Below, piece after piece: positions 1 through 50,930 of a stretch of DNA of 50,930 nucleotides (position 1 is its first letter; each line of letters begins with the position of its first letter). Location: positions 1 to 50,930 of the forward strand of contig JAGFND010000002.1 of assembly GCA_021409285.1 (NCBI GenBank). Direction: 5' to 3'. This stretch comes from Candidatus Methanoperedens sp. GTDB lineage: Archaea; Halobacteriota; Methanosarcinia; Methanosarcinales; Methanoperedenaceae. The notes beneath the pieces are model-generated. The model was not told the origin of the DNA. It did no database searches and worked only from the letters and a program-made list of their open reading frames with translations. The translations under genes were made by a program, and so were the position numbers.

Positions 1-1
1 A

Positions 2-112
2 TGCCCAGGACGGGATCCGAACCCGTGACCTCCAGATTTCTCAGGAGACTATAAGCGCCTCTTCAAATTTACCCTATGAGTCTGGCGCCCTAACCAACTA
101 GGCCACCTGGGC
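2..112 (-). tRNA. tRNA-Met (CAT), elongator type, with intron
   Basis: Read on the minus strand, acceptor arm GCCCAGG (112-106) pairs with CCTGGGC (9-3), followed by discriminator A at 2. The D stem is GCCT/GGGC. The anticodon stem CCAGA/TCTGG is interrupted 3' of the anticodon, and the T arm is ACGGG-TTCGGAT-CCCGT. Anticodon CAT lies at 78-76. No CCA is encoded, since the base after the discriminator is T. Because an initiator tRNA-Met lies next door, this is most likely the elongator; a CAT-anticodon tRNA-Ile2 is the alternative. Introns in elongator tRNA-Met are common in archaea. Confidence 0.9.
38..74 (-). other. tRNA-Met intron (bulge-helix-bulge)
   Basis: About 37 nt inserted after position 37 of the tRNA, the canonical archaeal site. 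The exon-intron boundary can fold as a bulge-helix-bulge. A 4-bp central helix, CTCA with TGAG, is flanked by three-base bulges TAG and AAA. The outer stem is the anticodon stem CCAGA/TCTGG. The exact cut sites are inferred from the usual splicing-endonuclease geometry. Confidence 0.75.
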
Positions 113-183
113 ACAAACCATCCCTAAATGCAAAGGGTATATTAAAATATATCGTCAATTCATTCCAGAAGTAAAATGTCTGA

Positions 184-258
184 TAGCGGGGCATGGATTC
201 GAACCATGGATCTACGGGTTATGAGCCCGTCGGGATTTCCTGACTACCCTACCCCGCT
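184..258 (-). tRNA. Initiator tRNA-Met (CAT)
   Basis: A 75-nt cloverleaf on the minus strand. Acceptor AGCGGGG (258-252) pairs with CCCCGCT (191-185), with discriminator A at 184. The anticodon loop is CTCATAA with CAT at 223-221. The anticodon stem ends in three G-C pairs (ACGGG/CCCGT), the initiator hallmark, and the molecule begins with A1 as archaeal initiators do. There is no intron and no encoded CCA. It lies 71 bp upstream of the elongator tRNA-Met on the same strand, so the two may be co-transcribed. Confidence 0.93.
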
Positions 259-372
259 CTGGAGTAAAAAATAGCACCCTCCCAATGTAAATGATAACTG
301 ATATAGTCTTCGGAATGGATTTCCTGAAAATAATCTCGATAATCTTAAACATTAATAAAATAAGGAAAGTGC

Positions 373-1374
373 ATGCTTTATGCCATCGAAACAAGCGCAA
401 TTACCAAAAGATTTGAAGAGATAACCGCTGTCAAAGATGTAAGCCTGCAGGTAAAACCCGGAGAATTATTTGGACTTCTTGGCCCGAACGGCGCAGGAAA
501 GACAACCCTGATAAACATGATGTCAACAATGACCGAACCCTCAGGCGGAAGCGCAAAAGTGTGGGGATTTGATGTCGTAAGGGATGCATCTTCAGTCAGA
601 CAGAATATCGGAATGGTTTTCCAGGACACCACGCTCGATGACCGCCTGACCGGACGCGAGAATCTTGACCTTCACGGCAGGCTCTACGGCATGGATGGGA
701 TGCACAGGAAAGAAAGGATAAAAGAGGTGCTGGCTCTTGTCGAACTTATGGACAGAGCAGATGCAATCGTAAAAACATATTCAGGAGGCATGATGAGACG
801 CCTTGAAATAGCTCGCGGGCTCATGCACCATCCGCATGTCCTTTTTCTCGATGAGCCCACACTGGGTCTTGACCCCCAGACAAGGAATCACATCTGGGAA
901 TACATAAAGACCCTGAACAAAGAAGAAGGCGTTACTATTGTTCTTACAACTCATTATATGGAAGAAGCAGACCATCTCTGTGGAAGGATCGCCATTATCG
1001 ATAATGGCCAGATCGTGGCGCTTGATACGCCTGATGCCCTGAAAAACATGCTGGGAGGCGATATCATCATACTTGAGATCGAGGATCCGGACAGAACCGC
1101 AGGCCTATGCAAACTTTATATGAAAAATGGGTGTGCTCATGCTGTTACTCAGAAAAATAACAAGGTGTTCATAACAGTCAAGCAGGGAGAGCAACAGATT
1201 CCGCATATTCTTAATATCGCATTAAGTGCCGGGATATCCATAATGTCTGTAAGCCTTAGAAAACCTACGCTAGATGACGTATTCCTTCATCATACAGGCA
1301 GCGCGATAAGGGATAAAGAAGTAAGTGGACTTGAACAGGTAGGTTATAAGATGCGAACAAGGAGGAAAAAATGA
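373..1374 (+). CDS. ABC transporter ATP-binding protein (DrrA-like, drug/ABC-2 export type)
   Basis: A 333-residue cytoplasmic ATPase that would energise the membrane protein encoded next. Walker A GPNGAGKT is at residues 37-44, the signature YSGGM at about 136-140, and Walker B VLFLDEP at about 156-162, followed by the D-loop GLDP and an H-loop histidine in the TTHYMEEAD segment. The extra 100 or so C-terminal residues are typical of the DrrA/NatA group. The stop codon overlaps the permease start by 4 bp (ATGA), so the two are translationally coupled. The start is supported by AAGGAAAG just upstream. The substrate is unknown; the family includes exporters of antibiotics, ions and lipids, so 'drug resistance' is only a family label. 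Confidence 0.92.
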   Translation: MLYAIETSAITKRFEEITAVKDVSLQVKPGELFGLLGPNGAGKTTLINMMSTMTEPSGGSAKVWGFDVVRDASSVRQNIGMVFQDTTLDDRLTGRENLDLHGRLYGMDGMHRKERIKEVLALVELMDRADAIVKTYSGGMMRRLEIARGLMHHPHVLFLDEPTLGLDPQTRNHIWEYIKTLNKEEGVTIVLTTHYMEEADHLCGRIAIIDNGQIVALDTPDALKNMLGGDIIILEIEDPDRTAGLCKLYMKNGCAHAVTQKNNKVFITVKQGEQQIPHILNIALSAGISIMSVSLRKPTLDDVFLHHTGSAIRDKEVSGLEQVGYKMRTRRKK

Positions 1375-2141
1375 CGAACATCAACAGGGCGGTTCAGACG
1401 GTCTATACTATGTGGTTAAGAGAAATGATACGTTTCTCAAGATCAAAATCGCGGATTATTGGCTCTCTTGCCACGCCTATTTTTTTCCTTGTCATCCTTG
1501 GCACTGGCTTTAGTTCAGCATTCCAGGTGAGGGGGGGCGGGACGTTTGACAAAAGCTACCTTGCGCCCGGTTTGATAGGTATGGCCATATTGTTCGCATC
1601 AATGATGGGTGGAGTTTCGATAATCTGGGATAGGGAATTCGGATTCCTGAAAGAGATTTTAATAGCTCCTGTCAGCCGTTTTTTCGTAGCTCTGGGGAAA
1701 GCTGTTGGCGGTGTTACGACAGCAATGATCCAGGGGATATTGATAATGATGATTGCATGGCTGATCGGAGTGAGATTTGTCTCAATTTGGGGCCTTATCG
1801 AGAGCATAGCTATCATGTTCATAATGGGTATCGGTTTTATCGGACTTGGAATAGCTGTTGCTTCAAAGATCGAAAGCCATGAAGGTTTCCAGATGGTTAT
1901 GAGCTTCCTTACGATGCCACTTGTTCTTTTGAGCGGAGCGTTTTTCCCTATCCATAACCTTCCAGCGTGGTTAAAGGCCCTCGTGTATGCGAATCCTCTA
2001 ACCTATGGAGTTGAAGCGCTTCGATATTGCCTGCTTGGAAGTTCAACCATCCCCATATCGATTAGTGTCATCGTTCTCCTGTCATTCGCAACTTCCATGA
2101 TCGCTCTTGGTGGAAAATTGTTCGGGAAAATGAGGGTATGA
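1371..2141 (+). CDS. ABC-2 type transporter permease (DrrB-like)
   Basis: A 256-residue integral membrane protein with an N-terminal cytoplasmic stretch rich in Arg/Lys and about six hydrophobic segments. The ABC-2 signature region near residues 170-210 contains FLTMPLVLLSGAFFPIHNLP, the conserved loop of this permease family. It starts within the ATPase stop codon and ends one base before cofD, so all three genes are very likely one transcript. It probably works as a dimer with two copies of the ATPase. The substrate cannot be inferred from the sequence. Confidence 0.92.
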   Translation: MTNINRAVQTVYTMWLREMIRFSRSKSRIIGSLATPIFFLVILGTGFSSAFQVRGGGTFDKSYLAPGLIGMAILFASMMGGVSIIWDREFGFLKEILIAPVSRFFVALGKAVGGVTTAMIQGILIMMIAWLIGVRFVSIWGLIESIAIMFIMGIGFIGLGIAVASKIESHEGFQMVMSFLTMPLVLLSGAFFPIHNLPAWLKALVYANPLTYGVEALRYCLLGSSTIPISISVIVLLSFATSMIALGGKLFGKMRV

Positions 2142-2142
2142 T

Positions 2143-3054
2143 ATGATCGTTCTCTCAGGCGGGACGGGTACGCCAAAGCTGCTTCAGGGTCTTCGAAGGA
2201 TCATTCCTGATGAGAATATTACTGTAATCGTGAACACCGCTGAAGATATTCCTATTTCGGGAAACCTGATCTCACCTGACATGGATACTGTTCTATACCT
2301 TTTTGCAGGAATACTTGATGATAAAAAATGGTGGGGTATAAAGAATGATACTTTCAAAACAAGTGAAACTTTAACAAGACTGGGATATAATGAAAAGCTG
2401 ATGCTTGGTGATACTGACCGTGCCATATGTATTTTCCGCTCGGAACTGATGCGAAATGGAGCGAGCCTGACAGATGCTACCATGCGGCTCTCGGCTGCGT
2501 TTGGAATAAGGGCAAGAATCCTGCCTATGTGCGACGAAAAAGTCGATACGATGATTAGAACACCGCAAGGCACAATTCATTTCCAGGATTTCTGGGTAGG
2601 AGCCCATGGAGAGCCTGATATCATTGAGATGAAGATCAAAGGGATCGAGAAGGCACGACCAACAAATGAAGTTCTAGAGGCACTTGCAAATGACGATTAC
2701 GTGATGATCGGGCCAAGCAACCCCATTACAAGCGTTGGGCCGATCCTTGAGTTAAAAGGAGTGTGCGATATCCTGGAAAATAAAAAAGTTGTTGCTGTAA
2801 GCCCAATAATCGGTGATGCTCCCGTAAGCGGGCCAGCGGGGAAATTGATGACAGCAATGGGCTTCCCTGTGTCCTCTATCGGGGTTGCCCGGTCTTATGG
2901 GGATATACTTGATGTTATTGTGATAGATGAGAGGGATACTGCCGATGACCGGGATTTCAATATCGGGGTAAAGAGATTTGATACGATGATGACAACAGTA
3001 GAGAAAAGTGAGGCGCTCGCGGGATTTGTGATGGAGGCTTTTAGGGAATTGTGA
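2143..3054 (+). CDS. cofD: 2-phospho-L-lactate transferase (coenzyme F420 biosynthesis)
   Basis: CofD joins the activated lactyl (or PEP-derived) moiety to the deazaflavin FO, making F420-0, the precursor of the hydride carrier used in methanogenesis and methane oxidation. The 303-residue length fits the family. The N terminus MIVLSGGTGTPKLLQGL is the family's substrate-binding glycine motif. Other conserved blocks are LGDTDRAICIFRSELM and GPSNPITSVGPIL. It starts one base after the ABC permease stop, so it is co-transcribed with an exporter with no known role in F420 metabolism. The same-strand overlap is positional only and does not show a functional link. Confidence 0.95.
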   Translation: MIVLSGGTGTPKLLQGLRRIIPDENITVIVNTAEDIPISGNLISPDMDTVLYLFAGILDDKKWWGIKNDTFKTSETLTRLGYNEKLMLGDTDRAICIFRSELMRNGASLTDATMRLSAAFGIRARILPMCDEKVDTMIRTPQGTIHFQDFWVGAHGEPDIIEMKIKGIEKARPTNEVLEALANDDYVMIGPSNPITSVGPILELKGVCDILENKKVVAVSPIIGDAPVSGPAGKLMTAMGFPVSSIGVARSYGDILDVIVIDERDTADDRDFNIGVKRFDTMMTTVEKSEALAGFVMEAFREL

Positions 3055-3095
3055 ATTCGTAAAACTAAAATCTTAACTGTTTTGCTTTCAGGTTC

Positions 3096-3127
3096 AAGTA
3101 TGCCATCATTGCATGATGTTCATACTT
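3096..3127 (+). terminator. Imperfect stem-loop after cofD
   Basis: Arms AAGTATG (3096-3102) and CATACTT (3121-3127) enclose a second inverted pair, CATCAT (3104-3109) and ATGATG (3113-3118), with a TGC loop. A pyrimidine-rich stretch follows. This fits a transcription terminator or a 3'-end processing hairpin for the ABC-cofD operon. The rest of 3055-3284 contains no gene that I can see, only the argB promoter. Confidence 0.5.
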
Positions 3128-3252
3128 ATTGCATTCATTCAGTATTGTGTTCTTATTCTTCTTTTGCATAAATAGAATATTTGGCTGAACAACAAGATAA
3201 ATCAGCTTGCCACAAATGTTATCAAAAAAGGATTCCAAAAAATAAGAATAAC

Positions 3253-3260
3253 TTTTAATA
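3253..3260 (+). promoter_or_regulatory. TATA box of argB
   Basis: TTTTAATA is centred about 28 bp upstream of the argB ATG at 3285. At the usual archaeal spacing, the transcript would begin at or within a few bases of the start codon, so argB is probably leaderless. No Shine-Dalgarno sequence is visible, which agrees. Confidence 0.5.
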
Positions 3261-3284
3261 TCCGTATCCCCATTTTACCCCCTT

Positions 3285-4163
3285 ATGCTAAAGCACGAAG
3301 ACATTCTCATAGAAGCCCTTCCCTATATCCGTGAGTTCCACGATTCAATCATGGTTATCAAGATAGGCGGACATGCGATAGTCGATCCTGTAATTATGGA
3401 GAAGATAGTACAGGATGTAGTGCTCTTGAAGTTCGTTGGGATACATCCGATTATCGTTCACGGCGGAGGCCCTGAGATCACAGAAAAAATGACTCGCATG
3501 GGAAAGAAACCAGAATTCATATCCGGTCTTCGAGTCACTGATGATGAAACACTTGAAATAGCAAGGATGGTGCTGGTGGGCAATGTCAACAGCAAGATCG
3601 TTTCTCTCATAAGCAGGCACGGCGGGAAAGGCGTTGGTCTCTCAGGCGGGGATAGCAGACTTATTGTTGCAAAGAAGCTTGCCCCCCAGCGTGTGACCAT
3701 TGAAGGAATTGAGAAAGAGATCGATCTTGGATGGGTTGGTGAGACAGAAGTCATCAATCCGGAATTATTAATGATACTTGCAGGTAAGGGATACATACCT
3801 GTCATTTCACCTATCGCGACAGATGAAAAAGGAAATGACCTGAACGTTAACGCGGATACTGTGGCGGGAGATATCGCTGCCGCCCTTCATGCCAGAAAAC
3901 TCATGGCGCTCACAGATGTGCCCGGGATCTTACGAAATCCCGGGGATAAAAAGACTCGCATATCAAGAATTGCTTATGATGAGATCGAAACTCTTATTGC
4001 TGAAAAAATTATTAGCGGCGGGATGATACCAAAAGTAAAATCAAGTGCTGCAGCTATTACCGGGGGGGTAGGGCAGGTACACATAATCGACGGGAGCATG
4101 GCGCATTCACTGCTGCTTGAACTATTCACGAACGAAGGTATTGGAACTATGATATACAGGTGA
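3285..4163 (+). CDS. argB: Acetylglutamate kinase
   Basis: It phosphorylates N-acetyl-L-glutamate in the second step of arginine biosynthesis. At 292 residues it matches the family. The amino-acid-kinase fold motifs are present: KIGGHAIVD near residues 26-34, HGGGPEI near 60, VGLSGGD in the middle, and the C-terminal nucleotide-binding segment with GGMIPKVKSSAAAI. No other arginine gene is adjacent. The following gene starts 6 bp after its stop. Confidence 0.96.
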   Translation: MLKHEDILIEALPYIREFHDSIMVIKIGGHAIVDPVIMEKIVQDVVLLKFVGIHPIIVHGGGPEITEKMTRMGKKPEFISGLRVTDDETLEIARMVLVGNVNSKIVSLISRHGGKGVGLSGGDSRLIVAKKLAPQRVTIEGIEKEIDLGWVGETEVINPELLMILAGKGYIPVISPIATDEKGNDLNVNADTVAGDIAAALHARKLMALTDVPGILRNPGDKKTRISRIAYDEIETLIAEKIISGGMIPKVKSSAAAITGGVGQVHIIDGSMAHSLLLELFTNEGIGTMIYR

Positions 4164-4169
4164 ATTATT

Positions 4170-4520
4170 TTGACAGAAACAAGACAAAAGGCCGAAACGA
4201 AAAAAGGATCTGATCCTGAGAACATAACCCCGGAAGAAAAAAAGCGGCTGCTTATCTGGGGGATAAAAAAAACAGTCGTTCCAGCTTTTATAGGCGCATT
4301 TTTTGCTATTATTTTTTTCCTGAAATTCGAATATGCAAAAGATGTAACATGGTTCTCTGCATTTTTACTTGTTATACTTATTTCATATTACGTCCAGAGG
4401 TTTACATATTCAACAATGGGCGTCAAAGTCAATGAATTCGAGATAAAAGACTGGTTGTATGTGGAATTCATGACGATCATATTTTTCATGGTTTCCTGGA
4501 CACTGCTATTGAATAATTGA
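4170..4520 (+). CDS. Small conserved membrane protein of unknown function
   Basis: A 116-residue protein with a TTG start, inferred because the frame opens just after argB and no ATG lies near the N terminus. The first 30 residues are charged (Lys/Glu). Three hydrophobic segments follow at about 35-53, 57-74 and 95-113, consistent with a three-pass membrane protein with a cytoplasmic N terminus. It sits 6 bp after argB and 12 bp before the ABCE1 gene, so it is probably in the same transcript. Similar short proteins occur in related archaea. I do not recognise a functional motif. Confidence 0.75.
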   Translation: MTETRQKAETKKGSDPENITPEEKKRLLIWGIKKTVVPAFIGAFFAIIFFLKFEYAKDVTWFSAFLLVILISYYVQRFTYSTMGVKVNEFEIKDWLYVEFMTIIFFMVSWTLLLNN

Positions 4521-4532
4521 CCCTGGTGTAAT

Positions 4533-6302
4533 ATGAGACTTGCTGTTTTAGATAAAGATAGATGCCAGCCCAAAATGTGCGGGGGCCAGTGTATCAAGTT
4601 CTGTCCCAGAGTGCGGACAGGTGACGAGACAATAATCATGGGGGAGGATGAAAAGCCCGTAATTTCAGAAGAACTATGCTCAGGATGCGGAATATGTGTA
4701 AACAGGTGCCCATTCGGTTCTATCCTTATAATAGGCCTGCCTGAGAAACTTGAACAACCCACGCACAGGTATGGAAAGAATGGATTTGCCCTTTATGGGC
4801 TTCCGGTTCCCACCATCGGAAAAGTGACAGGTATCCTTGGTCCGAACGGCATAGGAAAAAGTACGGCCATAAACATTCTTTCAGGAACGCAAAAACCTAA
4901 CCTTGGAAAAGGAAAGATCACCTGGGATGATATTCTTGAATATTATGCAGGAACCACTCTTCACGATTACCTCGAAGGAATCTCAAAAGGAAATGTAAAG
5001 ACATCACAGAAGCCGCAGTATGTTGATATGATCCCCAAGAAATTCAAAGGGAAAGTCTTTGATTTGTTATCAAAAACAGATGAAAGAGGAATACTTGGAG
5101 ACCTGATCATGAAACTCGATATCGCCAGTATCATAGATCGCAAGATAGAAGAATTAAGTGGTGGCGAGCTTCAAAGGGTTGCTCTTGCAGCCTGCATTTC
5201 AAAAGAAGCGGATTTCTATTTCATAGATGAGATAAGCCCTTACCTTGATATTTTCCAGAGGATCAAAGCCGCGCAGATAATCCGGGAACTTGCCGAGAAA
5301 AAAGCTGTCATGGTAGTGGAACACGACCTTGCGATCCTTGATCTTCTCGCAGATGTAGTTCATGTCGCATATGGCACTCCAGGGGGATTCGGTGTTATAA
5401 CACATCCCAAGGGTGTAAGGATCGGAATAAATGAGTATCTAAAAGGCTTCTTGCGTGAGGAAAACATAAGGATAAGATCCGTGCCAATTGAATTTGAGGT
5501 ACATGCGCCGCAGGCCACAAAAGATGTTTCTTCACTTTTGAAATTTGAGCAATTTATAAAAAAATATGATGGAGGGTTCGAACTTGAAGCATCCGGCGGA
5601 CAAATAAGGAAAGGCGAAGTTACAGGGATCGTGGGGCCCAATGGCATCGGAAAATCCACGTTTGTAAAAATTCTGGCTGGAGAGATTGAACCTACAACAG
5701 GCAAATTAGATATGAATTTAAAGGTGTCCTACAAGCCCCAGTATATAAAAGCAGAAGAGCCGGTCATGGTATCTGACTTTTTAAGTTCTATTAATAAGCA
5801 GTTCGGCACAAGTTTCTATGAGACCGAGATAATAAAGCCGCTACAGCTTGAAAGGCTCCTTAACCAGACGCTGAATGACTTAAGCGGCGGTGAACTTCAG
5901 CGGGTCGCTATCGCAGCATGCCTTTCCCGTACTGCTGACCTTTATCTTCTGGATGAACCATCGGCGCATCTTGATGTGGAGCAGAGGGTGCTCGCAACTA
6001 AAGTCATCCGGCGGTTTGCTGAGAATAACAGGGTGAGCGCAATGGTCGTCGATCATGATATATACATGATAGATATGCTGAGCGACAGGCTGCTCGTATT
6101 TGAGGGGCAGCCCATGATGAGAGGAGAAGTCCATGGGCCTTTTGAAATGCGAACTGGCATGAACAGGTTCCTAAAGAACATTGGGATCACCTTCAGGCGT
6201 GATGAAGAGACAAGGAGACCGAGGGTGAATAAACTGGATTCCCAGCTTGACCGGACACAGAAGGCCGAAGGAGAATATTATTATAGTGTGGAAAAGAATT
6301 AG
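4533..6302 (+). CDS. ABCE1 / Rli1 ribosome-recycling ATPase
   Basis: A soluble twin-ATPase that splits post-termination ribosomes and also acts in initiation; it is universal in archaea and eukaryotes. It has 589 residues, the usual length. The N terminus carries two [4Fe-4S] clusters (CQPKMCGGQCIKFCP and CSGCGICVNRCPF). Two nucleotide-binding domains follow, each with a GPNGIGKST Walker A and an LSGGELQR(V)A signature. Walker B motifs are FYFIDEIS and LYLLDEPS. Both catalytic halves look intact. The weakly conserved C-terminal 30 residues are rich in charge. Confidence 0.97.
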   Translation: MRLAVLDKDRCQPKMCGGQCIKFCPRVRTGDETIIMGEDEKPVISEELCSGCGICVNRCPFGSILIIGLPEKLEQPTHRYGKNGFALYGLPVPTIGKVTGILGPNGIGKSTAINILSGTQKPNLGKGKITWDDILEYYAGTTLHDYLEGISKGNVKTSQKPQYVDMIPKKFKGKVFDLLSKTDERGILGDLIMKLDIASIIDRKIEELSGGELQRVALAACISKEADFYFIDEISPYLDIFQRIKAAQIIRELAEKKAVMVVEHDLAILDLLADVVHVAYGTPGGFGVITHPKGVRIGINEYLKGFLREENIRIRSVPIEFEVHAPQATKDVSSLLKFEQFIKKYDGGFELEASGGQIRKGEVTGIVGPNGIGKSTFVKILAGEIEPTTGKLDMNLKVSYKPQYIKAEEPVMVSDFLSSINKQFGTSFYETEIIKPLQLERLLNQTLNDLSGGELQRVAIAACLSRTADLYLLDEPSAHLDVEQRVLATKVIRRFAENNRVSAMVVDHDIYMIDMLSDRLLVFEGQPMMRGEVHGPFEMRTGMNRFLKNIGITFRRDEETRRPRVNKLDSQLDRTQKAEGEYYYSVEKN

Positions 6303-6328
6303 CACAACTGGACTGGATATATAAGATC

Positions 6329-6344
6329 ATATAGTAAACTATAT
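6329..6344. repeat. 16-bp AT-rich perfect palindrome upstream of a surface-protein gene
   Basis: ATATAGT-AA-ACTATAT, seven matched pairs around two bases, lies 26 bp before the start of the exported protein gene at 6370. It overlaps the region where a TATA box would sit (TATATAAG at about 6317-6324 and ATATATC at about 6341). It could be an operator, or chance in AT-rich DNA. Confidence 0.35.
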
Positions 6345-6369
6345 ATCGTATACTCATTATGATTATAAT

Positions 6370-8109
6370 ATGAAGTATATCCTGACTTTAATTATATTAA
6401 TTTCCCTGGTAAATCTTTCTTCAGCAGCAAGTTATAATACAGGCGATATTGAATGGGCTTCGGCCGTTTCAGGAACCCTCACAAAGGGCAGCCCTATCGT
6501 GACAAATGGAAATTTTACTGTCAAAGCCCTGGAATTTCCTTCTCCTGTGCCTGGAATTAAAGACATTGACGGGAATATCATCCCCGAAACCTATGTTGAA
6601 CCAATGGTATTAGTAGAAATATACAGGGATAATGTCATAATTAAAGAAGCACTCATTCTGAATCTGCAAAATGAAGCTTATATTGACCCGGATTATGAAG
6701 TAAAAGTATCTGCAACTGGTTTTCCTGCAAAGAATGCCAAAGAATGGGTACAGGAATTCTATAATCCATCCGCTACAATATCGATCCAGTTGAGAGGATT
6801 ACCCAAGATCGAAGTAAATGTTGCGACAGATAAAAACATATATACATCTTATGATGACCAGATAATCACGGCAACTGTCACAGTAAAAAACACCGGGGAT
6901 GCTTTTGCAAAAAATATTGATGTTAATCTAAATCCGGGGGAACTTAAATTGAGGGGAGGCGATAAAAGCCAGCTTCACAATTATTATTATAGAATGGAGA
7001 AAGAAACAAGTCTGACATATGATGTTATATTTGTTGTCCCACCGCTTTTTGATGAAAAAACATATACTTTGACTGCAGACGCAAAAAGCATGGATGCTAA
7101 GGAAATAAAATACATGGCAGATACAGGAATATTAAATATTACTGTTTCTCCAAAACAGAATTATTTTTCGATAAGCAAATCTATAAGAGACCGAATGTAT
7201 CTCCAGAATACAGCGACCGTGAGCGTTATGGTGGAAAATAGCGGTATGTTTGATGTATATAATATCCATGTAAATGACAGTCTGAATGAGAAATTTGAGT
7301 TAAGATCCAATTCATCTCTTCATTGGGAAATCCCGGTGCTTCATCCGGGTCAGGAATGGGGTACGACATATTCAGTAAAACCACTTGAAGCAAACCTTGC
7401 TGGGTTTGTGGTTCCTGCAGTTACTGCGAAATTCATAGTAAATAATAAACCATACAGTACTTCATCCACGACAACAACAGTTGTCGTCAACGGACCGAAT
7501 ATCCAGATGAATAAGACAGTGGATCGATCGATAGTCAACATAAGCGAAATTGTGAATGTGACTGTAATTATAAATAATACTGGAAATATCGGCACACGAA
7601 TCGAAGTCATGGATATGCTGTCTGATAGCGTAAGTCTTTTAAGCGGTCATACATCCCTTGTGAATTGGTCAGAAAAATTTTCAACTGAACGGTTCAGCTA
7701 CAGTATAAGGATGAATAAGGTAGGAGAGATCGAATTACCTCCTGCAATTGCAAATTATACAGGTGTTGAGTATAGAGGGACAACGAGATCTGTATTAAGC
7801 TCTCAAGAACCTGTTATCACAGTCATTGATCCGAGCAAGATAACACCTCTACCGACACCAGAAGTGAATTCGACCATAAAAGAGAGTGTTGCCTCAACTG
7901 AAGTAGTAGCACCACAGGAAACGCCAGTAACACCAACAGAAACGCTATCATTCTGGCAGAAGTTACTCAATAGGATCAAAGCTATAAAGGTTGAAGAGCC
8001 TTCACCTAATGAGACTGTTGTTCCAACTCCTACGCAGATAACACCTGGTTTTGAAACCGTATTTGTCATTGGTGTCCTATTGATAGCGGCTGTTTTCAGG
8101 CGAAGATGA
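6370..8109 (+). CDS. Exported surface protein with repeated adhesin-like domains and PGF-CTERM-like tail
   Basis: 579 residues. An N-terminal signal peptide of about 19 residues (hydrophobic core ILTLIILISLVNLSSAA) leads into several beta-rich repeats. These recur with phrases of the type 'ITATVTVKNTGDAFAKNIDV', 'VSVMVENSGMFDVYNIHV' and 'VTVIINNTGNIGTRIEV', which belong to the DUF11/NEW3 class of archaeal surface proteins. A Pro/Thr-rich linker (about 500-555) is followed by TPGFETVFVIGVLLIAAVF and terminal RRR. This tripartite tail (PGF, membrane helix, arginines) matches the archaeosortase-processed PGF-CTERM signal. It is probably anchored outside the S-layer membrane. The ligand is unknown. 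Confidence 0.85.
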   Translation: MKYILTLIILISLVNLSSAASYNTGDIEWASAVSGTLTKGSPIVTNGNFTVKALEFPSPVPGIKDIDGNIIPETYVEPMVLVEIYRDNVIIKEALILNLQNEAYIDPDYEVKVSATGFPAKNAKEWVQEFYNPSATISIQLRGLPKIEVNVATDKNIYTSYDDQIITATVTVKNTGDAFAKNIDVNLNPGELKLRGGDKSQLHNYYYRMEKETSLTYDVIFVVPPLFDEKTYTLTADAKSMDAKEIKYMADTGILNITVSPKQNYFSISKSIRDRMYLQNTATVSVMVENSGMFDVYNIHVNDSLNEKFELRSNSSLHWEIPVLHPGQEWGTTYSVKPLEANLAGFVVPAVTAKFIVNNKPYSTSSTTTTVVVNGPNIQMNKTVDRSIVNISEIVNVTVIINNTGNIGTRIEVMDMLSDSVSLLSGHTSLVNWSEKFSTERFSYSIRMNKVGEIELPPAIANYTGVEYRGTTRSVLSSQEPVITVIDPSKITPLPTPEVNSTIKESVASTEVVAPQETPVTPTETLSFWQKLLNRIKAIKVEEPSPNETVVPTPTQITPGFETVFVIGVLLIAAVFRRR

Positions 8110-8170
8110 AATCTATTCCTCGAAATGAACTGCAAGCCTTTTTATACGACCTTGATGATGCAATAGGCTC

Positions 8171-8743
8171 GTGAAAGAGATCATCTTCGCAGGGCGCTCC
8201 AATGTCGGTAAGTCCACGCTTATTACGGCGCTTACGGGAAAAAAGTTAAGGATCGGCAGGCGTCCTGGAGTAACCCGAAAAACTTTCCAGATCCCTTATC
8301 AGAATTATCAGATAACAGATATGCCGGGGTTTGGATTTATTAACGGAATATCGGATGAAGGCATGGAAGCGATAAAAAATAATATCGTTCATTATATAGA
8401 AGATAATGCCAGGAACATAGCCCTTGCCGTGATGGTCGTGAACTCGAAATCGTTTGCAGAGATAGTTGATAGATGGGCGGAAAGGAATGAATTCCCTGTT
8501 GAGGTTGAGCTTTTTGAGTTCTTACATGAGCTTGACATTCATGTTGTGGTGGCAGCCAATAAGATAGATAAAGTGAAGGATGTGGATATTACACTTGATG
8601 GGATCGCGGAACGCCTGGGTATGGAGCCGCCCTGGAAACAATGGAAAGATAATATTGTGCCCGTCTGCGCGAAGAAGGGAGAAGTGGGAGAATTGAAGAA
8701 AGTCATCCAGAAAAAGCTGGATGAGATCAATAGAGAACGATAA
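8171..8743 (+). CDS. engB: GTP-binding protein EngB (YihA family)
   Basis: A small TRAFAC-class GTPase. Bacterial relatives assist large ribosomal subunit assembly; the archaeal role is presumed similar. 190 residues. G1 GRSNVGKST is at about 8-16, the G2 threonine in RPGVTRKT, G3 DMPGFG at about 53-58, and G4 NKID at about 135. A GTG start at 8171 is chosen because it gives the short family N terminus KEIIFAGRSNVGKS. TTTTTATAC at about 8138-8146 lies 25-30 bp upstream, so the message is probably leaderless. It converges with hemD. Confidence 0.93.
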   Translation: MKEIIFAGRSNVGKSTLITALTGKKLRIGRRPGVTRKTFQIPYQNYQITDMPGFGFINGISDEGMEAIKNNIVHYIEDNARNIALAVMVVNSKSFAEIVDRWAERNEFPVEVELFEFLHELDIHVVVAANKIDKVKDVDITLDGIAERLGMEPPWKQWKDNIVPVCAKKGEVGELKKVIQKKLDEINRER

Positions 8744-8760
8744 GTTCTCGTCTGTCTATA

Positions 8761-9441
8761 TCATACAAGAACAAGACAACTTTCCAGAGTTCCTTTGCCG
8801 ACCCCGTATAAGCTAAGACCGCAGTCTCTCAATGTATCAGCCGTTTTCTGACCGATAGCCAGTACTTTTAGATTCCTTGCATGTTCTGGTTTGAAACCAG
8901 ATAGTTCAAAAGATTTTGCGCTTGTAAAGATCACCGCTTCCACATCATTCAGAACATCTACGATGTTCTTGCCAGTCGATTCCAGCCGATATGCCGGAGC
9001 GTCGATGATTATCGCGCCTTTTGATATAAGGGATCCTGTCAATTCCGGATTTGGCACCTCAGCTCTCGCAATGCCAATCGTCTTACCTTTTACGTCACCA
9101 AGATAACCTGCAAAACTGTCAGAGGAAAATTTCTCAATTACTTCACTTTTCATCCCGGAATCTTTCACTTTTCTGGCCGTCTTGGGGCCAACACTTACAA
9201 TCCTTACATTTTTTCTCGGTAAAATTATTTTGAAAAGTCTCTCTACTCCAAGAGAACTGGTGAAAATCAGAATATCGATCTTATCGTTTGAGATGAGGTT
9301 GCAGAGTTCGAAAAGCGGTCGCGGGTCGGATGGTTCAGCTGAGCGCATTGTGGATACAATTATTGCTTCATGGCCATATCTCAGGAAAAGCTCAGAAATC
9401 CCTTCAGATTTTTCTTCAAGTTTTGTGACTGCTATTTTCAC
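8761..9441 (-). CDS. hemD: Uroporphyrinogen-III synthase
   Basis: It closes and isomerises hydroxymethylbilane to uroporphyrinogen III, the root of sirohaem, haem, cobamides and the MCR cofactor F430. 226 residues with a GTG start. The family is poorly conserved, but the two-domain pattern is recognisable, with TSSLGVERLF near residue 58, VGPKTARKVKDSG near 82, FTSAKSFELSG and the closing AIGQKTADTLRDCGL. No other tetrapyrrole gene lies nearby, so it stands alone, convergent with engB and divergent from the isomerase gene. Confidence 0.88.
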   Translation of the reverse strand: MKIAVTKLEEKSEGISELFLRYGHEAIIVSTMRSAEPSDPRPLFELCNLISNDKIDILIFTSSLGVERLFKIILPRKNVRIVSVGPKTARKVKDSGMKSEVIEKFSSDSFAGYLGDVKGKTIGIARAEVPNPELTGSLISKGAIIIDAPAYRLESTGKNIVDVLNDVEAVIFTSAKSFELSGFKPEHARNLKVLAIGQKTADTLRDCGLSLYGVGKGTLESCLVLV

Positions 9442-9552
9442 GAACTATAAACCACCTTCGGCTTCCCGTCCATTGTTTTCTTTTTCAATCAATATCTTCT
9501 CAATTGTCAATATGACTTACCTATTCTTAAAGGCCAATGCTCTGAAATAATC

Positions 9553-9568
9553 ATATAATATTTATATT
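9553..9568 (+). promoter_or_regulatory. TATA region of the phosphoglucose isomerase gene
   Basis: ATATAATATTTATATT lies 21-36 bp before the ATG at 9589. Either of two overlapping TATA-like octamers would start transcription close to the start codon, giving a leaderless or nearly leaderless message. The remainder of the 9442-9588 gap shows nothing else. Confidence 0.45.
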
Positions 9569-9588
9569 CCAAGTCCAATAAGTACTGG

Positions 9589-10314
9589 ATGGAAAATTTC
9601 ATAGAATTCGGGACAAAGAAGGCCAAGCCTGCAATAAGGATGTTATTTGATATGAAAGACGTCCTTTACGATAGGGAATGGCTCTTGAACGCGGATAATT
9701 TTGAATTATATTATATGTACCGTGATCTCTCATTAAGCAAAAATGATGCTCTGGTAATAAAGGAACATGGTTTGAGATATGATATTACGGTCATTCCCCC
9801 GCAGATGCTCGGTTGCGAATTTATAAAAACTGCGGGACATTATCATCCGGATGTTCCGGGAACTGGCATGACATTTCCTGAAATATATGAGGTTTTAAGC
9901 GGCGAAGCGCATTATGTTATGCAGAAACTGGAGCAGGGTATTTTGAAGGATGTAATTCTTGTTAAAGCCAAAGAGGGGGATAAGGTTCTAATTCCACCAG
10001 GTTACGGTCATCTGACGGTCAATGCGTCCCTGAAGGTTTTGAAGATGGCGAACTGGGTGGCAGATCATTTTGATTCGATATATTCACCAATTAAAGAAAA
10101 TGGTGGGGGAGCATATTTTTTCCTCAAGGGAGGCATTGTGAAGAATCCCAGATATGATGATGTTCCAGAATTACGGATACTTCCTCCTTCTAACTTGAGT
10201 GATATAGGATTATCCAGGAAGAAAGAGATGTACGGGCTAGTGAAAGATATCGAGAAACTTGATTTTCTAAAAAGACCGCAAGATTTCGGTTGGTTGTTCA
10301 AAGAGAGAACGTGA
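9589..10314 (+). CDS. pgiA: Glucose-6-phosphate isomerase, archaeal cupin type
   Basis: It interconverts glucose-6-phosphate and fructose-6-phosphate in the gluconeogenic/glycolytic trunk. This is the cupin enzyme of Euryarchaeota, unrelated to the bacterial enzyme. 241 residues, slightly longer than the roughly 190-residue Pyrococcus form. The metal site is visible: His84 and His86 in GHYHP, Glu98 in PEIYEVLSGEAHY, and His141 in PPGYGHLTVN. The C-terminal 50 residues extend beyond the cupin core and are not assigned. The neighbours are not sugar-metabolism genes. Confidence 0.93.
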   Translation: MENFIEFGTKKAKPAIRMLFDMKDVLYDREWLLNADNFELYYMYRDLSLSKNDALVIKEHGLRYDITVIPPQMLGCEFIKTAGHYHPDVPGTGMTFPEIYEVLSGEAHYVMQKLEQGILKDVILVKAKEGDKVLIPPGYGHLTVNASLKVLKMANWVADHFDSIYSPIKENGGGAYFFLKGGIVKNPRYDDVPELRILPPSNLSDIGLSRKKEMYGLVKDIEKLDFLKRPQDFGWLFKERT

Positions 10315-10381
10315 TTTTCAGGGATATTATAGAATCTAACCGTAATCATTAATAGTAATTAGAACTTATTAGGTCAGTACA

Positions 10382-10690
10382 ATGAGTGAAATAGAGGCAT
10401 TTGACTCGGCGGGTAGCCCTATGCACGTTGGTAACATTGTACTTTATAGTTCAACAGGGACAAAAGGGACCGTGATTGAGATCATTTCTGATGATGAAGG
10501 TACATGGGCTCTTGTCGATAAAACAAATCTCTATTATAAAACAGAAATATTGAAAACGATAAAAACGGCTGACGAAAAAGAAATTGTTGAGAAAAAGATC
10601 ACTATCGAAGAAGTCAGCGAAGCATTAGAAAGACAGAAGGAATTTGTACCTACCGAAATGGATCATTCTAATGTTGAAAGTGGCGGATAA
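10382..10690 (+). CDS. DUF2098-like small archaeal protein
   Basis: 102 residues, soluble. The N-terminal 60 residues form a compact beta-rich unit (GSPMHVGNIVLYSSTGTKGTVIEI, EGTWALVDKTNLYYKTEIL) like the DUF2098 family, known mainly from methanogens and their relatives. A charged helical tail follows. It lies upstream of the mcr promoter on the same strand. A promoter and a long leader separate it from mcrB, so co-transcription is doubtful. Function unknown; family assignment from memory of the pattern. Confidence 0.7.
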   Translation: MSEIEAFDSAGSPMHVGNIVLYSSTGTKGTVIEIISDDEGTWALVDKTNLYYKTEILKTIKTADEKEIVEKKITIEEVSEALERQKEFVPTEMDHSNVESGG

Positions 10691-10776
10691 AGTATAATTG
10701 GATTATACTTTCAATAAAAGCGTGAAGCTTCGCCACGATTTATTTTGTAATGTATTATCATTAACGATTCACAAAG

Positions 10777-10784
10777 TTTAAATA
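10777..10784 (+). promoter_or_regulatory. TATA box of the mcr operon
   Basis: TTTAAATA, preceded by an A-rich B-recognition-like stretch (ACAAAG). At normal spacing, transcription would begin near 10805-10810. That would give mcrB an unusually long leader of about 170 nt for an archaeal gene. No other TATA-like octamer of similar quality lies nearer to mcrB, although an internal start cannot be excluded. Confidence 0.55.
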
Positions 10785-10820
10785 CTTTAAGTGAATTGAT
10801 AGATGGTGCAAGGGATTGTA

Positions 10821-10871
10821 ATGGTAAATCGATACAATAAACAACAATATTCCGGAGTTAAAAAGGACTAA
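10821..10871 (+). CDS. Possible 16-residue leader peptide in the mcr 5' untranslated region
   Basis: A short frame ATG...TAA encoding MVNRYNKQQYSGVKKD. It is preceded at five-base spacing by the Shine-Dalgarno-like AAGGGA (10810-10815). It lies inside the predicted mcr leader, 107 nt before mcrB. The peptide is polar and resembles nothing I know. Whether it is translated is unknown; a 16-codon frame can arise by chance. It is listed because it is the only well-placed start in the leader. Confidence 0.3.
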   Translation: MVNRYNKQQYSGVKKD

Positions 10872-10909
10872 AAATTTCTTTTTTCGAGTTCTATGCTCTA
10901 AATATTGAT

Positions 10910-11008
10910 TGTCGCTCTTATTGTGTCGATCCCAAGTGATCAATGTCTTGTAAAAGAAAATAAGGAGGTAAATAAACGTGGCTGACACAATAGACCTATA
11001 TAGCGACA
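10910..11008 (+). promoter_or_regulatory. Possible leader structure enclosing the mcrB ribosome-binding site
   Basis: Two leader segments are complementary, in antiparallel order, to the first codons of mcrB. TATTGTGTC (10919-10927) matches GACACAATA (10984-10992), nine pairs plus G-U ends. TGTCGCT (10910-10916) matches AGCGACA (11002-11008), seven pairs. Together they would close a stem around AAGGAGGT (10962-10969) and the GTG start. A rival pairing of AATATTG (10901-10907) with CAATATT (10845-10851) exists further 5'. I have not computed folding energies. Confidence 0.35.
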
Positions 11009-12282
11009 GAGGAGCAAAACTCAAATCAGGCGTGGATGTAAATGCCATTAGCCCCATGAGAAATGCCGCTATCAAAAAAATAGTCACCGGTATCAAAAGA
11101 ACAGCAGCCGTTGACTTAGCAGGAATAGAAAAAACCTTAGCAACCGCATCAATCGGTGGCAAAGGCAGAAAGATCCCAGGAAGGGAAATGAAGCTGGACA
11201 TTGTAAAAAATTCAGCAAAGATCCAGAGTGCAGTTGCCGATATGGTAAAGGTAGACAGCGGCGACGACACAAATGTGAAAGCCTTGAACGGAGGAAAACA
11301 ACTAATCGTTCAGGTACCATCCGCAAGAATTGATGTAGCAGCAGAATATGTTTCATCATTGACCTGCGCAGCATCAGCAACCACACAGGCAATCATCAGC
11401 CAGTTCAATATTGGCATGTTCGATGCACCGACCGTAAAGTCCGCAGTCTGGGGACAGTACCCACAGACACTTGATATGGTAGGCGGAAACGTAAAGTCCA
11501 TCGTCGAAATCCCACAGAAAGATGAAGGCTTTGGTTATACACTGAGAAACGTCATGGCAAACCACCTTGCAGCAACCTGTAAGTTCAATGCCATGAACAC
11601 AGCAGCACTCTGCTCAATCCTTGAGAACACCGCCGTCTTCGAAATGGGAGACGCAATCGGCAACCAGGAGAGACACAGATTAATGGCATTCGCATACCAG
11701 GGCTTGAACGCAAACAACATGGTATACGGATCAGTAAAGGCACTGGGCAAGACCGGTACTATCGGTTCAGCTGTCCATGCAACAGTAGAGAAAGCAATTG
11801 CTGACAAGGTAATCAGCGCGGACAAGAAATTCGCATCTGGCTATACAACCTACAAGACCAATGATGTCGGAAAATGGAATGCATATTGTGCATGTGGAAC
11901 ACTTGTAGCAACGCTCATCAACTGCGGTGCAATGAGAGCCCCACAATCAGTATCAGCAGTATTGCTGTACTTCAATGACCTCATTGAAAAGGAGACCTCA
12001 CTCCCAGGATGTGACTTTGGTAAAGTAGAGGGCGCAGCAGTCGGATTCTCCTTCTTCTCACACTCCATCTATGGTGGCGGTGGACCAGGAGTCTTCAACG
12101 GCAATCACGTCGTTACCAGACACTCAAAGGGTCTCGCGGTACCATGCGTAGCAGCAGCAGTTGCTCTTGACGCAGGTGTCCAGATCTACAGCCCGGCAAA
12201 GACCTCTCAGTTAGTAGGAGATGTCTTCAGCTCGGTAGAAGAATTCGCAGAGCCTATAAAGGCAGTAGCAGGAGCCGTATAA
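10978..12282 (+). CDS. mcrB: Methyl-coenzyme M reductase, beta subunit
   Basis: Subunit of the cytoplasmic alpha2beta2gamma2 MCR, which releases methane from methyl-CoM and CoB or activates methane in reverse. 434 residues. The active-site wall GFSFFSHSIYGGGGPGVFNGNH is intact; Tyr365 corresponds to Tyr-beta367 of the Methanothermobacter enzyme. The GTG start at 10978 has a strong AAGGAGGT 8 nt upstream. It is the first gene of mcrBDGA, 14 bp before mcrD. Third positions are rich in A and C with few rare codons, unlike neighbouring genes, as expected for a very highly expressed operon. Confidence 0.98.
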   Translation: MADTIDLYSDRGAKLKSGVDVNAISPMRNAAIKKIVTGIKRTAAVDLAGIEKTLATASIGGKGRKIPGREMKLDIVKNSAKIQSAVADMVKVDSGDDTNVKALNGGKQLIVQVPSARIDVAAEYVSSLTCAASATTQAIISQFNIGMFDAPTVKSAVWGQYPQTLDMVGGNVKSIVEIPQKDEGFGYTLRNVMANHLAATCKFNAMNTAALCSILENTAVFEMGDAIGNQERHRLMAFAYQGLNANNMVYGSVKALGKTGTIGSAVHATVEKAIADKVISADKKFASGYTTYKTNDVGKWNAYCACGTLVATLINCGAMRAPQSVSAVLLYFNDLIEKETSLPGCDFGKVEGAAVGFSFFSHSIYGGGGPGVFNGNHVVTRHSKGLAVPCVAAAVALDAGVQIYSPAKTSQLVGDVFSSVEEFAEPIKAVAGAV

Positions 12283-12296
12283 ATTCGGAGAATTGA

Positions 12297-12851
12297 ATGG
12301 TAAAAACTGCTTCAGTCACGGGTAAACCAATACAGATCAAAGTATTTCCGCAAAGATTATTGCAGCCTGAGACCGCTGAGAAAGTCTTGAATGAGATCGA
12401 TCAGGTCAAAGGCGTGATACGAATGCTACTGGGAGGGAAGAATCTCCCACGAAAGGTCACATGCGGACCTGGAACAGGTGCAGATGTTAACCATCCTGAC
12501 AGACAGATTATCAATGTCGGGGACCAGGCATTCGAATTGCATATTATTGTGGGAGAAATAATCGTCGAAGTTGAAGATGAAAGTGCACTGGAAAATCTCA
12601 AAAACGCATGTGAGCGAGCGCTTCCATTTCCGTTTGAATTCAAGCGGGGGCACTTTATCAAAAGAAAACCGACTCTGACAGATTATGGCAAGTATGGGTT
12701 CAAAAGCAAGTATGATGAAAGTATCAATCTTGAAGATGAACGTTTACTTGGCCTCATGGACCCGCATGCAAAAGCGGAAAACAGCCTCTGTGTAATATCG
12801 GAGGATAATGGTTGTTTATCCGGAAGAGCAGAAGAAACCAATTCAAAATAA
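12297..12851 (+). CDS. mcrD: MCR operon protein D
   Basis: A small accessory protein of 184 residues, not part of the purified MCR hexamer. In the family it is implicated in assembly or F430 delivery. The recognisable core is IKVFPQRLLQPETAEKVLNEI near residues 13-33, followed by GPGTGADVNHPDRQIINVGDQAFELHIIVGEIIVEVE and a C-terminal PFEFKRGHFIKRKPTLTDYGKYG. The last 35 residues are poorly conserved. GGAG lies 6 nt before the ATG. Its codon use is less biased than that of the flanking structural genes, suggesting lower expression despite sharing the operon. Confidence 0.95.
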   Translation: MVKTASVTGKPIQIKVFPQRLLQPETAEKVLNEIDQVKGVIRMLLGGKNLPRKVTCGPGTGADVNHPDRQIINVGDQAFELHIIVGEIIVEVEDESALENLKNACERALPFPFEFKRGHFIKRKPTLTDYGKYGFKSKYDESINLEDERLLGLMDPHAKAENSLCVISEDNGCLSGRAEETNSK

Positions 12852-12866
12852 TAAGGAGGAAAAAAT

Positions 12867-13616
12867 ATGGCATACAAACCACAGTATTATCCTGGCAATA
12901 CCTCAGTTGCTAAGAATAGAAGAAAACACATGTCAGATGATGTCGAGAAATTGCGTGATATTTCAGATGAGGATTTAACCGCATTACTCGGCCATAGAGC
13001 ACCTGGCGCAGATTATCCAAGCACACATCCGCCACTTTCAGAATTAACTGAACCTGATTGCCCTGTAAGAGAGGCCGTAGCACCAACCCCAGGCGCAGCA
13101 GCAGGCGACAGAGTAAGATACGCGCAGTTCTCTGACTCCATGTACAATGCTCCATCAGTACCATACTGGAGATCGTACCATGCAGCGATCAACTTCAGAG
13201 GAGTTGACCCGGGCACACTGTCAGGAAGACAGGTCAATGAGATGAGAGAGAGAGATATGGAAGAGTACACCAAGAGACAGGCAGAGACCGAAATGACAGA
13301 CTGGGGTCTTGCAGGTCTGAGAGGCTGTACAGTTCACGGACACTCCCTCAGGTTGCAGGAAGACGGCGTAATGTTCGATATGCTGGACAGGCGCAGACTC
13401 GAAGGCGGCGTAATCGTAATGGACAAGGATCAGGTCGGCGTACCAATTGACAGAAAAGTCAACCTTGGAAAACCAATGAGCGAGGCCGAAGCAGCCAAGA
13501 GAACCACTTTCTATAGAGTGGATAATGTGGCCTTCAGAAGCGACAAAGAAGTTATTGAACACGTGCAGAAAGTCTGGGAACTAAGAACCAAATATGGCTT
13601 CGTCCCAAAGGCGTGA
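12867..13616 (+). CDS. mcrG: Methyl-coenzyme M reductase, gamma subunit
   Basis: The smallest structural subunit of MCR, 249 residues, contributing to the cofactor pocket. Conserved blocks are [10 protein letters not shown] at the N terminus, [17 protein letters not shown] and [36 protein letters not shown] sits 7 nt before the ATG. It follows mcrD by only 15 bp, so mcrC, which often lies between D and G in methanogens, is absent here. The stop lies 10 bp before the true mcrA start. Confidence 0.98.
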
Positions 13617-13626
13617 GGTGATTCAA

Positions 13627-15324
13627 ATGGCAGAACCAAGATTCAAAAAAGCAATGGAAACAAAATACGCAAAAGAATGGGGATCAAACAAATGCGGCTC
13701 CACAGCAAAAAGCAAAATAACAGATAAGAAGACCAAATACCTCAGACTTGGCTATCAACAGAACCCAAGAAAGGTAGAGATGGCAAAATGCGGAGCAGCA
13801 ATCACCAAGAAGAGAGGATTACAGGCTTATGATCCAAAGTTGCATCTTGCCGGTATTCCGATGGGTCAGAGACAGTTGACCCCATATACAATATCTGGAA
13901 CAGATATCGTATGCGATGGTGACGATCTTCACTTCGTCAACAATGCAGCAATGCAGCAGGAATGGGACGATATCAGGAGAACATGCGTTGTAGGTCTTGA
14001 CCTCGCACATGAGACCCTTGAGAAGAGATTGGGCAAGGAAGTTACCCCAGAGACTATCAACTACTATCTCGAAGTCTTGAACCATGCAATGCCTGGCGCA
14101 GCAATTGTCCAGGAACACATGGTCGAAACACACCCGGCATTAGTAGATGACTGCTATGTGAAAATATTCACAGGTGATGAAACCCTTCAGGATGAAGTCG
14201 ATAAGCAGTTCGTTATCAACATTGACAACGAATTCCCTGACGGCCAGGCAAAACAGGTCAAAGCAGCAGTAGGCAAGACATCCTGGCAGGCAGTACATAT
14301 CCCAACCATCGTCACAAGAACAGAAGATGGACCAGGCACAAGCCGCTGGATGGCAATGCAGGTCGGTATGACCTTTATCAGCGCATATCACATGTGCGCC
14401 GGTGAAGCAGCAGTCGGTGAACTTGCATTCACAGCCAAGCACGCAGGACTTGTCGAAATGGGTGATATGATCCCGGCTCGCAGAGCAAGAGGACCAAATG
14501 AGCCAGGAGGATTATCCTTCGGTCATATGGCAGATATCGTCCAGACCAACAGGAAAACACCAGAAGATCCAGTCAATGTAGTATTGCAGACCGCAAGTGC
14601 GGCCACAATGCTGTATGACCAGATCTGGCTCGGTGGATACATGTCAGGCGGTGTCGGTTTCACAATGTATGCAACACCAGCATACACCAACGATATCGTT
14701 GATGACTACCTGTATTGGGGAAATGACTATGCAGCAAAGAAATACGGCGGAAATGGAAAGGCCAAAGCCACCATCGACACTGTAAAAGATATCGCTACAG
14801 AAGTAACACTGTACGGTCTTGAAGCATACGAGAAGTACCCGACAACACTGGAAGACCACTTCGGCGGTTCACAGCGCGCAACAGTCGTTTCCATCGCAGC
14901 AGGCGGCGCAACAGCTCTGGCAACAGGCCACAGCCAGGCCGGTCTCTCTGCATGGTATCTATCCATGTACCTCCATAAAGAGGCCCACGGAAGACTTGGA
15001 TTCTACGGGTATGACCTGCAGGATCAGTGCGGCGCAACCAACGTGTTCTCAATTGCCTCAGACGAGGGCTGCATAGGCGAATGCAGAGGTGCTAACTACC
15101 CCAACTACGCAATGAACGTAGGTCACCAGGGCGGATACACTTCAGTAGTAGCAGCAGCTCATGCAGGCAAGGATGCATTCTGTGTCAATCCACTGGTCAA
15201 GGCATGCTTCGCAGATGAGCTGGTCAACTTTGACTTCGCTGATCCAAGAGGAGCATTCGGCAAGGCAGCACTCAGAGAGTGGGACCGCTGCGCCGGTGAG
15301 AGAGCATTCGTTATCCCAGCGTAA
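13627..15324 (+). CDS. mcrA: Methyl-coenzyme M reductase, alpha subunit
   Basis: Catalytic subunit holding nickel F430, 565 residues. The frame is open from 13594, but ATG at 13627 is preferred: it gives the family N terminus [10 protein letters not shown], it follows GAGGTGATT, and the earlier ATG lies inside mcrG. By alignment to Methanothermobacter McrA, the nickel ligand Gln147 is Gln162, methyl-His257 is His272 and methyl-Gln400 is Gln416. Thioglycine 445 is Gly461 in [11 protein letters not shown], didehydro-Asp450 is Asp466 and methyl-Cys452 is Cys468. All are present. Catalytic Tyr333 is Tyr348, but the residue before it, Gln in most methanogens, is Met347. The sequence looks like an ANME-2/Methanosarcinales type rather than ANME-1 or Methanobacteriales. 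Confidence 0.98.
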
Positions 15325-15333
15325 AAAATCTAT

Positions 15334-15368
15334 AAGTAGGCTAAACGCCTACTTTTCTTATTTTTTTG
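15334..15368 (+). terminator. mcr operon terminator
   Basis: A perfect 8-bp stem, AAGTAGGC (15334-15341) with GCCTACTT (15347-15354), five-base loop TAAAC, ten bases after the mcrA stop. It is followed by TTCTTATTTTTTT. The hairpin plus T-tract is a convincing terminator. Confidence 0.8.
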
Positions 15369-15432
15369 GGATATAAGAATCAAAAGGAAAATAATATATC
15401 TTAGTTTGATATTTATAACGGTGTGATTTAAA

Positions 15433-15690
15433 ATGGCAGAAGCAAAAGCAGAAGTAAAAAGAGCTCCTAAAGTACCAGGTGAAGTAGTTTGCAGGTATTG
15501 TGATGGGACAGGAAAACACCAGAACAAGACATGTATTGTCTGCGATGGAAAAGGGAAAGTGAATGTTGTCGACTCATCACGGAAGTGCCAGTGGTGCAAG
15601 GGAAGAGGTTATTTAATGCAGGGCATACCATGTACCAATTGCGGCGGAACAGGAGCCACAAGACCTATTGGCAAAGAACGCCTATTTTAA
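15433..15690 (+). CDS. Small protein of four CxxCxGxG zinc knuckles (DnaJ-type)
   Basis: 85 residues. After a basic N terminus it consists of four CxxCxGxG repeats, at Cys20/23, Cys34/37, Cys52/55 and Cys67/70, spaced as in the central zinc domain of DnaJ but without J or C-terminal domains. It should bind two zinc ions and could act as a thiol chaperone or RNA/protein-binding module. It lies just after the mcr terminator with its own upstream AT-rich region, same strand. Such stand-alone cysteine-rich proteins are known beside mcr or methanogenesis genes, but I know of no proven function. It is distinct from the true DnaJ at 29815. Confidence 0.85.
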   Translation: MAEAKAEVKRAPKVPGEVVCRYCDGTGKHQNKTCIVCDGKGKVNVVDSSRKCQWCKGRGYLMQGIPCTNCGGTGATRPIGKERLF

Positions 15691-15698
15691 AGAGAAGA

Positions 15699-15738
15699 GG
15701 GGTTAAAAACCCCAAATCCTTATTAAAAATTTGTTTTT
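15699..15738 (+). terminator. Weak hairpin and T-tract after the zinc-knuckle gene
   Basis: GGGG (15699-15702) and CCCC (15710-15713) enclose TTAAAAA, followed by an AT-rich stretch ending in TTTTT. It lies between two convergent genes, so it may serve either or both. Confidence 0.45.
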
Positions 15739-15756
15739 AAAAAAAAAGTAATATTA

Positions 15757-16080
15757 TTATATTTGTCTTTTATAGTTATATTTTTCACTCATTTTTTGAT
15801 AAATATAATCATGCGCGTTATTGACTTCATTTAATTCCCCGCGCAGTACCAGAAGATTTTCAGTGTCCACTTCGATGGTCTTCAAATCACATTTTCTTGT
15901 CGCGACTTCTAAATTGAATTTTTCCATTGCTTCTACTATAACTTTTTGGGGGACACCTGGCGGCAGGACAAGATCATAAAGACCTGCCTTCGGATTATCC
16001 TGCTCTTTTGCCATCTCTTCTGTCTCTTCAATGAATTCATCACCGATATTTTTGGGTTCATTAATAGCCATAGAAATCAC
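15757..16080 (-). CDS. Unknown 107-residue archaeal protein
   Basis: I do not recognise a characterised family. The first 45 residues are acidic and probably flexible. From residue 33 the sequence is well formed (GLYDLVLPPGVPQKVIVEAMEKF, TIEVDTENLLVLRGEL, YIYQKMSEKY) with a beta-alpha-beta pattern like small ferredoxin-like or NIL-type regulatory domains. A second Met three codons downstream (16071) is an equally good start. It is convergent with the zinc-knuckle gene and divergent from the radical-SAM gene. No signal peptide or membrane segment is seen. Confidence 0.7.
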   Translation of the reverse strand: MISMAINEPKNIGDEFIEETEEMAKEQDNPKAGLYDLVLPPGVPQKVIVEAMEKFNLEVATRKCDLKTIEVDTENLLVLRGELNEVNNAHDYIYQKMSEKYNYKRQI

Positions 16081-16129
16081 TTTTTAGTATGAAATCATTA
16101 TTAAGTCAGATAAAGCTTATGGTGAACCT

Positions 16130-18301
16130 ATGCTTACGAAATTATTATTTCCACCTCAATGGATACCAACTCAGCCTTACTTAAGTCTTCCTTCCCTGAC
16201 TGCTTTCCTGAAGGCCAACAATTGCGATGTAGAACAGAATGATATCAATGTCTCATTTTATGATACGCTGTTGAGCAAAGCTGGACTTTCTGCTTTCTAT
16301 GAAAAAGCTTGTTCCAGGTTCCAGGAACTTGAATCAAAAGAGGTGCTTAATCTGGAATTTCAGAAGCAATATGCATCCCTTGGGGCATCCATGCTTTTTG
16401 GGAAATATGTTATCAATGAGATAGAAGGTGCAAGAAAGGTCTTGAAAAATAAAGAGAGCTTTTACGAGATCGATGAACTGTTCAGGGCATTTAAAATAAT
16501 GGAACTGGGTCTTAAGCTTGCCTCATCAGCTTATTATCCTTCCAATCTGACATTTCATTCTTATGATATGCGGTACTCGTGCCGCGGAAGTAATGCAGTT
16601 CTTGCGGCAATAGATGACCACGAAGAAAATATTTTTTTGGATTATTTTGAGAAAAAGACTGTACCTGATGTTCTAAAGGGTAAACCTGGACTTGTGGGTA
16701 TCTCCATAATAAATACCAGCCAGTTGATCCCGGGATTGACGCTTGCAAATTTGATAAAAAAAGCAGATCCGAATATCCATATAAACATAGGAGGTAGCGT
16801 CTTTACCCGTCTGATCACTGAAATAAGCTGCAATAAAGAATTATTTTCGGTTTTTGATAGCATGATAGTCCATGAAGGTGAAACTGCACTGTTATCACTC
16901 ATAAGGCATTTGAACAAGGAATTGGATATTAAGGATATTCCAAACCTTATATATAAAGAAGGAAATGAGATAAAGGTCAATAAGCTAAGCGCAATCGGAG
17001 AAGATATTAACAGGCTTCCAACGCCTGACTTTGGCGGCTTTGCACTTGATAAATATCTGTCGCCTGAACTTGTCCTGCCTGTACTTTCATCACGGGGATG
17101 TTACTGGGGGAGATGCACTTTTTGCGATCACAGTTTTGGGTATTCAGGAAAATACAGGCCAAGAAATGTTGATCTTCTCTACAAAGATCTTGAATTACTG
17201 AAAAATAAATATCACACGAATTTTTTCACGTTCCAGGATGAAGGCGTTGCTCCGAAATTGATAAGCGATTTATCCGATAAAATAATCGAAAAAGATCTTG
17301 ATATTGCATGGCTGGCCGATTCGAGGTTTGAACCTGCTTTTTCAAAGGAACTTGGAAGGAAACTTGCGGATGCAGGATGTAAAATGATATATTTTGGCCT
17401 GGAATCCTCAAATGAAAGGATCCTTGCCTGTATGGACAAAGGGATAAGAAAAGAAAATGTCCTGAAAATCTGCCAGTACAGCATAGATGCAGGAATATGG
17501 ACACATCTCTTCCTGATATTCGGATTCCCTACGGAAACGCGAGATGAAGCAAAGGAAACAATGGATTTCATTCTTGAGAATAACAACATTATAAGATCAA
17601 TGTCTTTTGGAAGTTTCCAGCTTACAAAGCATTCAATAGTTTATGAAAATCCAGAAAATTTCAAAATCATGAAAACTGATCAGAAAGATAGCATAGATCT
17701 GTCTCTCTGGTATGAATATGAAGTAAAATGCGGAATGACAAGAAGAGAAACAGATGAGTTCATTCAGGAATTCTACAACCAGCTATCATTAAAATACCGG
17801 GACCTGCCTATCTGGAGCAATCTTGACAGGGAACATCTGTTCCTGTATATTTCACATTTCAAGAAAGCAAATAGCAGGACAACAGATCTTTCTGGATTGA
17901 TAGACAGGGCGATCATGAAAAGACAAAATGATTTGCAAGAAGGTGCAGTGAAGAAACATGACCTGTATCCTGTCCTGTCTGAAGGCGTTTTTGCAGGGAC
18001 TTTCAATTTCAATCTTGCGCAATTGATACATTCGATGATGTCAGGTGATGCATTAAAAGAAGGATTGCAGAAGGAAAAAGCAAATGTTGTCTTTGATACG
18101 AATAATAACAGGATATTTACTGTATCTGATTTTGCAAGAGACATTCTGGAGAGCAGCAATGGGAGATTGAAAATATCAGAAATAATAGTCAGGATCCAGG
18201 AAAAATATCAAATGCAGATTGATGAAGCCGAGTCTAAATGCCATATTTTTTTGAACAGTTTGATGGAAAAAAATATGATCTCAAATGGAAAAAAAAGGTA
18301 A
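16130..18301 (+). CDS. B12-binding-fold radical SAM protein with C-terminal PqqD-like domain
   Basis: 723 residues in three parts. The N-terminal 300 residues contain a cobalamin-binding-like Rossmann fold (LLFPPQWIPTQPYLSLPSLTAFL; GLVGISIINTSQ; INIGGSVFT), without an obvious DxHxxG cobalt ligand. The radical SAM core begins with RGCYWGRCTFCDH, cluster cysteines 324, 329 and 332 (CX4CX2C), and continues through YFGLESSNERIL and a GFPTET motif. The last 75 residues (IFTVSDFARDILESSNGRLKISEIIVRIQEKY) look like a PqqD/RRE domain, which in other systems holds a precursor peptide. This suggests peptide modification, though no precursor is recognised nearby. No SPASM cysteines are evident. Confidence 0.85.
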   Translation: MLTKLLFPPQWIPTQPYLSLPSLTAFLKANNCDVEQNDINVSFYDTLLSKAGLSAFYEKACSRFQELESKEVLNLEFQKQYASLGASMLFGKYVINEIEGARKVLKNKESFYEIDELFRAFKIMELGLKLASSAYYPSNLTFHSYDMRYSCRGSNAVLAAIDDHEENIFLDYFEKKTVPDVLKGKPGLVGISIINTSQLIPGLTLANLIKKADPNIHINIGGSVFTRLITEISCNKELFSVFDSMIVHEGETALLSLIRHLNKELDIKDIPNLIYKEGNEIKVNKLSAIGEDINRLPTPDFGGFALDKYLSPELVLPVLSSRGCYWGRCTFCDHSFGYSGKYRPRNVDLLYKDLELLKNKYHTNFFTFQDEGVAPKLISDLSDKIIEKDLDIAWLADSRFEPAFSKELGRKLADAGCKMIYFGLESSNERILACMDKGIRKENVLKICQYSIDAGIWTHLFLIFGFPTETRDEAKETMDFILENNNIIRSMSFGSFQLTKHSIVYENPENFKIMKTDQKDSIDLSLWYEYEVKCGMTRRETDEFIQEFYNQLSLKYRDLPIWSNLDREHLFLYISHFKKANSRTTDLSGLIDRAIMKRQNDLQEGAVKKHDLYPVLSEGVFAGTFNFNLAQLIHSMMSGDALKEGLQKEKANVVFDTNNNRIFTVSDFARDILESSNGRLKISEIIVRIQEKYQMQIDEAESKCHIFLNSLMEKNMISNGKKR

Positions 18302-18305
18302 ACGA

Positions 18306-18473
18306 TCAGGGAGCCCTTTGCTTAATGTTTTTTGATCCACAGTTGGGACATTCAATAGCTTCTTTTTTGATAAACGTTTTCTTACATGACCTGCACCAGA
18401 ACATCGAACTTTTTTTTGCCATTTCTGCAAGATCATCCGGCATCATTGAGAATCCCGTATAGGTACTGCACAC
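18306..18473 (-). CDS. 55-residue zinc-ribbon protein
   Basis: A small gene below usual length cut-offs. GTG at 18473 follows GGAGG (18482-18486) at 8-nt spacing. The 55-residue product has two cysteine pairs in CRSC (residues 27-30) and CPNC (residues 42-45), followed by GSKNI, a classic rubredoxin-type zinc ribbon. Its stop lies 5 bp beyond the radical-SAM gene, so the two converge. An internal ATG start would give a 45-residue form. Function unknown; nucleic-acid or protein binding is the usual role of such ribbons. Confidence 0.75.
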   Translation of the reverse strand: MCSTYTGFSMMPDDLAEMAKKSSMFWCRSCKKTFIKKEAIECPNCGSKNIKQRAP

Positions 18474-18570
18474 GATTACTGCCTCCTTGCTTATTGATTA
18501 TGTAGGATGTTTCTCATATTTCGTAATAAAGCTTTTGATGGGTTAAATTATTATACCGCAGGAGACCCAT

Positions 18571-18590
18571 ATAGGAGTAATATTTCCTAT
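18571..18590. promoter_or_regulatory. Inverted repeat near the predicted start of the LutB-like gene
   Basis: ATAGGA (18571-18576) and TCCTAT (18585-18590), 8-base spacer. It lies about 20-30 bp downstream of a TATA-like TTATTATA (18547-18554), where transcription should begin, and 40 bp before the ORF at 18630. This is the position expected for a repressor operator. An outer pair, GGAGA (18561-18565) and TCTCC (18590-18594), could extend it as RNA structure. Confidence 0.4.
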
Positions 18591-18629
18591 CTCCAGCAAT
18601 ATAAATGACTATTCAAGGAAAAACAATAA

Positions 18630-19835
18630 ATGAATTTTGAAGAAGTAATCGCCCTTCGAAAAGCTTTTAGATCTGTAAAAGAAAAGCAGGCCCAAAAATC
18701 TCCCCGAGATATGGGAAATAAGAAGAAAAGGCTAAGAGAATCCAGGGAACTATGCGTGGGAAATAGAGAAATGCTTGGAATAACGATTGAGAACCTCAAG
18801 AAAAACGGCATGAAAGTTTATCTCGTAGGTGAAAAAAAAGACGCACTCGATATAATTCTCAATGAGATAGGTAGCGAAAAAATAATCGTAAAATCAAAAT
18901 CCAATGTCACAAAAGAACTGGAATTGACCAGATTTCTTGAGAAAAAAGGTTTTATCGTGGTGGAGACGGATATCGGTGACCGGATACTTCAGATATTGAA
19001 CGCAAAACCTTCCCACCCTACAGGTCCAGTAACTCATCTTTCAGCAAAAGAGATAGCAAAAGGATTATCGAACTATTATAACAGACCAGTAAGTAAAGAA
19101 CCTGAAGACATCGTAAAAATAGTCAGGGAAGATGTGATCGCAAATTTAAAAAATGCAAGAATTGGAATAACAGGAGCAAATGCTATCACAGCCGATGAAG
19201 GCTCTATCGTGATAGCACATAACGAAGGGAATGTCTATGAGGTCATGCGTAAAGAAAAGCATATTGTTGTAACTTCAATAGACAAAATTTATCCTGATAT
19301 TGAATCCACAATAAACATGCTTAAAATTTTGAGTTATAATGCTACGGGTGCAATAATTCCATCATTTGTTGAGATAATCAGCGGCGTCAGTAAAACAGCG
19401 GATGTGGAAAAAAAGTTCATAAAAGGAGTCCATATGCCTTCTGAAATAATTGTTGTTTTAGTTGATAATAAAAGAAGCGAGATTGCAGCCAGCGAATTCA
19501 AAGAACTCCTCTACTGCATCGGATGCGGCAACTGTCTTCTCCACTGCCCCATGTATAATACGATCGGAAATGAATTTGCAATGGATAATAATCTTGGAGG
19601 AAAAGGTCTCGCATATCATTCGCTCTATACCGATGAAAAGGACAGGAAGCTTGAATTTTGTCTCTCATGCGGGAAGTGCAAAGCGAATTGTCCACTGGAA
19701 CTGGATATTACGGGAATGATCAGAAAGATAAGGAGCAAAGATGTCTCAACTGAGGTTTATTATTTCTTAAAATCACATGCAATATGGATGTATTACCAGA
19801 TTTTCCTGAAATTAAATCGTGTTCTTTCTAATTGA
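18630..19835 (+). CDS. LUD-domain ferredoxin, LutB-like
   Basis: 401 residues. An N-terminal LUD domain (about 1-280, with ARIGITGANAITADEGSIVIAHNEGN) is followed by a two-cluster ferredoxin: CIGCGNCLLHCP and CLSCGKCKANCP. LutB proteins are the iron-sulfur subunits of lactate oxidation (LutABC), but neither LutA nor LutC is adjacent, so the substrate is open. In methanogens such orphan proteins may shuttle electrons to heterodisulfide-type enzymes; that is inference. It converges with cdhC, with only 3 bp between the stops. Confidence 0.85.
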   Translation: MNFEEVIALRKAFRSVKEKQAQKSPRDMGNKKKRLRESRELCVGNREMLGITIENLKKNGMKVYLVGEKKDALDIILNEIGSEKIIVKSKSNVTKELELTRFLEKKGFIVVETDIGDRILQILNAKPSHPTGPVTHLSAKEIAKGLSNYYNRPVSKEPEDIVKIVREDVIANLKNARIGITGANAITADEGSIVIAHNEGNVYEVMRKEKHIVVTSIDKIYPDIESTINMLKILSYNATGAIIPSFVEIISGVSKTADVEKKFIKGVHMPSEIIVVLVDNKRSEIAASEFKELLYCIGCGNCLLHCPMYNTIGNEFAMDNNLGGKGLAYHSLYTDEKDRKLEFCLSCGKCKANCPLELDITGMIRKIRSKDVSTEVYYFLKSHAIWMYYQIFLKLNRVLSN

Positions 19836-19838
19836 CCT

Positions 19839-21251
19839 TCATTTCTCCTTGTTTTTGAATACAATCCTTTCAATATTTATCTTTGCATTTTTAAACGTGA
19901 GTTTCATGCCGCCACCTTCACCCATTGGCATTATGGGCATCCCAACGGGCATCGTCATAGTCGGCGCCAGCATTGACCATGCTGGCTCCGCCGTAGAAGG
20001 ACTCTCCATTGGAGATACTGTTTCAGGGGCAGCAACTTCCTTCACCCATCTCTGGATAATCGGATGCTGATTTTTCTCAAGATAGTCCTTCAAGGTCTTT
20101 AGATCTGTCACTTCATCATCTGTTGGTATCTTATCAACAAGTTCGGGAGGTATGTCTGCTTTGATCTTTTCTTTCAGGTTCTTTGGCATCCAGATGACGC
20201 GGTTCCAGCCGCCATCTGCCTGTATGAATTTGGGCGACCTGAAATAATTTACACCTACTCCAAGGAAGCCGATGATCTGTTTCCCTCCGCCGGTCTGTCC
20301 TGCCATCGTCGAGAATGCAAGACCATTCGGGGCCATCCCGGTAAAATCCCTGTCAACCCATCCTATCCCATCAACTTCAGGAATGTAAAATCCAACGACT
20401 TCAAAACATCCGCAGCTTGTATGCGGATACTCAAAGAAGGAATGTATCTTGATACGAGAATATTCGCCGCCAGAAAGGGCGACAGCCTTATCATTGACTC
20501 CGGAATATTCACCGCTGACCGCATCAATGATCTCTCCTTTAGGTATCGCGAACTGCGGCCCTTCGGGATCTACCTTGGCCGCTGCACGCCCATCGAACCA
20601 GTTAATGGCGCCGCATAATGATATCCTGTCAGGTGTCACAACACAAACGTTCGTGGGAGCAAAGCTCTGGCATAATGTGCAGCCATAAAAAACATCCACG
20701 TCTTCATCGTGCAGACCGCGCGTCCTCGCATCTCTTGCCTCATATATCTTTATTGCATCTACTCTTCGTTTTTCTATTTCATCCGGATCAGTGATATAGG
20801 TGGCATCGATCTTCTCAATAAAAGGCAATTCATTCTTAAAAAGCATCATTGTGGCTTTAGCTACCTGTTCAAATGATGTAAGACCTTTTTTTATCGCATC
20901 CTTGTTTATTCGCACCCACATATCATACCGCTGGTTAAGATGCATGTAACCCTGGATATAATTCTGGAAATCGTGGTTTCGCCTCTCAACGATCGCTTCA
21001 AGGTCTGTTTCAACCAGTTTTCCAGCGATCCTGTATATCATTGCGTAAGGATGCCGTGAGCCTTCCTGCATCAGGGAAATATCCGGGCCGATGAGAGTAA
21101 AGTTTCCATCTTCCACTTCCTCAAGCGTCGCAGCCCTCACGAGTTCAAATCCCCTCGACTTGGGACCTGCAAGCTCAACAAACATATCATCTTTTCGTAC
21201 ACGTTCACCCTCGAACATGGGTGAGATTTCAAAGGGAAATTCATTTGCCAT
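19839..21251 (-). CDS. cdhC: CODH/ACS complex beta subunit (acetyl-CoA synthase)
   Basis: It builds or cleaves acetyl-CoA at the nickel-iron A cluster, condensing CO, a corrinoid-bound methyl and CoA. 470 residues. The A-cluster cysteines correspond one-to-one with the Methanosarcina enzyme: Cys191, Cys194, Cys203, Cys280 and Cys282 (GCTLCQSFAPTNVC and CGCFE). A Pro/Met-rich linker near residues 410-445 precedes the C terminus. It is the third gene of cdhABC, 45 bp after cdhB. The archaeal form lacks the N-terminal domains of the bacterial protein, as here. Confidence 0.97.
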   Translation of the reverse strand: MANEFPFEISPMFEGERVRKDDMFVELAGPKSRGFELVRAATLEEVEDGNFTLIGPDISLMQEGSRHPYAMIYRIAGKLVETDLEAIVERRNHDFQNYIQGYMHLNQRYDMWVRINKDAIKKGLTSFEQVAKATMMLFKNELPFIEKIDATYITDPDEIEKRRVDAIKIYEARDARTRGLHDEDVDVFYGCTLCQSFAPTNVCVVTPDRISLCGAINWFDGRAAAKVDPEGPQFAIPKGEIIDAVSGEYSGVNDKAVALSGGEYSRIKIHSFFEYPHTSCGCFEVVGFYIPEVDGIGWVDRDFTGMAPNGLAFSTMAGQTGGGKQIIGFLGVGVNYFRSPKFIQADGGWNRVIWMPKNLKEKIKADIPPELVDKIPTDDEVTDLKTLKDYLEKNQHPIIQRWVKEVAAPETVSPMESPSTAEPAWSMLAPTMTMPVGMPIMPMGEGGGMKLTFKNAKINIERIVFKNKEK

Positions 21252-21296
21252 GATTGTCGTCCTGTTTATTATTACCCGTATTTAAATACAGGGTCA

Positions 21297-21839
21297 TTAT
21301 TTTTTCGGTAACTGTAATATAACTTCATCAAGCGCCGCAATGAACACATCGTCCCTGAGATTGCCAAAGGACATATCTGCGTTCGGATGATAATATTTAT
21401 CTATTGATACAACTTTGATCTTTGAGAAATTCTTTAGTGCCGAGATCGACTGTGACATATAATAATAGGTAATCCCGAAGAATACTACAAGGTCGTACCC
21501 GCCTTTTCCATCAAGACCCGGCCATTGTGGATCGCACAGGTATGAGGCCAGAGCATGCATATTTATATAATGGGCATCAAGTCCTTTATCGCCAAGCGCG
21601 GAAAAGGAATTTCCCACGGCTGCTATCTGTATCCCTCTTTTTCCAAAGTCTACAACCTTTGCAAGCACTTTTTCATCATGTATCTCTGAACCCACTATCA
21701 GCAAAGGCCGCTTTGCTTTCGCAAGCATTTTTCCAGCCACAGCTGGCATAGTTGCCCGCGCCATCTTTGGTCCTGGGATATTCCCGGTATCAAATGGTAC
21801 AGCCTGTCTGGTCGTATCAATGGCCTTCTCAGAGTTCAT
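21297..21839 (-). CDS. cdhB: CODH/ACS complex epsilon subunit
   Basis: The small partner of the alpha subunit in the alpha2epsilon2 CO dehydrogenase; it stabilises the complex and may bind FAD or take part in electron transfer. 180 residues with the expected Rossmann-like fold ([64 protein letters not shown]). It starts inside the cdhA stop codon (ATGA overlap), indicating coupled translation in stoichiometric amounts. Confidence 0.96.
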
Positions 21840-24208
21840 TTCTTAGCCTCCTTGCACAGGCGCGGCACGTTAGTCGGCTGGAACGAAACATCGACTTTGC
21901 GAAGCGGTCCTTCGGTTATTTTCTTCTTTTCCCAGTCAATCTTCCATCCTTTTTGTTCCAGTAGCTTCAGGAGCTGTTCACGCTTTGCCACAGGCAGATC
22001 TGCCTCATTCCTGACATAGATGTGCCAGTCATCTGGCATCTTCTTAAGATATTTCTCAGAAAGCTCGATATAATGTGTGAGCTTAATAGCTCTGCCGAGG
22101 CTGTTATCGCTGGGCCTAAAACACAATTTCGCAAGAAGCGGCATCATTTCTTCTTTTGTCTCAGCAGTGATCATGAGATGTTCAGGTGCAGGTTCCACAT
22201 TCACCACAGAACCGTCCCTTCCATCAAAAACATTCCAGTCGTCTTTTCTGTACGGTTTTCCAATAAAGGCTCGCCTGTACTTTGTTCCGTGCGGCCCAAC
22301 AACGACAGGGATGCCAAGCCTGTTGCAGCCTGTCCCGATGGCAAAAGCTTTCTGTGAATATGCACCCCAAGCTATTCCTACTGCCCCTACTCTGTTAAGA
22401 ACATAATCCGCGATCTCTTCCCAGTTTCCCTTAGTCTTCCTGCCCGCGAAAATGGAAGCCACTTTGATCGTCGTTGCTGCAATGTGAGCGTTCGAAACAC
22501 ATGAACCGGTGTTCAGGAGATTGCCTTTGATGAACCGTCCAGGGTAGCGCTCATAAAGGGTTTTTCCGTCTTTATCCTTATACATGCCAATATCCATGGC
22601 TGCGCACCCTGAAGAAATGATAATATAACTGCGCTGAATCATTTCCTCGACAACGTCATATACGTCCTTTGTACCATCAGGATAATTTCCGCAGCCCACA
22701 AAAGCAAGAACTCCAGGCGTTGTGCCAAGCACAAGGTTACGTCCTTCTTCGCGTATCTCAGGATCGCCGATCTGTCCTCTTCCGATCCTCACTTTACCCT
22801 TTTCTTCACGGATCACGCGCTGCGCTGCCTTTTCGATGACATTCAGCACAGGGATGTCCACAGGACAACTGTAATCACACCGTCCGCAGCCAACACACTT
22901 ATCGTGAAGTTCTTCAAACGGAACAAGATCGCCATTTACTGCGGCCGCCATCGCATCCGATATCGGAAGACTTTCCGGGCAGTCGCGCGTGCACTGGAGA
23001 CATTTTGTGCATTTTGCCACGAGTTTCTTGAATTCTTCTTCGTTCGGAAGCGCAGTGAGGCCTTTTGCCTTTCTGATAGGTCCTATCTTCATCGCAAGTT
23101 TGGGGACAAGTTCTCCAATCTTCTCAAAATCAAGAAGTAGCACACCAGCCTGTTTCCCACTCACAAGGTCGTCAATTATTGCATCAACGTTATCATTTGT
23201 TCTGTCTGGCAATCCGTATGTGATCTTTTCGTTAGTTGCAATAACCGGGATATGCAGTTTTTGTGCCTCTTTCAGGATATCCGCTCTCACGCACTGTTCG
23301 TCCGTCACAAGCACATCTGGTATGCCTGAGCGTATGTATTTTAATTCCTTTGTCATTGAGCCAATGATCTTCGCATTCCTGTTGTAGCGCGTCATGTCGT
23401 GTGCTGTGCAGCACAATCCGGCTATTTCGATCTTATCGAACTGGCCATTCTTGTCCATATAATCAAGAATATAAGCTGGAGCAACGATGTTATGTCCCAC
23501 GCATATTACCACAGGCTTTGTGGGATCAAGTATTCCCATTCCGATCTCTGCCATCGGCGCTTTTTCATCAGATTTGGGGAATCCAAGGCACGATATCTGT
23601 ATGATATCTGCGACCTCCATGCCTAAGAGATCAAGCATCCCTGCGTGAAGCGCTTTTGATTCAAAATCCCTTGCTGAACCTTCCTGGCCGGTATTTGTTG
23701 TGGCCATAAGCTGAGTCAGCTGCTCTTCCACATAATCAAGAACGGGAAAGAAATCTCCTATTGTTTTTGGCTGGATTCCCATAATTGTCTCTGTGAGAGG
23801 GGCCTGAAGATTGCTCGGACCAACATCAATCGGAAAATCATTGCCATATTTTCTTGTAAGATAATTTAGAAGATGACGGCCGTGGGCTGTATGACATGCA
23901 GCTCCCATGATGTTTGTCATAAGCGCCTGCCGTGCAGACTGCCCCTCAAGGTCGATGCCGCATGCGCCTTCTTTATTACCCGTAAGGTCACATTTGCCGT
24001 AAGTACAGTAATCACACATATCGCTCGTTGGCGTATATACCGGATTATACCGGTCAAGGAGCCGATAATCCCAGTTCCGGAGACTTATGATCTCAGGCCG
24101 GGGTGTTGGCCCTTGCGCTATTTGTTCTTCTTCCGCACCCACTTTGCCTATGTTAATCTGTACATTCTCCAGTCCTTCAATTACAAAACTTCCTTTCTTA
24201 ACTATCAT
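21836..24208 (-). CDS. cdhA: CODH/ACS complex alpha subunit (CO dehydrogenase)
   Basis: It interconverts CO and CO2 at the nickel-iron-sulfur C cluster. 790 residues. The N-terminal region carries CDYCTYGKC and the D/B cluster cysteines. A ferredoxin-like pair unique to archaeal CdhA follows in the middle ([12 protein letters not shown] and [12 protein letters not shown]). C-cluster segments lie in the second half ([30 protein letters not shown]). Length and motifs are complete. It is the first gene of cdhABC, and no cooC nickel-insertion gene accompanies the cluster. The other two complex subunits lie 18 kb away. Confidence 0.97.
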
Positions 24209-24228
24209 TTATTGTCTCCCATGATCTC

Positions 24229-24241
24229 AGGTATTTTACCT
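24229..24241 (-). promoter_or_regulatory. Small hairpin in the cdhA leader
   Basis: AGGTA and TACCT separated by three bases lie 21 bp before the cdhA ATG, between the presumed promoter and the ribosome-binding GGGAG. It may be a leader hairpin; five pairs is marginal. Confidence 0.3.
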
Positions 24242-24327
24242 CAAAGTGACACAAGGTACATAAACTTTTTTGTATTTATCATTATCATAAATTATATTTA
24301 TTATTGCAGCAACCTTTATAATAGTTC

Positions 24328-24349
24328 ACACCATTAATAATATTGGTGT
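24328..24349. promoter_or_regulatory. 22-bp near-perfect palindrome between cdhA and the winged-helix gene
   Basis: Outer arms ACACCA (24328-24333) and TGGTGT (24344-24349). Nine of eleven pairs match over 22 bp. It sits immediately downstream of a plus-strand TATA-like TTTATAATA (24316-24324), 7 bp before the ATG at 24356 and 120 bp upstream of cdhA. This is the size and location expected for a dimeric winged-helix operator, probably of the adjacent regulator. Confidence 0.55.
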
Positions 24350-24355
24350 TTACCA

Positions 24356-24659
24356 ATGAGGAATCGTCTTTGCCACCTCGAACAGCGGTCATAAATTAGA
24401 AAATGTAACGTCGTCGAACACAGAGATTAAGATAGAGACACTTCCCCCCTCGGCAAAACTTGTTTTTAAAATACTTGAGAACAGAGGACTTCTGACCCAG
24501 AAAGAAATTGCCAGGGAAAGCTATCTGCCTGCACGGACAGTGCGGTACGCATTGAACAGATTGAAGAAAACAGACTTTCTTGAAGAGCGATTCTATTTCA
24601 AGGATGCCCGCCAGAGCCTTTACGGATTAAAGGAAGGAAAAAGTGAGGTTTTATTTTGA
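24356..24659 (+). CDS. Winged-helix DNA-binding protein with a broken or unresolved 5' end
   Basis: The frame from 24360 to the stop at 24659 encodes a clear MarR-like winged helix (SAKLVFKILENRGLLTQKEIA, YLPARTVRYALNRLKKTDFLEE, FYFKDARQSLYGL). It has no ATG, GTG or TTG upstream of the domain. The ATG at 24356 is well placed behind a TATA box but is out of frame by one base. Removing one G near 24359-24361 would join it to this frame as a roughly 100-residue protein beginning MRIVFATSN. The frame reads GTA at 24405, which could be a mutated GTG start. So it is a frameshift (real or sequencing) or an unusual start. It is divergent from cdhABC, so a regulator of CODH/ACS is plausible. Confidence 0.6.
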
Positions 24660-24925
24660 AAATTTGTTCTATTATTAAAAAATTTTGAGGAATAGTATGG
24701 TTTATTCCCCATTTTCAAACGTCATCATCATTGCCCTGTAAATTCTTTCTTTATGAACTCAAGGCAATACTTCAAAAAGATTGCATAAAACACAATCTCA
24801 GGCAATGCCATGCTGTAAGAATTTCAAGACTTTAATTTTAATAAAAAGCATCAAGAATAAAAATCAATGAAATCAATTTATCGATTGTGGCTTATATTGA
24901 TTCAGCCAGCAGATAATGATACATT
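24660..24925. other. Gene-poor AT-rich spacer
   Basis: 266 bp with no convincing gene. A 27-residue minus-strand frame (about 24727-24810, beginning MALPEIVFYAIFLKYC) is hydrophobic, but nothing supports translation. No hairpin stands out. Confidence 0.5.
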
Positions 24926-25387
24926 TTACTCTTTCTTTCCAACGCCTTTTAAAAACCCAAGCCATCTTTTCGCATCATCGATCTTTATTTTTATCCCATC
25001 TTTTGATTCCTTCAATTTGACCTTTCCCTCTTCGCATTCCCGTATATCCATGATCGCCCTTAAAAGAGAGGCCGATTCATGGTACAATTTTATTGCATCC
25101 TGCCGTGTGAGCATTGCTTTTGCAAGTGTTTCCTCATTATATTTTTCTGTTTTTTCAAGCAAAAGCACAAGCTCTTCAATATGCTTTTTCTCCTCATCAG
25201 AGAATTTCTTTTTATGTATGCAGCGCCATATGAGATCATTTACCTCGATTCTCTTACCATCGATTTCGAACGTGTCTGGCAATTGTTCACCCACCCATAC
25301 AAAAAAGCGGTGCAATTCAGAAAGGAGGTGTTGACGTTCCTCTTCAGTAATATAATCATCAAGTCTGAGCACCTCTTTCTCATTCAT
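24926..25387 (-). CDS. Conserved archaeal protein, probably DUF5788
   Basis: 153 residues, soluble, strongly charged and mostly helical. Features are an N-terminal EEERQHLLSELHRFFVWVGEQLPDTFEIDG, a middle Lys/Glu helix with FSDEEKKHIEELVLLLEKTEKYNEE, and a C-terminal DDAKRWLGFLKGVGKK. The pattern resembles the DUF5788 family of Methanosarcinales (from memory, unverified). No catalytic motif is visible. It is divergent from the thermosome gene, with a 124-bp intergenic promoter region. Confidence 0.72.
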   Translation of the reverse strand: MNEKEVLRLDDYITEEERQHLLSELHRFFVWVGEQLPDTFEIDGKRIEVNDLIWRCIHKKKFSDEEKKHIEELVLLLEKTEKYNEETLAKAMLTRQDAIKLYHESASLLRAIMDIRECEEGKVKLKESKDGIKIKIDDAKRWLGFLKGVGKKE

Positions 25388-25455
25388 ATTATCTTAATTC
25401 GATATCATCATAAAAATAGTCTTTGAAAAATTATAAAAAATTTTATATCAGCAAA

Positions 25456-25464
25456 TTATTTATA
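25456..25464 (+). promoter_or_regulatory. TATA box of the thermosome gene
   Basis: TTATTTATA, 48 bp before the ATG at 25512, predicting a short leader that contains the ribosome-binding GGAGGT at 25498-25503. Confidence 0.5.
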
Positions 25465-25511
25465 GAACCACAAACACTTAGGATCATCTTTACGTTCGGA
25501 GGTAATTGATT

Positions 25512-27155
25512 ATGGCAGGACAATTAAATGGACAGCCTATTATTATATTGGATAAAGAAAAAACAAGGACCCAGGGAAGAGAAGCCCTTGGATACAATAT
25601 CACAGCCGCAAAGGCAATAGCAGATGCAGTCAGAACAACACTTGGTCCGAAAGGCATGGACAAGATGCTCGTGAACACCGTTGGAGACATGGTGATCACA
25701 AATGACGGCGCAACGATTCTGCGGGAAATGGATATAAAACATCCTGCTGCAAAGATGATGGTTGAGGTCGCACGCACGCAGGAAGACAAAGCAGGTGACG
25801 GAACTACAACCGCTGTCGTCCTGGCCGGAGAACTCCTGAACAAAGCTCGCATTCTTATTGAACGGGATGTCCATCCCACGACAATAACGAGAGGCTACAG
25901 TCTTGCCCAGGTGAGAGCGCTTGAGGTTCTTGAAGGACTTTCGATTGATGTTACTGACGATGTTCTCGAAAATATAGCCAGGACAGCCCTCACAGGAAAG
26001 AGCGCAGACCTTGCACTGGAACCCCTCGTCCAGCTCTGTGTGAATGTGGCACAGTCAATAAAAGAGAGCGGTAAAGTGAATTTTAAGGAGAATATAAATA
26101 TCCTGCATCAGCGCGGCGGAAGCATAAAAGACACAAAGTTCGTGAACGGGCTTGTAATAGACAGGGCAAGGGCGCATAAGAATATGCCAAAGAAAGTGGA
26201 GAACGCCAGGATTGCCATCCTTGATACGGGAATTGAAGTTGAGAAAACGAAAACAGCTTCAAAGATTCATATATCTTCGCCTGAGATGCTCAAAGAAGCA
26301 AGGCTTGAAGAGGGCAAACTTGTAGAGGAGAGAGTGGAAGCACTTCTTAAAAGTGGAGCAAACGTCATTTTTACAGAGAAGGGTATAGACGATATCGGAA
26401 TGCATTATCTGAATAAGAAAGGTATCTTTGCAGTGAGAAGATGCAAGGATGAGGAGATCAAGAAACTCGTGAAAGCCACGGGGGCTCGCGTCGTATCCAA
26501 GCTCGATGGTGTAACTGAGAATGACCTTGGCAGCGCAGATATAGTCGAAGAGCGCGGCGTTGGCAACTACAGGATGACCTACGTTGAAGGCTGCAAGAAC
26601 CCGAAGGCAGTTTCCATTCTTATTTACAGCGGCGCAGAGCATGTCACAGAAGAGATCGAGCGGGCACTTGATGACGCCCTGCGCGTTGTCGGTGATGTAA
26701 TAGAGGATAAGAAAATCGTGGCCGGAGGCGGATCTCCAGAAATTGAAGTTGCCATGAAGCTCAGGAGTTATGCCACTGCATTAAAAGGAAGAGAACAGCT
26801 TGCTGTGATGGCATATGCTGATGCGCTTGAAGAAATTCCAAAAAGCATTGCTGAGAATGCGGGTCTTGAGGCTATAGATATAATAGCGGATCTGAGGAAC
26901 CAGCATGCAAAAGGAAAGAGAACCTCAGGTCTTAACGTATTCACAGGTAAAGCCGAAGATATGTTAAAGTTAGGTATCATTGAGCCGCTTCGCGTAAAGA
27001 CTCAGGAGATCAAATCAGCGACAGATGCAGCCAATATGATCCTCAGGATCGATGATATAATAACGGCAAAAGAAACAGGCATGATGGATGTCAAACCTGA
27101 GCACACTGCGAGTTATTATGATGGAATTCAGGCTCCGGATGTAGGGGACGATTAG
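25512..27155 (+). CDS. thsA: Thermosome subunit (group II chaperonin)
   Basis: ATP-driven folding chamber of archaea. The frame opens at a TTG at 25506, but ATG at 25512 is preferred because GGAGGT lies 8 nt upstream of it; that gives 547 residues. ATP-binding motifs are [10 protein letters not shown] near 40, TNDGATIL near 64 and GDGTTTAVV near 93, with [12 protein letters not shown] near 400. The C terminus ends in acidic DVGDD rather than a Gly/Met-rich tail. Methanosarcinales often have several thermosome paralogues, so this may be one of a set. Confidence 0.97.
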
Positions 27156-27281
27156 ATTTAAAAAGAAATAAATAGAAAGACACAACATATTAATTAAACA
27201 AGTTGAATAACGGTTATAGGAGTTAGCAGGTCATGTTATCTGATGATTTAATTTTTTGATGTATAACGGAGTTGTCTGATA

Positions 27282-27860
27282 TTGAATCGTAACAAAGAAG
27301 AAGAAGAAATAAAGGAAACTGAGGAGAAAATGCCCGGTCAGGAAGAGCCAATACCAGAGATCCCAAAAGAAATTGACGAACTTGAAAAAACAAAAAAACA
27401 ACTTGAAGACGAAAAAAATAGGTGTCTTCGTCTTTCTGCGGAATTCGACAATATGAGAAAAAGGACACAGAAAGAAAAAGAAGAATTCATCAAATATGCG
27501 AATGAAAAGCTCATTTTAGAGTTGATAGATGTATGGGAAAGTCTCGAGCGAGGGATCGAGAATGCAAAAAAGACAGACGATATAGATACATTGGTAAAAG
27601 GTATGGAGCTCATATATAAGCAGTTCAAGACCGTACTTGAGAAAAATGGTCTTGTCCCGATCAAAGCTCAGGGTGAAAAATTCGATCACTATAAACATGA
27701 AGCTATGATCCAAACGGTCACAGATGAATGTGAAGAGGATATGATTCTGGAAGAGTTTGCAAGAGGTTATATGTTAAATAATAAGGTCATTCGTTATTCA
27801 AAAGTGAGAGTATCGAAAAAGAAAGAACAGAAAGAAGAAAAAGGAAATGAGGTGAATTAA
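27282..27860 (+). CDS. grpE: GrpE, nucleotide-exchange factor of DnaK
   Basis: 192 residues. A charged coiled coil (about 25-85, [29 protein letters not shown]) is followed by the C-terminal beta domain with [17 protein letters not shown] and [18 protein letters not shown]. The start is taken as TTG at 27282, with GGAG about 10 nt upstream; ATG at 27330 is the alternative and would remove only acidic leader residues. Its stop overlaps the dnaK start by one base (TAATG). Archaeal grpE-dnaK-dnaJ was acquired from bacteria, per established literature. Confidence 0.93.
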
Positions 27861-29719
27861 TGGCTAAAATAATAGGAATAGATCTGGGTACAAGCAATTC
27901 GGCGGCAGCAGTGATGCAGGGGAATAGACCTGTAATCATACCAAGCGCTGAAGGAATATCACTTGGGGGGAAAGCATTTCCCTCATATGTGGCATTTACG
28001 AAAGACGGACAGAGATTAACGGGTGAGCCTGCAAGAAGGCAGGCTGTGACAAACACAGAAGGAACAGCTTACGCTTTCAAGAGAAAGATGGGCACAGACT
28101 ATAAGTACAATCTTCGAGGTAAAGATTACAGGCCTCAGGAGCTTTCTGCATTTTTGCTGCAGAAGATAAAGCAAGATGCTGAAGCATTTCTTGGCGATAA
28201 AGTAGAAAAAGCGGTAATTACAGTTCCGGCTTATTTCAATGATAACCAGAGGCAAGCGACAAAGGATGCAGGAGAGATCGCAGGGCTTGAAGTTGTAAGG
28301 ATTATTAATGAGCCAACGGCAGCATCGCTTGCCTATGGTCTTGATAAGACCGGCGACCAGAAGATACTCGTATTTGACCTTGGCGGAGGCACCCTGGATG
28401 TTACGATCATGGAGATGGGTGGCGGCGTCTTTGAGGTTAAATCCACAGCAGGCGACACGCAGCTTGGCGGTACCGATATGGACAATAAGCTTGTGGATTA
28501 CATTGCCGATGAGTTCAAGAAAGAACACGGCATCGACCTGCGCAAAGACAGGGTGGCGAACCAGAGATTGCGCGATGCTGCTGAGAAAGCGAAGATCGAA
28601 TTATCCACGACCATGACCACAGAGATCAACCAGCCATTTATCACTGCAGATGCAGGGGGTCCAAAACATCTCACTATGACATTGACACGGTCAAAGCTTG
28701 AGGAAGTGATAAGACCGGTCATAGATAGATGCCATGCGCCGATGGAACAGGCATTATCTGACGGGAAATTGACAAAGAATGAAATTAATAAGATCATTCT
28801 TGTGGGCGGGCCTACAAGGATGCCGATAGTCCAGAAATATGTTGAGGATTATTTCGGGAAAAAGGTAGAAGGCGGGGTTGACCCGATGGAATGCGTTGCA
28901 ATGGGCGCAGCGATCCAGGCAGGTGTTCTTACCGGAGAAGTCAAGGATATTCTGCTTCTTGATGTCACTCCGCTCACTCTCGGTATCGAGACACTTGGTC
29001 ATGTAATGACAAAACTGATCGACAGGAATACCACGATCCCGACACGTAAGAGCCAGATATTCTCAACTGCTGCTGATACCCAGACAACGGTTGAGATCCA
29101 TGTGCTTCAGGGAGAAAGGGCGATGTCGTACGATAACGTGACGCTGGGCAGGTTCAACCTCGTGGGCATACCGCCGGCACCTCGCGGAATTCCGCAGATC
29201 GAGGTCACTTTCGATATCGATGCGAACGGCATCCTTCATGTGACAGCAAAAGACATGGGAACTGGCAAAGAGCAAAAGATGACAATAACCGCACCTCTTA
29301 AGATGGCATCTGATGAAATAGACCGGAAGATCAAGGATGCAGAGAAATTCGCTGATGAAGATAAACAGCGTAAGGAAAAGGTCGAACTCCAGAACCAGGC
29401 TGATACCCTGATATACACAACAGAGAAGACACTTAAGGAGCTTGGCGATAAAGTCACAAGCGATCAGAAAACAAAGGTCGAAAAGGCTGTCGAGAATGTA
29501 AAAGAGGCATTAAAGAGTGATGATGCAGGAAGGATTAAATCTGCAATCGAAGACCTCACAAAGGAAATGCATGCGATAAGCACAATACTTTATCAGCAGC
29601 AACAGTCTCAGCAGGGTCAGCAGGGTCAGCAGGCTGGAGCAGAGCAGACAACAGATGAAAAGAAAGAAGAAAAAGTGACAGACGCGGAATATAAGGTCGT
29701 GGATGAGGATAAGAAATAA
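27860..29719 (+). CDS. dnaK: Hsp70 chaperone DnaK
   Basis: 619 residues. The ATPase domain carries [27 protein letters not shown] and [13 protein letters not shown]. The substrate domain follows ([18 protein letters not shown]), then a helical lid. The C terminus has a Gln/Gly-rich stretch, [13 protein letters not shown], formed by a short direct repeat, before a charged end. It is the bacterial type, without the insert of eukaryotic forms, and is translated with grpE. A strong terminator follows, so dnaJ has its own promoter. Confidence 0.97.
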
Positions 29720-29732
29720 TATCTTCAAATCG

Positions 29733-29769
29733 GGGTATTTTTTGAATACCCTTTCTGTTTTTTTTTGTT
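29733..29769 (+). terminator. dnaK terminator
   Basis: GGGTATT (29733-29739) and AATACCC (29745-29751) form a 7-bp stem with a 5-base loop, followed by TTTCTG and a long T-run to about 29766. It lies 13 bp after the dnaK stop and isolates dnaJ. Confidence 0.8.
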
Positions 29770-29814
29770 GAACCAATATAATTAACGTCCATCGAGTTAT
29801 ATTAATAACAATTT

Positions 29815-30939
29815 ATGGCCACTAAACGCGACTATTACGAGATACTCGGCGTGGACAAGAAAGCGCCAGTGGATGAGATAAAAACAGCTTATCGCAAATT
29901 AGCAATGCAATACCATCCCGATAAGAATAAATCGCCCGATGCCGAGGAGAAATTCAAGGAGATCTCGGAAGCTTATGCTGTCCTTTCGGATCAGAATAAG
30001 CGTCAGCAGTATGATCAGTTCGGGCATTCGGGCATAGACATGAGGTATTCGCAGGAGGATATTTTCAGGGGTGTTGACTTTGAGGATATACTGAAGGATT
30101 TTGGCAGAGGGGGTTCCGGTAGAGGTGGCGGAATATTTGATATTTTCTTTGGCGGGGAAAGGAGAGGAGGACCAAGGCGCGGCTCAGATATACTTTATGA
30201 GCTTTCTATTGATCTGGGAGATGCAGCAGCGGGGAAAAAAATTGAATTGGAAGTCCCAAGGACAGAGAACTGTGATGTATGTCATGGAAGTGGAGCAAGA
30301 CCGGGGACATCCCCTAAAGCATGTTCCACATGCCGCGGCACGGGTCAAGTGAACAGGACACAGAACACGCCTTTTGGAAGGTTCATGACAACATCTACAT
30401 GCAGCACATGCCGAGGAAGCGGACAGATAATCGATTCACCATGCACCACCTGCCACGGCACAGGTACAGTCCAGAAACGACGCAAACTGGAAGTAAAGAT
30501 TCCGGCAGGTGTTGATACCGGTTCAAGGCTCAGAGTACCCGGAGAAGGTGAAGCCGGGGAAAAAGGCGGACCAACAGGAGACCTCTATGTTGAAATAAAT
30601 GTCAGGCTTCATAAAGATTTTATAAGGGAGGAAAACAATCTTATCATGGAAGCAGCGATCAGCTTTACGCAGGCTGCTCTTGGAGATGAGATCCTTGTGC
30701 CGACACTTGATGGAAAAGCTAAGATGAAAATACCGGCAGGTACCCAGAATGGCCATGTATTCAGGCTCAAAGGAAAAGGAATAACAAGCCTTCATTATTC
30801 TGGCAAAGGCGACCAGCTTGTGAGGATCAAAATTGATGTTCCCACAAAACTTACAGATAGGCAGAAAAAACTCCTGCAGGAATTTGCAGAGATAAGTGGC
30901 GAGAAACCAAGAAGCAAAGGATTTTTTGGATTGGCCTGA
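29815..30939 (+). CDS. dnaJ: Hsp40 co-chaperone DnaJ
   Basis: 374 residues, full type I DnaJ. The J domain has HPD at about 33-35, then a Gly-rich linker ([10 protein letters not shown]). The zinc domain has four CxxCxGxG repeats ([32 protein letters not shown]), and two C-terminal beta domains follow. It stimulates the ATPase of the adjacent DnaK. It is transcribed separately from dnaK. An inverted-repeat-free AT-rich gap of 45 bp after the terminator is its likely promoter. Its zinc repeats parallel the stand-alone protein at 15433. Confidence 0.97.
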
Positions 30940-30973
30940 ACTTATCAAAATTAAAATATCAGATTTGGGTTCT

Positions 30974-31627
30974 TTACTTCCCAAATCTCCTCTTTCTTTT
31001 CTGGTAATCCCTTATAGCCCTCAAGAAATCTACTTTCCGGAAATCCAGCCAGTTGACATCTGTAAAATAAAGTTCGGAATAGACAGATTGCCAGATGAGA
31101 AAATCCGTCAATCTCTTGCCGCCTGCTCTAATTACAAGATCAGGTTCACATTTGAACAATAAATGAGATTCTATCGTTTTTTCATCAATATCCTCAGGAT
31201 CCATGTTACCATTCTCGATCTTTTTCATGATCTCTTTTATCGCCCTTGTTAATTCATATTTGCCGCTGTAGCCAAGTGAAATCTCCAGCCTCATTCCCTC
31301 GGTCCCAATACTTCGTATTTCTTTATCAAGTCTAGTGATCACACTGATATTATGAGTTATGCTGGCAAGTACAGGCGGTATTTCAGTTGACAGCTTGCTG
31401 CAAATCTTTCTGCTGAGTTCGGCATCCACTTCGATTATGCCAACATAAATAGTCACATTGTTGATTTCAGTCTCTTTACACCATGAGACAAAGGATATGA
31501 GTTTGCCATATTTCTCATCAGCAAGAAGATCGCTTTCCGAAAGAGCAAGGACAATATGTTCTGGAACATCCTGTGTCTTTATTTTATTTTTAAGCCTCCA
31601 TTCATAAAGTCCAGATATTATTCCCAT
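30974..31627 (-). CDS. Cis-prenyltransferase homologue lacking the catalytic aspartate (NgBR/UppS-like)
   Basis: 217 residues, shorter than typical UppS. The C-terminal half is canonical: PDLVIRAGGKRLTDFLIWQSVYSELYF and DFLRAIRDYQKRKRRFG, including the RxG and the E-x-YF segment. At the N terminus, where active enzymes have DGNxRW, it reads PEHIVLALSESDLLADEKYGK: the catalytic Asp and the phosphate-binding Asn-Gly-Arg are missing. This is the pattern of the non-catalytic partner (NgBR/Nus1 type) of heteromeric enzymes. Heteromeric cis-prenyltransferases are reported in Methanosarcina mazei. A catalytic partner is not in this window. It is divergent from the polyprenol-kinase-like gene. Confidence 0.82.
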   Translation of the reverse strand: MGIISGLYEWRLKNKIKTQDVPEHIVLALSESDLLADEKYGKLISFVSWCKETEINNVTIYVGIIEVDAELSRKICSKLSTEIPPVLASITHNISVITRLDKEIRSIGTEGMRLEISLGYSGKYELTRAIKEIMKKIENGNMDPEDIDEKTIESHLLFKCEPDLVIRAGGKRLTDFLIWQSVYSELYFTDVNWLDFRKVDFLRAIRDYQKRKRRFGK

Positions 31628-31686
31628 GTTCTTCTATTTGGAGGCAAGGATAAAGTATTTGCCTGTTAGCATTGATTCTACATAAA

Positions 31687-33066
31687 ATGAAGCTGATGCA
31701 GGAGTATAAGACACAGAGCATCTATATTTTTCTTGGATTGATTGCACTTCTCTTTCCATTCTTTAAACCTGTCTATTTCTTACTTGCCTTCATTGTATTT
31801 GCGTTTGTTTTTTCAAGATTCAAATCGGGCTCAAGTGTTTTTTCTCTTCTTGCAAGGGAATCTGATATCATAGCAGGAAATCTTATCTCTTTGACCCAGT
31901 TATTGCTTATTATGGCATTCCTTTTCTTCATTGGCATAATACTAAATTTCGATAAATTTCCCCTTTTTATAATAGGCGGGGCTTTTACGATCACAACATT
32001 GGGGGATGGTTTGGCTGACATGATAAATATCTATGATAAGGCAAAAAAGGAGAAATTGCATGACAATATTAAGATATATTCAGCAAAATCAAGTATTGTT
32101 TTTTTAATATCAGGAAGCATTTTTGCATTCCTATTTTGTGTCTGGATATATTACTTTACGCTTGAGGCACCTTATGGGATCCCTTATGGAATGCTCTTTT
32201 TCCTCGCTGTGCTTGGAGCCCTTACTGGCGCACTTCTTGAATCCATAACGAAAAATGAAGATAATATTATTATTCCCTTCGGATCAGCAATGACAATGTG
32301 GCTATTTTATAATTTCAGGTATAGTTATGATGTGGATACTTTGTACCTTATTAAGGTGCTAATTTTTGCGTTTATTCTTGGTTATCTTTCTTACAGGGCG
32401 CGTATCGCTGATATTTCAGCCATGCTTAGTGCTACATTGATTGGCGTCATAATAATCATATCAAGCGACATCAGTTCATTTTTCGTTCTTTTGACTTTCT
32501 TTTTGCTGGGGAGTCTTTTTACACGCTACAAATACAGTTATAAACTTGCTCATGGCACAGCCGAGAAAAAAGGAGGAGTAAGGGGATACAAGAATGTTTT
32601 CAGCAATTCACTGGCCGCTCTTGCAATAGCGGTGGCGATTGGCATTTTCCCAACACACAGGCTGCTGCTCTTGTCTGCATTTCTTGGTTCAATCGCCACG
32701 GCATGCGGCGACACACTGGCAAGTGAGATTGGTGAGACCTACAGCAAAGAACCGCGGATGATCACAACATTTCAGAAAGTAAAACCAGGGACTGATGGGG
32801 GTATATCACCTCTTGGGGAATTTGCCGCTTTTTTCGGTGCAAATGCGATCGCATTTATGGCATTTATATTAATTCCAGACATACGGAATAATGCATATAT
32901 CCTGCTCATTGTTATTGCAGGAGGATTCATTGGCACGAACATTGATAGTGTACTCGGCGCGACATTCCAGCAGAAAGGTTATCTTACAAATAATGGCGTC
33001 AATCTTCTGGCTACCATTTCTGGAGCGATCGTTTCAGGAGTATTATATCATCTGATGGGTTCGTAG
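31687..33066 (+). CDS. Membrane protein: dolichol-kinase-like domain fused to DUF92 (VTE6-like)
   Basis: About 459 residues from ATG at 31687 (the frame opens at a TTG at 31672), with roughly 12 hydrophobic segments. The first half has the polyprenol-kinase/CDP-DAG-synthase pattern: TTLGDGLADMIN, then KSSIVFL, then GALLESITKNEDNIIIPFGSA, like the GD...K and E..DN blocks of dolichol kinase. The second half is DUF92: MLSATLIGVIII, HGTAEKKGGVRGYKNVFSNS and ACGDTLASEIGE. DUF92 members include VTE6 phytyl-phosphate kinase. It could phosphorylate polyprenol and polyprenyl phosphate in salvage; that is inference. It is divergent from the cis-prenyltransferase-like gene. Confidence 0.75.
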   Translation: MKLMQEYKTQSIYIFLGLIALLFPFFKPVYFLLAFIVFAFVFSRFKSGSSVFSLLARESDIIAGNLISLTQLLLIMAFLFFIGIILNFDKFPLFIIGGAFTITTLGDGLADMINIYDKAKKEKLHDNIKIYSAKSSIVFLISGSIFAFLFCVWIYYFTLEAPYGIPYGMLFFLAVLGALTGALLESITKNEDNIIIPFGSAMTMWLFYNFRYSYDVDTLYLIKVLIFAFILGYLSYRARIADISAMLSATLIGVIIIISSDISSFFVLLTFFLLGSLFTRYKYSYKLAHGTAEKKGGVRGYKNVFSNSLAALAIAVAIGIFPTHRLLLLSAFLGSIATACGDTLASEIGETYSKEPRMITTFQKVKPGTDGGISPLGEFAAFFGANAIAFMAFILIPDIRNNAYILLIVIAGGFIGTNIDSVLGATFQQKGYLTNNGVNLLATISGAIVSGVLYHLMGS

Positions 33067-33074
33067 TAAGCGTA

Positions 33075-33265
33075 TTTTGGACCCCCATAATCAATGCAAT
33101 ATCCGTTACGAGTAGGCCGATCGAGTGTCCGATATCCATCCTCGATGACAGTGCCCCCATGGATGCACCGATCTCCTCCATTCTGGCAAGATCGGAGGCA
33201 TACGCGCTTGCGGCGACTGTGGACAGGGAAATGCCAAGGTCTGTCACAATGCTGATTGCGATGGA
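33075..33265 (-). pseudogene. Remnant of an MFS transporter C-terminal region
   Basis: A minus-strand segment reads SLSTVAASAYASDLARMEEIGASMGALSSRMDIGHSIGLL, the typical cytoplasmic loop and helix of major-facilitator drug transporters. A TAA stop lies just upstream in the same frame, and the similarity breaks off after about 60 residues. No other recognisable transporter part remains. It is a decayed relic between the DUF92 gene and the GMP synthase gene. Confidence 0.6.
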
Positions 33266-33529
33266 ATGTTATCTGAAGGAAGAAAGTTACGATTTATGAC
33301 CTGTCAAAAAGATCAAAATGATCGACCTCAAAACGGCTATAAATATGTCCAAATGAAAATACCGGAAGGTGCTCGCTGACATATATGCGCCCGGAAAAAA
33401 GCCCGTTCCCACGGCTATCACTCGTGCGAAATAGCAGGAACTGAGAGCAAGGTAGCATTGTGAGGCTGGAGTTGAGATACGGGAAACGGCGGCAGGGGTA
33501 AAACCATTTAAAGAAAGAAAAATATGTAA
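33266..33529. other. Spacer with no recognisable gene
   Basis: 264 bp, more GC-rich than other gaps. Minus-strand reading gives fragments that could be further transporter decay (for example YFARVIAVGTGFFPGA), but this is too weak to call. TTTAAAG at about 33507-33513 is a likely TATA box for the next gene. A short palindrome, GATCA-AAA-TGATC, is at 33311-33323. Confidence 0.4.
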
Positions 33530-34450
33530 GTGTCAATGCTGAAAGTTAATAAATTCATCCATGAAAGTATAGAAAAGATAAAAAAAGATGTAAATGGCAG
33601 GGCTATCATCGCGTTATCAGGTGGTGTGGACAGCTCAGTTTGTGCAGTTCTGGCACACAGGGCAATAGGGCAGCTGCTCACACCGATCTATATTGATACT
33701 GGTCTTATGCGAAAAGGTGAGACCGCCAGAATAAAGAAAATATTTGCTGATATGGACCTTCAGGTGGTAGACGGAAAGACTAATTTCCTCAGGGCTCTCA
33801 AAGGGCATACAGACCCTGAAAAGAAAAGAAAAGCCGTGGGTGAGACCTTCATCAGGGAATTTGAGAGAGAAGCACGCGAACGTGGAGCAAGATACCTGAT
33901 ACAGGGAACCATATATCCCGATAGGATCGAATCCGAAGGTGGGATCAAAAGTCATCATAATGTGGGAGGCCTTCCTTCGGTTATGGATTTTGAAGGTATT
34001 GTTGAACCTCTCCAGGACCTTTATAAAGACGAGGTCAGGGAGGTTGCCAGGGAGCTTAGTCTGCCAGCAGAGATCTCTGAGAGGATGCCGTTTCCAGGTC
34101 CTGGCCTATCGGTCAGGATAATCGGTGAAGTCACTGAGGAAAAACTGGAGGTGGTAAGAGCCGCCAATGCTATCGTGGAGGAAGAGCTGGTCGAGCAATT
34201 CGCACCATGGCAGACATTTGCCGCGCTTATTGAAAAAGGAACGGGGGTAAAAGGAGATGTGCGTGTACATGGCTGGATAATCGCACTGCGCGCCGTTAGT
34301 TCAAGGGACGGTATGACCGCTGAGGCAATGGAACTCCCATGGGAAATACTGAGGAAGATAGAATCACGGATTACGGGCGAGATACCAACAGTATCAAGGG
34401 TACTTTATGATCTTACGCCAAAACCTCCGGCGACGATCGAGTTTGAATAA
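33530..34450 (+). CDS. guaAB: GMP synthase, ATP-pyrophosphatase (subunit B)
   Basis: It converts XMP to GMP using ammonia delivered by a separate glutaminase subunit; archaea split the bacterial GuaA in two. 306 residues from GTG at 33530 (ATG at 33536 is the alternative). The PP-loop [10 protein letters not shown] is near residues 28-37, followed by the family's TIYPDRIES and [12 protein letters not shown], and the C-terminal dimerisation domain ending PPATIEFE. The glutaminase subunit is not in this window. Confidence 0.95.
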
Positions 34451-34472
34451 AAGGAAATGGAAGTCACAACAT

Positions 34473-34835
34473 ATGGAAAGGGAACCTGAAGCTTTAAGAG
34501 GCAAAAAGACTACAAAGATAGCGGTTGTGAGATGTGATATCGTAAGTGAGACCTGCCCTGGGGTTGCATGTTTTAAGTCTTTCAATAAGAGAAATGTGCA
34601 TTTCAGTGATTATGGTCCAGATACTGAGATTATCGGTTTTTTCACATGCGGTGGATGTCCCGGCAGGCGAATTTTCAGACTTACTGACAGTCTTCTAAAG
34701 CATGGACTGGATGTGGTTCACCTGAGTTCGTGCATGCTCATGGAAGGCGGGTATCCTAAATGTCCGCATATTGATGAGATCAGGCAGATGCTCCTGAAAA
34801 AAGCCGTCAAAGTCGTGGAAGGGACACATCATTGA
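34473..34835 (+). CDS. CGGC-domain putative metal-binding protein
   Basis: 120 residues from ATG at 34473; the frame is open further upstream but overlaps the GMP synthase gene. The motif FFTCGGCPGRRI (near residues 50-61) defines the CGGC domain. Other conserved cysteines are in VRCDIVSETCPGVACF and HLSSCMLMEGGYPKCPH. Such proteins are thought to bind metal or iron-sulfur clusters; the biological role is unknown. It starts 22 bp after guaAB, so it is possibly co-transcribed. It converges with the DedA gene. Confidence 0.85.
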   Translation: MEREPEALRGKKTTKIAVVRCDIVSETCPGVACFKSFNKRNVHFSDYGPDTEIIGFFTCGGCPGRRIFRLTDSLLKHGLDVVHLSSCMLMEGGYPKCPHIDEIRQMLLKKAVKVVEGTHH

Positions 34836-34883
34836 GGAAAGCAGTATGATGTGAATGGATTAAATGGGATCTTGAATCAAGAG

Positions 34884-35555
34884 TTATAAAGAATGGCTGC
34901 GGTGTCTCAAATATTCGATCACACCTGGCATTATTGAGATGATTATGATAACGAAGATAAACAGGGTAAAGTTCTGTTTGACAAATAGAAGATTGCCAAA
35001 AAAATATCCTGCGCAAATAAAGACTGATATCCAGGCGATCCCTCCGACGATATTATAAGTAGCAAAACGCCAGTAACTCATACTCCCGACACCTGCAAGA
35101 AAGGGAGCGTATGTCCTGATTATGGGAACAAATCTCGCTATGATTAAGGCTTTTCCGCCATATTTTTCATAGAACCTGTGGGTACGTTCCATGTATTCCT
35201 TTTTCACAAAAAAGACACTTTTTCTATTGAATCTTTTTCCGAGATAATTCCCGATCCAGTAGTTCATTGAATCACCTGCCACAGCAGCAATGCCAAGGAG
35301 TCCCAATAACCACCATATCTCCAGTGCACCGGCAGCCGCAAAAGCACCCACGACAAAAAGAAGTGAATCTCCGGGAAAAAATGGCGTCACTACAAGACCC
35401 GTTTCACAAAAAATTATGAGGAAAAGGATCAAATAAGTCCAGGGTCCATAATCCTGGATGACCAGTTTTAGATTATCATCAAGATGAACAAAGAATTGAA
35501 TGAAATATGTTAGCATTTCCATAATACCGCCAGGGATGCGAAGTACAAGATGCAT
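34884..35555 (-). CDS. DedA-family membrane protein
   Basis: 223 residues with several membrane segments. The family signature is intact: ETGLVVTPFFPGDSLLFVVGA near residues 50-70 and FVPIIRTYAPFLAGVGSMSYWRF near 140-163, with re-entrant loops containing the conserved Arg and Pro residues. DedA proteins are linked to flipping of carrier lipids such as undecaprenyl phosphate in bacteria, which would suit the polyprenyl genes 2 kb away, though they are not in the same operon. The small Cys-rich gene starts 172 bp upstream on the same strand and ends 10 bp before it, so the two are probably co-transcribed. Confidence 0.93.
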   Translation of the reverse strand: MHLVLRIPGGIMEMLTYFIQFFVHLDDNLKLVIQDYGPWTYLILFLIIFCETGLVVTPFFPGDSLLFVVGAFAAAGALEIWWLLGLLGIAAVAGDSMNYWIGNYLGKRFNRKSVFFVKKEYMERTHRFYEKYGGKALIIARFVPIIRTYAPFLAGVGSMSYWRFATYNIVGGIAWISVFICAGYFFGNLLFVKQNFTLFIFVIIIISIMPGVIEYLRHRSHSL

Positions 35556-35565
35556 ACACGATATA

Positions 35566-35727
35566 TTAATTTTGTGTATCAGAAAAACTATTAGATGGAA
35601 TGATCAGGTGAAGTTCATTAAATGAGTCCATGCACCGGAGAGTACAGAACATCTTTTCTCTGGCACAATCTTTTCTAACATAAATCTTTTTCTTACAATT
35701 TTCACATTTAATTTCTATTATTTCCAC
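35566..35727 (-). CDS. 53-residue cysteine-rich protein
   Basis: Too short for usual gene finders. GTG at 35727 follows GGGGGAAT at about nine bases. The product begins VEIIEIKCENCKKKIYVRKDC and continues REKMFCTLRCMDSF, with cysteines at 8, 11, 21, 28 and 32: CxxC, a central Cys, and CxxxC. This resembles a compact treble-clef or TRASH-like zinc-binding unit. It lies 10 bp upstream of the DedA gene on the same strand and is probably translated with it. Function unknown. Confidence 0.6.
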   Translation of the reverse strand: MEIIEIKCENCKKKIYVRKDCAREKMFCTLRCMDSFNELHLIIPSNSFSDTQN

Positions 35728-35888
35728 TTAATCATTCCCCCTTATTCTGGGGTGGAACATGAAGAGCCATTACAATTATCTAATATATAACCAAGCCGAT
35801 GTTTTTTTTCTGTTTTTTGAGTTTTTACATTTCAAAAGCATAGGAGAAACTGTTTGATTTTAGAAAGATAGAAAACTTTTTATACTAT

Positions 35889-35906
35889 GTTCGTCAATAT
35901 ACGAAC
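35889..35906. promoter_or_regulatory. Perfect inverted repeat, possible operator
   Basis: GTTCGT and ACGAAC separated by CAATAT, just downstream of a TATA-like TTTTTATAC (35877-35885). It lies 141 bp before mvk and 162 bp from the Cys-rich gene. The position would suit repression of a transcript reading right, but no gene begins until mvk, so a long leader or an unseen small RNA is implied. Confidence 0.4.
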
Positions 35907-35910
35907 CATT

Positions 35911-35962
35911 GGCGGGCAGAAATACCCTTTTTTATATACCACCACCAAACTACCTGCCTGCC
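35911..35962 (+). repeat. Long-range stem in the mvk upstream region
   Basis: GGCGGGCAG (35911-35919) can pair with CTGCCTGCC (35954-35962): nine pairs, one of them G-U, with a 34-base pyrimidine/adenine-rich loop. It lies directly after the possible promoter and operator. It may be a structured leader or short RNA; no known RNA family was recognised. The rest of 35728-36046 shows only AT-rich promoter-like sequence (for example CTTATATTTAT at about 35999-36009). Confidence 0.3.
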
Positions 35963-36046
35963 AACCCCCTCCTATAATTACAAATCTGATTTGGCAATCC
36001 TTATATTTATCCTTCGTCATTTCTGGATTAAAACAGGCAAATTTTT

Positions 36047-36946
36047 ATGACAACGATCTGCTCAGCCCCCGGAAAAATATACCTCTTCGGCGAACATGCC
36101 GTGGTATATGGCGAACCTGCCATCGCATGCGCAGTGGAGCTGCGTACACGTGTATCTGTAAGTAGATCAAGTTCAATATTGATATCATCTGACCTTGGCG
36201 TGACTGGACTTGATCACGAAATTCACCCTTACATTTCATCAGCCATCGAGAAACTGGGATCACCAGATGTTTCTGTGGAAATTAGTTCTGACATACCGGT
36301 GGGTTCAGGGCTTGGCTCCTCAGCAGCGGCCACTGTCGCAACACTTTCTGCTATCAATATTGAATTCATGCTGGGGCATTCTAAAGAAGAACTCGCAGGG
36401 ATAGCCCATGAGATCGAAAAAATAGAGCAGGGAGCTGCAAGTCCGACAGATACTTTTGTATCAACGTTCGGCGGGGGGGTGGAGATCCCAACCCGTAAAC
36501 ATCTGAGTCTCCCTGATTGCGGTGTAGTCATCGGGAACACAAAAAAAGGGGCGTCTCCTAAAAAGACAGCAAAACTTGTGAAACAGGTCGCACAATTAAG
36601 AGAAGAGTACCCGGAAGTGATAGATCCGATAATCAAAACGATCGGTTCATTTGCCAGAAAAGGCGAGACACTCATATTAAAAAAAGATCATATTTCTATA
36701 GGTAAACTCATGAACGTGAATCACGGACTGCTTGATGCTATCGGAGTTAGCACATTGGAATTATCCACGCTTGTCTATGCAGCAAGAACCGCAGGCGCAT
36801 ATGGAGCAAAGATCACAGGTGCAGGGGGTGGCGGATGTATGGTGGCGATCACGGACTTGCAGGAAGAAGTCTCAGAAGCCATAGAAAAAGCCGGAGGGCA
36901 GGCAATAATAACCCGATTCACTTCAAACGGGGTGATGAGGGAATGA
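36047..36946 (+). CDS. mvk: Mevalonate kinase
   Basis: It phosphorylates mevalonate, feeding isoprenoid ether-lipid synthesis. 299 residues. GHMP-kinase motifs: SAPGKIYLFGEHAVVYG at the N terminus, the ATP loop PVGSGLGSSAAATV near residue 84, and KITGAGGGGCMVAI near the C terminus. It is the first gene of a tight operon and overlaps the next gene by ATGA. The mevalonate-phosphate steps missing here must be encoded elsewhere. Confidence 0.96.
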   Translation: MTTICSAPGKIYLFGEHAVVYGEPAIACAVELRTRVSVSRSSSILISSDLGVTGLDHEIHPYISSAIEKLGSPDVSVEISSDIPVGSGLGSSAAATVATLSAINIEFMLGHSKEELAGIAHEIEKIEQGAASPTDTFVSTFGGGVEIPTRKHLSLPDCGVVIGNTKKGASPKKTAKLVKQVAQLREEYPEVIDPIIKTIGSFARKGETLILKKDHISIGKLMNVNHGLLDAIGVSTLELSTLVYAARTAGAYGAKITGAGGGGCMVAITDLQEEVSEAIEKAGGQAIITRFTSNGVMRE

Positions 36947-37707
36947 ATCTTGTGATCCTGAAAATTGGCGGGAGTGTAATAACCGAGAAAGGCTCTGTGT
37001 CATCTGCAAAAAAACCTGAAATAGAACGTATATCACATGAGATAGCTTCATTCAAGAAGGAGGCTGATCTTGATCTTATTCTTGTGCACGGTGCCGGTTC
37101 GTTTGGACATCCCCAGGCGATAAATTGGGTAAAAGAAGGATTTGACGCAAAAGGTGTGTACCTCATACATAGTTCTGTGAATATATTGAATTCTATGGTT
37201 CTTGATTCCCTGAATAATGCCGGAGTAAATGCGCTGCCAGTACATCCATTAAGCGGAAGTCTCCTTGAGGATGGAAGGCTTATCGAACTTCAGGTCGAGA
37301 AAATAAAGCTGATGCTGGAAAGAGGCATTGTCCCTGTCCTTCATGGCGATGTGGTCATGGATAGGAAACGCGGCGCTGCGATACTTTCAGGTGATAGGAT
37401 AGTCCCGTACCTTGCTTCAGTCATGAACGCTTCACAAATAGGAGCAGGCACCGATGTTGACGGTGTCCTGGATGAAAAAGGGACGGTCATAAAAAAAATA
37501 ACTCCTATGAGTTTCATAGATATGAAAAAAAGCATCCAGGGTTCAGGAACGACTGATGTGACGGGCGGAATGCTGGGAAAAGTCTCGGAATTCCTTGAGC
37601 TTGCAAAAAAAGGGATAAGTTCCAGGATATTCAATGCATCAAAGAAAGATATGGTGTCAAAATTCTTATATGGCGAAGATGTAGGGACACTGATAACAGA
37701 CAAATGA
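36943..37707 (+). CDS. ipk: Isopentenyl phosphate kinase
   Basis: It phosphorylates isopentenyl phosphate to isopentenyl diphosphate in the archaeal variant of the mevalonate pathway. The frame is open earlier, but ATG at 36943 overlaps the mvk stop (ATGA) and gives the family N terminus MNLVILKIGGSVIT; 255 residues. The amino-acid-kinase fold motifs HGAGSFGH (with the catalytic His), GAGTDVDGV and TDVTGGMLGK are present. Next gene 33 bp downstream. Confidence 0.96.
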   Translation: MNLVILKIGGSVITEKGSVSSAKKPEIERISHEIASFKKEADLDLILVHGAGSFGHPQAINWVKEGFDAKGVYLIHSSVNILNSMVLDSLNNAGVNALPVHPLSGSLLEDGRLIELQVEKIKLMLERGIVPVLHGDVVMDRKRGAAILSGDRIVPYLASVMNASQIGAGTDVDGVLDEKGTVIKKITPMSFIDMKKSIQGSGTTDVTGGMLGKVSEFLELAKKGISSRIFNASKKDMVSKFLYGEDVGTLITDK

Positions 37708-37740
37708 GTTATATATCCATGATTAAATTATAGGTACTGA

Positions 37741-38859
37741 ATGACAACATCGGACAGAAAGATCGAACATTTATTATTATGCGTTGAAAAAGACGTTGAA
37801 GCCCACAGGACATATTTTGGACAAAGAGCCAGCGGATTTGATGACGTGGATCTTGTTCATGATTGTCTTCCGGAGATCAATAAGAAATCTCTGGAACTTG
37901 AATTGGAGTTCATGGGAAAGAAATTGCGAGCGCCCATATTGATCGCTTCAATGACAGGCGGGCATCCGGATACAAAAGCCGTAAATACCGCACTCTCGTG
38001 TGCGGCAGAAGAGCTTGGAATAGGTATCGGAGTGGGCAGCCAGAGGGCAGCAATCGAAGATCCGAGCATGGAGGATTCATTCAGGATCGTAAGAGACAAA
38101 GCGCCGAATGCTTTCATTTATGGAAATGTTGGAGCAGCTCAGCTAAATGAGTTCGGTATCGACGGGCTTGAGCGCGCTGTTGAAATGATCGGAGCAGATG
38201 CAATGGCCATACATCTTAATTTTCTTCAGGAAGCGATACAGCCTGAGGGAAATGTGAATGCAACAGGATGCCTGGAAGCGATCAAGAAAGTATGTACTGA
38301 ACTCTCTGTGCCGGTGATCGTAAAAGAGACTGGAGCTGGCATCTCTCATTCCCAGGCGGTTGCTATTTGTGATGCTGGGGCCGCAGCTATTGACATTGGA
38401 GGGCTTGGTGGTACAAGTTGGGCCGGAGTTGAAACATTTCGTGCTCAAAAGCGAGGAGATATGCTATCCGACCATCTTGGCAGGCAGTTCTGGAACTGGG
38501 GAATACCTACGACAGTAAGCATCGTAGAGTCAACCATCTCTATCCCCGTGATCGCCACAGGCGGGATAAGATCGGGAATTGATGTCGCAAAGTCGATTGC
38601 ACTTGGAGCATCTGTGTGTGGAGTCGCCCTCCCTCTTGTTGCGCCTGCTTTAAAAGGAGAGAAGGATGTTGTAGATAAACTGATCCTTATTATCGAAGAG
38701 CTCAAAGTTGCGATGTTTCTTACAGGATGCAGGACGATCGAAGAACTTGGAAGCGCTCCCGTTGTTGTTTCCAGTAAAACCAGGGAATTCCTGGAGCAGC
38801 GCGGTTTTGATACAGGGAGATTTGCACGAAAAAAAAAAATAATGGAGAGATCTAATTGA
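37741..38859 (+). CDS. fni: Type 2 isopentenyl-diphosphate isomerase
   Basis: An FMN- and NADPH-dependent enzyme that interconverts IPP and DMAPP. 372 residues, TIM barrel. Conserved blocks are PILIASMTGG near 60, the GVGSQRAAIED loop, AIHLNFLQEAIQPEGN, VKETGAGIS and ATGGIRSGIDVAKSIALGAS. Its stop overlaps the RNase J start (TTGA). It is unrelated to the bacterial type 1 isomerase. Confidence 0.97.
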   Translation: MTTSDRKIEHLLLCVEKDVEAHRTYFGQRASGFDDVDLVHDCLPEINKKSLELELEFMGKKLRAPILIASMTGGHPDTKAVNTALSCAAEELGIGIGVGSQRAAIEDPSMEDSFRIVRDKAPNAFIYGNVGAAQLNEFGIDGLERAVEMIGADAMAIHLNFLQEAIQPEGNVNATGCLEAIKKVCTELSVPVIVKETGAGISHSQAVAICDAGAAAIDIGGLGGTSWAGVETFRAQKRGDMLSDHLGRQFWNWGIPTTVSIVESTISIPVIATGGIRSGIDVAKSIALGASVCGVALPLVAPALKGEKDVVDKLILIIEELKVAMFLTGCRTIEELGSAPVVVSSKTREFLEQRGFDTGRFARKKKIMERSN

Positions 38860-40193
38860 CAGAAATAGGAATTATAGCAGTCGGCGGATACAATGAAATG
38901 GGTAAGAACATGACAGGTGTCCGAATAGGTAATGATATCATTGTACTTGACATGGGACTGCAACTGGATAGAGTCCAGATACATGAGGATGTTGAAATAG
39001 ATAAAATGCATTCACTTGATCTTATCAAGATGGGAGCGATCCCGGATGATACTGTTATGAAGGAAGTGGGAGGAACAGTAAAAGCTATCGTTTGCACCCA
39101 TGGTCATCTTGACCATATCGGAGCGATCCCAAAATTGGCACACAGGTACAAAGCGCCGATAATCGCAACGCCTTATACCGCCGAACTTGTAAAGCATGAG
39201 ATATCAGATGAGCGGAAATTCAAGGTAAATAATGAAGTCATTTCACTGAAGATCGGAGGAAGGTATGAAGTGACCCCTGATGTACAGGTGGAATTCATCC
39301 GTATACAACATAGCATAGTGGATTCAGCATTTGCGGCCATACATACACCCGAAGGTACGATCCTGTATGCCAGTGATTTTAAGCTTGATAGAACCCCAAC
39401 AATAGGGCTGCCGCCTGACTTCCAGAGGCTGCGTAAACTCGGGAAAGAAGGAGTGAGGGTTATGATCACAGAGAGCACGAATTCCGGGCAATCCGGAAAA
39501 ACGCCATCCGAGCAGATAGCAAAAGATCTTGTGCGCGATGTGCTTCTGGGTACAGAAGAAACTGAATCTGGCGTTTTGATAACGACTTTCTCATCCCATG
39601 TGGCGCGCATTAACGCAATAATCCAGGCTGCAGAAGAGATGGATCGGATACCGGTACTTCTTGGAAGGTCTATGGAACGCTATCTTTCGATAGCTCAGAA
39701 GATGAATTATATCAAATTCCCAAAGAATCTTGAGGTTCATGGCAGCCGTAACGCTGTTGAAAAAGCACTGAAACGTATCATACAGGATGGGAAGAAAAAA
39801 TATCTCCCCATAATTACAGGCCATCAGGGTGAACCTGATTCTATACTAACAAGGATCGCGAACGGAGAAACCCAGTTCAAGATCGAGTCAGGGGATAAGG
39901 TCATATTTTCTGCAAATGCGATCCCTAATCCGATGACACTCGCCAACAGATATGCACTTGAGACAAAACTTAAGATGTCAGGAGCACGCATCTATGATAA
40001 TGTACATGTATCAGGTCATGCATCCACTGAAGATCACTGGGAACTCCTGAGAATGATAAATCCAGAGCAGGTCATTCCATCGCATGGGAATATGGTGATG
40101 CATTCAAACTATGTCGGACTTGCTGAAGAGGCAGGATATGTTTTTGGAGATACTGTGCATATTATGAGAAATGGTGAGGAAATGCTTCTATGA
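38856..40193 (+). CDS. rnj: Ribonuclease J-type nuclease (aRNase J)
   Basis: A metallo-beta-lactamase/beta-CASP nuclease for 5'-end processing and 5'-3' decay of RNA. 445 residues from a TTG start that overlaps the fni stop. The metal motif is THGHLDHIGA, with later metal/CASP blocks ASDFKLD, SGHASTEDHWELL and PSHGN. It sits inside the isoprenoid operon, an arrangement conserved in many euryarchaea. Coupling of lipid synthesis and RNA decay is a positional inference only. Confidence 0.94.
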   Translation: MTEIGIIAVGGYNEMGKNMTGVRIGNDIIVLDMGLQLDRVQIHEDVEIDKMHSLDLIKMGAIPDDTVMKEVGGTVKAIVCTHGHLDHIGAIPKLAHRYKAPIIATPYTAELVKHEISDERKFKVNNEVISLKIGGRYEVTPDVQVEFIRIQHSIVDSAFAAIHTPEGTILYASDFKLDRTPTIGLPPDFQRLRKLGKEGVRVMITESTNSGQSGKTPSEQIAKDLVRDVLLGTEETESGVLITTFSSHVARINAIIQAAEEMDRIPVLLGRSMERYLSIAQKMNYIKFPKNLEVHGSRNAVEKALKRIIQDGKKKYLPIITGHQGEPDSILTRIANGETQFKIESGDKVIFSANAIPNPMTLANRYALETKLKMSGARIYDNVHVSGHASTEDHWELLRMINPEQVIPSHGNMVMHSNYVGLAEEAGYVFGDTVHIMRNGEEMLL

Positions 40194-41152
40194 TCGAGGA
40201 GAACCTCGCAAAAAGAGCTAAACTTGTGGATGAGGCCATCCCCAAATTCCTCCCGATAACGCCGCCGGATGAGCTTTATCATGCAATGCGCCACCTGCTT
40301 GACGCAGGAGGGAAAAGGCTGCGCCCAACGGCGCTTTTGCTTGCTGCGGAAGCCGTGGGCGGGAAACCTGAAAACCTGATGCCTGCGGCTCTGGCTGTTG
40401 AATTCGTGCATAACTTCACCTTGATCCATGATGATATTATGGATGAAGCTGATCTAAGGCGCGGTCTTCCTACAGTTCATAAGAAATGGGGGGCATCAAA
40501 AGCGATCATTTCTGGAGATGCTCTTTTTTCAAAAGCGTTCGAGATCTTATCCTGCGCGAAAAGCGAACCCTCACAGATAGTTGAAAGTATTGAACTCCTG
40601 TCCAAAACAAGCACGGATATCTGTGAAGGCCAGTGGATGGATATGAATTTTGCGACAAGGAAAGATGTTACCGAAGAAGAATATATGCGGATGGTCGAGA
40701 AAAAGACCGCTGTTCTTTTTGCGGCAGCGGTCAAAATAGGAGCGATCTTGTCCGGTGCGAACCGTGACATTTCACGGGCATTATGGGATTTTGGCCGGCT
40801 CACAGGCGTAGGATTCCAGATATATGATGACGTGATCGATCTAATCACTCCCGAGGAGATCCTGGGAAAAGCACAGGGCGGAGATATAATCGAAGGAAAA
40901 AGGACGCTTATTGTTATTCATTCATTCTCAAAAGGCGTCACGATCGAGGCGCTTGGAAAAAGCAATGCAACAAGAAGTGAAGTGTCGACAGCTCTCACAA
41001 AACTTAAGGAATCAGGCTCTATCAATTATGCAATGAACAAAGCATTAAATTTTGTTGAAGAAGGAAAAAACGCACTGAGAGTACTTCCTGATTCTGAAGC
41101 AAAGATGATACTCATCGGACTTGCTGATTATATGATAGAGAGAAAATATTAA
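40190..41152 (+). CDS. idsA: Geranylgeranyl diphosphate synthase (short-chain trans-prenyltransferase)
   Basis: It condenses DMAPP with IPP units to C15/C20 diphosphates for archaeal lipids. 320 residues. The first aspartate-rich motif HDDIMDEADLRRG is near residue 80 and the second, YDDVIDLI, near 210, with GGKRLRP near 40. It starts inside the rnj stop (ATGA). The C20 product is usual for archaea; chain length cannot be fixed by eye. Confidence 0.95.
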   Translation: MIEENLAKRAKLVDEAIPKFLPITPPDELYHAMRHLLDAGGKRLRPTALLLAAEAVGGKPENLMPAALAVEFVHNFTLIHDDIMDEADLRRGLPTVHKKWGASKAIISGDALFSKAFEILSCAKSEPSQIVESIELLSKTSTDICEGQWMDMNFATRKDVTEEEYMRMVEKKTAVLFAAAVKIGAILSGANRDISRALWDFGRLTGVGFQIYDDVIDLITPEEILGKAQGGDIIEGKRTLIVIHSFSKGVTIEALGKSNATRSEVSTALTKLKESGSINYAMNKALNFVEEGKNALRVLPDSEAKMILIGLADYMIERKY

Positions 41153-41163
41153 ATCATGATCTT

Positions 41164-41568
41164 ATGAAATTATTCTTTTCTGCATCCATCCGCGGCGGCA
41201 GGCAGCTTATCACAACTTATGAATACATTGTGGGCTTTCTGAGATCTCAGGATCATACCGTTCTAAGCGAGCACGTAGCGATGCAGAACCTCGATAAAGC
41301 TGAAGCTACTATGACAGAACAGAAAATATTCCAGAAAGACATCAACTGGATAGAAGAAAGTGATCGCATGATAGCTGAAGTCACAGTTCCATCGATCGGC
41401 GTGGGATATGAGATATGCCACGCGGTCTTCAATGGAAAGCCAGTTCTTTGCGTATATAAAGAAGACACAAAAACGTCGGCAATGGTTCTTGGGAATAAAG
41501 ATGTGACCACAAAATCATACTTGAACCTGAAAGAACTTGAAAATATCCTGAAGGAATTTTTGGCATGA
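41164..41568 (+). CDS. Nucleotide N-hydrolase / nucleoside deoxyribosyltransferase-like protein
   Basis: 134 residues, single domain. The motif pattern MKLFFSASIRGGRQ, ESDRMIAEVTVPSIGVGYEI and GKPVLCVYKED matches the Rcl/DNPH1 branch of the deoxyribosyltransferase superfamily, which cleaves the N-glycosidic bond of deoxynucleotides. The catalytic Glu in VGYE and the Tyr are present. It begins 11 bp after idsA, so it probably belongs to the operon, perhaps as a house-cleaning gene. Confidence 0.88.
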   Translation: MKLFFSASIRGGRQLITTYEYIVGFLRSQDHTVLSEHVAMQNLDKAEATMTEQKIFQKDINWIEESDRMIAEVTVPSIGVGYEICHAVFNGKPVLCVYKEDTKTSAMVLGNKDVTTKSYLNLKELENILKEFLA

Positions 41569-41599
41569 AGAATATATATTCACTAACATTTTTTTTTGC

Positions 41600-41630
41600 A
41601 AAAAAAAAATGTGATGTGAAAAATATCACA
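41600..41630 (-). terminator. ftsZ terminator
   Basis: On the minus strand, TGTGAT (41630-41625) and ATCACA (41615-41610) form a 6-bp stem with a 9-base loop, followed directly by ten T. It lies 12 bp after the ftsZ stop. An A/T palindrome, TTTTTTTGCAAAAAAA, at about 41593-41608 may also stop the opposite operon. Confidence 0.7.
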
Positions 41631-41642
41631 CCATTTTAACGT

Positions 41643-42623
41643 TTACTGACCTTCCATGAATGGGCTCTTAACTCCAGTTAAGACTGCCATTACACGTACT
41701 CTGCCTGTTAACTGATCATCGACTTTTGCGCCCCAGATTACTCTCTTTGTGTTCGGGACTTTATCCATGATCAATTCGCCAGTGACAGCGACCTCTTCGA
41801 GTGTCAGGTCTTCGCCTCCTACTATGTGAATTAGCACACCATAGGTCGCTGACATATCTGAAATGTCAAGCAATGGGACTGCAAGTGCCTGTGATACGGC
41901 CTTTGCTACCCTGTCCTCACCGTCACCTTCGCCAATGCCTATCGCAGAAACTCCGCCGCGTTCCATTACTGCGCGAAGGTCTGCATAATCAAGATTGATC
42001 AAGCTTGGTTGTGTGATCGTCTCGGTAATGTTCTTGACAAATGCTCCTATGAGTGCGTTTGCCACAGCAAGTGCTTCTTTCAATGGAAGGTTGCCTGCAA
42101 CTTCTCTCAGTTTTCCGTTATCAATGACAATCGTTGAGTCGCAACTTTCGGAGAGCGCCTTTATGGCTTCTCTTGCTTTCTCTCTTCTGAACTGTTCAAT
42201 CTTAAATGGAATTGTCACACAAGCAATTGTGAGACAACCGAGTTCTCTTGTTAATTCGCCAACTACAGGTATTGCACCTGTTCCTGTTCCACCGCCCAAT
42301 CCGGCTACGAGGAAAGCAAGGTTCGTACCCTCTAATTCGGTCCTGAGCTCTGTAAGGTTTTCCTTGGTTGCCTGGGCACCCATTTCCGGATAGCCTCCGC
42401 ATCCATGACCTTTGCATAATTTCTCACCGAGTAAAATCAACTTATCAGCTTTACTCATTGTACTGAGGTGATTTACATCAGTGTTCGCTGCGATAATCTT
42501 ACCGCCTGCCATTCCTTTCTCTGCTATCCAAGTCGTAATATTACATCCTGCACCACCAAGGCCGACCACAGCCACAGATGGTTTTGATGTCTTTACCAGT
42601 TCTGCTAATTTTTCATTAACCAT
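41643..42623 (-). CDS. ftsZ: Cell-division tubulin homologue FtsZ
   Basis: 326 residues. The GTP-binding signature GLGGGTGTGAIPV is near 108-120, with AVVGLGGAGCN at 19-29 and AANTD near 46. The synergy region and C-terminal domain are present; there is no long C-terminal tail. The T3-loop region, LCKGHGCGGYPEMGAQA, has two cysteines and a histidine where most FtsZ read GLGAGGNPxxG. Strong GGAGG is at 42631-42635, 7 nt before the ATG. It is its own unit, with a TATA-like element at 42671-42682. Confidence 0.93.
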   Translation of the reverse strand: MVNEKLAELVKTSKPSVAVVGLGGAGCNITTWIAEKGMAGGKIIAANTDVNHLSTMSKADKLILLGEKLCKGHGCGGYPEMGAQATKENLTELRTELEGTNLAFLVAGLGGGTGTGAIPVVGELTRELGCLTIACVTIPFKIEQFRREKAREAIKALSESCDSTIVIDNGKLREVAGNLPLKEALAVANALIGAFVKNITETITQPSLINLDYADLRAVMERGGVSAIGIGEGDGEDRVAKAVSQALAVPLLDISDMSATYGVLIHIVGGEDLTLEEVAVTGELIMDKVPNTKRVIWGAKVDDQLTGRVRVMAVLTGVKSPFMEGQ

Positions 42624-42670
42624 ATAATAGCCTCCTTTGACTAAAATTGCGGTTATACTATTTACACTCT

Positions 42671-42682
42671 CTAAGTATATAG
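42671..42682 (-). promoter_or_regulatory. TATA region of ftsZ
   Basis: On the minus strand CTATATACTTAG, about 50-60 bp upstream of the ATG, giving a short leader with the ribosome-binding site. It also lies just downstream of the cdhE stop. Confidence 0.45.
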
Positions 42683-42708
42683 ATATTATTCATGCGCATG
42701 CTGGATAG

Positions 42709-44118
42709 CTATTTCTGTTTTGGAGGCCAGTTTTTTTCCATCCATCCGGGGATGCGGCCTGAATCCGGAGGACCTATGAGCACGCGTAGCTCTGTTGCAT
42801 CCTCGACATCTCCCTGAAGCCGCGCAGCCAGACCGGGCAGGATCAGTGTACCATACGTGGTCTTTTCCTTAAAATCAAAATTGGCTTTCTGGAATGTATC
42901 TTTTATTTTTGCAGCTGTGAGCTGGCCTCCTGCCACTGCAGCTTCAACACCGATCCCATCGGTATCTACCGCCGCAAGATAACAATTGATCTTGTTAGAT
43001 GAAAGATCACTTTCAACAGTATAATACGTAAGAGCAAAATTCGTAGTTATTATAACAGGCGAATCCTTGGTTGGCGAACCTACCACATTTACACCGGGTG
43101 CAACTTTTACTGGAGTCCTTGGATCTGTATAAATAGTATCCCTTATATGAACCTCAGGAAGCATTGCATACGGTTCGAGGCTATGGAGTATCATTATATC
43201 CCCGTATCTCACTGTGAAAACGGATGCAAGAACAGTCTCCCAGTAAGATGCTGTGACCACATCCTTATAAACAATCCATGAATTCAACGGGACGGCCATT
43301 ATCGGATAAGCGATGTCTTTCTGACCTTCTTTTATCCCTGCCCGGCGTAACTTTATGAACCTATCAAATGTCTCTTTCATTTGTTTTCCCTGGGGATATG
43401 TGCCAGGGTCAAGTACGAGGTCTTTGATACCCATCTCCCTGAAGGTAAGGGCAAGTGATTTGAGTTTATCAAGGTCTGTTGAGAATAAAACAACAGGAAC
43501 CTTATAATTAAGAGCAAGTTCTGAAACTTCTCCCCAATTATTTTCTGTGGCGGCATATATCAACGGGTTCTTATCCCTGACAACCTCAAGGCCGGCTTTT
43601 AATACTGCAGGATCGAAGGAACAAAGTATCAGCGGAAGTTTTGTTGTCTCGCTTACCTTTTTCACAGCACCTGCGAATCTAAGAGCATCTCCTGATACGC
43701 ATCTGACAGCTACCATATCGACTCTCAGGAATTTTCCTACGTAGAATTTCCTGAAGTTCTGTATTTTATTCACCCTCTCAACGAGTTCCGAGTCCGCCAT
43801 GGTATCCCATACGTCATAGGCCAATGCAGTCGGATTAAAGAATGTCAACTGATGGCGGTAAATAATGTCATCTCCGCCTATTTTTTTGGCATGTTCTCCG
43901 ATACCGATAGTGACATCACGTATCTCTGGAGCAATAAGTACCTGGAGTTCCATGTATTTTTTCTTATATTCATCCTTCAAGAGAGGCGGGCAATTCTCAA
44001 GCTTCTTTGACCTATCGATAAGATGTGCCGCAAAAGCCATGCATGTAGTATCTCCGCATTCTGCACAATTTATTTGAGGCAAGTACTTGTAAACCTGGAG
44101 GGGACTGTTAAGCTTCAT
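42709..44118 (-). CDS. cdhE: CODH/ACS corrinoid iron-sulfur protein, gamma subunit
   Basis: 469 residues. With CdhD it carries the methyl group on a corrinoid between tetrahydrosarcinapterin and the acetyl-CoA synthase. The N-terminal [4Fe-4S] domain has Cys18, Cys21, Cys26 and Cys43 (NCAECGDTTC...ENCPP). A TIM-barrel and a C-terminal corrinoid-binding domain follow (GTLILPGLAARLQGDVED, VLIGPPDSG). Its start overlaps the cdhD stop by one base. Confidence 0.96.
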   Translation of the reverse strand: MKLNSPLQVYKYLPQINCAECGDTTCMAFAAHLIDRSKKLENCPPLLKDEYKKKYMELQVLIAPEIRDVTIGIGEHAKKIGGDDIIYRHQLTFFNPTALAYDVWDTMADSELVERVNKIQNFRKFYVGKFLRVDMVAVRCVSGDALRFAGAVKKVSETTKLPLILCSFDPAVLKAGLEVVRDKNPLIYAATENNWGEVSELALNYKVPVVLFSTDLDKLKSLALTFREMGIKDLVLDPGTYPQGKQMKETFDRFIKLRRAGIKEGQKDIAYPIMAVPLNSWIVYKDVVTASYWETVLASVFTVRYGDIMILHSLEPYAMLPEVHIRDTIYTDPRTPVKVAPGVNVVGSPTKDSPVIITTNFALTYYTVESDLSSNKINCYLAAVDTDGIGVEAAVAGGQLTAAKIKDTFQKANFDFKEKTTYGTLILPGLAARLQGDVEDATELRVLIGPPDSGRIPGWMEKNWPPKQK

Positions 44119-45407
44119 TATATCACCGCTGATACCCAGTTCTCAAGATTGAACGGTTCGGCCTCTTTAGAACCATAAAGCGTCTGAGTAATCTCTTTCA
44201 ATACCTGCACAGCGGTCGGGTGCATCATCATGAAAAGGTCGTTCCCGGCCAGTGATAATGTCAGTCCTGTTATGATCTCCCAGATAGGACCTCTGTATTC
44301 GCGCGCTCCCCAATCGGAATCCTCCTTTAACGGGGACGAGACCATCCATGCTTCACGTGCTCCCCATGCATTGGTAGTACCGCTTGACATCGGGAAATTT
44401 AGCTCAGTATCGCCTGTCAATCCGGCAAGCCTGATGCGTTCCATGTTAGTATAAGCATAATCGAGGCCATATCCCAGAGCGGCCGTCGTCGGGTCCATAA
44501 TGATATTCTCGCGCGCCACGCCGCACTGTTTTATGAGTTTGCGGTTCAATTCTTTTTGCGCATTTATCTCAAGCTGCGTCCATGAAAGCACAACGTGATT
44601 ATATTTCTTTGCGGCTTCCGCTATGCGTGCATAATCAAGGTTCAGGCTGGCAGATGCAAGCAGACATCGCTCACCTTCTGCGCTCTCTGCTGCTTTTTCA
44701 AGTACTGCAGGATCTTTTTCAGGATTTCCAGAACCTCCGATCACGATCGGTACATCCACTGCCTGAAGAACATCTTCAACCGTTCTTGCAGCATCAGATG
44801 GCGACGTGTCCTTAATGTTCGGGTCGGTACTGATCAGATGAATTGTAACCATATCCGCCCCGAAGTCGCGAACCACCTTTTTTGCCCATTCTGGAGGGCT
44901 GTTGATGACATCTTCGTAATTACCCTTGACAGCTTTTGCCATATTTATCGGCATATCGAAAACGTCCATCGTTATATGGTTCCGGTGCGGCATAGCTGCG
45001 TCAAAATAATATGGGAGCGCCCCTTCACCACCCAGTGTCACAGTACTTTTGCGCGAACCACCATCAGATGAAGTAGCCCCCAGTACGACTTCCTGTATGT
45101 TTGTCTTCCACTCCTCCATTCTACCAACGCTGAATTTTGATTCAATCAATTTGCTGAGCCTTTTTGTTGCTGGAGCAGGTGCGCCAGGCATCTGGCCAAC
45201 TGGATAACCCAGGATCTTTGAAATATTCATTAAATGAAAAGCTATCTGGGCAGTTTCATGTCCCAGCGCATAAGCCATCTGCGGGTTAAGGCCCATCTGT
45301 CCAAGGTCGATCTCCACATCACCTTCGATCTTCACTCCCTCAAGAGCTTCGATATCAAGGCCGCCTAACAGGCTTCCAAGTTCCGAGAGTTTTATCTTCT
45401 TAGTCAT
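44118..45407 (-). CDS. cdhD: CODH/ACS corrinoid iron-sulfur protein, delta subunit
   Basis: 429 residues. Partner of CdhE; a TIM-barrel fold similar to the pterin-binding methyltransferase family. Conserved blocks are [10 protein letters not shown]-like ([17 protein letters not shown]), [28 protein letters not shown] and [16 protein letters not shown]. It is first in a two-gene cdhD-cdhE operon separated by 18 kb from cdhABC, on the same strand. In Methanosarcina all five genes are contiguous, so the complex must be coordinated here from two promoters. Confidence 0.96.
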
Positions 45408-45455
45408 TTTTACATCCCATTTTGCATTATTAATCGTCCAGATAGGACTGGCTAC

Positions 45456-45472
45456 ATATATATTTTTATATT
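45456..45472 (-). promoter_or_regulatory. TATA region of cdhD
   Basis: On the minus strand ATATAAAAATATATATG, about 50-65 bp upstream of the cdhD ATG. Transcription would begin near 45430, with a leader of roughly 25 nt. Confidence 0.5.
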
Positions 45473-45549
45473 CGCACTGTTCGGATTATTTGCAAAATAT
45501 TCTTGATATCAAGTAATTATATCGTATCAGGAATCGATAATATTATATA

Positions 45550-46209
45550 ATGCAGCTTGAGATTTCTTCCATATTCGCGATTATTGGCGAAATAGTGGTA
45601 TACACGATCATCTTTCTATTAATAGCAGCTATTATAGGCTCATTGTTGATCGGTTATTCCTTTAAGACCGAGAAATTCGTCTTTCCGTATTTCATGCTTT
45701 TTTCAATAACCGTTCTTGAAACACTTGTAAAAGCCTTATTCCGGCTTGGAGGGATGAACGATTCCATCGTTGATAAGGTGGGTATAGATATAAAGAACAA
45801 GATTTCCATCACGAAATTCAGGAATACACATGTCAATAACCGGCTTATTTTTTTTCCGCAATGCTTGAGGGCAGTTGATTGCCCCTCAAAATTAAGTCCT
45901 GAGGGTATGAAATGCCTGGATTGCGGCAGATGTGAGATCGCAACGGCCCAGAAAACTGCAGAAAGCCTTGGTTATCAGGTATTCATAGTCCCTGGGTCAA
46001 GTTTTATCAGAAGGCTTGTCAGGAAACATAAGCCTGAGGCGATACTTGGTGTTGGCTGCATGACAGAAATAAAAGCCGGTCTTGAAATGTGTGAAAAGAT
46101 GAAATTGTTTGGAGTCGGGCTCGTTCTTGATAAGGCTGGCTGTGTTTCTACAGTTCTTAACTGGGATGACTTCTATGAATTCATAGAACTTGACAGAACT
46201 GCAGATTGA
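45550..46209 (+). CDS. DUF116 membrane-anchored cysteine-rich protein
   Basis: 219 residues. Two N-terminal membrane helices (about 8-34 and 44-62) precede a cytoplasmic domain with C-x-x-x-x-x-C, CLDCGRCEIATA and GVGCMTEIKAGLEMCEKM, the DUF116 pattern. The cysteines probably bind an iron-sulfur cluster. Function unknown in the literature I recall. It is divergent from cdhD and 42 bp upstream of mfnA, so it is possibly in an operon with it. Confidence 0.88.
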   Translation: MQLEISSIFAIIGEIVVYTIIFLLIAAIIGSLLIGYSFKTEKFVFPYFMLFSITVLETLVKALFRLGGMNDSIVDKVGIDIKNKISITKFRNTHVNNRLIFFPQCLRAVDCPSKLSPEGMKCLDCGRCEIATAQKTAESLGYQVFIVPGSSFIRRLVRKHKPEAILGVGCMTEIKAGLEMCEKMKLFGVGLVLDKAGCVSTVLNWDDFYEFIELDRTAD

Positions 46210-46251
46210 GAAACAAAACCTTCATTAACCTGTATTGGGGTAAAGAGCAAC

Positions 46252-47379
46252 ATGAACCAGAAAGGGCTCTCGGAAAAAGAGGTGCTGGCATTACTAAAAT
46301 CCGCAAGGCAAAAAGACACTTCTTATGAGAAAGTCTTAAGCGCCATGTGTACAAGACCACATCCGATAGCTATGAAAGCCCACATGGATTTTTTAGAATC
46401 AAATCTTGGTGATTCCGGCCTTTTCTCAGGAACAAAAGAACTTGAAGAAAAAGTCATAAATATCATGGGGGGCTTGCTCGGTGATCCGGATGCCTGCGGA
46501 TATATCACAACGGGAGGAACGGAATCCAATATCCAGGCGCTGCGAACGGCTCGGAATCTCGCTAATAAAAAAAGGCCAAATGTCATTGTTCCTGTTTCAG
46601 CTCATTTTTCATTTGATAAGACAGCAGATCTTCTTGGCATCAAGATAATAAAAGCAGGTCTGGACAACGAATTCAAAGTAGATGTCAGCGCAGTAGAGAA
46701 TCTGATAGATGATAACACGATAGCACTTGTTGGTATTGCCGGATCAACGGAATTTGGACAGATCGACCCGATAAATGACCTTGCCGGACTTGCAATGTCA
46801 AGAGATGTTTTTCTCCATATCGATGCAGCATTTGGCGGCTTTATAATCCCTTTCCTCGGTAAGAAATATGATTTTGATTTTTCAGTAAGAGGTGTGACCT
46901 CGATAACCGCAGACCCGCATAAGATGGGTATGTCAACGATCCCTGCAGGAGGCTTGCTTTTCAGGGAAGAAGCATGTCTCTTTCCACTTGAGATCGATAC
47001 GCCATACCTTACTATCCGGAAACAGCATTCTCTGGCAGGGACACGAAGTGGGGGGGCGGTGGCTGCGGCTTATGCGGTCATGACGCATCTTGGCAGGGAA
47101 GGATATACAAGAATAGTGGACAGATGTATGAGAATGACAAAAAGGCTTGTCGATGGCGCCGGAGAGTTTGGAGTTACGCCCCTTATTGATCCTGTCATGA
47201 ATATTGTGGCCCTTTCTGTACCTGACCTTGATAAGGTAAGAAAAAGGCTGCGTGAGAAAGGATGGTTCACTTCAATAACAAGGGATCCAAAAGCAATGAG
47301 ATTGATAATCATGCCTCATATGAGTGAAGGATCGATTGACAGGTTCGTTTCTGATCTTGGGGAATGTATCAGAGAATGA
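46252..47379 (+). CDS. mfnA: L-tyrosine / L-aspartate decarboxylase (PLP)
   Basis: 375 residues. In methanogens MfnA makes tyramine for methanofuran; related archaeal enzymes also make beta-alanine for coenzyme A. PLP fold: TGGTESNIQALRTARN near 80-96, HIDAAFGGFI near 196, and the lysine in TADPHKMGMS near 223. Substrate choice cannot be settled by eye. In a one-carbon archaeon the tyramine role fits well. Confidence 0.93.
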   Translation: MNQKGLSEKEVLALLKSARQKDTSYEKVLSAMCTRPHPIAMKAHMDFLESNLGDSGLFSGTKELEEKVINIMGGLLGDPDACGYITTGGTESNIQALRTARNLANKKRPNVIVPVSAHFSFDKTADLLGIKIIKAGLDNEFKVDVSAVENLIDDNTIALVGIAGSTEFGQIDPINDLAGLAMSRDVFLHIDAAFGGFIIPFLGKKYDFDFSVRGVTSITADPHKMGMSTIPAGGLLFREEACLFPLEIDTPYLTIRKQHSLAGTRSGGAVAAAYAVMTHLGREGYTRIVDRCMRMTKRLVDGAGEFGVTPLIDPVMNIVALSVPDLDKVRKRLREKGWFTSITRDPKAMRLIIMPHMSEGSIDRFVSDLGECIRE

Positions 47380-47444
47380 ACCAGTTATTCAAAATCTTTT
47401 TATTGCAGAAGTGAGAATGAGTATGAATAATTGATGGTGAAATC

Positions 47445-48356
47445 ATGGTATATGAAAAAATACTATTAAGCATATTCTTGATATTACAAATCACAGGATT
47501 TGCCGGCGCAGCAACACTAAACGTCGGGCCGGAACAGACTTACAAAACAATCCAGTCAGCTGTTGACGTGGCAGGTCCTGGTGATGTAGTCTCTGTCAGC
47601 GAAGGGACGTACCTGGAGAACGTTGTTGTGAAAGGCAACGGGATCATGATAATCGGAAATAATAAAGAGAAGACCATAGTTGATGGTAAGAAAACAGGCA
47701 GTGTCTTCCGGATAACAGCCAATAATATAGTCATTTCCGGGTTCACGATACAGGACAGCGGTGGAAGCGGCAAGGAAGATGGGGGGGTGTCAATCTATAC
47801 TGGTAACAATAATTTGATCGCAAATAACATCATAACAAATGATCCGGCAGGTATCGCGATATATCAATCAAGCAACAACAATGAGGTATCGGGAAATATA
47901 ATAATGTCAAATGGCAGGAACGGAGGCATTTTCATTTTCTCTTCAAATGATAATAAGATATTTAACAACGATATAAAAGAGAATGTTTTCGGAGTCTATG
48001 GTGATTCTGCACGGTCAAACCGTATTTATGCGAATAATTTCATAAACAACAAGGATCAGGCTTTTGACAACAGCGGCATGAACTCATGGGATGATGGCAA
48101 GTCAGGCAATTACTGGAGCGACTATAAAGGAAGCGGAGGATTTGCTGTCCTGGGTGGAAAATCGAAAGACAATTTCCCACTCTCGGCATCTATTAGCATA
48201 AAGAATGTAGAGATCCCGGGCCTATCAGCTAAACAACAGACACAAGAACCGACCCAGACAGGAACAGGCAAATCAACGCCGGGTCTTTCGTTTGGTACTG
48301 TCATGATCTCGTTGATCCTGATATATTATTATAATCGGAGGCATCATGATAACTGA
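47445..48356 (+). CDS. Exported parallel beta-helix protein (NosD-like), membrane-anchored
   Basis: 303 residues with a signal peptide (about 1-24, ILLSIFLILQITGFAGA). A right-handed beta-helix follows: TYKTIQSAVDVAGPGDVVSVSEG, then repeats of the N-x-I-x-G/N type (NNIVISGFTI, NNNLIANNII, NNNEVSGNII, SNDNKIFNNDI, SNRIYANNF). A Thr/Gln-rich linker, then TPGLSFGTVMISLILIYYY and a basic end, resembles a weak PGF-CTERM tail. Such proteins bind carbohydrate or metals at the cell surface; the ligand is unknown. It overlaps the next gene by 11 bp. Confidence 0.85.
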   Translation: MVYEKILLSIFLILQITGFAGAATLNVGPEQTYKTIQSAVDVAGPGDVVSVSEGTYLENVVVKGNGIMIIGNNKEKTIVDGKKTGSVFRITANNIVISGFTIQDSGGSGKEDGGVSIYTGNNNLIANNIITNDPAGIAIYQSSNNNEVSGNIIMSNGRNGGIFIFSSNDNKIFNNDIKENVFGVYGDSARSNRIYANNFINNKDQAFDNSGMNSWDDGKSGNYWSDYKGSGGFAVLGGKSKDNFPLSASISIKNVEIPGLSAKQQTQEPTQTGTGKSTPGLSFGTVMISLILIYYYNRRHHDN

Positions 48357-48759
48357 AAGATCCAATTACGGAAAATTGACGCTGCTGCCAATTGCCATTA
48401 TCCTTATTGCATCGATCATTGCCGGATGCGTTGGTTCAAAAGGACCTCAAACGCAGCTTGATATCACAGCAAAAGCCGCTTCGAGTCTCATCCTTGAACA
48501 TAAGGGCGGGGATGCGCTGGTCTTAACAGATGTAAAAATTACCGTCAAGAAAGAGGTGGATGGCAAATTCGTTGATGGGCTCAATTCCGTCCTCCTTTCG
48601 GATTTTCAGGATATTCCAGGTATGGATACTCTTGTTGCTGGTAAGAAAATCACGCATACATGGAAAGAACCATTGTCATTGGGCGATGTTCTCCTCATAA
48701 CACTTGAAGATGTGCCTTCAGGAAAGTTGATTTTCAATCAGAAAGTTAGCGTCAGATAA
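48346..48759 (+). CDS. Predicted lipoprotein with archaeal pilin-like beta domain
   Basis: 137 residues. The N terminus is basic, then a hydrophobic helix LLPIAIILIASIIAGC ends in a lipobox-like IIAGC at residues 24-28. The mature part (KAASSLILEHKGGDALVLTDVKITVKKE, TLVAGKKITHTW, GDVLLITLED) has the beta-sandwich pattern seen after the hydrophobic helix in archaeal type IV pilins of the DUF1628 class. CGGAGG lies just upstream of the ATG inside the preceding gene, so the two are translated together. Confidence 0.75.
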   Translation: MITERSNYGKLTLLPIAIILIASIIAGCVGSKGPQTQLDITAKAASSLILEHKGGDALVLTDVKITVKKEVDGKFVDGLNSVLLSDFQDIPGMDTLVAGKKITHTWKEPLSLGDVLLITLEDVPSGKLIFNQKVSVR

Positions 48760-49020
48760 ATATATCACTTCCTTATGACAGAATGGTTTTCGATCAATTT
48801 AAATCCTTTTTCCAGAGGAAATAGAGGTTTAATTATCATATGAGTATCACAGAACAGAAATAAAAGGGGTAAAATACTAAATTTGTGTTTTTGTCTATCT
48901 GTAAAATCCTTAACATACGGCTTATTCATCAATATTTCGCGGGCATCATTATCATAAGTATCTAAATTAATATTCTCCAATAGAAATAAAGGGGTTGAAT
49001 AAAAATAGGGTAAGATGCCT
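48760..49020. other. Intergenic region between convergent genes
   Basis: 261 bp, AT-rich. A 90-codon minus-strand frame exists but has no good start context and no protein-like pattern, so I do not call it. No hairpin with a T-tract is obvious. Confidence 0.5.
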
Positions 49021-50694
49021 TTATGAAAAAATGGCACCTTTATCTGCAGAACTTACCTGCTTCTGGTAGCGCGCAAGATACCCTTTTTTCACCCTGGATG
49101 CTGGTGGTTTCCATTCTTTTCGTCTGTTTTTCAATTCTTCTGGTGGGACGATAATATCCAATTTCCTATCAGGTATATCTATCTCGATAATATCCCCATC
49201 CTTAACCAGCGCTATCGGTCCACATTCAGCGGCTTCAGGAGATACATGGCCTATGCAGGGTCCTCTTGTCCCGCCAGAGAACCTTCCGTCAGTTATGAGG
49301 GCGACAGATTCTATCAATCCCATACCTGCGATCGCTGCAGTCGGCGAAAGCATCTCGCGCATCCCGGGGCCGCCTTTAGGCCCTTCGTATCGTATTATCA
49401 CGCAATCGCCAGATCTTATCTTATTTCCCATGATAGCTGCCATGGCAAGTTCCTCGCTGTCAAAAACCCTCGCAGGACCTTTGAACTTTAGCATATTCTG
49501 GCTTACTGCTGCCTGCTTCACCACAGAACCAAGAGTTGCAAGGCTTCCGTATAGGATCGCTATTCCGCCCTCTGGATGTACCGGTGATTCAAGAGTCTTA
49601 ATGATCTCTTTATTTGCACGTGGATTTATGAGAATATATTCTTTGAGATTTTCTTTCAATGTTTTACAGGTGACGGTCATTGTTCCTGTCTTAAGTCTCG
49701 ATTGCAGCCGCGCCTGTATTGCGGGCACACCTCCGGCTCTTTCAAAGTCGATGAGATAGTGTTCACCGCCCGGTCTTAAATTTATGAGATGCGGTGTAAC
49801 TTTACTCAATTCATCGAACTTAGATAGGGAAAGATCAAGCCCGAATTCGGCTGCGATCGCAGGCAAATGAAGCGTAGTGTTTGTGCTTCCACCGATTGCC
49901 ATATCTACACGTATTGCATTATCAAACGATTCTTCAGTCACGATCTTTCGCGGTGTTATATTTTTATCGATAAGTTCAAGTATTTTCATACCCGACTGCT
50001 TTGCGATCCTTGTTTTTTTTGAATCCACAGCATGGGCTGTCCCGCAGCCCGGCAAACTTAAGCCCAGAGCTTCTGTCATGCATGCCATAGTGTTGGCTGT
50101 GAACAATCCCGCGCATGAACCAGCACCGCAGCACGAAAGATCTTCGAGATTCTTGAGTTCTTGCTCCGATATTCTATTATTTCGCCGTGCTCCGACCGCT
50201 TCAAATAAGGATATTACATCTTGCGGCCTATCATCAACGAAACCGGGCATCATCGGCCCTCCTGTTACAACTATTGCAGGAATATCCAGTCTCCCTGCTG
50301 CCATAAGGTGTCCAGGTACTATCTTATCGCATGTGGGGATCATGACCATACCATCGAACTGGTTCGCTTCGACCATGAGTTCGATACTATCCGCTATTAT
50401 TTCCCTGCTTGGAAGTGAATTTCTCATGCCGGCATGTCCCATTGCTATCCCGTCACAGATGCCTATCGTATTGAATTCAAAGGGAACGCCTCCGGCCATT
50501 CTGATACCTGCTTTTACCGCTTCAGAAAGCTTATCGAGGTGTATATGTCCCGGAATAACCTCATTCCATGAATTTACCACCCCTATGAAAGGACGGGACA
50601 TTTCTTCATCGATCAGCCCCACAGCCTTTAATAAAGACCTGTGCGGGGCACGCTCAAGTCCCTTTTTTACATTATCACTTCTCATGATTTTCAT
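49021..50694 (-). CDS. ilvD: Dihydroxy-acid dehydratase
   Basis: Third step of branched-chain amino acid synthesis, converting dihydroxyacids to 2-keto acids with an iron-sulfur cluster. 557 residues, the usual length. Cluster cysteines are in [14 protein letters not shown] and [21 protein letters not shown]; other conserved blocks are [14 protein letters not shown] and [21 protein letters not shown]. It is transcribed leftward, alone, with no other ilv/leu gene in the window. Confidence 0.97.
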
Positions 50695-50760
50695 ATACAG
50701 GTGATCCTGATTTGTTCTACTAAAATATGCTTTTTCAGTTAAAAGGGTTTTGTCACTGCG

Positions 50761-50773
50761 ATATTTTTATATA
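50761..50773 (-). promoter_or_regulatory. TATA region of ilvD
   Basis: On the minus strand TATATAAAAATAT lies 67-79 bp upstream of the ilvD ATG, predicting a leader of about 40 nt. The last 157 bp of the window (50774-50930) show no gene. Confidence 0.5.
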
Positions 50774-50930
50774 CCTATCCGCCAGTATCTCTATAACATC
50801 ATAAACCCGTTGTTTTAGTTATCAACTTGCTTCATTTTCCATATCAAAACCATCTATGTCGTTGTCTTTTTCAAATTTTTGATATAGTATGTATAAATTA
50901 ATAGTATATCTTTATAAACTTAAACGTCAA

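Follow-up and report, generated by a model that had tools for sequence, protein, structure and literature searches.

In a 50,930-nucleotide stretch of a Candidatus Methanoperedens sp. genome (contig JAGFND010000002.1; hereafter the window), we found a gene for a 459-residue protein in which a decayed dolichol-kinase-like N-terminal half (N-half) is joined to a seemingly intact DUF92 C-terminal half (C-half). It lies head-to-head with a gene for an NgBR-like cis-prenyltransferase subunit, and the same genome carries a separate, intact dolichol-kinase-like gene. Our best explanation, which as a whole we hold with slightly better than even confidence, is that this two-domain DUF92 protein (arCOG02245/COG1836) serves as an enzyme of an archaeal carrier-lipid pathway. 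Catalysis would reside in the DUF92 half, most likely as a CTP-dependent kinase activity that converts an isoprenyl monophosphate, such as geranylgeranyl phosphate, to the diphosphate, and this diphosphate would serve as the allylic primer elongated by the neighbouring heteromeric cis-prenyltransferase. The N-half, of dolichol-kinase-type descent with most active-site-type residues gone, would probably provide a scaffold, a lipid-binding surface or a pairing surface.

The fusion gene and its head-to-head neighbour

The open reading frame contains no internal stop codon, and a TTG codon at 31672 is a possible alternative start. The features of the locus are listed below, with their basis in brackets.

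31687..33066, + strand: two-domain DUF92 protein, 459 aa (open reading frame, profile matches)
31687..32352, + strand: N-half, residues 1-222, degenerate dolichol-kinase-like (Sec59/COG0170-type) domain (hhalign, profile match, motif counts)
32002..32007, + strand: GD motif of the N-half, G106-D107 (26/26 in the genus; D in 29/75 overall)
32239..32265, + strand: E..DN motif of the N-half, E185 to D192-N193 (genus conservation, alignment with the stand-alone family)
32365..33027, + strand: DUF92 (VTE6-like, COG1836) domain of the C-half, residues 227-447 (profile matches)
32707..32727, + strand: GDTLASE of the C-half, residues 341-347 (D342, T343 and E347 invariant, 75/75)
32944..32949, + strand: D420-S421 of the C-half (invariant, 75/75)
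31628..31686, no strand: 59 bp separating the two divergent start codons (ORF coordinates)
30974..31627, - strand: NgBR/NUS1-like non-catalytic cis-prenyltransferase subunit, without DGNRR and with a C-terminal RxG (profile, motif, NUS1 alignment)

The C-half was identified by PF01940 (223 bits over residues 227-447; cut-off 27.5) and TIGR00297 (231.5 bits; cut-off 205.9). Direct sequence searches with the N-half gave no match in Pfam, NCBIfam or the PDB, and PF01148 did not match it at E up to 1, nor genome-wide at E up to 10. When profiles were compared, N-halves from 47 order-level orthologues matched 30 stand-alone dolichol-kinase-like proteins with an hhalign probability of 99.3% and a score of 134; as a control, N-halves scored at most 25 against reversed decoy alignments. 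A profile of 23 stand-alone homologues (profile A1) picked up the window N-half in a genome search (31915-32307, E 1.4e-6) and also reached the solved CDP-DAG synthase CdsA (4q2g, E 1.6e-4; 4q2e, E 4.5e-4). On these profile comparisons, the N-half belongs by homology to the dolichol-kinase family. A weak relation to that family was also seen for the C-half (hhalign 56%, score 36.7, with no decoy above 16.5). Origin of the protein by tandem duplication of a single domain was considered and rejected, the two halves scoring 20-24 against each other (below 5%, hhalign) with no recognisable match, and the top score between them (27.6, 12.8%) coming from both profiles reversed. Structure prediction based on the window protein and locus L003 gave a poor model (pLDDT 46.5).

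Residues 10-217 of the 217 encoded at 30974-31627 align with human NUS1/NgBR (9r08_B, residues 16-222, E 1.9e-6), and the catalytic enzymes ranked above the NUS1 chains align with the second half of the product only. By alignment and motif content, it is an NgBR/NUS1-like, non-catalytic cis-prenyltransferase subunit. A catalytic cis-prenyltransferase with DGNRR, without RxG and with a full PF01255 match is encoded on a different contig of the same genome (G000:C1). This combination of an RxG non-catalytic subunit and a DGNRR catalytic subunit is also that of human DHDDS/NUS1 and of MM_0618/MM_1083, the heteromeric cis-prenyltransferase known from Methanosarcina mazei (Emi et al. 2019, as cited in PMC8131916). 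What differs in the genome studied here is that each subunit gene has its own contig and that the gene for the non-catalytic subunit is paired with the DUF92 gene. The 59-bp gap may act as a shared regulatory region for the two divergent genes.

We compared 39 DUF92 loci, comprising 32 two-domain loci from 27 families and seven single-domain loci from two families. An NgBR-like gene lies head-to-head at 19 of the 32 two-domain loci (16/27 families) and at none of the seven single-domain loci (0/2 families), a difference that at the family level is by itself not significant. DGNRR is missing from the products of all 19 head-to-head genes; 18 of these products terminate in RxG, and that of L087 in KFG. 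At nine of the 19 loci, a catalytic subunit is encoded 0.6 to 3.5 kb beyond (within 4 kb). No prenyltransferase is found nearby in 11 of the 27 two-domain families (f3, f5, f8, f12, f16, f19, f20, f25, f26, f27 and f32), nor at the single-domain loci (L067, L068, L073, L074, L098, L099 and L100; families f10 and f15).

Several other genes in the window were noted. At 34884-35555 (- strand), 1.8 kb downstream of the fusion, a DedA/VTT-family protein is encoded (NCBIfam DedA, 252 bits, above the cut-off) that weakly resembles the undecaprenyl-phosphate transporter UptA; no such gene was found beside DUF92 at the 38 other loci examined. An isoprenoid run at 36047-41152 (+ strand) comprises mevalonate kinase, isopentenyl phosphate kinase, type 2 IPP isomerase, an RNase J-like protein and a polyprenyl synthetase. 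On the other side, a thermosome subunit gene followed by GrpE-, DnaK- and DnaJ-like genes (these three named by eye) occupies 25506-30939 (+ strand) and reaches the NgBR-like gene; sequence searches found none of these genes in the other neighbourhoods, except the thermosome gene in single-domain loci L067 and L100. Elsewhere in the genome, L106:1309-1920 encodes a Pyr4-like transmembrane terpene cyclase-family protein (PF25129, 103 bits), a family unexpected in an archaeal genome bin, and adjoins a nucleotidyl transferase-like gene.

The architecture and its uppS context have been known since 2015. In its available part, PMC5898192 relates arCOG02245/COG1836/PF01940 to PF01148, describes an N-terminal Sec59-like domain in some members (for example Mbar_A3310 of Methanosarcina barkeri, HHpred 99.85%), gives uppS as the single conserved neighbour and considers a kinase step in isoprenoid biosynthesis likely. 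The window locus likewise combines a Sec59-like N-domain, a DUF92 domain and a uppS-type neighbour; that text, as far as available, names the neighbour uppS without an NgBR-like label, whereas the partner here is NgBR-like. A preliminary description of this DNA had proposed the fusion, the nature of both halves, a divergent NgBR-like partner and a link to polyprenyl carrier synthesis, and our analysis bears these out; the N-half does have a profile match to the kinase/CDP-DAG synthase family, on which that description had made its reading depend. The gene neighbourhood to which it pointed recurs in part, in the 16 families but not in the 11 given above. Its view that a pathway of this kind had not been described does not stand, as regards architecture and gene context, beside the 2015 report. 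New here are the decay of the N-half, the recognition of the partner as NgBR-like and the conservation of its head-to-head placement; we found no report of the decay or of an NgBR-like head-to-head partner in the open-licence literature.

Decay of the N-half and invariance of the DUF92 polar core

Conservation was assessed over 75 two-domain rows, in which identical or contained copies had been merged. Left out of these rows were eight single-domain proteins, L031, which has an in-frame stop, and L032, which is truncated at a contig end. The stand-alone dolichol-kinase-like family has the near-invariant motifs RKxxH, GD, GxxxG, K..EG and E..DN, and N-halves were scored for 13 near-invariant residues in a merged alignment whose ends and K..EG region are uncertain. 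Stand-alone homologues keep a mean of 12.2 of the 13 (n=30, range 9-13). For N-halves the means are 5.0 over the 26 rows of the genus of the window, 2.5 over the two rows of the other genus of its family, 4.05 over 20 rows from other families of its order and 2.6 over 27 rows from elsewhere in the phylum. The window protein (P0001) keeps five, and the maximum for any N-half is six. The GD aspartate is lost in 46 of the 75 rows, and well-supported branches of the tree force at least four changes in its presence. The available text of PMC5898192 reports two presumed catalytic aspartates as conserved in the M. barkeri N-domain, whereas across our 75 orthologues they mostly are not. The GD site reads GN in genus g18 (rows L051 and L059), which we took to be Methanosarcina because a protein closely related to M. 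mazei MM_0014 occurs in its genome G178.

The DUF92 half presents a different picture. K286, R299, N303, N307, D342, T343, E347, T360, D420, S421, N435 and N439 form a polar core that is invariant in all 75 rows, as are several glycines, and this core is still invariant in an alignment that includes single-domain members (A2). Sequence identity is lower in the N-half than in the C-half for 325 of 325 pairs within the genus (mean 0.61 vs 0.77) and for 2768 of 2775 pairs overall (0.32 vs 0.55).

Homology and the GD and E..DN motifs kept in the genus link the N-half to dolichol kinase and the phytol kinase VTE5 (COG0170, PF01148). Unlike these, the window N-half lacks RKxxH, GxxxG and EG, all three of which are also lost across the genus, and it lies below PF01148 detection in Pfam. 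K134 is a lysine in 23 of the 26 genus members, but it aligns with the family's glutamate and not its lysine, making its identity as the motif lysine doubtful in this alignment; a register shift could restore it as such, but would restore neither RKxxH nor EG. Within the genus, all 26 proteins retain D107, E185 and D192, and 25 retain N193. Only five of 31 charged N-half positions are invariant there (R57, D60, D107, E185 and D192), and all five align with conserved positions of the stand-alone dolichol kinases, R57 and D60 having been noticed post hoc; the chance of D107, E185 and D192 all falling among five invariant positions of 31 is 0.002. Because of this correspondence, the N-half of the genus does not appear to be simply drifting, and it could still bind metal, nucleotide or lipid. 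Complete conservation of D107, E185 and D192 exceeds what a pure scaffold needs and counts against a scaffold-only role. Overall, the degenerate N-half probably acts as a scaffold, and in the genus of the window it may keep a residual role.

These results separate the two options that the preliminary description had offered for the N-half. The GD and E..DN residues it named are present in the window protein, and its lysine is the doubtful one. Two active kinases in one protein are disfavoured, and the alternative that one half is structural fits better, since no N-half of the 75 exceeds six of the 13 residues.

Distribution and the separate dolichol-kinase-like gene

Of 196 genomes sampled from the phylum, 193 gave a DUF92 match, among them all 164 of good quality, as did 56 of 60 near relatives. 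Most matches lie in frames of at least 380 residues and represent two-domain proteins; single-domain DUF92 proteins of about 250-296 residues occur in two of the families examined (f10 and f15). In a tree of DUF92 halves, a moderately supported branch (82/92) has all 75 two-domain rows on the same side. A scan of genome contigs with the protein alone recovered one single-domain relative, and 30 pattern matches on viral contigs included no relatives.

The genome that carries the fusion also encodes, at L105:1402-2028, a stand-alone protein in which every motif is complete (RKVIH, GDGFAG, NKSWEG and YDN); it scores 23.6 bits against PF01148, just below the cut-off of 24. Profile A1 matched 80 of 100 phylum genomes; the fused N-half is the sole match in four (G073, G091, G098 and G136), and the remaining 76 have a stand-alone gene. 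Among 84 good-quality genomes, 67 have the stand-alone gene and 17 have DUF92 without a detected one. Those 17 stay unexplained by our best explanation if the substrate monophosphate derives from a prenol kinase. The idea that the N-half replaces a missing stand-alone kinase was rejected, as the four family rows concerned keep 4 (L045), 0 (L070), 3 (L078) and 2 (L083) of the 13 residues.

Proposed function and alternatives

We know of no demonstrated activity for an archaeal DUF92 protein, and plant VTE6 presumably lacks a dolichol-kinase-like N-domain. By analogy, the DUF92 half is best supported as a putative isoprenyl-phosphate kinase with VTE6 as its relative: AtVTE6, a COG1836 protein, is a phytyl-phosphate kinase according to the available text of PMC9782597. 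The two have the DUF92 catalytic domain family in common, which cannot take the place of activity in the present protein. In archaea, kinase activities on geranylgeraniol and geranylgeranyl phosphate were reported by Ohnuma et al. 1996, as cited in PMC9385802. Our control search found the organism of those activities to be without DUF92; PF01940 had no match in S. acidocaldarius (one of 14 controls), and DUF92 is unlikely to lie behind the Sulfolobus kinase activities.

A different division of labour, in which both halves are active and a (poly)prenol is phosphorylated twice, from alcohol to mono- to diphosphate, seems to us quite unlikely. The N-half is a true dolichol-kinase homologue by hhalign and profile A1, its only invariant charged positions in the genus are the five described above (a post hoc observation), and the M. 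barkeri aspartates are called conserved in the available part of PMC5898192. Set against this are the loss of RKxxH, GxxxG and EG in the genus and of GD in most rows, the Methanosarcina-like g18 included, as well as the complete separate homologue in the same genome. In families without a detected stand-alone gene, moreover, the N-half is no better preserved.

The remaining alternatives concern what the DUF92 half acts on, and in which direction. It might work on long-chain polyprenyl (di)phosphate, mainly by polyprenyl-PP + CDP -> polyprenyl-P + CTP, and so fill the step from the prenyltransferase to the glycosyl carrier; we know of no enzyme of this superfamily that works in this CDP-dependent dephosphorylating direction, and consider the proposal rather improbable. 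It would accord with the head-to-head prenyltransferase subunit, with the near-universal presence of DUF92 and with the distribution of UppP (PF02673), which is absent from the genome of the window and present in only 28 of 100 genomes. The available text of PMC5088576 calls the end of archaeal Dol-P synthesis uncharacterised, and that of PMC3223725 reports a DUF92-family gene as essential in Synechocystis, which is unexpected for pure salvage; the known DUF92 member, however, is described as a kinase (PMC9782597, available part). Very unlikely, in our estimate, is a broader version in which the fusion is the enzyme still unassigned in archaeal carrier-lipid synthesis and sets the balance between the polyprenyl diphosphate produced by the heteromeric prenyltransferase and the monophosphate carrier, with the N-half, whose acidic triad D107, E185 and D192 stays fixed in this genus, as a lipid- or metal-binding regulatory module and the enzyme possibly a CDP-dependent dephosphorylase. 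Recycling, with the DUF92 half phosphorylating long-chain polyprenyl or dolichyl phosphate and the N-half binding the long chain, is also unlikely, even though both the prenyltransferase context and the descent of the N-half from a dolichol-handling family are in keeping with it. Its product would have no evident use, because polyprenyl diphosphate has, to our knowledge, no acceptor role in glycosyl or glycosyl-phosphate transfer.

Because DUF92 occurs in nearly all genomes of the phylum and has a head-to-head NgBR-like partner in most of the two-domain families compared, its gene is a direct candidate for the last steps of archaeal dolichyl-phosphate synthesis, discussed in the available text of PMC5088576. 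Given the degeneracy of the N-half, the DUF92 half would be expected to act on monophosphates and the separate dolichol-kinase-like gene product on alcohols, rather than both steps being carried out by one bifunctional enzyme.
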